In this document: positions 1 through 38,081 of the stretch, one piece after another
Position numbering within the stretch: the first letter of the stretch is position 1
Layout: every line of letters begins with the position of its first letter
Source of the DNA: a virus
IMG/VR virus record: IMGVR_UViG_3300043587_000029
Span: 1-38,081 of that record
Strand: one strand, 5' to 3'
DNA length: 38,081 nt
The notes under the pieces: generated by a model
The model's database searches: none
What the model saw: only the letters and a program-made list of their open reading frames with translations
What the model was told of the DNA's origin: nothing
Program-made: the position numbers and the translations under genes

Positions 1-1
1 A

Positions 2-55
2 TCATCCGTCATCTCACGACGCACGCTGCGGCAACGAACTGGATCGAGGGCCTAG
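2..55 (+). CDS. 3' end of an upstream gene (partial)
   Basis: An open frame enters from the left edge and stops at the TAG at 53-55, directly abutting the ATG at 56. The immediate stop/start junction is the spacing used throughout this genome, so this is probably the C-terminus of the preceding structural gene. Only 17 residues are visible and no family can be named. Another frame is also open here, so the assignment is weak. Confidence 0.3.
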   Translation, partial: SSVISRRTLRQRTGSRA

Positions 56-598
56 ATGGAGGGATTTCTCAAACAGTCCACCGCCGTCACCGTGACCGTT
101 CTGATGATCGACTCAGCCGATCATATCACCGGAAAAAGCGGACTGGCGGCGGGCCTGACGATCTGGTGTTCGAAGGCCGGGGGGACGCCCACGTCCGCCT
201 CGTTCACCACGGTCGAACTGGACGCCACCAACTGCAAGGGCCTCTACAGCCTGGCGCTGACCAGCGCGGCGACGAACACGATTGGCGAGTTTCAGTTACA
301 CATCACCGCGACCGGCGCGGACCCGACCGACCTGAAGTGGCAGATCGACGTGGCGACGCCTGGTGACATGCTCGCTTTCGCCGACGCGCTGCTTAATCGC
401 GACATGTCCACCGGCACCGACAGCGGCTCGCCCACGGTTCGCACCGTGCGTCAGGCGCTACGGACGCTGCGGAACAAGGTCGATGTGACTGGCGGCGTGA
501 TGACGGTCGCGAAGGAGGACGACAGCACCGCGTCGTGGACGGCGACGGTATCAACGACGCCAGGCGCGAACCCGATCACCACCATCGATCCGGCGTAA
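56..598 (+). CDS. Probable small phage virion structural protein
   Basis: This encodes 180 residues without signal peptide or membrane segment. The N-terminal ~100 residues are Thr/Ala/Val-rich with alternating hydrophobics (for example TAVTVTVLMI, then a GLYSLALTS stretch), suggesting a beta-sandwich of the kind seen in phage baseplate or fibre-attachment proteins. The C-terminal part contains RTVRQALRTLRNKVDV, a helical segment, followed by a short beta tail. It lies directly upstream of the long fibre-like gene (6-nt gap) and upstream of the lysis genes, which supports a tail or baseplate role. I do not recognise a specific family; the virion role is inferred from composition and position. 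Confidence 0.6.
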   Translation: MEGFLKQSTAVTVTVLMIDSADHITGKSGLAAGLTIWCSKAGGTPTSASFTTVELDATNCKGLYSLALTSAATNTIGEFQLHITATGADPTDLKWQIDVATPGDMLAFADALLNRDMSTGTDSGSPTVRTVRQALRTLRNKVDVTGGVMTVAKEDDSTASWTATVSTTPGANPITTIDPA

Positions 599-604
599 TA
601 CGCG

Positions 605-2863
605 ATGGCGTTCGGCGACCTCAAAGGCACGCTGACCGGCGGCAATACATCAATTACCGGCGCGTCGATGCCGGGAGGCGGCAGCGTCACGGTCGCTGTC
701 GGCGATCTGCTGGTCGTGATGGTCGCCGAGATTGGTGCCAATACCGTCACCGCCGTCACGACCGGCGCTTATGGACTGACGCTGACGCCGGTCAACGCCG
801 GGACGTTATCGACCGTCGCCGGTAGACTCTTCTGGGGCATCTGCCTGACCGCCGGAACGATCAACCAGATCGACGCCGCCGCGACCACGTCGGCGGATGA
901 CTGGGCCATGGTCGGCGCGGTCTTCGAAGGTCAGTTCAACGCCCTGGATCGGGCACCGGCCAACACGACGGACGCGGTCACGCCGTTTACCTGTGCCGCG
1001 ACCACGACGCTGTCCCAGGCCAACGAGATCATCATCGCCGGTATGGCTCTCACCAGGGGCCAGACCATCACCACCGCGACCTCGCCGCTGTTGATGGCGG
1101 TCAACGCCGCCTCATCCACCGCGAACGCGGCCAACTCGGCGTCGGCGTCCATCGGCAGACAGGTCGTCGCCGCCACGACATCGGTCACGCCGGTTTTCGC
1201 CACGGCTTCAGGCACGATCAACGGCGCGGTGCAGATCGTCGCGACGTTCCGGCAGGGCGCGCCACCGGGAACCGGCGCGGCATCCGGCGTCGGCGCGGCG
1301 ACCGGCGTGGCCGTGCGTAGCATCCTGGCGACCGGCGATAACGCCAGGGGGATCGGCACCGCGACCGGCGCGGGCGCGCCGATCATCCAGGTGACCGGCG
1401 CGGCGGCGGGCGTCGGCACGGCCAGTGCCGATGGCGTGGCGGCTATCACCGTGACGGCGACCGGCTCGGCTTCCGGCGTCGGCGCTCTGAAAGCGAATCA
1501 GTATTTCGTCGTCGGCTTCCGCACCGCGCTGATCCGCTGGATCGGCGGTCTGTCTCAGGTTGACGCGGCGGCTCCCGGCGTCACGACGGGTCAGGCTTCC
1601 GGAACTGGCGCGGCGAGTGGCGTCGGCATCCGTCTGGCACGCGCCGATGGAGCGGCGGCGGGCACCGGAGCCGCCACTGGTGTCGGCATCGGCCTGTTCA
1701 CGGCGACGGGGACGGCGGCTGGCATCGGTGCGGCCACGGGTGTCGGCGCACGCCTGGCTCGGGCCGATGGAGCCGCCGCCGGCACGGGCCTCGCCACGGG
1801 TGTTGGCATCGGTCTGACGCGGGCGGATGGCGCGGCGGCGGGTGTGGGAGCCGCCATTGGCGTCGGTATCGGCCTGTTTACCGGGACGGGTGCCGCCAGC
1901 GGTTTGGGTGTCGCGACCGGCGTCGGCGCTTCGCTGGCTTCTGGCGCGGGCGCGGCGAACGGCGTCGGCGCGGCGAACGGCTCCGCTTCCGCTGGTCTGG
2001 CGTCGGGTTCGGCGACGGGCCTGGGTGCCGCCACGGGCGTTGGCGTCGGCCTGACGGCGGGATCGGGTGCCGCGACCGGGACCGGAGTGGCGAGCGGCGT
2101 TGGCGCTTCGCTGGCGTCTGGCGTTGGCGCGGCGGCTGGTGTGGGCGTCGCCGCGGGAGCGCCGTCCGTTGGGTTGTGCGTCGGCCTGGCCAGCGGCGCG
2201 GGCACCGCCCAGGCGACCGGCACCTTCGCGCTCTCCGGAGCGGGTGCCGCCAGCGGGACCGGCACTGCCACGGCTGTCGGCGCTTCGCTGGCGTCTGGCG
2301 TTGGCGCGGCGGCGGCTGTCGGTTTCGTTTTCGGCTCGGCGTCGGCGGGCCTGACCACCGGCCAGGCGGCGGGAACCAGCACCGCCCAGGCGACCGGCGT
2401 TGCATTGTTCACCGCGACGGGGGCTGTCGCCGGGACCGGCACGGCGAGTGGCGTTGGCGTCGGCCTGGTGGTGATGACGGGTGCCGCCAGCGGCGCGGGC
2501 ATCGCCCAGGCGGCCGGAATCGCGCTGTTCGGCGGAACGGGTGCCGCCGCTGGCGCTGGCGCGGCGAACGGCGTCGGCGCTTCGCTCGCCACTGGCGCGG
2601 GCATGGCGGTGGGCCTGGGCGCGGCGTTTGGCTCGCTGTCCGCCGGGTTCGCTTCCGGCGCGGCGTCGGGTCTGGGGACCGCCGCGGCGACCGGCCTTTG
2701 GTTGACGCGAGCGGATGGTGCCGCCCAGGGAACAGGCGTGGCGACCGGCACTGGAACCTGGGCATTCGCCGGCATCGGCGCGGCGGCGGGTCTGGGTATG
2801 GCTACCGGGTTTGGCCGCGCCAGGATCGGCGACGCTCAGACGCGGGTTTTGGTAATGGCGTGA
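605..2863 (+). CDS. Gly/Ala-rich repeat tail-fibre-like protein
   Basis: A 752-residue protein. Residues ~1-215 form a non-repetitive beta-rich domain (VTVAVGDLLVVMVAEIG...). Residues ~215-740 consist of degenerate 20-residue units of the type ADGAAAGTGAATGVGIGLF, with Gly at nearly every second or third position and a hydrophobic VGIGLF-like patch per unit. A ~15-residue tail ends in RVLVMA. Such low-complexity glycine repeats suggest an elongated fibre shaft (beta-roll or polyglycine-like), fitting the position between a virion gene and the endolysin. DNA copies are diverged while the protein period is kept, which argues for selection on the protein. A collagen-type Gly-X-Y pattern is not seen. 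The 3' end overlaps the convergent HNH gene by 28 bp. Confidence 0.7.
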   Translation: MAFGDLKGTLTGGNTSITGASMPGGGSVTVAVGDLLVVMVAEIGANTVTAVTTGAYGLTLTPVNAGTLSTVAGRLFWGICLTAGTINQIDAAATTSADDWAMVGAVFEGQFNALDRAPANTTDAVTPFTCAATTTLSQANEIIIAGMALTRGQTITTATSPLLMAVNAASSTANAANSASASIGRQVVAATTSVTPVFATASGTINGAVQIVATFRQGAPPGTGAASGVGAATGVAVRSILATGDNARGIGTATGAGAPIIQVTGAAAGVGTASADGVAAITVTATGSASGVGALKANQYFVVGFRTALIRWIGGLSQVDAAAPGVTTGQASGTGAASGVGIRLARADGAAAGTGAATGVGIGLFTATGTAAGIGAATGVGARLARADGAAAGTGLATGVGIGLTRADGAAAGVGAAIGVGIGLFTGTGAASGLGVATGVGASLASGAGAANGVGAANGSASAGLASGSATGLGAATGVGVGLTAGSGAATGTGVASGVGASLASGVGAAAGVGVAAGAPSVGLCVGLASGAGTAQATGTFALSGAGAASGTGTATAVGASLASGVGAAAAVGFVFGSASAGLTTGQAAGTSTAQATGVALFTATGAVAGTGTASGVGVGLVVMTGAASGAGIAQAAGIALFGGTGAAAGAGAANGVGASLATGAGMAVGLGAAFGSLSAGFASGAASGLGTAAATGLWLTRADGAAQGTGVATGTGTWAFAGIGAAAGLGMATGFGRARIGDAQTRVLVMA
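1597..2805 (+). repeat. Degenerate 60-bp (20-codon) tandem repeats in fibre gene
   Basis: About twenty consecutive imperfect 60-bp units encode the GAAxGxGxATGVGxxL pattern. Units such as RADGAAAGTGAATGVGIGLF and TATGTAAGIGAATGVGARLA follow each other in register. The repeats could support unit gain or loss by recombination. Confidence 0.7.
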
Positions 2864-3495
2864 TGAAAAATAATTTGGCTCGACAATCTGTTGCCTTTAG
2901 TGAGGTTTTCCGCTGACGTGAGATACTGAAGGTTCCAAAGAACATGTAGACCACACACGTTCTTTCCTTTGATGGGAACTATGTGATCAACATGAAGCCC
3001 TGGAGGACAGGCGGCGGCGAAAGAGCGGATCGCATCCAGATCCGCCCACGACGGCGTCGCCTGACGAACGCGTTTGGATCTGACGATGTTGTTGAGAAGG
3101 ACGCGTTTTGGATTGTTGCGATAGGCTCGTTTGTAGATTTCGCGCTCTCTCTCTGGGTTTTCTTTTCTGCGCCTCTCCTGGGCCAGACGACCTTCTTCCC
3201 TTCTCTTTTCCAGATGCTTCAAGCGGCTTTCGCGAACAAACGCGGCTCTCGATCCAGGGTGGTCGTCATGCCATTTCTGGTGGCGCTGGTCAGCCTTCTC
3301 ACGGTTGGCCCGGTACCATTTCTGGTTATTAGCGGCCAGGCATGCGATGCAGTTTCTTGCTATGGTGCGCGCTGAGACGTGACCGTTTTTGCAGGGTTTC
3401 CCCGTGAAGTAATGGATTGAATTGGATATGATCGCTTCGTGGCGAGTCGCTGGGAGAGTATCCGACATGTCTACAGGATAATGGAGAAACGCCAT
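2836..3495 (-). CDS. HNH homing-type endonuclease
   Basis: The protein has an N-terminal Cys/His cluster (YFTGKPCKNGH...NCIAC), a central Arg/Lys/Glu-rich helical region, and a C-terminal HNH core: HVDHIVPIKGKNVCGLHV, then NLQYLT and NLTKGNR. This is the typical layout of a free-standing phage HNH endonuclease that nicks or cuts DNA to promote its own spread. I chose the start at 3495 (MAFLHYP) because GGGAGAG lies 8-9 nt upstream; an internal Met at 3468 is the alternative. Its start codon overlaps that of the divergent endolysin gene (both use the CATG at 3493-3496). It is the only minus-strand gene in this part and separates fibre from lysis genes, consistent with insertion. A paralogue lies at 28553-29128. 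Confidence 0.85.
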   Translation of the reverse strand: MAFLHYPVDMSDTLPATRHEAIISNSIHYFTGKPCKNGHVSARTIARNCIACLAANNQKWYRANREKADQRHQKWHDDHPGSRAAFVRESRLKHLEKRREEGRLAQERRRKENPEREREIYKRAYRNNPKRVLLNNIVRSKRVRQATPSWADLDAIRSFAAACPPGLHVDHIVPIKGKNVCGLHVLWNLQYLTSAENLTKGNRLSSQIIFHHAITKTRV

Positions 3496-4315
3496 GATAC
3501 AAAACTCTCCCGTGGTGGATCTGAGCCACTGGAACACCGTAACGGACTGGCACGCCATCAAGCGGAGTGGCGTGATCGGCGTGATCCATAAGTTCTCTCA
3601 GGGCACCGGCTATCGCGATCCGATGTTCGATGAGGCGCGAGCCGGGTGTAAGGCGGCTGGGCTGTTGTTCGGGCGTTACCATTTCGCGGAGGGATCGGAC
3701 ACGATGTCTCAGGTGCGGAACTTCCTCGCCGATTATGAGGACGGGGAATTATTGGCCCTCGATTGGGAAGACAACACGTCCTCGACCGGCACCATGTCGC
3801 TTTCACAAGCTGTGCAATTCGTGACCGAGGTCGAGGGGCTGACCGGCCAATGGCCCGCTCTCTACTCGGGCCATGTGTTGAAGGAAGCACTGGGGGCACC
3901 CAATGCGACCTTGTCCAAATGCCGGTTATGGTTGGCGCAATACGCCGACCAGCCGGTCTGCCCGCCGGGTTGGGACAAGCCGTGGCTCTGGCAGTGGACC
4001 GATGAGGGCAAGAACCCAGGCGTCACCGGCAACGTCGATCTGGATGCCTTCGAAGGCTCCGAGGCGACGCTGCGCGCGGAGTGGTGCGGTCTTGATCGTC
4101 CACCTTTGCTGGTGCCGGAACGGCCCGCGCGACCGGAGCGGCACCCGCGCCCTCCAACGGACCATGGCGACGTTATCCCCAGCGAATACGATTACATCAG
4201 CCTGATCGTGCCGGGTTCGGTCGAGGGTGGCATGCTGACCCTGCGGGTGCCCGCCGGCGTGGGTCTGCTGATCCATACGACGGGTGACCGCCGCGACATT
4301 GTCGTTTCGGGCTAG
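3494..4315 (+). CDS. GH25 family muramidase (endolysin)
   Basis: A 273-residue endolysin predicted to hydrolyse the MurNAc-GlcNAc bond of peptidoglycan at host lysis. The GH25 (Chalaropsis-type lysozyme) signature is clear: VVDLSHWN near the N-terminus (Asp9), ALDWED (Asp90, Glu92, matching the catalytic DxE), WLWQWT and VDLDAFEG near residue 185. The catalytic domain ends around residue 200. A Pro/Arg-rich linker (RPARPERHPRPP) leads to a ~50-residue C-terminal beta domain (YISLIVPGSVEGGMLTLRVP) that may bind cell wall. There is no signal peptide, so release would depend on a holin. GGAGAA precedes the ATG. It starts the lysis cassette. Confidence 0.92.
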   Translation: MIQNSPVVDLSHWNTVTDWHAIKRSGVIGVIHKFSQGTGYRDPMFDEARAGCKAAGLLFGRYHFAEGSDTMSQVRNFLADYEDGELLALDWEDNTSSTGTMSLSQAVQFVTEVEGLTGQWPALYSGHVLKEALGAPNATLSKCRLWLAQYADQPVCPPGWDKPWLWQWTDEGKNPGVTGNVDLDAFEGSEATLRAEWCGLDRPPLLVPERPARPERHPRPPTDHGDVIPSEYDYISLIVPGSVEGGMLTLRVPAGVGLLIHTTGDRRDIVVSG

Positions 4316-4317
4316 AG

Positions 4318-4932
4318 ATGGTGGACCAGGCCAAGGGCGTTATCGACCGTGCCCTGGCCTTCATCGGCGACAAACCATGGAAAGCCGCGTTCGTTGTTAT
4401 AGCGTTTCTTATATGCGGCAGCGCCTGGGTTTTATATGAGAAGCGCGACGAGATCATCGAAGCGTGGCTGACGCCATCGGCACCGGAACTGCGGAACGAT
4501 CTGATACCAGAGGCACTGGATAAGCTGGTCACCGAAACGAGTGCCGATATGGTACAGATATGGGCGGTCGATCTCGCTTCTAATTCGCAATGGTTTCTCG
4601 CCGCGCGCCGCCAGGATGGCGAGAGGCCGGTGATCCCGCCGCCCCGGCGACTGCCGATCATTGTTCACACCAGCGACGTGCGGGCGCTGATCGACGTGAT
4701 GGAGGGTCACCCGACCTGTGTTGAAATGGAAGCCAGCGGATCGCCGCTGGCGCGGCGACTGCACGACCGGGGGATGAAGCGCGCCTGTGCGATCCCGATC
4801 CCGCCAAACCCAGACAGTTTCGTGGGCGTGATATATATCGCCTGGCTACCTACTAATCTACCCGATCAAAACGCCGAGAAGGTGGCGGTCGGCGCGGCGC
4901 GGGAGATCGCCAAGAAGCTGGCGACACACTGA
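4318..4932 (+). CDS. One-TM protein with GAF-like domain; holin candidate
   Basis: A 204-residue protein. Residues ~22-40 (AAFVVIAFLICGSAWVLY) form one membrane segment, followed by a charged stretch and a ~140-residue soluble domain. The soluble part (MVQIWAVDL..., then GMKRACAIPIPP... and VGVIYIAWL) has the strand order of a GAF-like sensory fold, but I cannot confirm this by eye. The gene starts 2 nt after the endolysin stop and precedes another wall hydrolase. Position and topology make it a candidate holin or lysis regulator; a soluble domain this large is unusual for a holin. Confidence 0.6.
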   Translation: MVDQAKGVIDRALAFIGDKPWKAAFVVIAFLICGSAWVLYEKRDEIIEAWLTPSAPELRNDLIPEALDKLVTETSADMVQIWAVDLASNSQWFLAARRQDGERPVIPPPRRLPIIVHTSDVRALIDVMEGHPTCVEMEASGSPLARRLHDRGMKRACAIPIPPNPDSFVGVIYIAWLPTNLPDQNAEKVAVGAAREIAKKLATH

Positions 4933-4942
4933 GGAGGGTCAC

Positions 4943-5308
4943 ATGATCATCGCGTCGAACCCTTACGAGGCCATCGGTTGCGTGGTCGATAACGGCCACT
5001 GCATGCGGCATGTGCAGGAGTGCCATGCCGTGCCGCACAGTTCGGCGCTGCGGCGTGGAGCCAGGGTGGGTCCGGATACGCCGCCGGGGGCGATCATCGC
5101 CACCTTCAATGCCGCCGGTCGATACGCCAACCGCACGGACGGCTCGTCGCACATCGCGGTGTTCCTGAGTTATAACGATGATGGATCGATCGATGTTATA
5201 GACCAATGGCGCGGCCAGCCGGTGCATGAGCGGACGATCCGCGACAAGGGTGGAGCGGGCACGGCGAACAACGACGCGTCGCGATACCACGTCGTCGAAA
5301 CAGCCTGA
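4943..5308 (+). CDS. BPSL0067 family (NlpC/P60-like) cell-wall hydrolase
   Basis: A 121-residue protein that matches the BPSL0067 family pattern as I know it: an N-terminal Cys (Cys20 in NGHCMRHVQE), the GAIIATFNAAGRY segment, SSHIAVFLS with His70, DVIDQWRGQPV with Asp87, and the RTIRDKGG end. Cys20/His70/Asp87 are plausible catalytic residues of an NlpC/P60-type peptidase or amidase acting on peptidoglycan peptides. A strong GAGGAGG lies 5 nt before the ATG. Placement after the GH25 endolysin suggests a second lytic activity. The usual family motif has CVALVQ; here it is CMRHVQ. Confidence 0.75.
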   Translation: MIIASNPYEAIGCVVDNGHCMRHVQECHAVPHSSALRRGARVGPDTPPGAIIATFNAAGRYANRTDGSSHIAVFLSYNDDGSIDVIDQWRGQPVHERTIRDKGGAGTANNDASRYHVVETA

Positions 5309-5320
5309 GAGGAGATCGCC

Positions 5321-5479
5321 ATGCCACGCAACGTCCTCGTATTCATCGTCTTGATCGTGCTGTTGATCGCGGTGCTGCCGTCCTGGCCGTATAGCGCGTC
5401 CTGGGGCTACGCCCCGACCGGCGTTCTCTCCACGGTATTAATTATCGTGCTGATCCTGGTCTTGCTTGGCATGCTCTGA
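5321..5479 (+). CDS. DUF3309 family small membrane protein
   Basis: A 52-residue protein preceded by GAGGAGA. It has two hydrophobic segments (VFIVLIVLLIAVL and LIIVLILVLLGML) around a conserved-looking PSWPYSASWGYAPTG core, the hallmark of DUF3309, common in alphaproteobacteria. Function is unknown. It is the last gene before a terminator, directly after the BPSL0067-like gene, so it may take part in lysis (for example as a small holin-like membrane protein), but that is inference from position. Confidence 0.8.
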   Translation: MPRNVLVFIVLIVLLIAVLPSWPYSASWGYAPTGVLSTVLIIVLILVLLGML

Positions 5480-5524
5480 CCGCGGCCGCGTCCCGCGGCC
5501 GTACACACCCGTCTCTGCCACCTC

Positions 5525-5554
5525 GCCCAGAGCCTCGCGGCTCTGGGCTTTTTT
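5525..5554 (+). terminator. Rho-independent terminator after lysis cassette
   Basis: Perfect 10-bp stem GCCCAGAGCC / GGCTCTGGGC around a TCGC loop, followed by six T. It separates the + strand lysis genes from the convergent minus-strand operon. Confidence 0.93.
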
Positions 5555-5607
5555 GTTGTCCGCGTTTTCGGCGGGGCCAAGGCATTCGCAGCTTGTGAGA
5601 TGCAGCA

Positions 5608-5853
5608 TCAGGTTTTGTCCCCATCGGGTTTCCAGAGGTCCATCTGGGCTTCCAGGTCGGTGCGGATCTCGGTGAGGCTCGCCTGTGCCCTGGCGACGCG
5701 GCATTTCAGATCGGCGTTCTCGGCTTCCAGGGCGACGATCTCGTTGATCAGCACATCGACCGCGAAGACGGCGCTGGCGCGTTCAATGCCATCAGGGACG
5801 TGCCGCAGGGCGGCGTGCAGGATCAGCCTCGTGCTGTCACGGTAATCGTTCAT
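5608..5853 (-). CDS. Small coiled-coil protein, unknown function
   Basis: An 81-residue protein. Residues ~35-70 (INEIVALEAENADLKCRVAR...) carry heptad-like hydrophobics and should form a coiled coil. No other domain is recognised. It is the last gene of a five-gene minus-strand operon; its start overlaps the stop of the upstream gene (ATGA). Confidence 0.7.
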   Translation of the reverse strand: MNDYRDSTRLILHAALRHVPDGIERASAVFAVDVLINEIVALEAENADLKCRVARAQASLTEIRTDLEAQMDLWKPDGDKT

Positions 5854-6125
5854 GGCACCAGCTTCTCCCCCGGCCCCTCGATGCGCCAGCCGTTGTTGGC
5901 GTGGATGATGACATTATGGGGGATCTCGCGGTTCTGTCGGTCGCGCAGCGTGCCCTTGATCCAGCAAGCCTCCCCGACATTCCATTCCCAGCACACCTTG
6001 ATGTCGGGCAGGACCGGCGGGCCACCGTAGCCAGGGGCGTGGTCGGCCTCGCGGCGGGTGATCCACCAGAAGCCGCGCAGCGTGGGGTCGGGCGGTTCGA
6101 TCCACCCGATTGGTCTGTCGGTCAT
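5850..6125 (-). CDS. Hypothetical protein
   Basis: A 91-residue Trp/Pro-rich protein (GWIEPPDPTLRGFWWITRRE near the N-terminus; VIIHANNGWRIEGPGE near the C-terminus). No motif is recognised. It overlaps both neighbours by 4 nt, indicating translational coupling in the minus-strand operon. Confidence 0.7.
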   Translation of the reverse strand: MTDRPIGWIEPPDPTLRGFWWITRREADHAPGYGGPPVLPDIKVCWEWNVGEACWIKGTLRDRQNREIPHNVIIHANNGWRIEGPGEKLVP

Positions 6126-6361
6126 GGTTGCTCTCCCCGCCTGAAGTGTGGCCCCGGCGCGTATTCCAGGGTGAAACTGTCGTTCGCCTCAGTGCCCAGG
6201 ACACGCTCGGTGCCGTCGTCAAACATCACAAGAGTCCACGCCGAGAACATGGGGTTCTCGGGCTGGGCGGCGGTGATGGTTCGCCACTCGGGGCCATCGG
6301 CGCGCAGCCGCACGATGCCGCCGCGGGCGATGTAGTTATTGATCTGGTCGGCGCGGCTCAT
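6122..6361 (-). CDS. Hypothetical protein
   Basis: A 79-residue protein (MSRADQINNYIARGG...) with a central strand-rich part ending TLEYAPGPHF. No domain is recognised. Start and stop each overlap the neighbouring genes by 4 nt. Confidence 0.7.
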   Translation of the reverse strand: MSRADQINNYIARGGIVRLRADGPEWRTITAAQPENPMFSAWTLVMFDDGTERVLGTEANDSFTLEYAPGPHFRRGEQP

Positions 6362-6558
6362 GGCTGTTCGTCCTCTGATATGAGCGTGACGGTGTCCTCG
6401 AAGCTATTATCGAAGCAGCGCAAAAAGGCGCGCCACTCGACCTCACGGAAAACCAGCGCGCCGTTCATCGCGAAGCCGCCACCCTCGATATTGGCGGCGA
6501 ACAAGCGCGCGTGGACGTGGTGGCCCTGGCGCTTCCACCGCACGCGGAAGTGGCTCAC
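6358..6558 (-). CDS. Hypothetical protein, GTG start
   Basis: A 66-residue protein starting VSHFRVRWKRQGHH. The frame stays open further upstream, but the residues there are low-complexity and overlap the small membrane gene; the GTG at 6558 overlaps that gene's TGA (GTGA), matching the coupling used elsewhere. No family is recognised. Confidence 0.6.
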   Translation of the reverse strand: MSHFRVRWKRQGHHVHARLFAANIEGGGFAMNGALVFREVEWRAFLRCFDNSFEDTVTLISEDEQP

Positions 6559-6701
6559 GTCGCCACCGCGATGAGGACCAGGATGGCGGCGGTCAGCGCG
6601 ATCACCATGAGGCTGTCGGGAAGCCATTCCAGAAAGACCTCCAGCCGCTCGGTCAGGCGGCGGCGGTGGTGACGGTGCCAGGCGAGAGGATGATTGAGCA
6701 T
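6555..6701 (-). CDS. Small single-pass membrane protein
   Basis: A 48-residue protein. A basic N-terminus (HRHHRRR) is followed by one hydrophobic segment (DSLMVIALTAAILVLIAVAT) that ends the protein. It is the first gene of the minus-strand operon and has the genome's recurrent start element in its AAGGGAAACCC form at 6703-6713, one nt before the ATG. Function is unknown. Confidence 0.65.
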   Translation of the reverse strand: MLNHPLAWHRHHRRRLTERLEVFLEWLPDSLMVIALTAAILVLIAVAT

Positions 6702-6757
6702 TGGGTTTCCCTTCATATGCAATTCGCTCATCGCACCGATTCGGTGTGGCGGTCAAT

Positions 6758-6814
6758 GGGGGAATTTCCTATCTGCTGTTGACCGGATTAAATAATCATG
6801 TAGGGATATTTCCC
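6758..6814. promoter_or_regulatory. Divergent control region with two dyads
   Basis: Between the minus-strand operon and the HTH gene lie two similar dyads, GGAATTTCC (6761-6769) and GGGATATTTCCC (6803-6814). A -35-like TTGACC (6778-6783) sits between them, but no convincing -10 is visible 17 nt downstream. This could be the operator of the adjacent HTH protein; inference only. Confidence 0.35.
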
Positions 6815-7069
6815 ATGTATGATACCGTTGAAGTAGAATTACTGCGGGCCATTGAAGCGTATCTGCGGGCCACGGGAGAATCCCAGACGGGGTTCGGCAA
6901 GCGCGTGGCGGGCGATGCGCGTCTCGTGGCGGATATCCGCAATGGCCGCGGCATTGGGCCAAAGCTGCGGCGCAGGATCGAGGCGGCGCTGACCACCACG
7001 CGAAGGAACGAGGAACATGAGCGAAGTAAAAACCAGGAAGCCGCGCGCGAAGGCGGCGGCGACCGGTGA
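6815..7069 (+). CDS. Small HTH DNA-binding protein (repressor-like)
   Basis: An 84-residue protein. Residues ~8-50 (LLRAIEAYLRATGESQTGFGKRV... then VADIRNGRGIGPKLRRRIEAAL) match the small HTH regulators common in alphaproteobacteria and their phages (pattern TGxSxTxFGR...LRxGR). The start at 6815 has AGGGA upstream; earlier in-frame Met codons give non-coding-looking sequence. It heads the 17-kb + strand replication unit, diverges from the minus operon, and overlaps the clamp gene by 53 nt. The C-terminal ~20 residues are charged and lie wholly in the overlap. Confidence 0.7.
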   Translation: MYDTVEVELLRAIEAYLRATGESQTGFGKRVAGDARLVADIRNGRGIGPKLRRRIEAALTTTRRNEEHERSKNQEAAREGGGDR

Positions 7070-8237
7070 GGCGGCGACTTCACCGGTTGTTCCGGTGGTG
7101 TTGAACGAGGTCAGGATCGTCAACAAAGTCTTTAACGCGGCGCTGAGCCGCGCCACCTCGCTGATCGCGCGCACCAACACGCTGCCGATCCTGGGCTGCG
7201 TTTCGTTGGCAGCTGGTAACGGACGCCTCACCATCGAGTCATCGAACATGGAACAGGCGATGCGGCAGAGCGTCGAGATTTCCGGCCAGGGTTTCGGTGG
7301 CGGCTGCGTGGACGCGGAGCGGCTGGTGGCGGTGGTCAAGCGGCTACCTCCGGACGGGGAGACGACCTTGGACTTTACCGGCGCGGCGCTGGTGTTGCGT
7401 TGCGGCACGGTGCGGGCGACGCTCACGGCGTGGCCGGTCGCCGACTTCCCCGTGTTCAGCGTGCGTGACGAGGAGAGCGTTTCCTTCGCGATGCCGGGGA
7501 TCGCCCTGGCCACCATTCTGGAAGCGGTCGATCACGCGGTCAGTCAGGAGCAAACCCGGTTCTATCTGTGCGGGGTCTGCCTTGAGGCCGTGGGCGAGGG
7601 GGAGGACGCGAGGTTGCGCGCCGCGGCGACCAACGGCAACGACCTGGCGCTGGCGACGACGGCCCTGCCAGAGGGAGCCGAGACGATGCCGCGTATCATC
7701 ATCCCCTCCCCGGCGGCGGCGGAATTGAAGAAGACGTTGCGCGGCCACGAGGTGGTCGATTTGAAGGTCAATCCCGCCGCCATCGTGGTCACCATGGGCG
7801 ACCTCGTGCTGTCCTCCAAATTGATCTCGGCGAGTTTTCCCAACTGCGACCGGGTCGTTCCTGGGCCTGGGCCGCATGTGCTGACGGTCAGTCCCAAGGC
7901 GCTGATCGACGTGATCGAACTGGCCTCGCTGTTCACCAAGGACGAAAAGAAGAAGCCGTGGGTCCGCATGGCGTTCACCGATCACGGGGTGGGTGTGCGC
8001 GGCGGCGAGGGCAACGACCAGATCGTCGCTGAACTGCCCGCCGAATCCTTTACCTATGCGGGGCCGCGGCTGGAACTGAACCTGACCGCCTTCTCGCTGG
8101 TCGAACCGGCCAAGGTCATGGCCACCTGGCGACCGGAAGCGCGGCTGGTATTTTCGCTGTGGCCGGAAGCGCCGTTCCTGTGCGTGCCAACGGAGGGCGA
8201 GGATGTTATTTTCGTGAGCGGCCCGCTGAAGGGATGA
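7017..8237 (+). CDS. dnaN: DNA polymerase III beta sliding clamp homologue
   Basis: A 406-residue protein with the three-domain DnaN pattern. N-terminal NTLPILGCVSLAAGNGRLTI and SSNMEQ, central DHAVSQEQTRFYLCGVCLEA and AAATNGNDLAL, then IIPSPAAAELKKTL and ISASFPNCDRVVP. The clamp encircles DNA and tethers the polymerase and other enzymes. It has a basic ~28-residue N-terminal extension (TRKPRAKAAATG) beyond the usual start. Bacterial clamps are ~370 residues, so the length is slightly long. No DNA polymerase gene is visible in this window, so the clamp may serve the host polymerase or one encoded elsewhere. Confidence 0.88.
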   Translation: MSEVKTRKPRAKAAATGEAATSPVVPVVLNEVRIVNKVFNAALSRATSLIARTNTLPILGCVSLAAGNGRLTIESSNMEQAMRQSVEISGQGFGGGCVDAERLVAVVKRLPPDGETTLDFTGAALVLRCGTVRATLTAWPVADFPVFSVRDEESVSFAMPGIALATILEAVDHAVSQEQTRFYLCGVCLEAVGEGEDARLRAAATNGNDLALATTALPEGAETMPRIIIPSPAAAELKKTLRGHEVVDLKVNPAAIVVTMGDLVLSSKLISASFPNCDRVVPGPGPHVLTVSPKALIDVIELASLFTKDEKKKPWVRMAFTDHGVGVRGGEGNDQIVAELPAESFTYAGPRLELNLTAFSLVEPAKVMATWRPEARLVFSLWPEAPFLCVPTEGEDVIFVSGPLKG

Positions 8238-8797
8238 CGCAGCCCTGGACACGCTCGCATCGCGCCGACCCGGTGGCGGCGCGGATCGCGGATCGACACT
8301 ACAACCGCCAGAAGATCGGTGCGCCGCAGTTCGTCCCGCCAGGCTCCTGCGCCGTGTTCATCACCCGGTGCGGTCGCGGGCTGTGGGTCACCTCCGCGCC
8401 GATTGCCCGGTATGTGCGGCATGCCTGGGCCGGGGCCTGGGTGTGTTCGGTGTTCCGCTCGGAGGGGGCTGGCGTGGCGTCGGATCTGATCCGCATGGCG
8501 GTCGCCGCGACACGCGCTCACTACGGCGTGACGCCGCCGCTCGGCATGGTGACGTTCATCGACCGCGATGAGGTCAGGCCGATCATGGTGCGCGGCACGC
8601 CCACCTGGGGCTGGACCTGGCGCAAGGCCGGGTTCCGCGTGGCGGGCGAGACGAAGGGCGGCTTGCTGGCGTTGCGGCTGTGCCCGGAGGATATGCCGGA
8701 ACCCTGCGCGGCGGGGCAGCGCGCCCTGTTGGGGACGGCGCTGTTCGATACCGCCATGGACTGGCGACACGATCAAACCGGAGGACGTTATGAATGA
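8234..8797 (+). CDS. Conserved phage protein, possible GNAT/Mom-like fold
   Basis: A 187-residue protein overlapping the clamp stop by 4 nt (ATGA). Distinctive features are ADRHYNRQKIGAPQFVPPG near the N-terminus, LWVTSAP, and a C-terminal part with MVTFIDRDEVRPI, WTWRKAGFRVAGETKGG. The strand/helix order and the final 'GFR-x-GxT' pattern recall GNAT-like acyltransferase folds, including the phage Mom family that modifies adenine, but this is a structural guess. I recall similar unannotated proteins in phages and actinobacteria. Its place between the clamp and DNA-metabolism genes suggests a DNA-related role. Confidence 0.55.
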   Translation: MTQPWTRSHRADPVAARIADRHYNRQKIGAPQFVPPGSCAVFITRCGRGLWVTSAPIARYVRHAWAGAWVCSVFRSEGAGVASDLIRMAVAATRAHYGVTPPLGMVTFIDRDEVRPIMVRGTPTWGWTWRKAGFRVAGETKGGLLALRLCPEDMPEPCAAGQRALLGTALFDTAMDWRHDQTGGRYE

Positions 8798-9021
8798 AGG
8801 CACCACCAAGCGGAGCCACGCTCTGGGAGGTTCGGACCCTGGCCAATCAGTATCTGGGCCTGGGCGGGATGAACATGCTGGATCAACCGGATCATTACCG
8901 GAAAGCGATCATAGCCGAGGCGCTGTGCCTCTTGGCCGATACGATACAAAAGGAACGTGGCGTGCGTACAAACCCCGCGGAGCGGGACGTTACCGTCCGC
9001 TCATTCCCGCGGTCCAGTTGA
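8794..9021 (+). CDS. Hypothetical protein
   Basis: A 75-residue protein starting at an ATG overlapping the upstream stop (ATGA). Residues ~27-55 (LDQPDHYRKAIIAEALCLLA) look like a real helical segment; the last ~20 residues look less protein-like. Another frame is open across the same DNA (from 8790 to 9236), so the boundary between the two genes is uncertain. Confidence 0.5.
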   Translation: MKAPPSGATLWEVRTLANQYLGLGGMNMLDQPDHYRKAIIAEALCLLADTIQKERGVRTNPAERDVTVRSFPRSS

Positions 9022-9035
9022 GGGTCTGCCGTCAG

Positions 9036-9236
9036 ATGGCGGATGATCTGCGCTGGGAACATGGCCAGGGCATGCCACCGATCATGTTGACCGGCGGCGG
9101 TGGCGACATCGTGTCGATCACCCGCCTGGAAGCGGCGATCCGGATGGATGCCCAGGCGGCGCGCTGGGAACTTGAGATCAGGACCGGCGAGTTGAACCTG
9201 TATGATCGTAAGCTGATGGGAGCGGCTCCGCGATGA
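9036..9236 (+). CDS. Hypothetical protein
   Basis: A 66-residue protein (MADDLRWEHGQG..., RLEAAIRMDAQAARWELEI). The ATG at 9036 has GAGGG 11 nt upstream; a TTG at 9018 that overlaps the previous stop is an alternative that adds six residues. The frame is open upstream to 8790, so an N-terminal extension is possible. No family is recognised. Confidence 0.5.
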   Translation: MADDLRWEHGQGMPPIMLTGGGGDIVSITRLEAAIRMDAQAARWELEIRTGELNLYDRKLMGAAPR

Positions 9237-9565
9237 CGTGGCGGCTGAAGCGCACGCGTCAGTGTGTTTCCTGTCCATGGCGGGTGGCGACGGACCCGGC
9301 GCGCGATATCCCCAATGGTTACGATGTCGAGAAACACCGGGCGCTGGCCTCGACCATCGCCACGCCGGGTAGCTGGGTGGATAATCCCGACGTCATGGCG
9401 TGCCACGAGACGGAGGACAGCCACTGCGTCGGCTGGTTGGTGAACCAGCTAGGCCCAGGCAACAACATTCCGCTGCGGATCAGGATCAGGAATTGCGAGA
9501 ATGCCGGGAATATCCGGCTGCGCGGCGAACAGCATGAGATGTTTGAGGATACGTTACCGGAATGA
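9233..9565 (+). CDS. DUF6283 family protein
   Basis: A 110-residue protein with the features I associate with DUF6283: CVSCPWRVATDPARDIPNG near the N-terminus, VMACHETEDSHCVGWLVNQL in the middle and IRLRGEQHEMFEDTLP at the end. Conserved Cys/His residues (CxxC, then CHE and HC) suggest a metal site. Function is unknown; such genes occur in phages and actinobacteria. It overlaps the upstream gene by 4 nt. Confidence 0.78.
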   Translation: MTWRLKRTRQCVSCPWRVATDPARDIPNGYDVEKHRALASTIATPGSWVDNPDVMACHETEDSHCVGWLVNQLGPGNNIPLRIRIRNCENAGNIRLRGEQHEMFEDTLPE

Positions 9566-9897
9566 TATGCGCGCGGCCAGGATGCGGACACGAGATCCCA
9601 ACGGGACCGGGGCACAGGGCGATGAAGAGCAAGAAGTTTTGCTCATCGGACTGCCAGCAGAAATGCCAGCGTGGCAAAGCCGATAAGGAGCGGCGCGTGG
9701 CGTGGCATCTGTTCCGATATATGCAGAGGAATTCGCCAGTGGCGTTGGCTAAACTGATGAAGATGATGAGCGAGGAGAGGGAGAGGAATGTACGACCGAG
9801 GGGAAAGCCAAAAGGAACGGGCGTGGCATCCGGCGGCACTGGAATTGCTCGACCGGCTGGTGCTGTCGAACATGTACGTCGGCGCGATCAGGGGTAG
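9562..9897 (+). CDS. Zinc-ribbon-like small protein
   Basis: An 111-residue protein. The N-terminus has CARPGCGHEI and KFCSSDCQQKCQRG, a four-Cys zinc-binding arrangement, followed by a basic helical region. The C-terminal ~36 residues overlap the next gene and are low-complexity, so they are probably a passenger of that frame. Coupled to the previous gene by ATGA. It may bind nucleic acid; function is unknown. Confidence 0.6.
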   Translation: MICARPGCGHEIPTGPGHRAMKSKKFCSSDCQQKCQRGKADKERRVAWHLFRYMQRNSPVALAKLMKMMSEERERNVRPRGKPKGTGVASGGTGIARPAGAVEHVRRRDQG

Positions 9898-10075
9898 GAT
9901 GCGGGCGGTGCTTGGTTGGTATCCCTCAGAGCATGAGGTGCTGTGGCAAGCGGGGCGGTGGAATCGCAATCCGCCGCCATCGTCGCCCTCGCGGCCAGCG
10001 AAGCCAATGCCGGCACCGGATCGGCCAAAGCTGGGACCGGGCGGATTCACCATGCTGGGAGGACGCGCGCGGTGA
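9788..10075 (+). CDS. Hypothetical protein
   Basis: A 95-residue protein with a very strong Shine-Dalgarno (GAGGAGAGGGAGAGG) before the ATG, which lies inside the upstream gene (110-nt overlap). Residues ~13-55 (AALELLDRLVLSNMYVGAIR, then YPSEHEVLWQAGRW) are helical and could form a helix-turn-helix; the C-terminus is Pro-rich. Possible DNA-binding protein, not assigned. Confidence 0.6.
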   Translation: MYDRGESQKERAWHPAALELLDRLVLSNMYVGAIRGRMRAVLGWYPSEHEVLWQAGRWNRNPPPSSPSRPAKPMPAPDRPKLGPGGFTMLGGRAR

Positions 10076-10133
10076 GGCTATGCTCGGCTGGCGTTGACCG
10101 CGACGGGTTCCAACTGTCGGGCGGCGGAACCCC

Positions 10134-10601
10134 GTGAGCGGTGTTCACTGGAGCAGCGCGCCGCCCGACCGGGTGATCACGATGAAGCGTGGCCCCTCGA
10201 CCAACGCCTTGTGGATCAGAGGAAATGGGCGGGCACGCGTGCGCTCACCCGACTATGTGAAGTGGATCAACGAAGCGGGCTGGGAAGTGAAGATGCAGAT
10301 GGTTGGCATGCCCATCGTGGCGTGCCGGTTTAACTGCGTCATCGAGGTTCCTGTTAGCCGCCGTGACTCGGACAACTGGATCAAGGCGACGCTGGATCTG
10401 CTGGAGCATGTCGGCGTGATCAGCAATGACGGCAATGTTTCTGAGTTGGCCGTGCGCCCCGTGGAGCGTTCGGATGTCATGGTGGCGCTGTGGCTTTTAC
10501 CAGGCATGACCGGCGTCAGGCCACAGGCCCCACCGCGCTACGTGGGCAAGGAATGGCGTCGGCCAAAGGTGAAGGGGTTGCAATGGCGGTTGCCGTTGTA
10601 G
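10134..10601 (+). CDS. rusA: RusA-like Holliday junction resolvase
   Basis: A 155-residue protein predicted to cleave four-way DNA junctions in recombination or before packaging. The RusA pattern is seen: RVITMKRGPSTNALW (N-terminal strand), CVIEVPVSRRDSDNWIKATLDLL with Asp78 and Asp80, and VISNDGNVSEL with Asp99; these acidic residues correspond to the metal-binding set. I chose the GTG at 10134 because the first strand of the fold precedes the internal ATG. A 21-codon frame (10072-10137) links this gene to the previous one through GTGA overlaps at both ends. Confidence 0.82.
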   Translation: MSGVHWSSAPPDRVITMKRGPSTNALWIRGNGRARVRSPDYVKWINEAGWEVKMQMVGMPIVACRFNCVIEVPVSRRDSDNWIKATLDLLEHVGVISNDGNVSELAVRPVERSDVMVALWLLPGMTGVRPQAPPRYVGKEWRRPKVKGLQWRLPL

Positions 10602-10852
10602 GCCGCGCCACGTTCGCGTGGGCGATCCTGCACCGTTCGGCGAACCTTTTGGACGGCGACCGCTCGTGGTTGGAGGGCGCGCCGAACGGCACGACCGGCA
10701 CCCGGCTGTTCGCCACCCGGCGCGAGGCGCGAGCCTGGTGTCTGGAACAGCATGGCTGGATCAGGCGACGGCCAGACGCGCGAGTCGAGCCGCATGGCAT
10801 GTTCATACCCAAGGTGGTGCGGGTGCGAATCGAGATTGAAATTTACCCTTGA
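10583..10852 (+). CDS. Small hypothetical protein
   Basis: An 89-residue protein with AAGGGG before the ATG, overlapping the rusA stop by 19 nt. It contains LFATRREARAWCLEQHGW and ends in a strand (VVRVRIEIEIYP). Small phage proteins of this type pair a short substrate-like sheet with an 'F-x-TRREAR' helix; function is unknown. Confidence 0.65.
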   Translation: MAVAVVGRATFAWAILHRSANLLDGDRSWLEGAPNGTTGTRLFATRREARAWCLEQHGWIRRRPDARVEPHGMFIPKVVRVRIEIEIYP

Positions 10853-10887
10853 CGTGACCCGGAAATGGGTGACAACTGGAACCCACG

Positions 10888-11058
10888 ATGAACGAGACAT
10901 CCAAACAGTCCGTGAATTTCACGAGGCCGCAACTCAACTATCTGCGAGACGAGGCGGATAGACTCGGAATCACCGTGTCTGATCTGATCCGCCGTATCGT
11001 GGATCAATTTCGAGGAAACAAACATGCCAGACGGAATCGTGACGAAGCGGCGAACTAA
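10888..11058 (+). CDS. Ribbon-helix-helix (Arc/CopG-like) regulator
   Basis: A 56-residue protein. SVNFTRPQLNYLRDEADRLG gives one beta strand and a first helix, then ITVSDLIRRIVDQF a second helix: the RHH fold, which binds DNA as a dimer through the paired strands. The basic C-terminus (KHARRNRD) overlaps the next gene by 35 nt. A probable local autoregulator of the recombination genes. The upstream 35 nt are non-coding and contain TTGACG (10849-10854) but no good -10. Confidence 0.72.
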   Translation: MNETSKQSVNFTRPQLNYLRDEADRLGITVSDLIRRIVDQFRGNKHARRNRDEAAN

Positions 11059-11941
11059 GCTGTTGGGGACGGCGGCGACGGTTATTAAGCAGCGGCATCC
11101 GACGATGCTTTTGTATGGTGGAGCGGGCGTCGGCAAGACGATGCTGACGACACAGTTTCCTGATGTATACTTTATTGATTCCGAGGGTGGAGCGACACAG
11201 CCAGAGTATCGCGGAAAGCTGCGTGACGCTGGCGCTTTGTATCTTGGTCCCGACGATGGGGCCGCATCGATGGATGTGGTGCTGGATCAGGTTCGCGCGC
11301 TGGCGACGACACCGCATGATCGCAAGACCCTGGTCATCGATTCGATCACCAAGCTGTTCGCCAACGAGGTGGCGCGCGAAGCCGAGAGGCTGTTTGACGC
11401 TGGCAAGAAGAACGAGTTCGGCGCTGACAGAAAGCCCGCCGTCAATCAGATGCGCCAACTCGTGGCGTGGCTCCCCCGACTCTCGATGAACGTCATCCTG
11501 ACGGCGGGTGAGGTCGCTGAGTGGGGCCTGATCAATGGCGAGCGGGCACAGGTCGGCACCACGTTCGATGCCTGGGTACGCCTGGAATACGAACTCGATC
11601 TGGCGATCAACATGTTCAAGGCCGGTTCGCGCAGGATGGCGCGGGTGCGGAAGACCCGGCTGGCGGCGTTCGCGCAAGGCGACACGTTCGAATGCACTTA
11701 TGAAGAGTTCGCCGCGCGCATCGGCGGCGTGATCGAGGAAGCGCCGGAACCGGAGAAGTTCGCGACACCGGTCCAGTTGGCCGAGGTGGCGCGGTTGCTG
11801 GACATCGTTCGTCTCGATGAGGGAACGGTCGATAAGTGGCTCGCCGCCGCCAACGTCAGTTCGTGGGATGAGATGTCGGAGGAGCGGGTGGCCAAGGCCA
11901 TCGCGTATCTCCAGGGCAAGATCGCCCCGGCGGGTGGGTGA
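11024..11941 (+). CDS. Sak4-like RecA-fold ATPase (phage AAA_24 family)
   Basis: A 305-residue protein with Walker A GGAGVGKT (residues 32-39), an acidic IDSEGG strand near 51, and Walker B LVIDSIT (103-109). The order fits the phage RecA-like NTPases of the Sak4/AAA_24 type, which act in single-strand annealing recombination. The C-terminal ~70 residues (VQLAEVARLLDIVRL..., VAKAIAYLQGK) are helical, typical of the family. It sits three genes before an SSB-like DUF669 gene, a pairing known in phages. The start overlaps the RHH gene. Confidence 0.82.
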   Translation: MPDGIVTKRRTKLLGTAATVIKQRHPTMLLYGGAGVGKTMLTTQFPDVYFIDSEGGATQPEYRGKLRDAGALYLGPDDGAASMDVVLDQVRALATTPHDRKTLVIDSITKLFANEVAREAERLFDAGKKNEFGADRKPAVNQMRQLVAWLPRLSMNVILTAGEVAEWGLINGERAQVGTTFDAWVRLEYELDLAINMFKAGSRRMARVRKTRLAAFAQGDTFECTYEEFAARIGGVIEEAPEPEKFATPVQLAEVARLLDIVRLDEGTVDKWLAAANVSSWDEMSEERVAKAIAYLQGKIAPAGG

Positions 11942-12303
11942 TGGAGGGGTTCGATTCCGCCTACATCGAGATCGGCCTGAAGGATGAACTGACCGCGATC
12001 AACGCCATGGCGGCGGCGGAATGCACGATCATGGCGATGCGGCGATATCCGTTCGCGGAGATCTCGCTGGTGATCGGCGGCTTCGATGACGATCCGCGCG
12101 AGGTCTGGGACATTCCGGAAGCGAAAGAATATTTCGAGATGTTCATCGACGCGATGTTTATTCTCAACGCGCCTCCGGCCAGGCAATGGCGGATGGATAA
12201 AGCCACCATGGGTGTCGTCGCCATGTGTTGCGGTTTCGGAAGGATCATTGGCCGTGATCCAAAGACCGGTGCTTACGATATCCGGATCGCCTGGAAGGAA
12301 TGA
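11941..12303 (+). CDS. Hypothetical protein
   Basis: A 120-residue acidic protein (FDSAYIEIGLKDELTAINAM..., then IPEAKEYFEMFIDAMFIL). I used the ATG at 11941, which overlaps the upstream TGA; a GTG three nt earlier is equally possible. No domain is recognised. Its position between Sak4-like and DUF669 genes suggests a recombination-linked role. Confidence 0.65.
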   Translation: MEGFDSAYIEIGLKDELTAINAMAAAECTIMAMRRYPFAEISLVIGGFDDDPREVWDIPEAKEYFEMFIDAMFILNAPPARQWRMDKATMGVVAMCCGFGRIIGRDPKTGAYDIRIAWKE

Positions 12304-12527
12304 AGTTCGTTCCGGTGCCCTCGCGCTCGCCGCGGATCTTGCGGAAGGAGACGCTGGACACCGACCCGCCCATCGCACTGGAGCTGGTGTTCGATCCAGT
12401 GGCGAAGCGAAACATCCTGTCACTCGGCATCGGGCGCGGCCCGGTGCGCCGGGTCTGGCTCGATGAAGGCAACGTCGCCAGACTGGTGTCGTTGATTGTG
12501 TCTTTAACAATGGAGCGCGTACGATGA
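12300..12527 (+). CDS. Hypothetical protein
   Basis: A 75-residue protein (MKFVPVPSRSPRILRKETL..., ending VARLVSLIVSLTMERVR). It overlaps both neighbours by 4 nt (ATGA), so it is translationally coupled to the DUF669 gene. No motif is recognised. Confidence 0.65.
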   Translation: MKFVPVPSRSPRILRKETLDTDPPIALELVFDPVAKRNILSLGIGRGPVRRVWLDEGNVARLVSLIVSLTMERVR

Positions 12528-13024
12528 AGTTAGTCACCACGATTTCGAAAGAAGAGGCGGACAAGGGCGGCAACTTCGTGCCGTGGCCCGCGGGCACCTA
12601 TGACTTCGAAGTGGAGAACGCGGAGGACGAGATGTCCAAGGCGTCCGGTCGTGAGCAAATGAAGCTGACCATCAACATCTTCAATGATCGGGGTGAGCAA
12701 CGGAAGATATTTGATTACCTGGGCGCGGATGAGAAGTCGGCCTGGAAAGTCAGACACTTCTGTGGCGCGGTGGGCCTGATCCCAGAATATGAGAGCGGTG
12801 AACTGCAAGCTTATGACTGCATGGGTAAGCAGGGGCGGCTCACCATCAACGTGCGCCCCGCGCGCGGCGAGTATGGTCCGTCCAACAGCGTGCGCGACTA
12901 CGTGCAGCGTGATGAGAGCGCGACCGCCTCGCGGCCAGCCACGCCGCGACCGGCGACCGCCGCCCCGGCGGCGCGCAAGCCGGTCCCGGCTGGCAACGTG
13001 GATGATGACGCCATCCCGTTCTGA
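12524..13024 (+). CDS. DUF669 family, SSB-like protein
   Basis: A 166-residue protein. Residues ~20-125 match DUF669 (PAGTYDFEVENAEDE, MKLTINIFNDRGE, KVRHFCGAVGL, GRLTINVRP). A Pro/Ala-rich linker leads to the C-terminal tip DDDAIPF, almost identical to the acidic tail with which bacterial SSB recruits partner proteins. This strongly suggests a phage single-stranded DNA-binding protein working with the Sak4-like ATPase and helicase encoded beside it. Coupled to the upstream gene by a 4-nt overlap. Confidence 0.83.
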   Translation: MKLVTTISKEEADKGGNFVPWPAGTYDFEVENAEDEMSKASGREQMKLTINIFNDRGEQRKIFDYLGADEKSAWKVRHFCGAVGLIPEYESGELQAYDCMGKQGRLTINVRPARGEYGPSNSVRDYVQRDESATASRPATPRPATAAPAARKPVPAGNVDDDAIPF

Positions 13025-13062
13025 TCTGGAGGTTTTCATAGACCGGATCGAGGGGAGGTTGT

Positions 13063-13353
13063 TTGGCGAATTTTAAGGATGACGACGTGAACAGGGGTGT
13101 GCCGGGTGTCGTGCGGGATTTTATCCCGCCCGACACGCCGCCGCACTGGACCGGCCTTTTGTGGAAGAACAAGGACGGCTCGCTCGGCATGACGATCAAT
13201 GATTTGCTGAACTGGCCGATCCATTTAATCGGCACTCTTGAAGCTGGCGTCTATTACTTTCGTGGCTGGCGCGGCCAGGTGCCGGCGGAAATTCATTTCC
13301 CGCTGATCGACGGGCCGCTGCCCGATGATGGTGAGGTTAAGGAAGAAGAATGA
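13063..13353 (+). CDS. Hypothetical protein, TTG start
   Basis: A 96-residue protein. GGGGAGG lies ~6 nt before the TTG at 13063, the best-supported start. It has several Trp and aromatic residues (PPHWTGLLWKNKDG, VYYFRGWRGQ) and an acidic tail (DDGEVKEEE). No family is recognised. Confidence 0.6.
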   Translation: MANFKDDDVNRGVPGVVRDFIPPDTPPHWTGLLWKNKDGSLGMTINDLLNWPIHLIGTLEAGVYYFRGWRGQVPAEIHFPLIDGPLPDDGEVKEEE

Positions 13354-13553
13354 CGCGCCAAGGGTCCACCTCGTTCAGCCATGAGGGGCCGGAATGCCCT
13401 GGCTGCGGCCACACATGGAAACTCGATGAGTCACACTACTTCGATGAGGGCGGCTACGAATTACATTGTGATGAATGCGAAACAGATTTTTCCGTGCAGC
13501 CGACCGCCCTGTGGTCGTGGACCGGCAGGAAAATAACAGAGGAAGAAGATTAA
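13350..13553 (+). CDS. Zinc-ribbon protein
   Basis: A 67-residue protein with CPGCGHTW and LHCDECETDF, i.e. two CxxC pairs about 25 residues apart, the signature of a zinc ribbon. Starts at an ATGA overlap and ends at a TAATG overlap with the helicase gene. Probably a nucleic-acid or protein adaptor; function is unknown. Confidence 0.7.
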   Translation: MTRQGSTSFSHEGPECPGCGHTWKLDESHYFDEGGYELHCDECETDFSVQPTALWSWTGRKITEEED

Positions 13554-14836
13554 TGGACGCGAGCGTGAGTGGCGGGGCCGGTATCATCCTGACCGAGGAT
13601 CAGGAACGGGCGAAGCGGGAGATCGAGGCGTCCATCGAAATGCGGCGGCGGCATCTGCTGACCGGATCAGCCGGGACCGGCAAGACCACCCTGGTGCAGA
13701 TCATCGCCCGCGAGGCGTCGGCGCGGGGCGTGGACGTGCGGCTGGCCGCGCCGACGCATAAAGCGGCGGGGGTGTTGCGCGCCAGGCTGGGACTGCCCTG
13801 CGGGACCATCCATTCGCTGTTGAAGCTGCGGCCAAAGACCGACCGGGACAAACAGGTCTTCGTTCGCTCGGCCAACGCCAAACCGGTCGATGGCACGCTG
13901 TTTATCCTGGACGAATGCTCGATGCTCGGTGAGGAGTTGATGAAGCATGTCAGGCGTTGGCTCGATGGCAAGGCGGTTATCTTCGTGGGTGATCCGGCCC
14001 AGATTCCGCCAGTGGGTGAGGATCACTCTGAATCGTTTGAGGTGGTTCCGGCTTCGCACCTGACCACGGTGGTGCGCCAGGCGGCGGGCAATCCCATCAT
14101 CGCCGCCGCCCAGGCGATCCGGCTGACGCAGGACGATCCGGACGCGGCGATGGACTGGTCGTGGTGCGCGCCTGTCCGCGTCGGCGATCTCGGCGTGTTC
14201 GTGCCACCCCGTGGCCAGATCGATGTATGGCTGAAGAAGGCGTTCATGTCCGAGGAGTTTTTGGACGATCCGGATTTCGCTCGCTACCTGTGCCACACCA
14301 ATGATCGCGTGCTGCATGTCAATACGCGTGTCCGGGTCTGGAAGTATGGCGAGGACGCGAAGCGGTCGCCGTATCTGCCAGGCGAGATGCTGTTGATGCG
14401 CTCACCGTTTCTCATCGGTGATGAGATCACCATCGCCACCAACGAGGAGGTGCGCGTTCTGGCGATTGTTTTATCCACGCAACGTGGCGTCGGCACCTGG
14501 GCGATCCAGGTGAAGACCGACAAGGACGAGACGCATCTGATCCACGTTCCGCGCGACTGGAACGAATACCAGATGGCGTATGCCAACTTGCGCGATGAGT
14601 GCCGCGGCGGGAGCCAGGAGTGGGACGCGCTGCACGAGTTCACCGGAGCGTTCGTCAGGGCGCAATCGATCTACGCGATGACGCTGCATGCCAGTCAGGG
14701 ATCGACGTTCCAATGGGTGTTTTTGGACATCCCCAACACGCGGGCGCGGATGATGGATAACCCGCTGGAAGTGCGGCGGCTTTTGTATACCGGTGCGACG
14801 CGCGCGGCGAAGGGTCTGGTACTGGTGGGGGTGTGA
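13553..14836 (+). CDS. SF1 DNA helicase, RecD/Dda-like
   Basis: A 427-residue protein. Motif I GSAGTGKTT (38-46), motif II LFILDECSML with Asp120-Glu121, motif III GDPAQIPPVG (146-155), an arginine in VVRQ (~175), motif V HASQGSTF (379-386) and motif VI YTGATRA (412-418). This is the SF1B arrangement of RecD2/Dda helicases, which unwind DNA 5' to 3' and restart replication. The start at 13553 overlaps the upstream TAA (TAATG); the in-frame extension upstream belongs to the zinc-ribbon gene region. Confidence 0.9.
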   Translation: MDASVSGGAGIILTEDQERAKREIEASIEMRRRHLLTGSAGTGKTTLVQIIAREASARGVDVRLAAPTHKAAGVLRARLGLPCGTIHSLLKLRPKTDRDKQVFVRSANAKPVDGTLFILDECSMLGEELMKHVRRWLDGKAVIFVGDPAQIPPVGEDHSESFEVVPASHLTTVVRQAAGNPIIAAAQAIRLTQDDPDAAMDWSWCAPVRVGDLGVFVPPRGQIDVWLKKAFMSEEFLDDPDFARYLCHTNDRVLHVNTRVRVWKYGEDAKRSPYLPGEMLLMRSPFLIGDEITIATNEEVRVLAIVLSTQRGVGTWAIQVKTDKDETHLIHVPRDWNEYQMAYANLRDECRGGSQEWDALHEFTGAFVRAQSIYAMTLHASQGSTFQWVFLDIPNTRARMMDNPLEVRRLLYTGATRAAKGLVLVGV

Positions 14837-15045
14837 TGACCAGCTTCTGGAACGGCGAGCCGACGTTCCCCGCCAGGATCACTTTTAGTTTCGGGGACGA
14901 AGCGGTGAAGATCGTCCTGAACGCCGATGGAACGTATGAAGGCGACGCGGCGGCGATGCGGGCCGCGATGGAGCGTTCGCGTGGCGGTGAGTCGCATCCG
15001 GTGATCCTCGCCTGGCTGCTGCTGCGGGCGATGGAGAAGGGCTGA
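14836..15045 (+). CDS. Hypothetical protein
   Basis: A 69-residue protein (MTSFWNGEPTFPARITFSFG, then VKIVLNADGTYEGD and a C-terminal helix). The ATG overlaps the helicase stop (TGATG); a GTG three nt upstream is an alternative. No domain is recognised. Confidence 0.6.
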   Translation: MTSFWNGEPTFPARITFSFGDEAVKIVLNADGTYEGDAAAMRAAMERSRGGESHPVILAWLLLRAMEKG

Positions 15046-15054
15046 CGGGTTTCA

Positions 15055-15087
15055 CGACCGGCGTATAACGGTCGCCCCCAAAGGGGG
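15055..15087 (+). other. Two adjacent hairpins before the prim-pol gene
   Basis: CGACCG/CGGTCG with an 8-nt loop is followed directly by CCCCC-AAA-GGGGG. There is no T-run after them, so a terminator is unlikely; they may affect translation or RNA processing in the 60-nt gap before the prim-pol gene. Confidence 0.5.
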
Positions 15088-15105
15088 TGATGGTGGGGGG
15101 ATGGG

Positions 15106-15936
15106 ATGCATCCGGATCTGGAACGCTGCGCCCTCATGGGTTGGGCGCTCTACCCCTGTTCAAGGACCGGCAAGGCCGGTCTGTGGAAGGGTGCCCAGGC
15201 CGAGGCGACGAGCGACCTGAACATCCTGTCGCGCTGGAGCCGGGACCATCCCTCGTGCAACTGGCGGGTCGTGTTTGGCCGGTCGGGGATATGGGGCCTC
15301 GATGTCGATAGTCTCGAGACTCATGCTCGCGACGGGCTGGCCTCGATGGCGCGGCTGGTCGGCGAGCATGGGCCGTTGCCGGCGGGGCCGCGGGCCAGAT
15401 CCGGCGGCGGCGGGGTGCTGCTGTTCTTTCGTGATGGGGGTGGGCTGGCGATTGTCGGCTCATCCGAGAGGCTGGGAGAGGCCTGGGCCGGCATCGATCC
15501 CAAGAGGGGTGCCCAGACCCAGACCGTGCCGCCAAGCGTTCACACGGTCACCGGGCGGGCTTACCGGTGGCTGGTGCCGCCATGGGAGCTGGCACCGCCC
15601 GACGCGCCGGAATGGTTGCGGACGGCGCTGCGGACCCCGCCGCCGCCGGTCTACGTGTCGGCCACGCCTCAGTCCAACGATCAGGCCGCGAAGCGGCTCC
15701 TGAAGGCGTCCTGGGCGATCAGAGAGGCGCGCGAGGGGCAACGCAACATGGTCCTGAACCGGCGCGCCTGGAGCATCGCCAGGCTGGTGGGGGCGGGGTT
15801 GCTCGATGAGCGGGAAGCGGTCGATGTGTTGTATGCCGCCGCTCGCGCCATCGGTCTTGATCATGACGAGGTCCGCGGCACGATCCATTCCGCCATGGTG
15901 GCGGGACGGCGGAAGCCAGCGGAGATTGGCGCATGA
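15106..15936 (+). CDS. Bifunctional primase/polymerase (prim-pol) domain protein
   Basis: A 276-residue protein. The N-terminal ~170 residues resemble the phage/plasmid prim-pol domain: CALMGWALYPC (first strand-helix), a NWRVVFGRSGIWGLDVDS segment with the DxD catalytic pair (GLDVDS), a glycine-rich SGGGGVLLFF, and an HTVTGRAYRWL end. The C-terminal ~90 residues are helical (KRLLKASWAIREAREGQRN), likely a primase C-terminal or helicase-contact domain. It would synthesise primers for phage replication with the VirE-like helicase encoded next, with which it overlaps by 4 nt. Confidence 0.78.
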   Translation: MHPDLERCALMGWALYPCSRTGKAGLWKGAQAEATSDLNILSRWSRDHPSCNWRVVFGRSGIWGLDVDSLETHARDGLASMARLVGEHGPLPAGPRARSGGGGVLLFFRDGGGLAIVGSSERLGEAWAGIDPKRGAQTQTVPPSVHTVTGRAYRWLVPPWELAPPDAPEWLRTALRTPPPPVYVSATPQSNDQAAKRLLKASWAIREAREGQRNMVLNRRAWSIARLVGAGLLDEREAVDVLYAAARAIGLDHDEVRGTIHSAMVAGRRKPAEIGA

Positions 15937-17366
15937 ACGATGCGGACGGCGATAACGTACGACCCTTCGTTGCTCCCAAACCCGACTGGATGGGGCTGCT
16001 TGAGCGATCCGCCAACGGCGGCGATCCCTGGCCAACGGTGGCCAACGCGATGTTGGTCCTGGCCAACGACGCGAAGTTCGCGGGCATGCTCGGGCACGAC
16101 ACGTTCTCGGGCGAGCGGGTGCTGCGGAGCGCCCCGCCACCGTTCCAGCAAGACAACCTGGCGGCTCCCGGTCCTTACCCGCGTGGCTGGACGAACAGCG
16201 ACATCTCGCTGGTGCTGGGATATTGCCAGCGGGTCTGGGGCCGCAAGTGGACCCGCTCAGTGATCGCCGACGCCATGGAAGCGGTCGCCGAACAGAACCC
16301 GTTTCATCCGGTTTTGAACTGGATCGACGGTCTGGTGTGGGACCGGGTCGAGCGGATCGACACCTGGCTGATGACGGTGTTCGACCCGGTCAATGAGTTC
16401 GACCGCAATGGCGACGAGGTGGAATTCGCGCGCTGGGAAGCCCGCGAGCAATACTATTCCGCCATCGGCTGGAAGATGCTGGTCGCGTCGGTGCGGCGAC
16501 TGCGCCGACCGGCGGTCAAGTTCGATTCCATCCTGATCCTCGAGGGCGAACAGCGGCTCGGCAAAAGCACGGCGATTGAGACGTTGTATGGTCGGCGGTT
16601 CTTCACCGACACGGTGTTCGCCGATCTGCGGAATAAGGAAGCGGCGCAGGGGCTGCACGGCAAATGGGTGGTCGAGTTCAGCGAAATCGAACAGATCATC
16701 CGCTCCGACGTGGAGACGTTGAAGGCGTTCCTGTCGCGCAACACCGATCACTTCCGGCCCCCTTATGAGCGGCACTTCCGCGACGTGGAGCGCCAGGGCG
16801 TGTTTTTCGGCACCACGAACCAGCAAGACTACCTGAAGGATACCACCGGCAACACGCGGTTCTGGATGGCGGCGTGCCAGAAGGCCGACGTGGAATGGAT
16901 CGCCGCCAACCGCGACCAGTTGTGGGCCGAGGCGGCGGCGCGCGAGGCCGAGGGGGATAAGTGGCGGCTGTGGCTCGACACGTCGGAACTCCAGGCCGAC
17001 GCGGAGCGCCTGACCAGTGCCCGCATGCGCGAGGACATCTGGCAAGTGGCGGTGGCCCGCTGGCTCGACAAGACGGAAGAGGAACGCGCGGCGGCGAAGA
17101 AACAGGTCGCCCAGAAGATCGCGACGGAAACCGAGGCGTTCCTGGCGGTCGAGCCGATCTTCATCGCGCGGATCTTGGAGCATGCCATTGGTATGTCAAA
17201 AGACAAAATGTCCAAGCAAGCCGAGATGCGGGTGGCGGATGTTTTGAAGGCTCTGGGGTGGGTCGGAACCCGTAATTCTTACTTACCAAAAATCAAAGAT
17301 AAGCCCGCGCGCGGCAAGACCACGGTCTGGCGCAAGCCTGACGAGGCTCTTGGAGCCGATATTTAG
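15933..17366 (+). CDS. VirE/VapE family helicase-like ATPase
   Basis: A 477-residue protein. Walker A is LEGEQRLGKSTA (~203-214), Walker B WVVEFSEIE (~245-253), followed by VFFGTTNQQDYLKDTTGNTR, the typical sensor segment of the virulence-associated E (PF05272) family. An N-terminal region of ~120 residues precedes it and a C-terminal ~140-residue helical part ends in a basic stretch (KDKPARGKTTVWRKP). These proteins act as primase-associated SF3-like helicases in phage and satellite replication. The ATG overlaps the prim-pol stop (ATGA). Confidence 0.85.
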   Translation: MNDADGDNVRPFVAPKPDWMGLLERSANGGDPWPTVANAMLVLANDAKFAGMLGHDTFSGERVLRSAPPPFQQDNLAAPGPYPRGWTNSDISLVLGYCQRVWGRKWTRSVIADAMEAVAEQNPFHPVLNWIDGLVWDRVERIDTWLMTVFDPVNEFDRNGDEVEFARWEAREQYYSAIGWKMLVASVRRLRRPAVKFDSILILEGEQRLGKSTAIETLYGRRFFTDTVFADLRNKEAAQGLHGKWVVEFSEIEQIIRSDVETLKAFLSRNTDHFRPPYERHFRDVERQGVFFGTTNQQDYLKDTTGNTRFWMAACQKADVEWIAANRDQLWAEAAAREAEGDKWRLWLDTSELQADAERLTSARMREDIWQVAVARWLDKTEEERAAAKKQVAQKIATETEAFLAVEPIFIARILEHAIGMSKDKMSKQAEMRVADVLKALGWVGTRNSYLPKIKDKPARGKTTVWRKPDEALGADI

Positions 17367-17655
17367 CGTGGATCACCCCCACTTTTTAGTTTTTTAGACA
17401 GGTGATCCATGGGTGGTGGATAGGGGTGGGAGACATCAAAAACAGCACACCTCCTAGACCTTTTCTTATAACCACCACCACCTCCACCACATGGGTATGT
17501 ACATACCACATATAGGATACGCTTATACATAAGCGTTCTATGGCGAGTGAGTCTTTGGAAACGGTGGGGTTGGTGGGGCGGTGGAGATAAATCACCGCTT
17601 GATATTATCAAGATTGAATGATCCTATAGAGACATTGACCGCATAGGATGTTTTC
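17367..17655. promoter_or_regulatory. Palindrome-rich intergenic region (candidate origin/operator)
   Basis: This AT-richer, 289-bp gap follows the replication genes. It holds GGATCACC/GGTGATCC arms around a T-rich loop (near 17370-17415), a perfect 14-bp palindrome GGTATGTACATACC (17494-17507), ACGCTTAT-AC-ATAAGCGT (17519-17536), CTTGATA-T-TATCAAG (17598-17612), and ATCCTAT...ATAGGAT arms (17621-17627 and 17643-17649). Strings of CCACCACC and GGTGG lie between them. Such density suggests a replication origin, operators or both; no DnaA-box cluster was recognised. Confidence 0.5.
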
Positions 17656-17862
17656 ATGTCCAATCCGTCTGCTCGGTTTCGCTATCGGATTTTTGGCCAG
17701 GGCAAGGTGTTCGCCGGATGCGCGGACCTGGAGGACGCGCGGGCGTTCGCTGAACTGCTGCGCTCGCGGGAGAAGGCGGCGTTCGTCATTTATCAACACG
17801 AACAAGGCGAGAAGCCACGCGAGGTCGCGTGGTATCCACCCGAGGTGGGGAGCCAGCCATGA
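17656..17862 (+). CDS. Small hypothetical protein
   Basis: A 68-residue protein. AGGA lies 8 nt upstream of the ATG. The sequence (MSNPSARFRYRIFGQGK, EDARAFAELLRSREKAAFVI) looks like a small alpha/beta protein with a 'strand-DARAFA-helix' layout frequent in phages. No function is known. It follows the palindrome-rich region and precedes the methyltransferase-like gene. Confidence 0.65.
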   Translation: MSNPSARFRYRIFGQGKVFAGCADLEDARAFAELLRSREKAAFVIYQHEQGEKPREVAWYPPEVGSQP

Positions 17863-17898
17863 AGAGGCCGAGGAAGCCGCGTTTTGGGATGATCAACC

Positions 17899-18720
17899 AT
17901 GAGGAGAGTTGATCCTGGGCGGTCGCACCGTACGCCCATCAAGCATGGCATCCTCGACAAGACGCTCGGCAAGATCGCCGGGGTGATGTCCACGGGGAAC
18001 AGCACGGTACCCGCCATCCTTCCGCTGCATGTCATCGACATGTGCGCCGGGGACGGGGTCAGCGAACCGGGTCAGACCAGTAGTCCGGAGATCATCCTGA
18101 AGCACATCAATTTCGCTCGACTGCATGGCCGTGCGCGGGCCACGTTTTACGAGGGCCAGCCGAACACCTTCGACCGGCTGCGCGAGAGTGTCGCGACCAT
18201 CGTGGAAACCAATGGATACAGGACCAACAATTTCGAACTGATTTATGGCGACTCCCGCGATCTCCGGATCAGCCGCGCCATCATTGGTCAGGCGATATAC
18301 GCGCACATCGATCCCAACAGCATGACGACGTGGCCGGTGACCCCATGGGTGTCCGATACGTTCACACCGACGACGACATTTCTCGCCACGCTTGGTTGCA
18401 ACGTCAACGGGATCAAGCGGCTCGGCTTCGCCTCGCATCGCCAGGAATGGTATCAGCACATGAAACATTTGTTGCGTGTGCCGGAACATCACGACGTGCA
18501 TCTTTACATTCTGAACCGGGACGATTCGCAGTGGGCCTATCTGCTGCGTATCCCAAGGAAATGGTCCGTCGAGACAGCCGACGACATCTGCAAATACGGT
18601 GCCCGTCACTGGCCGAACGGATTACGATACGCCAGCGCGTATGCTGATTCCGACAGGTTTCAGACCTACGTCGATGAATTGTTCCAAACCAAAAAGGAAC
18701 GCCGCGATGGCTTCGCCTGA
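17899..18720 (+). CDS. Methyltransferase-like protein, TcmP-like partner of DUF5131
   Basis: A 273-residue protein. It has Rossmann-type landmarks: PLHVIDMCAGDGVS (motif I-like, ~residues 43-56), TFYEGQP (acidic residue after strand 2), LIYGDSRDL and YAHIDPNS. The three-Cys-motif partner family (TcmP) has this layout and is known to sit next to Gp37/Gp68 (DUF5131) genes, exactly the neighbour here. Substrate is unknown. Start chosen at 17899 as the first Met; a strong ribosome site is not obvious. It overlaps the next gene by 14 nt. The TcmP link is context-based and not certain. Confidence 0.6.
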   Translation: MRRVDPGRSHRTPIKHGILDKTLGKIAGVMSTGNSTVPAILPLHVIDMCAGDGVSEPGQTSSPEIILKHINFARLHGRARATFYEGQPNTFDRLRESVATIVETNGYRTNNFELIYGDSRDLRISRAIIGQAIYAHIDPNSMTTWPVTPWVSDTFTPTTTFLATLGCNVNGIKRLGFASHRQEWYQHMKHLLRVPEHHDVHLYILNRDDSQWAYLLRIPRKWSVETADDICKYGARHWPNGLRYASAYADSDRFQTYVDELFQTKKERRDGFA

Positions 18721-20197
18721 ACCCAAGCAGCCTGAACTCGCCGACATCCTGCATCACTATCCCGAGATAACCGGCATTCATCCGGCGGCTGACATCTTTC
18801 CGATGATGCAGCCGGATGAACTGTTGTCCCTCGTCGCCAACATCAAGGCGCAGGGACTGGCGAACGATGTCGTGTTGACCAAGGACGGCTTACTGATCGA
18901 TGGCCGCAATCGCGTTCTCGGTTGTTATCTGGCGGAACAGGAGATCCGCTTCCGCCGCGTCGATCCGACCGATCCCATCGGTTGGGCGTGGTCGCAGAAT
19001 GGCGAGCGTCGGAACCTGAACTCGGGGCAAAAGGCCTGGGTTGGAAATCGGATGCGTGGGCTTTACGAAGATGAAGCTAAAAAGCGCCAGGGAACCCGTA
19101 CCGACCTAAAAGGAAACGTCGTTCCATTCGGCGGTAAAGATAACTTTGAGGCATTAATGCCTCAAAGTTCAGAACAAAAAAGAGAGCCACAAGCACGAGA
19201 TAAAGCTGGAGCCGCGGTTGGGGTTGGCGGCAGATATCTTGATATGGCGCGTGATGTCGAGCGGTTCGCCGCTCCAGAGGTCGCGAAACAAGTTCAGGAT
19301 GGATCGTTGTCTTTAACAAAAGCACACGCCGATGTGCGTCCACTGATCAAGGCGGCGAAGGAAGAGAAGGCGGCGGCGGAACCAGCGAAGGAACGGAGCC
19401 AAAGCCCGGTCGTCACGCCTGATGGCGAGGTGAAGCTGGTGCCGACGCCAGCGAAGACGACGTTCAATGCGACCAACGCTAATGTCGAATGGGCCTCGTG
19501 GACATGGAACCCGGTGACGGGATGTTTGCATGGCTGCGAGTTTTGTTACGCTCGCGCGATTGTTCACAACGAACAGATGGCGCCGAACTATCCGTTCGCG
19601 TTCGAACCGGCGTTCTACGAGCATCGGCTGGCGGCACCGGTCAACACGAAACGACCGGCGTCGGCGGATGAACCTGGGCACGAGCCGGATGGCCGGGTGT
19701 TTGTCGGATCGATGGCGGATCTGTTTGGCAAGTGGGTGCCGGATGCCTGGATCAAGGCGGTGTTCAAGGCGTGCATGGCGGCATCGGAATGGGAATACCT
19801 GTTCCTCACCAAGTGGCCGAAACGCTACTCGCTGTTGGCCTCTCTGCCGCACGCCTGGTTCGGCGCGTCGGTGATCCAGCAATCCGACGTGAAACGGATC
19901 GAGAGTAATATGAAAAGCTTCTCGACCAGCGGCGTGAAGTGGGTGTCGCTGGAGCCGATGCTGGAGCCGATCCGTTTCAACGACCTGTCGTGGTGCGATC
20001 TGGTGGTGATCGGCGGGCAAACCGGTACGCGTCAGCCGACCGGGTATGTCGGTGCGTTCGCGCCCAACTTCGACTGGGTCGTGGATGTGGTGAACCAGTG
20101 CCGTGAAGCCGGTGTGCCGTATTACCTGAAGCCGAACCTGATGGGCACGGCTCCTGGCATGGTGCTGCCAAAGGGAACGCCGAGGCGCGTCGCGTGA
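18707..20197 (+). CDS. ParB-like domain fused to DUF5131 (Gp37/Gp68) three-Cys protein
   Basis: A 496-residue fusion. Residues ~24-115 are a ParB/Srx-like N-terminal domain (IHPAADIFPMMQPDELLSLV, LIDGRNRVLGCYLAE). Residues ~160-215 resemble the ParB/KorB helix-turn-helix (ARDKAGAAVGVGGRYLDMAR). After a charged linker, residues ~258-496 are DUF5131: WNPVTGCLHGCEFCYARA (Cys273, Cys277, Cys280, a CxxxCxxC arrangement as in radical-SAM enzymes), GSMADLFGKW, FLTKWPKRY, WVSLEPMLEPI, VIGGQTG and PYYLKPN. DUF5131 activity is unknown; an Fe-S/SAM chemistry is suggested by the Cys motif. A 28-bp palindrome lies in the linker before the HTH part. AAGGA precedes the ATG. Confidence 0.87.
   Translation: MASPEPKQPELADILHHYPEITGIHPAADIFPMMQPDELLSLVANIKAQGLANDVVLTKDGLLIDGRNRVLGCYLAEQEIRFRRVDPTDPIGWAWSQNGERRNLNSGQKAWVGNRMRGLYEDEAKKRQGTRTDLKGNVVPFGGKDNFEALMPQSSEQKREPQARDKAGAAVGVGGRYLDMARDVERFAAPEVAKQVQDGSLSLTKAHADVRPLIKAAKEEKAAAEPAKERSQSPVVTPDGEVKLVPTPAKTTFNATNANVEWASWTWNPVTGCLHGCEFCYARAIVHNEQMAPNYPFAFEPAFYEHRLAAPVNTKRPASADEPGHEPDGRVFVGSMADLFGKWVPDAWIKAVFKACMAASEWEYLFLTKWPKRYSLLASLPHAWFGASVIQQSDVKRIESNMKSFSTSGVKWVSLEPMLEPIRFNDLSWCDLVVIGGQTGTRQPTGYVGAFAPNFDWVVDVVNQCREAGVPYYLKPNLMGTAPGMVLPKGTPRRVA
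19142..19169. repeat. 28-bp perfect palindrome inside coding sequence
   Basis: Two 14-nt arms, AACTTTGAGGCATT and its exact reverse complement, meet with no spacer. It lies in an unusually A/T-rich stretch of the ParB-DUF5131 gene and encodes NFEALMPQS. It could be a binding site for the encoded protein, an RNA hairpin or the relic of an insertion. Confidence 0.9.
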
Positions 20198-20454
20198 GTG
20201 GCGCGGATAAGGCGCGTGATCTGGTGATCGCCGCGCGGGCGACGAACATTCGTCGCTCCGAGGATGAAATGAATTCCGGTTTCGCGTCGCCGGAAAGAGG
20301 ACCGTATGATGTAACGGTTCGTACCGTTATGTGCGCCCTCATGGCCGGGATGCAAACTGACGACTGGAACTGCGTCGCTGAAGCCTACGACATTTTGTGT
20401 TCGTTGCATCGTGGCGCGTTCAAAACAAACTTTGATCCGATTTGCGACAGGTGA
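20194..20454 (+). CDS. Hypothetical protein, GTG start
   Basis: An 86-residue protein whose GTG overlaps the upstream TGA (GTGA). The C-terminal half (TVRTVMCALMAGMQTDDWNC, AYDILCSLHRG) is helical. No family is recognised. Confidence 0.6.
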   Translation: MSGADKARDLVIAARATNIRRSEDEMNSGFASPERGPYDVTVRTVMCALMAGMQTDDWNCVAEAYDILCSLHRGAFKTNFDPICDR

Positions 20455-20458
20455 GTCA

Positions 20459-20668
20459 GTGACCGGCGACCAGCGCGAGGCGACGGTGCGCCACTGGGTG
20501 GAGTGCCATGGCCTGTCCACGCGTGTCGCGCGGCTCCTGGCCAATGATGGGTTTCACAACGTGGCGTCGTTGCGCTCGGGCAAGTGGATGCTGACGCCGC
20601 GCTGCGGCGAGAAGATGCGGCTGGAGATCTTCAGGTTGTTGGGAAGGATCGAAGATGGGCGAAAATGA
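20459..20668 (+). CDS. Helix-hairpin-helix-like small protein
   Basis: A 69-residue protein. GTG start with AGGTGA 5 nt upstream; the frame is open earlier but overlaps the previous gene. The sequence LSTRVARLLANDGFHNVASL...CGEKMRLEIFRLLG resembles the helix-hairpin-helix fold of RNA polymerase alpha C-terminal domains, which binds DNA or protein. The role is unknown. Confidence 0.6.
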   Translation: MTGDQREATVRHWVECHGLSTRVARLLANDGFHNVASLRSGKWMLTPRCGEKMRLEIFRLLGRIEDGRK

Positions 20669-20948
20669 CATGAGCCATCGACTGGCGGACGTGTCGCGCG
20701 CGGTGGATCTGACCCTGGTCACCGCGCACGGTCTGCTGCACGATCTTCTGGCGCACCATGAACGGGTCGGAACAGCAATGCCGCCATTCATTGTTCAGTC
20801 GGGCGAACTCGGGGTCGAGGAGAACAAACGCACCGCGATGGCCGACGCGCTGCGCGCCTACGGTGGTCAGCCGGGGCCGCTGTTCAACCTGTGGTGCCAT
20901 TTGGCGGCGTTAGACCAGCTACGCACCGCGTGGCTGGGAGGAAGATGA
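20655..20948 (+). CDS. Hypothetical protein
   Basis: A 97-residue, mostly helical protein (LTLVTAHGLLHDLLAHHERV, ADALRAYGGQPGPLFNLWC). It overlaps the upstream gene by 14 nt and the next by 4 nt. No domain is recognised. Confidence 0.65.
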   Translation: MGENDMSHRLADVSRAVDLTLVTAHGLLHDLLAHHERVGTAMPPFIVQSGELGVEENKRTAMADALRAYGGQPGPLFNLWCHLAALDQLRTAWLGGR

Positions 20949-21367
20949 TGGGCATGCCGATGACGAATGACGCGGTGAAGACCTTGCGTGAATACGTGAA
21001 GCGAGCGGCGTGGGACATGGTTTATGCCGAACATATGCGTCTGCTGAATCGGCGGCGGCTTTCTTTCATCAAGGAAATCCTGCGCCGCGGCGGATTTCCC
21101 ACGGACATCCCGGCGTCGGGAGACGACGACGAAAGTGATGAAGATACCTGCCTGACCGTTGAGGAATTCGCCGCCTGGATGATCTCCGATGCGAAGACCA
21201 GCATTGAATTCCATGAAAATAATATGCCGCGCTACACGGCGAAATTCGCTTGCGTGCGGATCATGGTCGATCAAATCGATTGCGGCCTGGATGTCGAGGA
21301 CGTCCTGCGCGGGGTGCGCGCCGAGATGGAAGAGAAATGGCCGTTGCTGGGAGCGGGGGGCGAATGA
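20945..21367 (+). CDS. Hypothetical protein
   Basis: A 140-residue protein with N-terminal helices (TNDAVKTLREYVKRAAWDMV), an acidic central segment (ASGDDDESDEDT) and C-terminal helices. ATGA overlap with the upstream stop. No family is recognised. Confidence 0.65.
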   Translation: MMGMPMTNDAVKTLREYVKRAAWDMVYAEHMRLLNRRRLSFIKEILRRGGFPTDIPASGDDDESDEDTCLTVEEFAAWMISDAKTSIEFHENNMPRYTAKFACVRIMVDQIDCGLDVEDVLRGVRAEMEEKWPLLGAGGE

Positions 21368-21744
21368 CCCGCCAGGTCTACGAGGTCGTCTTCGCGTGGA
21401 CCGAGATGACCCGCGACATCGCCTGGAAGGCGCGAATGGGCGACGAGGGCGCGGAGCGGGTGATGTTCATGATGGAAATGATGGCGACACGCTGGCTCGA
21501 CGATCCGGCGCGCTCATGCTGTCTGTTGTGCGAGCGCACCGTGACGCTGGACGACTGGCACCTGGTCGGCGGGCTGTTCGATGATAACGATGATCTGCAT
21601 TTCACGTTCTACGTCTGCGACGATTGTGGACCGCCGTTGAAAATGAACCTGATGGCGACGATCAGGGACAAGATGGCCAGGGTCATGCACGCCGACGTCA
21701 GGCTGATCCACGGCGTGGGGCCGAACGGCGAGGGGCACGCCTGA
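21364..21744 (+). CDS. Hypothetical protein with Cys pairs
   Basis: A 126-residue protein. CCLLCERTV and YVCDDCGPP form a likely zinc site in the middle, preceded by a helical N-terminus. Overlaps the previous gene by 4 nt and ends at a TGATG junction with the cytosine methyltransferase gene. Role unknown. Confidence 0.65.
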   Translation: MTRQVYEVVFAWTEMTRDIAWKARMGDEGAERVMFMMEMMATRWLDDPARSCCLLCERTVTLDDWHLVGGLFDDNDDLHFTFYVCDDCGPPLKMNLMATIRDKMARVMHADVRLIHGVGPNGEGHA

Positions 21745-23108
21745 TGCGGTTCGTCAGTTTGTTCAGCGGCATCGAGGCCGCGTCGCTGGCATGGGCACCG
21801 CTCGGCTGGGAGTGCGTCGCCGTCGCGGAGGTGGAGCCATTCCCCCGCGAGGTCTTGAGGGTACGGCACCACGCCGTGCCTAATTTAGGCGATGTTAGAT
21901 ATATTAACGAGGATGTTATTCGGGCGCTGGGTCGTATCGACGTGGTGATCGGCGGATTTCCTTGCCAGGATGTCAGCATCGCGGGGAAACGCAGGGGGTT
22001 CAAAAACGCCGATGGAAGCGCCACGCGATCAGGGCTTTTCTGGGATGCAATGCGATTTGTTCAGCGGGCCAGGCAGCATTGCGGATGCCGCTGGGTCGTC
22101 ATTGAGAACGTCCCCGGATTGCTCAACTCCCACGATGGATACGACTTTGCTGGCGTGGTTGGCGCACTATGTGGGACCGGATTTGACGTTCCGCGAGACG
22201 GCTGGCGAAACAGCGGTTGTGCTGTCGGACCAGGCGGGATGGTCGAGTGGGGCCTGTTGGACGCGCAGTGGTGGGGACTGGCGCAGCGGCGCAAGCGTGT
22301 GTTCGTTGTCGGAGACTTTGGAAACTGGGCCGATCGATCGCCGGTACTTCTTGAGCGAGCGAGCATGCTTGGGAATCCTCCGGCGCGCGAAGCGCCGGGG
22401 CAAAGTGTTACCCACCCGGTTGCACAAAGCTTTGGAGCAAGTGGCCGGGGTTACAGCCGAGGTGGTGAAACCAGAGGCCAGGATCCCGTCGTCGCCGCCC
22501 CCCTTGGGGGCACTCCTCTGAAGCACGGCTGGCGCGGCGACCTCGATCAGGAAACCTTCGTGGCCGCTTACGGCGGCAACCGCCAGACCGGCGAACTCGA
22601 CGTGGCGACCGCGCGCAACGCGCACCCCGGCGGCGCGCGATACGATTTCGAGACGGAGACGTTCGTGGTGCCGCCGCTCCGCGCGTCGGACAGGACGGCG
22701 GCGGCGGATGGCAACCACACCGAGGCGGATGGCCTGATCTCGATGCCGCTTTTCGCGATGGCGCTGACCCGCGGCGCGGCCAGCGCGGGAAAGGGCGGCT
22801 ACGCGGGGCGACGGCAGGAGGACGATGTCAACCTCGTCAGCCACGCGCTGACCGGCGAGGGGTTCGACGCGTCGGAGGATGGCACGGGCCGGGGCACGCC
22901 GATGGTGGAGATCGGGGCCGGCGTACGGCGGCTCACGGTGACCGAGTGCGAGCGGCTGATGGGGGTTCCGGATGGCTACACCCAGGTGCCGTTCCGCGGT
23001 AAGGCGGCGGCGGATGGGCCGCGCTACCGGGCGCTCGGCAATAGTTTCGCGGTGCCGGTTATCAGGTGGATCGGCGAGCGCATCCAGCTGGTATCGAAAG
23101 GGGAATGA
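21744..23108 (+). CDS. dcm: C5-cytosine DNA methyltransferase
   Basis: A 454-residue enzyme that transfers a methyl group from SAM to cytosine C5. Seen motifs: I (SLFSGIEAAS, 5-14), IV (GGFPCQDVS with catalytic Cys74), VI (ENV, 121-123), VIII (QRRKRVF, 181-187), and IX-X near the end (RLTVTECERLMGVPDGYT; GNSF 432-435). The long variable region between VIII and IX (~190-400) is the target-recognition part. It probably protects phage DNA from host restriction. No partner restriction enzyme is visible. A second frame inside this gene appears to encode another protein (22045-22521). Confidence 0.93.
   Translation: MRFVSLFSGIEAASLAWAPLGWECVAVAEVEPFPREVLRVRHHAVPNLGDVRYINEDVIRALGRIDVVIGGFPCQDVSIAGKRRGFKNADGSATRSGLFWDAMRFVQRARQHCGCRWVVIENVPGLLNSHDGYDFAGVVGALCGTGFDVPRDGWRNSGCAVGPGGMVEWGLLDAQWWGLAQRRKRVFVVGDFGNWADRSPVLLERASMLGNPPAREAPGQSVTHPVAQSFGASGRGYSRGGETRGQDPVVAAPLGGTPLKHGWRGDLDQETFVAAYGGNRQTGELDVATARNAHPGGARYDFETETFVVPPLRASDRTAAADGNHTEADGLISMPLFAMALTRGAASAGKGGYAGRRQEDDVNLVSHALTGEGFDASEDGTGRGTPMVEIGAGVRRLTVTECERLMGVPDGYTQVPFRGKAAADGPRYRALGNSFAVPVIRWIGERIQLVSKGE
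22045..22521 (+). CDS. Probable overprinted phage gene inside dcm
   Basis: A 158-residue protein in a different + strand frame from dcm. It contains SGASVCSLSETLETGPIDRR, YFLSERACLGILRRAKRRGKVLP and ALEQVAG, a combination I recognise from stand-alone unannotated phage proteins (CSLSxxLETGxxPxxxYLSxxACxGILRRAxxRGK). The N-terminal half (LAWLAHYVGPDLTF) also looks protein-like. AGGG lies ~10 nt before the ATG at 22045. Since the same DNA encodes dcm motifs VI-VIII, both frames seem to be under constraint. Function is unknown. An upstream Met at 21970 would extend it. Confidence 0.6.
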   Translation: MQCDLFSGPGSIADAAGSSLRTSPDCSTPTMDTTLLAWLAHYVGPDLTFRETAGETAVVLSDQAGWSSGACWTRSGGDWRSGASVCSLSETLETGPIDRRYFLSERACLGILRRAKRRGKVLPTRLHKALEQVAGVTAEVVKPEARIPSSPPPLGALL

Positions 23109-23275
23109 ACATGCGGGTGAGCGAGAGCGACGAACTGCTGCGGGCGCGAATCGCCGAACTGGAACGCGTGGTGGCGGATCTTACCCGGCATAATCTGGAG
23201 TTGCGGGAGACGGTCGCGGCGTTGCTGGCTCCGACCCGCGCGCCGGTCGAGACGATGGGCGGTCGGTTTGGATAA
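23105..23275 (+). CDS. Small coiled-coil protein
   Basis: A 56-residue protein overlapping the dcm stop by 4 nt (ATGA). LLRARIAELERVVADLTRHN and following LELRETVAALL give leucine-zipper-like heptads. It ends at a TAATG junction with the HNH gene. Role unknown. Confidence 0.65.
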   Translation: MNMRVSESDELLRARIAELERVVADLTRHNLELRETVAALLAPTRAPVETMGGRFG

Positions 23276-23724
23276 TGACACCTAAAGAAGCTGGAATTCT
23301 TGCTCGTGAGGCTATCAAACGAGGCGAACTGATACGCAAACCATGCGAGGTGTGCGGTATCGAGAAAACACACGCGCATCATGATGATTACGACAAGCCA
23401 TTGGATGTCAGATGGCTTTGTTCCAGTCATCATCATGAGGCGCACGGAAAAACGGCGGGTGGTGGGCATCGCTGGAAACGTCCCGATGGCTACAATCCAC
23501 CGCCGGTCGTCATATCTCGTAAACCGGGGACGATGGTTCTGATTGATGATCTGAACTACGCCAAATCGGAGCCATACAATCCGCCAAAGATCGTTCTCTA
23601 TCGGCAAAAGAAATCCGACAGGGTTCCTTATGAGAAGAGGACGACGTGGCCGAAATGGTGGGTCGATCAACTGGCTCCGGAGGAAAGAGCGAAGTATCCC
23701 GTGGCTGATACGTGGCGCAGCTAG
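23275..23724 (+). CDS. HNH-like phage protein
   Basis: A 149-residue protein. RKPCEVCGIEKTHAHHDDYD, then KPLDVRWLCSSHHHEAHG is a recognisable HNH-like layout, with one CxxC pair and the DDYDKPLxVxWLC block. The second Cys pair is incomplete (CSSHH instead of CxxC), so metal binding may use His. The C-terminal ~85 residues are basic and aromatic, without a known domain. It is the last gene of the DNA-metabolism unit and differs from the two other HNH proteins in this window. Confidence 0.75.
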   Translation: MTPKEAGILAREAIKRGELIRKPCEVCGIEKTHAHHDDYDKPLDVRWLCSSHHHEAHGKTAGGGHRWKRPDGYNPPPVVISRKPGTMVLIDDLNYAKSEPYNPPKIVLYRQKKSDRVPYEKRTTWPKWWVDQLAPEERAKYPVADTWRS

Positions 23725-23912
23725 TGGTCTGGGTTGTCGAAAAGCTTACCACAATGAAGTGAAAATGGGTGCTTCCGGATGATAAAGTATTGATCTTAAA
23801 ACAGCATCCCAAGAAACGAGACGAGACGATTATGTATTCCCGTAAATCGGTGGACTCCTACAATGGATAACGCGGCGGGATAGACGCCGCATCATCCATG
23901 GGAGACTTCACC
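23725..23912 (+). promoter_or_regulatory. Upstream region of the PEP-CTERM pair
   Basis: AT-richer 188-bp gap, the likely place of a separate promoter for the cargo genes, although no clear -35/-10 pair stands out. It contains a 12-codon frame (23832-23870, MYSRKSVDSYNG) followed directly by a GCGGCG/CGCCGC hairpin (23872-23890), an arrangement reminiscent of a leader peptide with an attenuator. There is no T-run after the hairpin. Confidence 0.35.
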
Positions 23913-24644
23913 TTGAAGAAATTACTCTACGCGGCCACGGCCTTGAGCGCCATGGCATTCGCTGGAGGAGCGAACGCGACGCTCCAGATCAGCGCCAACG
24001 TCAACGGCTCGCTGTTCGCCTGTGCCGATCAGCAGGTAAGCTGCGACACCAATCTGACCCCTGGCATCCTCGCCATCGCCGATCAGTTGATCGGTGGCGT
24101 GCAGTTCCTGGGATCGGCGCAGACCCAGGTCATCGGCGCGACCAACTCGCTCAACACCTCCACCTTCCAGATCAACAACCTGACCGGCGGCACGGTGCCG
24201 ATCACGGTGGCGATCTCGGGCACCGACTTCCAGGGGCCGGTGCTGGCGTTCTCGGCGTCGGGATCGGGCACGTTCCAGACCGCCAATGGGTCCAGCGCCA
24301 CGCTGACGTTCTGGGGTGACGTGCTGAACGATCAGGGGGCCGACACGCCCACCGATCTGCCGGGTGTGTTGCTGGCGACGATGACGGAAGTCGCGTCGGG
24401 CGATACGGATTCGTTCAACCAGGACTTCAATGGCCCGTTCGTTGGCGGTGGGGCTTACTCCATGTCGCTGGGGACCACCGGGTTCTTGACGGCTGGCGGA
24501 TCGCTGGTCGGTCGCTCTCAGGCCATCGTCACCCGTGAGGATGTTCCGGAACCCGCGTCCCTGGCGTTGTTGGGTGCCGGTCTGGTGGGTTTGGGGCTGA
24601 CGCGGCGGAAGCGCCGCGCTAGCTTCGACGGGTGCGCGGCATGA
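23913..24644 (+). CDS. PEP-CTERM exported protein
   Basis: A 243-residue secreted protein. It starts with a signal peptide (MKKLLYAATALSAMAFAGGA, cleavage near ANA) and ends with a PEP-CTERM sorting signal: VPEPASLALLGAGLVGLG then TRRKRR. Such tails direct proteins to exosortase (EpsH-type) processing in Gram-negatives that make extracellular polysaccharide. The mature region is Thr/Gly/Ser-rich and beta-like with two Cys near residue 27-35. I prefer the TTG at 23913, which has GGGAGA 8 nt upstream, over the ATG at 23898. PEP-CTERM cargo is unexpected in a phage. Confidence 0.82.
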   Translation: MKKLLYAATALSAMAFAGGANATLQISANVNGSLFACADQQVSCDTNLTPGILAIADQLIGGVQFLGSAQTQVIGATNSLNTSTFQINNLTGGTVPITVAISGTDFQGPVLAFSASGSGTFQTANGSSATLTFWGDVLNDQGADTPTDLPGVLLATMTEVASGDTDSFNQDFNGPFVGGGAYSMSLGTTGFLTAGGSLVGRSQAIVTREDVPEPASLALLGAGLVGLGLTRRKRRASFDGCAA

Positions 24645-25405
24645 AGGGTTCTATCCTCCTCGCCGCGTCTGTCGGGATCGCCGTGTTCGCTAACATGGCG
24701 ATCCCGGCTCCGGTTCAGGCGGCGCTGACGGTCACGACACTGGCCAACCCGGTGCCGCAATCCCTTAGCGCGCCGTGCATCATCTGCGGCACCAACGCCG
24801 GAAGCCAGCCGTCTGGGTTCGGCTATAACGACTTCAGCAACCGGGGGAGCGACGCGGCGTTCAACACGTTTTCCACCAACATCGCCAATGGCGGGCCGTT
24901 GGTGGGCGATCTTGAGGCTAATGCGTTGCCCTACACCGGGGCCTTTCTGGAGGCGTTTTTGAACGCGGGCGGCACCGACCCGTTGTTTAAATTCGGCGTC
25001 GTGATCGACGTGAACACGGCGCAGGGCGGTGAGACGCTGAATTCGTTTCAGCTTCTCGACATCAGCAAGCCCGCCGGTCAGCGGGTGATCTTCGACCTCG
25101 CCGGTCTGCCGCTCGCGTTGCCGGATATCCAGAATGGCAACGGGAAAGGGGACTATTTGATCAGCGGCTTCGATTTGTCACTGGGTTGCCGTGACAGCGG
25201 CCAGTTTGTCCTGGCCGATTGCGTGATCCAGCCGGGAGACAATCTGCTGTTCCACGCGGCGTGGAGTGGTGCCAGCGACGGCGCGGAAAGCTTCTACCTG
25301 GTCATCGTGCCGACCGCCGACGACGTGCCGGAACCAGCGTCGATGGCGGTGCTTGGCATGGGGCTGGCGGGCCTGGTGGCGGCGCGTCGGCGTCGTCGTG
25401 CCTGA
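24641..25405 (+). CDS. PEP-CTERM exported protein
   Basis: A 254-residue secreted protein translationally coupled to the preceding PEP-CTERM gene (ATGA). Signal peptide MKGSILLAASVGIAVFANMA ends near VQA. The mature part is a probable beta-sandwich (SFQLLDISKPAG, GDYLISGFDLSLGC) with four Cys (ICxxC-like CIIC, and two near residue 180-190). The C-terminus is VPEPASMAVLGMGLAGLVAA followed by RRRRRA, a canonical PEP-CTERM tail. Exosortase substrates usually belong to biofilm/EPS systems; no exosortase is in this window, so the host must supply it. Confidence 0.85.
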   Translation: MKGSILLAASVGIAVFANMAIPAPVQAALTVTTLANPVPQSLSAPCIICGTNAGSQPSGFGYNDFSNRGSDAAFNTFSTNIANGGPLVGDLEANALPYTGAFLEAFLNAGGTDPLFKFGVVIDVNTAQGGETLNSFQLLDISKPAGQRVIFDLAGLPLALPDIQNGNGKGDYLISGFDLSLGCRDSGQFVLADCVIQPGDNLLFHAAWSGASDGAESFYLVIVPTADDVPEPASMAVLGMGLAGLVAARRRRRA

Positions 25406-25481
25406 TGGTGTAGCCCGGTTGGTCTTCCTCGTGTTGGCCTTCTGGGCGGTGATTTGCCTCGCGGTCTGGACCGCGTGGTGA
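25398..25481 (+). CDS. Possible tiny membrane peptide
   Basis: A 27-codon GTG-initiated frame overlapping the end of the PEP-CTERM gene encodes MPDGVARLVFLVLAFWAVIC and LAVWTAW, a single hydrophobic helix. Coding is plausible because of the membrane-like composition and coupling, but no ribosome site is clear. Confidence 0.3.
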   Translation: MPDGVARLVFLVLAFWAVICLAVWTAW

Positions 25482-25485
25482 CGAG

Positions 25486-25607
25486 GTTGGCCTGGGCATC
25501 CCCACCCCCGTCCAGGCCAACAGGCGGTGTTTATTAGCATTTCACACCGCCAAGACCCCCAACTGACCCGGCGCTTTTAGCAAAGCGAGCGCCGGGTCTT
25601 TTTTTAG
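25486..25607 (+). terminator. Three consecutive hairpins ending in a rho-independent terminator
   Basis: GTTGGCCTGG/CCAGGCCAAC (25486-25521), GGCGGTGT/ACACCGCC (25523-25551), and GACCCGGCGC/GCGCCGGGTC (25565-25598) followed by a run of T to 25605. Only the last is a classical terminator; the first two may stabilise the mRNA 3' end. The T-run reaches the stop codon of the convergent beta-helix gene. Confidence 0.88.
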
Positions 25608-26767
25608 TTCGACCAGCGGTCGCCTTTGATGACGCCGAGAACGGTGGTGCTGGTGAGTTCGGTGTTCAGGATTTTCAGGGTCCGGTCCATGGTGGCCAGC
25701 TTGACGTGCAGCGGTGCCCAGGCCTGGAAATCGGCGAGAACGTCGGCGTGATATTGTTCAAGCGGCGTGAGGACGGGAGTGGGCGATGGGTCAGGCACTG
25801 ATGGTGGCGTGGCTGGTGGCGGCGGCGGCGGTGCCGCTGGTGGCGGTGGCGACGGTGGTGGTGACGCTCCAAGGAATTGTATCGGAGCCAGGTCCAAGAC
25901 AGGGCGTGCCGCCAGAACCGTGCTACCCGATGGAATCTGGGTCAGCCCGAATACCGTGTTATCGCTAAGGCTGACAGGATGATTGCCAGGGTTAAGTAAG
26001 AGATAACCTGAACCCTGATCATTAACGATTGTGTTGCCGGTAACCGTGGCCCCGGTTTGGTAGCCCGCCGGAATGCCCTCTTCGCCGTATGCCAGGATCG
26101 CGGGGTTCTGGCTGTTCGGGCCTTGCTGGATGACGTTGCCGGTGATGGTGGCGGCACCGCCGTTCGGGAGGTCGATGCTGTAGCTGGCCGATCCGTTGTT
26201 GTCGAAGATCCGGTTGCCGGTGATGACGTTGTTCTGGGCGCGGGATTTGACCTCGTGGCCGACGACGGTGTCGTGGATATAGCTGTTGGTAAGCGTGAAT
26301 TCGCTGACGGGACCAACGTAGATGCCGTGGGTATGTCCGTCGCCGCCGAGGCCGTTTCGGGCGAACTCAGAATTCGTGATGGTAATCGACCCGCTGAGAT
26401 CGGCGGCACCGAGAAGACCCTCCTGGTTGTCGTGGATGAACACATTGTCGAGGGTGAGGTTGCCGCCCTGGTAACGGACGCCAGCGCCATTGGCGTCGGG
26501 CACGGTCACGCCGCTGATGTCGAAGCCCGAGATGGTGACGGTGCCGCTCTCGGTGATGTAGGCCTTGCCATCGGGTGGTTGAGCCTGGTTGGTGACCAGC
26601 TTTACCCAGCCGCCGATGGCGGTGAGGGTCAGGTCGTGGGTGATGTTGAGCCAGTCGTTCGTATAGACACCGGCCTGGACGGTGATGGTGTCGCCGGCGG
26701 ATGAGGCGGCGACGGCGGCGGCTATCGTGGCGTAGGTTTGGTTCGATCCGACCGAGAGGGTGGCCAT
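25604..26767 (-). CDS. Right-handed parallel beta-helix protein
   Basis: A 387-residue protein. It starts MATLSVGSNQTYATIAAAVA, followed by DTITVQAGVYTNDWLNI, the common opening of parallel beta-helix proteins, and then regular coils (ITNSEFARNGLGG, ITGNRIFDNNG, ITGNVIQQGP). A Pro-rich linker (~302-335) leads to a helical C-terminus (EQYHADVLADFQAW). Such folds occur in phage tailspikes and polysaccharide lyases, so it may bind or cut a surface polysaccharide. GGAG lies ~7 nt upstream of the ATG at 26767. No signal peptide is seen. It converges on the PEP-CTERM terminator. Confidence 0.8.
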   Translation of the reverse strand: MATLSVGSNQTYATIAAAVAASSAGDTITVQAGVYTNDWLNITHDLTLTAIGGWVKLVTNQAQPPDGKAYITESGTVTISGFDISGVTVPDANGAGVRYQGGNLTLDNVFIHDNQEGLLGAADLSGSITITNSEFARNGLGGDGHTHGIYVGPVSEFTLTNSYIHDTVVGHEVKSRAQNNVITGNRIFDNNGSASYSIDLPNGGAATITGNVIQQGPNSQNPAILAYGEEGIPAGYQTGATVTGNTIVNDQGSGYLLLNPGNHPVSLSDNTVFGLTQIPSGSTVLAARPVLDLAPIQFLGASPPPSPPPPAAPPPPPPATPPSVPDPSPTPVLTPLEQYHADVLADFQAWAPLHVKLATMDRTLKILNTELTSTTVLGVIKGDRWSN

Positions 26768-26801
26768 GGGTCGCTCCTTGGTGCGGGAGCGGAGGTGTCG
26801 C

Positions 26802-27329
26802 ATGTCGAAGCTGAGTGATCCACCCGTGGCCGAGATGGCCGAGGCGCTGAAGGCCAAACATGGCATCGAGGTGTTGGTCGAGACGGGCACATACGAAGGG
26901 GATTCGACCCTTTGGGCGGCGGAACGATTCCGCCATGTCTACTCAATCGAGATCGATCCTGACCGGCGGGATCTGGCGATGGAGCATTGCGCCGCGCATT
27001 CGAACATCTCGTTCCTGACCGGCGATACGCGGTTCTGTCTGCCGTTCGTGCTGTCGGCGCTGGAGGAGCCGGTGATGTTCTGGTTGGATGCTCACGCGGC
27101 TCCCGGCCTGTTCGGATCAGCGGACGACTGGCCGGTCATGCATGAACTGGCGGTCATCGAGCAATCACAATTCCATCATGTGATTCTGATCGATGACGCG
27201 CACTGTTTTCTGCCGGGGACGCCGCATCCGGCGTGCCCGCCGCTCGCCGCGGTGGAGAAGTGGGCGCTGGCGTCGGGCTACGACTGCGCGGTCAAGGGCG
27301 ACGTGATCGTGTTAACGCCGGTTGCCTGA
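26802..27329 (+). CDS. Class I SAM-dependent methyltransferase-like protein
   Basis: A 175-residue protein. Start at 26802 with GGAGGT 6 nt upstream. VLVETGTYEGDSTLWAAERF and VYSIEIDPDRRDLA match the SAM-binding motif I and acidic motif II seen in small FkbM-like or CmcI-like methyltransferases; FWLDAHAAPG and LIDDAHCF are later landmarks. The substrate is unknown but, beside the beta-helix and PEP-CTERM genes, a glycan is plausible. It diverges from the beta-helix gene with a 34-bp gap and overlaps the convergent gene by 18 bp. Confidence 0.72.
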   Translation: MSKLSDPPVAEMAEALKAKHGIEVLVETGTYEGDSTLWAAERFRHVYSIEIDPDRRDLAMEHCAAHSNISFLTGDTRFCLPFVLSALEEPVMFWLDAHAAPGLFGSADDWPVMHELAVIEQSQFHHVILIDDAHCFLPGTPHPACPPLAAVEKWALASGYDCAVKGDVIVLTPVA

Positions 27330-27827
27330 CCGCGTGACCGGCGGCGAGGGAGCGGGGCCTGACGGGGGCGGCTCACCTTTGAAGGCGAGGGTGGGGTTGT
27401 CGAGCGCCCAGACATCGTAACCGTTCCGGAGCGTGTTGGAGAGGCCGATCATCGAGCCGAGGGGGCGGGCGGCACCGTTGTTCCTGGCCAGGAAGGTCAG
27501 GAAGTCGTGCAGGGTCAGCCGCGCCATGTCGGGCACGAACACCGCCGGGTGATCGTACTTGGCCCACTGCGGCGACAGGATCGGCGGCGTTTCGGGGGCC
27601 GGGGCGGCGAGCGATCCAAGGATGATCGGGATCGGCGCGTGCTGCCCGGTGACGGCGGGCTTGTTGGGATCGGGCGCGGCGTCGGCGGTGGGTAGGGCGA
27701 CGATGCCCTCATCGACCAGCCAGCCCAGCGCGTGGTTGTCCCACAGGCGGCACCAGGACACGCCATCGGGAGCGTACTCCATCGACAGGATGATCACTTC
27801 GCCGGTCGCCGGTATCGCGAGCGTCAT
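27312..27827 (-). CDS. Hypothetical protein
   Basis: A 171-residue protein. N-terminal strands (GEVIILSMEYAPDGVSWCRLW), a Pro/Ala-rich middle, and RLTLHDFLTFLARNNGAARP towards the end. GGAGG lies 9 nt before the ATG. No domain is recognised. It is the last gene of the minus-strand accessory block; a pair of dispersed repeats lies upstream of it. Confidence 0.65.
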   Translation of the reverse strand: MTLAIPATGEVIILSMEYAPDGVSWCRLWDNHALGWLVDEGIVALPTADAAPDPNKPAVTGQHAPIPIILGSLAAPAPETPPILSPQWAKYDHPAVFVPDMARLTLHDFLTFLARNNGAARPLGSMIGLSNTLRNGYDVWALDNPTLAFKGEPPPSGPAPSPPVTRSGNRR

Positions 27828-27868
27828 GGTGCGGGCCTCCGTTCGCGTTTGGTAATGGCTGAATTTTC

Positions 27869-27923
27869 GGTCAGGTGCAAAAGATTGGGTGGTCGTTTTT
27901 GGATCAGGTGCAAAGAATTGGGG
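27869..27923 (-). repeat. Dispersed repeat family, copies 1-2
   Basis: Two tandem copies 32 bp apart of the family core GGTCAGGTGCAAAAGAT (as read on the + strand), preceded by T-runs. The second copy is slightly diverged. They lie between two minus-strand genes. Confidence 0.8.
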
Positions 27924-27943
27924 TGCCGCGTTGGGGCCTGGCC

Positions 27944-27976
27944 GGGTGGTTCAGTTTTAAATGAACCACCCGTTTT
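27944..27976. terminator. Probable terminator hairpin
   Basis: Ten-bp stem GGGTGGTTCA/TGAACCACCC with an 8-nt A/T loop, then GTTTT on the + strand. It lies just past the stop of the minus-strand HTH gene, where it may act in that direction, although the minus side lacks a T-run. Confidence 0.55.
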
Positions 27977-27984
27977 CAGGCGCT

Positions 27985-28245
27985 TTATTCCGGCGCGGCC
28001 AGGCCTTTTTGAGGTATGTTCTTGCCGCGTTGACCCCTGGTGCGGGGCGGCGGCGGCGGGTGCCGGATCATCCACGCGGCGGCTGATTCGACCCAGGCCA
28101 GCGCGTCTTCCGGCGCGCGGTAGGTGTCGTAACACCACAGCTTGACGGACGTGGATGAGATGCCCAGGTGGCGCGCGAAAGCTTCGCGCGACCACCCGAT
28201 TGTCCGCAGCGCGGCGTCCAGGCGTTGCCCGGTGGTTTGTTTCAT
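27985..28245 (-). CDS. Small HTH (XRE-like) DNA-binding protein
   Basis: An 86-residue protein. LDAALRTIGWSREAFARHLG, then ISSTSVKLWCYDTYRAPED is a lambda-repressor-type helix-turn-helix. The tail is proline-rich (PPPPPRTRGQRG). GGAAGGAGG sits upstream of the ATG at 28245. The start overlaps the stop of the superinfection-immunity gene (TGATG). Related in layout to the proteins at 33638-33850 and 34149-34487. Probably a regulator. Confidence 0.75.
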   Translation of the reverse strand: MKQTTGQRLDAALRTIGWSREAFARHLGISSTSVKLWCYDTYRAPEDALAWVESAAAWMIRHPPPPPRTRGQRGKNIPQKGLAAPE

Positions 28246-28460
28246 CACACCTCCTTCCTGGCGGTGCCCGCGACCGCCATGGCCAGGGGGATCACCCAGC
28301 CGACGAAGGTCCAGCCCAGGAAAAAGTTTAGGATCATGATCGATCCGGAATCCGCCAGGCGGCGCTTGCCCGCGACAAGGGCGGGCAGGAAATACAAGGC
28401 GATCAAGGCCGGGATGGCCACGAGGGCAAGCGCCACCTGGCCGATTTCTTCGATAGTCAT
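28245..28460 (-). CDS. Superinfection immunity protein (Imm-like)
   Basis: A 71-residue membrane protein. Two hydrophobic segments with the family landmarks: ALYFLPALVAGKRR and IMILNFFLGWTFVGWVIPLA (compare the LNLFLGWTxIGW pattern of the T4 Imm-like superinfection immunity family, PF14373). Members sit in the inner membrane and block entry of DNA from later phages. Start at 28460, directly after the AGGGAAACCC element. It is translated from the long structured leader at 28461-28542 and is coupled to the HTH gene downstream. Confidence 0.85.
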   Translation of the reverse strand: MTIEEIGQVALALVAIPALIALYFLPALVAGKRRLADSGSIMILNFFLGWTFVGWVIPLAMAVAGTARKEV

Positions 28461-28542
28461 GGGTTTCCCTCTCTGGGGTTTGATCGTCGGGCGTGATTGC
28501 CTGGCCATCTCGCTGGGTGCCCTGGACTGTCCAGGCACACCC
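28461..28542 (-). promoter_or_regulatory. Structured 5' leader RNA, copy A
   Basis: Read on the minus strand: lower stem GGGTG/CACCC, a T-G wobble with a bulged G, upper stem CCTGG/CCAGG and a loop ACAGT (hairpin at 28515-28542), then a conserved GAGATGGC segment, and CAGAGAGGGAAACCC directly before the ATG. It is nearly the same architecture as the leader at 29604-29682, with compensatory changes in the lower stem. It could also pair the start region (CCC-AGAGA-GGG). Confidence 0.68.
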
Positions 28543-28552
28543 GGCGGCATGG

Positions 28553-29128
28553 TCAGCCGCGTTGGGCGTCGAAACGATTACCCTTTGAAAGGTTTTCGGC
28601 CTGGGTCAGGTATTGCAGGTTCCAGGGGACATGCAGTCCGCAGACAATCTTGTTTTGCAGGGGCACGATGTGATCCACGGTCAGGCCTTCAGGACATGCG
28701 GCGTAGACATCCAGTAAGGCGCGTCGATCCACCCATGATGGGCACGCCTGTTTCTTGGCGGCGCGACGCGCGGCGTTGATGGCGCGCCGTCTGCCTGGGT
28801 TATCCGCGAACCATTGCTTGAGAGCGGCTGCCACGTATCCAGGTTTCCTGGCTCGCCACGCGGCATGTATGCGCGCCTTGACCGCTGGATCTTTTAATGC
28901 GTCGAGTTCCGCTCGGCGGGCTTTGTATTCGATGGCATGCTTCGCGGAGGCGGCGTTCTTGCGCGCCGGATCTTTCGCGTAGCACTTCGCGGTCACGAGG
29001 TTGCTACATGGGACGCATCCGAAACTGGCGACCCGACGCTCGGCTACATGTCCATGTGGGCAAGGTTTCCCGGTAAAATACCGGGTCAACCCTTGTGCCT
29101 TTGCTTCACGTTGAGAGATCACGTTCAT
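28553..29128 (-). CDS. HNH homing-type endonuclease (second paralogue)
   Basis: A 191-residue protein with [20 protein letters not shown] and CVPC as the N-terminal Cys/His cluster, a long basic helical middle, and [19 protein letters not shown] with NLQYLT and NLSKGNR as the HNH core. It is clearly homologous to the protein at 2836-3495. It ends a few nt before the leader of the superinfection-immunity gene, so it may have inserted upstream of that leader. GAAGGAAG lies ~12 nt before the ATG. Confidence 0.85.
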
Positions 29129-29201
29129 ATGTCCGCGGCTTCCTTCACGAGATCGGTGGGGCCGCGGTGGCGACCATGCTGGCCCTTGGCCAGGCGCACG
29201 G

Positions 29202-29603
29202 TCATGCCGCGATCCCCTTGATGATCGGCAGGATGCTGATGGCGAAAGCGACCTTGGCGTGACTGCCCAGGCGGGTGGCCAGGAACGGCCTCGCCCGGTT
29301 GGTGGCGAAGCCGGTCAGCCGGTAGTCCCAGCCCTGGTGGCGGAACACCTTGCCGTAGTCAGCCGGGGTCAGCCCGAATGCCTCGCACCAGGCGTTGAAG
29401 TCGGCCTTTTCCCTGGCGGCGATGGCGTCGGTGTCGGTGACCTGGAACACCGTTTTGGCGGTGAACTTCAGAGGTTCGTAACTGCCGCCGCCTGGCATGA
29501 CCGACAGGCCGTATTTGGCGGCGATGGTGGCCGTGGCGGCGGCGATCTCCGCGTTGAGCGTCCTGCACATCGCGGGCGTGAACTCGGTAACCTTGTTGCT
29601 CAT
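29202..29603 (-). CDS. Hypothetical phage protein
   Basis: A 133-residue protein ([59 protein letters not shown]). I recall similar unannotated phage proteins with a 'YRLxG' centre, but no function. Its start at 29603 follows the AGGGAAACCC element directly and it has the second structured leader. Confidence 0.7.
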
Positions 29604-29682
29604 GGGTTTCCCTCTCTGGGATTGATCGCGGGCGGGATGCCCTGCCATCTCACCGCGCGCCCTGGACGGCCCAGGCACGCGC
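29604..29682 (-). promoter_or_regulatory. Structured 5' leader RNA, copy B
   Basis: Read on the minus strand: lower stem GCGCG/CGCGC, T-G wobble and bulged G, upper stem CCTGG/CCAGG, loop GCCGT (hairpin at 29655-29682), then GAGATGGC, CGATCAA and CAGAGAGGGAAACCC before the ATG. Compared with copy A the lower stem has changed on both sides while pairing is kept. Confidence 0.68.
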
Positions 29683-29703
29683 AATGAGAGTTCAGGGGTT
29701 GGT

Positions 29704-30156
29704 TCAGGCCACCTGTGCGATGAGTTGCGATGTCGTGACGGAGTCGGGGGGCAGGATCGTGTATTCGCGGCGCAGGACTTCGATGGCCTTGGCGTCCTGT
29801 TTTTGGGTCAGGTGCAACCAGCGGGTGGTGCCACGCGCGCCGGGGTAGATGAGGGCGGGCTGGACGCTGGCGAGGTACCAGCCGGATGTACGGCGCACGA
29901 GTTCAACGTGCGTGCCCTTGGCGGTGTATTTGTACGCGTTGGGCAGTTGATCGCCCGAGGTGGCGCTGAACACCGCGCCGGGGCGCTCGGCCTTGGGGAT
30001 GCCCAGGTTTTCCAGGCGCTTCTCGCCCCACGCGGCGATCTGCTGAATCTCGTCGATGAGCGTGTAGGCGTGGGTGGTCGCCTTGCCGTTGGCGGCGCGC
30101 AATGCGTCGTGGATGGCCTTGGCGTTTTCGGTGATGATCTTGATTTGCTTCGTCAT
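29704..30156 (-). CDS. Hypothetical phage protein
   Basis: A 150-residue protein (MTKQIKIITENAKAIHDALR, TLIDEIQQIAAWGEKRL, VELVRRTSGWYLASV). Start at 30156 follows GAGGGAAACCC with a 5-nt spacer. An exact 19-nt match to the dispersed repeat lies inside it (29799-29817, encoding LHLTQKQ). No domain is recognised. Confidence 0.7.
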   Translation of the reverse strand: MTKQIKIITENAKAIHDALRAANGKATTHAYTLIDEIQQIAAWGEKRLENLGIPKAERPGAVFSATSGDQLPNAYKYTAKGTHVELVRRTSGWYLASVQPALIYPGARGTTRWLHLTQKQDAKAIEVLRREYTILPPDSVTTSQLIAQVA

Positions 30157-30175
30157 GAGTAGGGTTTCCCTCTGG

Positions 30176-30409
30176 TCAGATTGATGGGGTGGACGCGTTC
30201 GCGAGGCTCTGGAGGTGGTCGAGGTCAAGCATGTCCTCGACCTCCCGGAGGGCTTCGCGCCGGGTGGCGAAGTAGCCGCCGATCCATTCGCCCGATTTAC
30301 GGGATGGATGGTTGACGTTGGTGATGATGCCCCAAGGGGCGCGCGTGGAGCCGATGGGGCGTCCCCGCGTCACGTTGTAGCCAGCGGCGCGGGCTTCTTT
30401 GGGTGTCAT
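30176..30409 (-). CDS. Hypothetical phage protein
   Basis: A 77-residue protein starting MTPKEARAAGYNVTRGRPIG; the middle has WIGGYFATRREALREVEDML, the 'F-x-TRREA' motif also seen in the gene at 10583. It is preceded by GAGGGAAACCC at 30417-30427 and a 10-bp hairpin. Role unknown. Confidence 0.68.
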   Translation of the reverse strand: MTPKEARAAGYNVTRGRPIGSTRAPWGIITNVNHPSRKSGEWIGGYFATRREALREVEDMLDLDHLQSLANASTPSI

Positions 30410-30442
30410 GGTTATCGGGTTTCCCTCGTGGTGTGTGGTGGT

Positions 30443-30466
30443 GGCCCGCTCCATGGGGAGCGGGCC
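30443..30466. other. Perfect hairpin upstream of the 30176-30409 gene
   Basis: GGCCCGCTCC and GGAGCGGGCC around a 4-nt loop, located between the stop of the 59-residue gene and the start element of the next. No T-run follows, so a 5'-leader role is as likely as termination. Confidence 0.6.
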
Positions 30467-30473
30467 GGGTTGA

Positions 30474-30653
30474 TCAGTCGATCTCGCGGATGGTGATGGT
30501 GTCGCCGGGAAGAAGGAAGGCAGCGCCCCGGATCATTTCCAGCACTGCTTTGGTGATGGCGTTTTCGTCTTTCGTGATGTCGTGGCTCTTGATCATGCGG
30601 TAGTCGAGAACGCCGCCGGTATTGCTGAGTGCGACTTTGATGCGGAGGCTCAT
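30474..30653 (-). CDS. Small hypothetical protein
   Basis: A 59-residue protein (MSLRIKVALSNTGGVLDYRM, IKSHDITKDENAITKAVLEM, GDTITIREID). It has an alpha/beta layout and a GAGGGAAACCC element 3 nt upstream of the ATG. It is the first gene leftward of the divergent control region. No family is recognised. Confidence 0.7.
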   Translation of the reverse strand: MSLRIKVALSNTGGVLDYRMIKSHDITKDENAITKAVLEMIRGAAFLLPGDTITIREID

Positions 30654-30859
30654 GTCGGGTTTCCCTCGTGGTGGCCGGTGTTTGCCGGTGACCGATAACT
30701 AGTCCCTCGCCGGTGCGGACGCAATGAAGAAATATACGAATTTCGTAGCTTTTTTGCATGGCTGCCATGCGTTTATGAACCATGGCGCTTTGTGCGCCAA
30801 GGGTGTCTAAGGGGTGGGCGGGTGCGACGCACCGGCATCAACTTTATGAGGGCAACCCG
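30654..30859. promoter_or_regulatory. Divergent control region with several dyads
   Basis: The gap between the leftward (30653) and rightward (30860) genes contains ACGAATTTCGT (30736-30746) next to a TATATT on the minus strand (30731-30736), a perfect GCATGGC-T-GCCATGC palindrome (30756-30770), TGGCGC/GCGCCA around TTTGT (30783-30799) and GGTGCG-A-CGCACC (30821-30833). A convincing -35 was not found for either direction. A likely promoter/operator region for both accessory units. Confidence 0.5.
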
Positions 30860-31243
30860 ATGAACTGGACTTTCACCTTTGGCATCCGCATCGACCGCGA
30901 TCTCCTCGATGAGGAGAAGCAGACCCTGGAGGGCACGGTGCTGCCCGGTGGCACCGCGCACGACACCGCGAAGGTGTCGCTGCAACCGGGTTGGGGCAAC
31001 CCGCTCACCTTCGACAAGGACATCGCGCACCGCCTGTCCGCGCCGCTGGCGGTGACGTTCCTGGGCTGGGATTCGGATGAGCGGACGGGCGTCGAACCCG
31101 GCGACGACAGCGCGTTCTTCTCGGTGACCGTGATGAGCGAAGACTACTTTTTCCTGCGTGGCCTGGCCTTGACCGCCGCGGACGAGTGGGAGGAGGGCGA
31201 TGTGTCCGACTACGGTTTCCGCCAGGTCGAGGAGGGGGCGTGA
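30860..31243 (+). CDS. Hypothetical protein
   Basis: A 127-residue protein (MNWTFTFGIRIDRDLLDEEK, AVTFLGWDSDERTG, FFSVTVMSEDYFFLRGLALT), apparently beta-rich and acidic. The ATG is preceded by GAGGGCAACCC, a variant of the minus-strand start element. First gene of the rightward accessory unit. No domain is recognised. Confidence 0.7.
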   Translation: MNWTFTFGIRIDRDLLDEEKQTLEGTVLPGGTAHDTAKVSLQPGWGNPLTFDKDIAHRLSAPLAVTFLGWDSDERTGVEPGDDSAFFSVTVMSEDYFFLRGLALTAADEWEEGDVSDYGFRQVEEGA

Positions 31244-31698
31244 TGCGGCTGTTCCCGAAAGGCGAGGCGTGGCCCGCCCAGGTCGATGCGACGGCGGTGC
31301 TGGAGGCATTCGACCGGGCCATGGCGAACGGGATCAGTTCGCCGGGGCTCAGGCTTGGTGACTTTCGCTTCAAGTTGGCTCCCCCAGCTGGGAAGAACGC
31401 CGGGGCGATCTACGTGACGCGCGGGCGCGCGTATCTGGGCAAGATCCTGTATGGCCGATTCATGCCGGTTTCAGACTGCGACCAGGCGACGGCGGATGCC
31501 ATTGTCGCCGCGGCGAGTGATCCCCTGGCGGCGGCGGTGGCCTATGGCATGGCTACCGGCAGATGCTCGTGTTGCGCCCGGTTGCTTACCAATGACGAAA
31601 GCGTGAGGCTGGGTATCGGCCCCATCTGCCGGGGTCGGTACTTTGCTGATGGGGGCAACGATAATGGTGGGGACGACGGGGGAACTGGTCTGGGCTGA
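31243..31698 (+). CDS. DUF6011-containing protein
   Basis: A 151-residue protein whose ATG overlaps the upstream stop (TGATG). Near the C-terminus TGRCSCCARLLTNDESVRLG, followed by IGPICRGRYF, matches the DUF6011 zinc-binding pattern (CxxC...GIGPxC). The N-terminal ~95 residues (VTRGRAYLGKILYGRF) form a separate beta-like part that may bind a ligand. Function unknown. The gene ends in a Gly/Asp-rich tail. Confidence 0.75.
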   Translation: MRLFPKGEAWPAQVDATAVLEAFDRAMANGISSPGLRLGDFRFKLAPPAGKNAGAIYVTRGRAYLGKILYGRFMPVSDCDQATADAIVAAASDPLAAAVAYGMATGRCSCCARLLTNDESVRLGIGPICRGRYFADGGNDNGGDDGGTGLG

Positions 31699-31873
31699 TT
31701 TACGCTGCGCGTGCGGGTCCGATCATATCATGGCCCTTTCGCCGGGTTTTTTCCCCGACGACGGGGCCATGCTTTTATTCGAGGGGACGATCACCCGTGA
31801 CAGGGTGTGGTGCCTGACATGCTGGCGTGCCGCCTTCGTTTCGAGTACGGGGGCGGGGGCTGTCCTGCCCTGA
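31664..31873 (+). CDS. Small Cys-rich protein
   Basis: A 69-residue protein (ADLRCACGSDHIMALSPGFF, VWCLTCWRAAF) with CxC and CxxC pairs suggestive of a zinc site. It overlaps the DUF6011 gene by 35 nt. Start codon inferred from the ATG before the first strand; upstream in-frame codons exist. Confidence 0.55.
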   Translation: MVGTTGELVWADLRCACGSDHIMALSPGFFPDDGAMLLFEGTITRDRVWCLTCWRAAFVSSTGAGAVLP

Positions 31874-32445
31874 TCTCTGTCGGGGGTGCCGTCTTGGCCG
31901 TCAGCCGCTCGCGTCCTGGCTCGCGTGGTGCCGGGTCCGATCTGGGGCCGGGACTGCGGCGGCGACCGGTACGCGACGGGGCTGGCGGCATCCTGCGCGA
32001 GCCTGACGTTGAGGTGAACGACCAGGCCGCTGATTTGGACAATCCGAACCGGCGGATGCGGCGAGCCTACCGGGTCGATCCGGTGGAACTGCTGCGCCGC
32101 TCGGGCGCGCTGGGAACGCGTGAGGTCGAGGCGGCGGAAGAATTGCGCGATTGCCTGGAGCGGCTGGTCGTGTCGGGTGGCGGGGATGGGGCGAAGGTGT
32201 CGCTCTCGGGCTACCCCATGGAGCCGATCTCGGACGCTCAGATGCGGGCATCCCGGAGGGTGCGTGAGGCGCGGGTGACGTTGGGGCCGGTGTTGTGGTC
32301 AGGCGTGATCTGGACCTGCATGGGTGGCACCGTGCGGGGATATTGCGAGGTGGCGCGCATCGACCGCCGGCGCGGCACCGACATCGTGGTGATGGGGTTG
32401 CAGCGGCTGGCGATCCACTTTTTTGGCGATGGAGTGACGGGATGA
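31819..32445 (+). CDS. Hypothetical protein
   Basis: About 208 residues from the ATG at 31819; a TTG near 31894 with GGGGGT upstream would remove ~25 N-terminal residues and avoid overlap with the previous gene. The conserved-looking part begins NPNRRMRRAYRVDPVELLRR and ends TDIVVMGLQRLAIHFFG. It is charged and helical, without a motif I recognise. Coupled to the next gene (ATGA). Confidence 0.6.
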   Translation: MLACRLRFEYGGGGCPALISVGGAVLAVSRSRPGSRGAGSDLGPGLRRRPVRDGAGGILREPDVEVNDQAADLDNPNRRMRRAYRVDPVELLRRSGALGTREVEAAEELRDCLERLVVSGGGDGAKVSLSGYPMEPISDAQMRASRRVREARVTLGPVLWSGVIWTCMGGTVRGYCEVARIDRRRGTDIVVMGLQRLAIHFFGDGVTG

Positions 32446-33197
32446 GTATTCGGGTGGTGTGCTGGTTTTCATGCGGTGATGCCAGCGCCGTGGCGACCAA
32501 ACTGGCCCTGGCCAAATACCTGGACGACGAGGTGGCGGTCGCCCGCTGCGTGGTGGCGGAAGAGCATGCCGACAATAACCGCTTCGCGGCTGATTGCGCG
32601 GAATGGTTTGGGACGGAGGTCAACGAACTGCGCTCGGTGGATTATGCCTCGTGTAATGAGGTGTGGCGCAAACGCCGGTATATGAGCGGCGTGCTGGGTG
32701 CCATTTGCTCGGTCGAGATGAAAAAAAGCGTGCGGCACGCGTTTGAGCGCGCGTGGCATCCCGACGTGCAGGTATTCGGCTACACGGTCGAGGAGACTGA
32801 CCGGGCGGAACGGTTCAGGTCGCAGAATCCCGAGGTTCGGCTGGAATGCCCGCTGATCGACGAAGGCCTGACGAAAGAGGATTGCCATGCCATCGTGCGG
32901 CGCGCGGGCCTCGTGGTGCCCGAGATGTATAGGCTCGGCTTTCCGAATGCGAATTGCATAGGGTGTGTCAACGCGCAGTCGCCCCGGTATTGGAATCACG
33001 TCAGGCGGGTGTTCCCAGATGTTTTCGACCAGCGTGCCCGGTTGAGCCGGGAACTGGACGTGCGGCTCGTGAAGGGGACGACGGGCGAGCGCGAGCGGCT
33101 GTTTTTGGATGAACTGGACCCCGAGATGGGGCGCGCGGAGGTCATGCCGCCGATGGAGTGCAGCTTGCTTTGCTACATGGCCGAGCAAAAGCTGTGA
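32442..33197 (+). CDS. PAPS reductase-like (adenine nucleotide alpha-hydrolase superfamily) protein
   Basis: A 251-residue protein. VCWFSCGDASAVATKLAL (residues 6-23) is a PP-loop variant (usual SGGxDS replaced by SCGDAS), as in phage PAPS-reductase-like proteins. YTVEETDRAERF and the C-terminal NCIGC (Cys172, Cys175) and CSLLC (Cys240, Cys244) follow. Four Cys could bind Zn or an Fe-S cluster, as in DndC-type relatives. Phage members have unknown substrates; sulfur chemistry or nucleotide hydrolysis are candidates. Start at 32442 overlaps the upstream stop (ATGA). Followed by repeats and a bidirectional terminator. Confidence 0.82.
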   Translation: MSIRVVCWFSCGDASAVATKLALAKYLDDEVAVARCVVAEEHADNNRFAADCAEWFGTEVNELRSVDYASCNEVWRKRRYMSGVLGAICSVEMKKSVRHAFERAWHPDVQVFGYTVEETDRAERFRSQNPEVRLECPLIDEGLTKEDCHAIVRRAGLVVPEMYRLGFPNANCIGCVNAQSPRYWNHVRRVFPDVFDQRARLSRELDVRLVKGTTGERERLFLDELDPEMGRAEVMPPMECSLLCYMAEQKL

Positions 33198-33205
33198 GCG
33201 GTGAG

Positions 33206-33230
33206 TTTTTGAGTCAGGTGCAAAACGATC
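33206..33230 (-). repeat. Dispersed repeat family, copy 4
   Basis: TTTTTGAGTCAGGTGCAAAA, a single diverged copy just after the PAPS-reductase-like gene, followed by three TGGTCTAA units (33231-33258) of unknown role. Confidence 0.75.
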
Positions 33231-33262
33231 TGGTCTAATTGGTCTAAACCTGGTCTAATTGA

Positions 33263-33288
33263 AAAAGCCCGCTTTTCAGCGGGCTTTT
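33263..33288. terminator. Bidirectional rho-independent terminator
   Basis: AAAAGCCCGCT and AGCGGGCTTTT around TTTC, with A/T tails on both sides. It lies between the convergent + strand PAPS-reductase-like gene and the minus-strand gene ending at 33319, serving both. Confidence 0.93.
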
Positions 33289-33289
33289 C

Positions 33290-33318
33290 TTTGGTCAGGT
33301 GCAAAAGATGGGGGGGGG
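33290..33318 (-). repeat. Dispersed repeat family, copy 5
   Basis: TTTGGTCAGGTGCAAAAGAT then a G-run, directly abutting the stop codon of the minus-strand gene that ends at 33319. Confidence 0.85.
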
Positions 33319-33600
33319 TCAGCGGAGGTCTTTTTTCTTCCAGATCGAGTAGGCGTGGCGTCCCTCGACCCGGTAGAAGCCGCCCTGCTCGGTCATGACG
33401 ATCAGGTACTTTCCCGACGCGCCTTTGACCTCGACCCAGACGCGCTCGGACCATTGGCCGCGGCTCTGGCAGACCTTGATCATGTCGCCTGGCATGATCG
33501 TGGCCAGTTCATGCGCCGTGGGGGCGTCGAAGGTGTCGGGGTGGTCGATGTGCATCTGCTGTGCGTCGGTCAGGCCGTGCATGATCGGATAAGTGGCCAT
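33319..33600 (-). CDS. Hypothetical phage protein
   Basis: A 93-residue protein (MATYPIMHGLTDAQQMHIDH, ATIMPGDMIKVCQSRGQWSE, YRVEGRHAYSIWKKKDLR). The middle suggests a small beta-barrel (GDMIKV, RVWVEVKG, KYLIVM). The ATG at 33600 follows GAGGGAAACCC with a 4-nt spacer; the upstream in-frame extension is Pro/Ser-rich and belongs to the HTH gene region. Confidence 0.68.
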   Translation of the reverse strand: MATYPIMHGLTDAQQMHIDHPDTFDAPTAHELATIMPGDMIKVCQSRGQWSERVWVEVKGASGKYLIVMTEQGGFYRVEGRHAYSIWKKKDLR

Positions 33601-33637
33601 TGTCGGGTTTCCCTCAGATTGTTGGATGGTTGGATGG

Positions 33638-33850
33638 TCAGGCGGTGGCGGTGATGTCGGGGGCGGGGTTGCGCTCGTGGGTGCGGGTGAGGCGCTCCAG
33701 CCAGTGGGCGACGGGGCCGGGGACGGGATAGCGCCCAGACGCCCAACGGCGGGTCTGGTGTTCATCGATCTCCAGCCGCGCGGCCAGCCCGCGTTGGGTC
33801 CAGCCGATGGTTTCGAGGCACTCAGAGAATCGTTCAGGGGTCATGCTCAT
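33638..33850 (-). CDS. Small HTH (XRE-like) DNA-binding protein
   Basis: A 70-residue protein. MTPERFSECLETIGWTQRGL, AARLEIDEHQTRRWASGRYP is a lambda-repressor-like HTH; the following PVPGPVAHWLERL helix is shared with the protein at 34149-34487. GGAG lies ~9 nt before the ATG at 33850. Probably a Cro-like regulator. Confidence 0.8.
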   Translation of the reverse strand: MSMTPERFSECLETIGWTQRGLAARLEIDEHQTRRWASGRYPVPGPVAHWLERLTRTHERNPAPDITATA

Positions 33851-33852
33851 GC

Positions 33853-34005
33853 TCAGAACTCCAGGGTGATCTCGCCAGCCGCGTACTCGGTGCAGCACAG
33901 TACCGGGTAGTTAACCGGCTCTTCGAAGGACGCGTTGTCGATGATCACGACGCGGGCGGTTGGGTCGAGTTTAGACAGTTCAGCGATCAGTTCAGCGACG
34001 GTCAT
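33853..34005 (-). CDS. Small hypothetical protein
   Basis: A 50-residue protein (MTVAELIAELSKLDPTARVV, then VLCCTEYAAGEITLEF). This 'helix-x-LDPxARVV' opening is common among tiny phage proteins of unknown function. GAGGGAAACCC with a 4-nt spacer precedes the ATG. Confidence 0.72.
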   Translation of the reverse strand: MTVAELIAELSKLDPTARVVIIDNASFEEPVNYPVLCCTEYAAGEITLEF

Positions 34006-34041
34006 GTTTGGGTTTCCCTCAATGTGTGTGCGGTGGGGTTA

Positions 34042-34058
34042 TGGCGCGTTACGCGCCA
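34042..34058. other. Hairpin upstream of the 33853-34005 gene
   Basis: TGGCGCG-TTA-CGCGCCA, seven perfect pairs, ~24 bp upstream of the GAGGGAAACCC element. Similar hairpins lie at 30783-30799 and near 37236-37250, each followed by a GACGCAAG-like or related tract. Confidence 0.55.
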
Positions 34059-34080
34059 GGACGCAAGGGGGTGGGGGCCG

Positions 34081-34147
34081 TTTTTTTCGAGTCAGGTGCA
34101 AAAGATCGGGCGTCCGTTTTTGGGTCAGGTGCAAAAGATCGGGAGGT
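34081..34147 (-). repeat. Dispersed repeat family, copies 6-7
   Basis: Two copies of TCAGGTGCAAAAGATCGGG with preceding T-runs, 35 bp apart. They end 2 bp before the stop of the minus-strand gene at 34149. Confidence 0.88.
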
Positions 34148-34148
34148 A

Positions 34149-34487
34149 TCAGGCCTTGTCGTGGAAATCCGCGAATAAATCCGCGAGGGGATCGCGGCGC
34201 GTTTGTTCGCGCGTTTCCTGGCGCGTTTCCTGGCGCGTTTCCCGGCGCGTTTCCTCGAGCGGAATCGCGCGGGAATCCTCGCGTGGTAATCCGCGCAAAT
34301 CAGGCGGCGGGTTCGCCGCCCAGTGCGCGGCCAGCGCCTCTAGCCAGGCCTCGACCTCTTTGGGGATGGGGCGTTCGCCGCTTTTCCAGCGCCGGAAGCG
34401 GCGGTCGTCGGCGTTCAACAGTTTGATCGCGTGATAGTCGCGGAGATCGACCGCGATAAGCAGATCGCGGAATCGTTCAGGCGTCAT
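34149..34487 (-). CDS. HTH-like protein with Glu-Thr-Arg repeat tail
   Basis: A 112-residue protein. Residues ~1-60 (MTPERFRDLLIAVDLRDYHA, LNADDRRFRRWKSGERPIPK) match the HTH protein at 33638-33850. Residues ~78-98 are a charged ETRQ/ETRR repeat likely to be one helix, then DPLADLFADFHDKA. I use the ATG at 34487, which has AAGGGAAACCC 2 nt upstream; the frame remains open for ~1.1 kb further, but that part is the low-complexity G-rich block. Confidence 0.72.
   Translation of the reverse strand: MTPERFRDLLIAVDLRDYHAIKLLNADDRRFRRWKSGERPIPKEVEAWLEALAAHWAANPPPDLRGLPREDSRAIPLEETRRETRQETRQETREQTRRDPLADLFADFHDKA
34209..34256 (-). repeat. 12-bp tandem repeat, four units
   Basis: Four units of GCGCGTTTCCTG (third and fourth with one change each) encode the ETRQ-type repeats of the HTH-like protein. 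Twelve-bp units keep the frame, so copy number can change without frameshift. Confidence 0.88.
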
Positions 34488-34538
34488 TCGGGTTTCCCTT
34501 CGATTTGGCTGGCCGTGAATCGGCCCGGTCGTATGGCC

Positions 34539-34635
34539 GTTTTTTTGGTCAGGAGCAAAGCCGGGGGGTCCGTTTTTTTGGTCAGGTGCAAAAGATGGGG
34601 GTGCCGTTTTTTGGTCAGGTGCAAAAGATGGGGGG
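34539..34635 (-). repeat. Dispersed repeat family, copies 8-10
   Basis: Three tandem copies (33-34 bp period) of T-run, GGTCAGGTGCAAAAGAT, G-run; the first has AGGAGC. A CGGCC/GGCCG stem followed by seven T (about 34521-34546) precedes the array and could terminate + strand transcription. Confidence 0.88.
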
Positions 34636-35505
34636 TCTGGGAGAGGAGCCTGATTCGACCAGCGAGGGGTCGATTTGGGGGCCGGAAATTGGCGTACCAG
34701 ACCGCCGATGGGGGCATAAAATGGCACTCCAACGGGCGCGGACGGGGCGCGCCAACCCCGCGGAAACCGCGGGATTCGTGTTTGGTTGCATCGGGGCACG
34801 GCCAGGTTGCGAGGGGCGGGGCGCACGGGTGCCAATGGTGGAATCCGCCGGAACGATGCCGGTGCGGGCGCGGGGCGCGATGCAACCTGGCACCGTTGGA
34901 GGGGCGCATGGTTGCGGGCGCGGGGCGCGGGGCAACCCGTGCCGCGGAGCAAGTGTAAGCGGGGGCGGGGCGCACCGATGGGGGCGCGGAACGCTCGCAC
35001 CGATAGCAGGGGCGGGGGCGCACGCTCGCACGATGGGGCGCGCCAAGGGGCGCACCGTGGGGCGCACCGTGGGGCGCACCGTTCCGCAGCGGGGCGGGGC
35101 GCGGGGCACGACAGGGGCGCACCGATGGGGCGCACCGTGGGGGCGCACCGTGGGGGCGCATGCCAGGCGGGGGCGCACCGTGGGGCACGACAGGGGCACG
35201 GGCGCACCGATGGGGGCGCATGCCCCATGGGGGCGCACGGGGGCGCACGCTCGCACCGATGGGGCACGACAGGGGCGGGGCACGGGGGCGCATGCCATGG
35301 GGGCGCGCCATGGGGCACGACGGGGGCGGGGCACGACAGGGGCGCGCCATTGGAACTGTCAGGGGCGCACCGTGGGGGCGTATGCCAGGCGGGGCACGGG
35401 GGCGCATGCCATGGGGGCGCACGGGGCGCGGGGCGGGGCGGGGACGTTGGCAAGCCTGGACTCTCATGAGGGGCGGGGCGGGGCGCGGGGCGCACCGTAC
35501 GTGAC
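34636..35505. other. G-rich low-complexity block I (no gene called)
   Basis: An ~870-bp stretch with strong G bias on the + strand, composed of shuffled words such as GGGGCGCACCGATGGGG, GGGGGCGCACCGTGGGG, GGGGCACGACAGGGGCG and CGCATGCCATGGGGG. Open frames on both strands here give only Pro/Ala/His/Arg or Gly/Arg/Ala repeats without any fold and are not called. The tail (about 35460-35490) and 35535-35562 have closely spaced GGGG runs able to form G-quadruplexes. Confidence 0.75.
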
Positions 35506-35532
35506 AACGCCCCCGTGCGAAGCGGGGGCGTT
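35506..35532. other. Perfect 10-bp hairpin
   Basis: AACGCCCCCG/CGGGGGCGTT with a 7-nt loop at the end of the G-rich block, just downstream of the minus-strand gene ending at 35569. It may terminate that gene's transcript, though the T-run is short. Confidence 0.6.
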
Positions 35533-35568
35533 ATCAGGGGCGGGGCGGGGACGGGGCGGGGCATGCCC

Positions 35569-35934
35569 CTATGAGGCACCGTACGCCATGGCGCGCCCGT
35601 CCCCTGTGAACTCAATATGCGTAGCCGCGGCTACGGGCGCGCCCGTGTCGCGAAAGTGGAATGTGGGGGCACGATAGGGGTTGAATGTGATCTCACGCCC
35701 GATGCCAGGCGGGGGCGCGTCAACTATGGTCCCCACGATCCACGCGTGAACCTCGCGACAATGCCTGGACACGACACGCAACCGCCCCGACTCCTTCACG
35801 ACAAATACGGGCGCGGAAATGGTAACGGAGTCCGCGTGGTCAATAACCTTGCCCCGGTTGAGTCCATCGCGCCCCGCGGGCGCGGCAACGGACCAATCCC
35901 CGCGGTTGAGATTCTTGTAAATGATTGCGGTCAT
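35569..35934 (-). CDS. Hypothetical protein
   Basis: A 121-residue beta-rich protein (MTAIIYKNLNRGDWSVAAPA, SVTISAPVFVVKESGRLRVV, VHAWIVGTIVDAPP). AAGGAT lies ~9 nt before the ATG. Two overlapping perfect palindromes occur near its end (35620-35635, 35633-35646). No family is recognised. Confidence 0.68.
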   Translation of the reverse strand: MTAIIYKNLNRGDWSVAAPAGRDGLNRGKVIDHADSVTISAPVFVVKESGRLRVVSRHCREVHAWIVGTIVDAPPPGIGREITFNPYRAPTFHFRDTGAPVAAATHIEFTGDGRAMAYGAS

Positions 35935-35945
35935 ATGATGAATCC

Positions 35946-36215
35946 TTAGATGGGGTTGCGTGCGAGGATCAATTGCGCGCGTTCGTAACGGCCGCGGGCT
36001 TTGGCCTGGCCGCGCATGGCGCGATTCTTATCGGCGATGCAAATTGAGTCGCCCCATTGGGCATGCTCCGCGGACATGAGACCGCGGGAAACCATTAGCG
36101 CATGCCATGCGATGGTGCGGTCATTGTGCGCGATGTCACGGGCGAATCGCGCCATGGATTCGAGGGCGTTGGCACTCGCACGGGTTGCTTTGATGATCGC
36201 GGCCAGGTCTGACAT
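35946..36215 (-). CDS. Hypothetical protein
   Basis: An 89-residue helical protein (MSDLAAIIKATRASANALES, RTIAWHALMVSRGLMSAEHA, ending ERAQLILARNPI). GGGAG lies 8 nt upstream of the ATG, which overlaps the upstream stop (TAATG). No domain is recognised. Confidence 0.68.
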   Translation of the reverse strand: MSDLAAIIKATRASANALESMARFARDIAHNDRTIAWHALMVSRGLMSAEHAQWGDSICIADKNRAMRGQAKARGRYERAQLILARNPI

Positions 36216-36376
36216 TAGATCGACTCCCTACAGACACAGAACGAAAACTGAAGCTTGCCGATGCGGAAAAAACGCATGCCACCGCGGCGCGTGTAACGCG
36301 CCCGCGGCAATTGCCAATCAGTAACGGTGTGCAAGCCTACCGCGGAAAACCCGATGATGAGGAAAGATGTCAACAT
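36215..36376 (-). CDS. Small hypothetical protein with hydrophobic N-terminus
   Basis: A 53-residue protein: MLTSFLIIGFSAVGLHTV is a hydrophobic start (possible membrane anchor or signal), followed by a basic region and RIGKLQFSFCVCRESI. GAGGAT lies 8 nt before the ATG at 36376; a TTG at 36397 is an alternative. Role unknown. Confidence 0.58.
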   Translation of the reverse strand: MLTSFLIIGFSAVGLHTVTDWQLPRARYTRRGGMRFFRIGKLQFSFCVCRESI

Positions 36377-36393
36377 GGTATGATCCTCGCGTT

Positions 36394-37077
36394 TCAATGT
36401 TTGTGGTACGAAACATTCTCAACTGTATGGTCCCAACATGCGCGGCAATCCTGGCACGCGTTCCCCTGTAGGGGAGCGGGGCACGGGCGTCCCTTGGCGG
36501 GGGCGTTCTGATGTACGGTTGACGTGGTAGGCCATGCCTGAGTCGGTGCGCCGTCAACCTTGGTCGCTGACACGCGAATACAAAGGTTGCCTGGCACGAT
36601 GCCGCCACTCTTACGATACGCGGCCAGGATTCCGGCTTCACGAGTCGGCAACCAATGGCGAATCGTTGGCGTGCGCCGCGCAACCTCGCAAATCATTGCC
36701 AGGTGGCGAATCGATTGGACATCGCCCGCATCATGCCAACGGTGCCAACCCGGACTTTTCAACTTACGATGCACGCGCCCGTCGATCAGGCCATGGGCTT
36801 TGAGAATCTGGTAAACCATACCCTCAACCCATTGGGGATTCGCGAGCGATGCCAGGCGAGTCGCCTGACTCTTAATGACGCTCGGATAGGTGTAATTATT
36901 CTTGAGGGCGTAGCAGTTCTCGCATGTGGTCCCCGCGATCTGCGCCAACTTGGCGCCCAAGATGCAAGCGAAAGCGGGAATGCCATAGGACGTGCCAGGC
37001 ATCTTGCTAGGGAAGCCTAGCGTTCCGCACGCGCATCGTGCGGCTTTTAGGGTCTTGATATCGGCGATGGCCAACAT
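36394..37077 (-). CDS. GP88-like phage protein with CxxCYA motif
   Basis: A 227-residue protein. KMPGTSYGIPAFACILGAKL, then TTCENCYALKNNYTYPSVIK (Cys52, Cys55) and GWHRWHDAGDVQSIRHLAMI match the phage 'gene product 88' family layout (SY-x-IPA, CxxCYA, R-x-HD-GD). A second cluster near the C-terminus (NACQDCRACWD) may bind metal. The family has unknown activity; the CxxCYA motif also occurs in DUF5131, encoded at 18.7-20.2 kb, hinting at related chemistry. GAGGGAAACCC with a 5-nt spacer precedes the ATG. Confidence 0.78.
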   Translation of the reverse strand: MLAIADIKTLKAARCACGTLGFPSKMPGTSYGIPAFACILGAKLAQIAGTTCENCYALKNNYTYPSVIKSQATRLASLANPQWVEGMVYQILKAHGLIDGRVHRKLKSPGWHRWHDAGDVQSIRHLAMICEVARRTPTIRHWLPTREAGILAAYRKSGGIVPGNLCIRVSATKVDGAPTQAWPTTSTVHQNAPAKGRPCPAPLQGNACQDCRACWDHTVENVSYHKH

Positions 37078-37097
37078 GATTCGGGTTTCCCTCTGAG

Positions 37098-37187
37098 TTA
37101 GTTAAAGATGACCGCGGCCGCGGCCACGATGGCGCATTGCGTCAGTGCGATTGTGATCAGGACCGTAAAGATGTCGCGTATTTGCAT
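37098..37187 (-). CDS. Tiny membrane peptide
   Basis: A 29-residue peptide (MQIRDIFTVLITIALTQCAI, VAAAAVIFN), one hydrophobic helix with a short charged N-terminus. GGGGCAACCC, a variant of the recurrent start element, precedes the ATG. First gene leftward of the control region near 37.2 kb. Function unknown. Confidence 0.58.
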   Translation of the reverse strand: MQIRDIFTVLITIALTQCAIVAAAAVIFN

Positions 37188-37436
37188 GTGGGTTGCCCCT
37201 TGTGTGGCGGGGCGCACCGTGCGCCCGCATCCGGTCCCCATGGTATGGCGCACAATGCGCCCCCGACGCAAGCATTGATTCGCCTGAATCGCTCGCACCG
37301 GCGAAAAAAACCGAGTCACCTGAGTCGCTTATGGTGCCGGCCCCATTGCCGGCCGCACCGATGGCGCGCCCCACGATGCGGGCGTGTCTCATGAGACGGT
37401 GACTCCGTCTCACGCTGATTCCGCGGACTCGGCCAG
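37188..37436. promoter_or_regulatory. Upstream region with strong hairpins
   Basis: The 250-bp gap contains GGGCGCAC-C-GTGCGCCC (around 37208-37225) and GGCGCA-CAA-TGCGCC (around 37236-37250), close to the 5' end of the tiny membrane peptide gene and the GP88-like gene. A leftward promoter is expected here, but no clear -35/-10 pair was found. Open frames across it look non-coding. Confidence 0.45.
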
Positions 37437-37970
37437 CGACCAAAAAACGATACAAACCGGCTGAATCCCATGGGAACGGGCGCACCGATGGGGCGCACCG
37501 ATGGGACGGGGCGCGGGGCGCACGCTCGCACCGATGCGAGGGGCGCGGGGCATTAGATCAGGCAAGGGGCGGGGACGGGGCACGGGCGCACGCTCGCACC
37601 GATAGCAGGGGCGCGGGGCACGGGGCGGGGCACGACAGGGGCGCGGGGACGGGGCGCACCGATGCGAGGGGCGCACCGATGCGAGGGGCGGGGCACGACA
37701 GGGGCGCACGGGGCACGGGGCGGGGCGCGTGCGGGGGCACGATGCAACCCGCACCGGCGATGACGCGATCGATTGGAGGGGCACGCAACCCGCACCGGCG
37801 ATGACGCGATCGATTGGAGGGGCACGCAACCCGCACCGGCAGCTGCTTGCGTTGGGCGGGGACGGGGCAACCATTGCGCGACTCGGGCGCATGCGAGCGT
37901 GGGGCGCACCGGCATTGCAACCGCGGCATCGGGGGCGCGTGTGATGGGGGCTGGGGCGCGCACGTATTTG
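37437..37970. other. G-rich low-complexity block II (no gene called)
   Basis: A second ~530-bp + strand G-biased stretch built from the same words as block I (GGGGCGCACCGATG, CGCACGCTCGCACCGATAG, GGGGCACGACAGGGGCG). A 23-nt sequence around the GCACCGATAGCAGGGG word is identical in both blocks (near 34990-35012 and 37589-37612). No credible reading frame was found. Confidence 0.75.
37744..37840 (+). repeat. 41-bp tandem repeat
   Basis: About 2.4 copies of a 41-bp unit beginning GCAACCCGCACCGGC and containing GACGCGATCGATTGG, starting at 37744, 37785 and 37826. The first two are identical over the full unit. It lies within the second G-rich block. Confidence 0.92.
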
Positions 37971-37988
37971 GTGCATTGTTGAGTGATC

Positions 37989-38081
37989 ATGACAGATCAA
38001 AACGAAAAAACGGCGGATATCCGCCATATTCTGCGGTTGCACATCCCCCCGGTGCGAAAACGTAACGACCGGACCCCACAC
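37989..38081 (+). CDS. 5' end of a gene running off the window
   Basis: Thirty-one codons from ATG (MTDQNEKTADIRHILRLHIP, PVRKRNDRTPH) to the window edge. The composition is protein-like, unlike the frames in the G-rich block upstream, and a GGCGGATATCCGCC palindrome (38012-38025) lies inside it. The ribosome site is weak. It may start the next (possibly packaging) module; the product cannot be named. Confidence 0.42.
   Translation, partial: MTDQNEKTADIRHILRLHIPPVRKRNDRTPH

Follow-up and report, generated by a model that had tools for sequence, protein, structure and literature searches.

Ectodomain exchange between constant PEP-CTERM sorting tails in a phage-encoded gene pair

A coupled pair of PEP-CTERM genes in a tailed-phage genome

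The window, i.e., the whole stretch of DNA analysed here, is a viral record that spans 38,081 bases, is classed as linear, and originates from an uncultivated sample. It encodes an endolysin, a Sak4-like protein, a Dda-like helicase, a primase, a second helicase, and a C5 methyltransferase. Our analysis focused on two overlapping genes, designated A and B, and on the two genes that follow them:

23913..24644 (+): gene A, PEP-CTERM protein with an ectodomain of family II; PF07589 30.1 bits, TTG start, dN/dS 0.06-0.33
23913..23978 (+): signal-peptide-like N-terminus of A, MKKLLYAATALSAMAFAGGANA; from the sequence and its conservation in alignments
23979..24539 (+): ectodomain of A, the exchangeable part; 19% identity in L006 versus 91% for the tail, all-beta model
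24540..24608 (+): PEP-CTERM sorting signal of A, consisting of VPEPAS, a hydrophobic stretch, and RRKRR; PF07589 E 1.2e-9
24641..24644 (+): ATGA stop/start overlap of A and B; kept in 7/7 pairs
24641..25405 (+): gene B, PEP-CTERM protein with an ectodomain of family III; PF07589 31.8 bits, family III dN/dS 0.04-0.18
24641..24721 (+): signal-peptide-like N-terminus of B; from the sequence, swapped along with the ectodomain in L003, L004, and L005
24722..25321 (+): ectodomain of B, the exchangeable part; 14-24% identity in L003/L004/L005 versus 74-81% for the tail
25322..25393 (+): PEP-CTERM sorting signal of B; PF07589 E 3.8e-10
25565..25605 (+): GC-rich hairpin followed by seven T, a likely terminator between B and the beta-helix gene; read directly from the sequence
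25604..26767 (-): right-handed beta-helix protein, associated gene; PF13229 71.6 bits (cut-off 25.9), start MATLSVG
26802..27329 (+): small methyltransferase-like protein, neighbour; Pfam methyltransferase matches weak and below cut-off

The initial annotation had assigned both proteins to the PEP-CTERM type. This assignment was confirmed with two profiles whose curated cut-offs both proteins passed, namely PF07589 (30.1 bits for A and 31.8 bits for B, cut-off 20.7) and TIGR02595 (27.6 and 22.3 bits, cut-off 16). A PF07589 search of the whole record returned exactly these two sites, and the same search of 14 control genomes returned none. Beyond the tag, no Pfam or NCBIfam family scored above cut-off in either protein. 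Judged by eye and by conservation in relatives, the N-termini show a signal-peptide-like pattern of K/R, a hydrophobic stretch, and AxA. For the ectodomain of A, an AlphaFold2 model with a pLDDT of 92 was all-beta. Fold searches with this model gave weak beta-sandwich matches only (CBM61, CBM6, CBM22, and viral fibre domains), and because all of them stayed below a TM-score of 0.5, the fold was left without a name. The structure model of B was of too poor a quality to be used.

The start of A at 23913 is supported by the start codon that occupies this position (TTG in the window; TTG, GTG, or ATG in relatives) and by a preceding purine-rich, Shine-Dalgarno-like stretch; the first start reported by the ORF caller was an in-frame ATG at 23898. 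Gene B starts with the ATG at 24641 within the stop codon of A, and an in-frame GTG lies upstream at 24632. The ATGA overlap was found in all seven A/B pairs compared, in agreement with the coupling noted initially.

Viral-contig scans with A and with B yielded nine records, mostly from separate metagenomes. Seven of the ten records (window counted) contain two PEP-CTERM sites, in adjacent genes of unchanged order, and the replication, methyltransferase, and beta-helix genes in the flanks are syntenic in close relatives. Since contigs from independent metagenomes keep the pair in the same order and share its junctions, a chimeric assembly, against which the initial annotation had advised a check, is ruled out. 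The window had also been read correctly as a phage genome. One relative (G004, 72 kb) carries genes for a terminase, an HK97-type portal, a head protease, a major head protein, and a tape measure protein, from which we conclude that the phage of the window is a tailed phage. A search for tyrosine integrases (PF00589) was positive in 2 of 20 related records and negative in the close relatives of the window, a count limited by possibly incomplete records. With 18 of the 20 records lacking a tyrosine integrase, lysogenic conversion is unlikely, and a moron gene of a temperate phage is not favoured on the same count. A and B thus probably act during the lytic cycle rather than as prophage conversion genes.

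Exchange and distribution of the ectodomains

Comparison of the related records revealed that the three parts of each protein diverge to very different degrees. In slot A, the window and L006 are 62% identical in the signal peptide, 19% in the ectodomain, and 91% in the tail; the B ectodomain of L006, which lies beside this unrelated A ectodomain, is 97% identical to that of the window. In slot B, the ectodomains of L003, L004, and L005 are 24, 18, and 14% identical to the window, respectively, versus 81, 74, and 77% for the tails. L003 and L004 share one different head and L005 has another. At the DNA level, an identity of ~90% drops to background after the A signal peptide or at the B start and is regained at the PEP motif. 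The alternative head that L006 carries in slot A recurs in L020, where it follows another signal peptide, and in L122. Within an ectodomain type, dN/dS values of 0.04-0.33 indicate purifying selection. On these alignments, the heads are swapped as units while the PEP-CTERM tail is kept, and the pair is a cassette locus. Because the tag is kept and the exposed head is exchanged, the head appears to be what selection changes. This exchange of ectodomains between constant sorting tails, as read from the alignments, is the new element of the present analysis, and we regard it as the part most worth following up.

The PEP-CTERM proteins gathered from viral contigs, a collection partly baited with the PEP-CTERM tag itself, number 124 when identical copies are counted once, and 73 of them belong to three ectodomain families. 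Family I has 41 members, family II, to which A of the window belongs, has 20, and family III, that of B, has 12. A degenerate VPEPA(S/T)-type pattern matched at least 119 stretches in viral contigs. Some of the PEP-CTERM contigs carry a podovirus-type portal gene (phrog_156) together with major head genes, and others a baseplate wedge or a terminase gene, indicating that several types of tailed phages share the trait. The database search for relatives suggested in the initial annotation was successful for viral contigs, and tblastn searches with A and B gave no match among the cultured phages of INPHARED or the plasmids of PLSDB.

In bacteria, the three families are rare. Family III had no relative in a first scan of bacterial genome contigs and was found in none of 398 Pseudomonadota. 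A second scan of bacterial contigs with family II gave almost only tail matches, located in Acetobacterales, Massilia, Competibacteraceae, and others. The family II ectodomain was absent from 289 Alphaproteobacteria, 37 of which have PEP-CTERM proteins. Within the family of Elioraea, 2 of 299 genomes contain it, one with a weak match and the other, G916, with five matches. Where the surroundings of these copies were read, the neighbours looked ordinary, with no evident phage genes. Family I occurred in 3 of the 299 genomes, with ten copies in G916 and nine in G946. The ~10 dispersed copies of a PEP-CTERM-like family in each of these two genomes (L340-L357, L215-L218) represent a lineage-specific expansion of exosortase-type cargo.

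Exosortase, tag variants, and the beta-helix neighbour

None of the ten viral records contains an exosortase (PF09721). Processing of A and B would therefore have to rely on the host, the phage carrying substrates and not a complete PEP-CTERM/exosortase system. Of the ten bacterial genomes whose tails are most similar, nine have an exosortase. The ectodomain families are not bound to one tag variant. Most phage copies of the ectodomain families carry VPEP tags, and a family III head in one phage contig (L134:9899-10669) is followed by VPIPPA, another (L135:9995-10705) by a PEPxxWA-like tag that scores 29.6 bits and does not reach the cut-off of 35. The bacterial family I copies read in G916 and G946 have the variant VPAPAGL in place of VPEPA. 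A tag that has to fit the local sorting enzyme would give such different tags on the same ectodomain families, and we infer a fit of this kind. The family I and II copies in the family of Elioraea, together with the tail matches, point with moderate confidence to an Acetobacterales-like host.

Of the two neighbours highlighted in the initial annotation, only the beta-helix gene proved to be linked to the pair. It is a clear member (71.6 bits) of the PF13229 right-handed beta-helix proteins, which occur in phages and in exosortase/EPS loci. Its open reading frame opens at 26890, and the start MATLSVG is conserved in the family alignment. In the window, the gene is convergent with A and B and lies outside their operon. 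The small methyltransferase was found only in the closest relatives (L003, L004, and L006), is for this reason probably not part of the module, and was rejected as a member.

A viral-contig scan with the beta-helix family alone, which was not baited with the tag, identified 80 loci. A PEP-CTERM gene was present in the flank of 49 of the 79 loci examined and of 36 of the 46 loci with at least 2.5 kb on both sides, counts that are not fully independent because some loci represent near-identical phages. Ten well-flanked loci have no PEP-CTERM gene nearby. The distance between the two genes is usually a few hundred bases, with 40 pairs on the same strand and 9 on opposite strands. A primase-based scan, many loci of which were short, gave flanking PEP-CTERM genes only in three already known loci and in L008, where the tail is degenerate. 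In three podovirus-type contigs (L243:5001-6149, L245:5001-6089, and L255:5001-6089), the beta-helix gene lies between portal/scaffold-like genes and the major head protein gene, and the available flanks contain no PEP-CTERM gene.

A similar association was observed in bacteria. A strong beta-helix match (E <1e-30) was obtained in 20 of the 289 alphaproteobacterial genomes; 16 of these also have PEP-CTERM proteins, compared with 37 genomes in the entire set (Fisher p 6e-13, without correction for phylogeny). In G020 (L330, G020:C23, 1618-9239), the gene order is prsR, prsT, an opposite-strand gene, and beta-helix, where the PEP-CTERM-box response regulator PrsR scores 713 bits and PrsT of the XrtA system 811 bits, each well beyond its cut-off. 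Co-occurrence and locus tie the neighbour gene to the exosortase/EPS world, and by these sequence criteria the beta-helix family seems to belong, so far unrecognised, to an XrtA/PEP-CTERM EPS locus.

Possible role of the pair in infected cells

Knowledge of exosortase-dependent sorting goes back to 2006 and comes mostly from the comparison of genomes; a function has been assigned to very few of the substrates. A and B resemble the substrates of the PEP-CTERM/exosortase (EpsH/XrtA) system (Haft et al., 2006; PMC1569441) in their signal-peptide-like N-terminus, in a long ectodomain without known homology, in a C-terminus composed of PEP motif, hydrophobic stretch, and Arg cluster, and in occurring several per genome. 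Unlike these, they are phage-encoded without an exosortase and form a coupled pair whose ectodomains are swapped between constant tails. That paper contains no mention of phage, and the PEP-CTERM passages in another study (PMC12642866) concern host genes. The literature that combines PEP-CTERM with phage gave, in titles and abstracts, no pointer to a phage-encoded PEP-CTERM protein, and no paper came up that brings PEP-CTERM together with viral genomes or with auxiliary metabolic genes. Within these searches, which covered few subscription papers or preprints, a previous account of the present finding did not emerge.

Our data suggest that phages make use of the host exosortase to cover the infected cell or to alter its surface. 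The reading we favour, and consider fairly probable, is that A and B, once sorted by an exosortase, form a coat on the infected cell and reorganise its exopolysaccharide (EPS). As phage-encoded substrates of the host exosortase, they would be synthesised during infection from translationally coupled genes and taken across the inner membrane by their signal peptides. The PEP/membrane/Arg tail would hold them there, and the host exosortase (XrtA/EpsH) would cleave them and direct them to the cell surface or the EPS. The phage would keep the sorting tag and swap the exposed head as a cassette. The most likely job of the pair would be to coat the cell and rearrange the EPS together with the beta-helix protein of the adjoining gene; possible benefits are binding of loose EPS to the cell, hiding of receptors from rival phages, or easier release of progeny. 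The cargo role proposed in the initial annotation is partly supported and appears right in kind. From the tag, the coupling, the cassette exchange, the purifying selection, the lack of a phage exosortase, and the beta-helix linkage, all read from the DNA, we infer export, cleavage by the host exosortase, surface location, and an effect on EPS.

The best experimental support for EPS remodelling comes, by analogy, from PepA of Aquincola and Zoogloea (PMC9850573; NF033554), a bacterial protein with the same type of tag whose addition alone suffices to shift the EPS. Its overexpression converted EPS from the soluble to the bound form and restored flocs in an rpoN1 mutant (PMC9850573). PepA is chromosomal, and the proteins of the window resemble it only in the tail region (34 and 24 bits versus a cut-off of 80). 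The fold matches of A, which include carbohydrate-binding modules, are weak (TM-score <0.5) and the model of B is poor, so that EPS binding by these proteins is a presumption.

The main rival to EPS remodelling is superinfection exclusion, in which the displayed heads would mask or block receptors during infection, the head swaps would reflect an arms race among co-infecting phages, and any change in EPS would be a side effect. Swapped exposed parts on a constant anchor fit this idea, as does the recurrence of the module in different phage types, which is expected for a trait in phage-phage competition. The surface-exposed phage lipoprotein Ltp is reported to act in this way in Streptococcus thermophilus phages (PMC3952083). 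Ltp shares with A and B the proposed role of a phage gene product on the host surface. It is, however, a lipoprotein of temperate phages with Gram-positive hosts, whereas A and B would use the exosortase route and most of their records lack an integrase. For such mostly virulent-looking phages, exclusion is known but less common, and a receptor role has to be presumed; we consider this explanation rather unlikely.

The constant tail also invites the idea of a decoy, i.e., that the phage proteins flood the host exosortase, leave host PEP-CTERM proteins undelivered, and thereby loosen the EPS matrix. The tail is the most conserved part across the swapped proteins, and the exosortase is not encoded. 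For this purpose, however, the tail alone would do, yet the ectodomains are full length, under purifying selection, and members of recurrent families, which makes a decoy quite improbable. It is even harder to credit that A and B are neutral or recently captured host genes without a function in the phage. PEP-CTERM families are common in the likely hosts, and a small number of Acetobacterales genomes contain members of families I and II, but neutral capture is at odds with dN/dS values well below 1, the conserved coupling, the occurrence in >100 viral contigs, and the beta-helix linkage.

Returning to exosortase-sorted proteins acting on the cell surface, one may tentatively go further. A shared pool of exosortase-anchored heads that recombine beside a beta-helix gene in several tailed-phage types could amount to a host-exosortase-dependent surface typing, a possibility to which we give limited credence. 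Each head would bind a particular host EPS or receptor and so set which competitors or matrices the infected cell meets. Phages that have the substrates and not the enzyme, and that keep the tag and change the head, constitute a natural experiment indicating that the tag matters for delivery. Proteins of the A/B type may also serve as compact tools for testing the exosortase tag. If the proposed role is true, the exosortase route would join the ways in which phages alter the surface of infected cells, and virulent phages of environmental bacteria would be linked to the control of floc and biofilm matrix.

An accessory role in lysis, with the pair helping to break the outer envelope late in infection like two-component spanins, is the least credible option, since beta-rich proteins of 250 residues with exchangeable heads are unlike spanins and the endolysin gene lies 20 kb from the pair in the window, even though the pair consists of overlapping genes for secreted-type proteins and, in L007, follows a homologue of the window's endolysin-adjacent gene. 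In L007 (8250-9935), this homologue lies ~300 bp upstream of the PEP-CTERM pair; the gene of the window (4318-4932, phrog_31287) has one apparent membrane stretch. Three further open reading frames were conspicuous. In the window, a ParB-like N-terminal part continues in frame into a phrog_2045 domain of unknown function (18599-20197), and a gene on the minus strand (36394-37077) clearly matches the GP88 family of unknown function (PF17338, 74.8 bits). In the tail region of the 72-kb relative G004, one open reading frame alone spans 3,657 residues (L220:2262-13235, minus strand).
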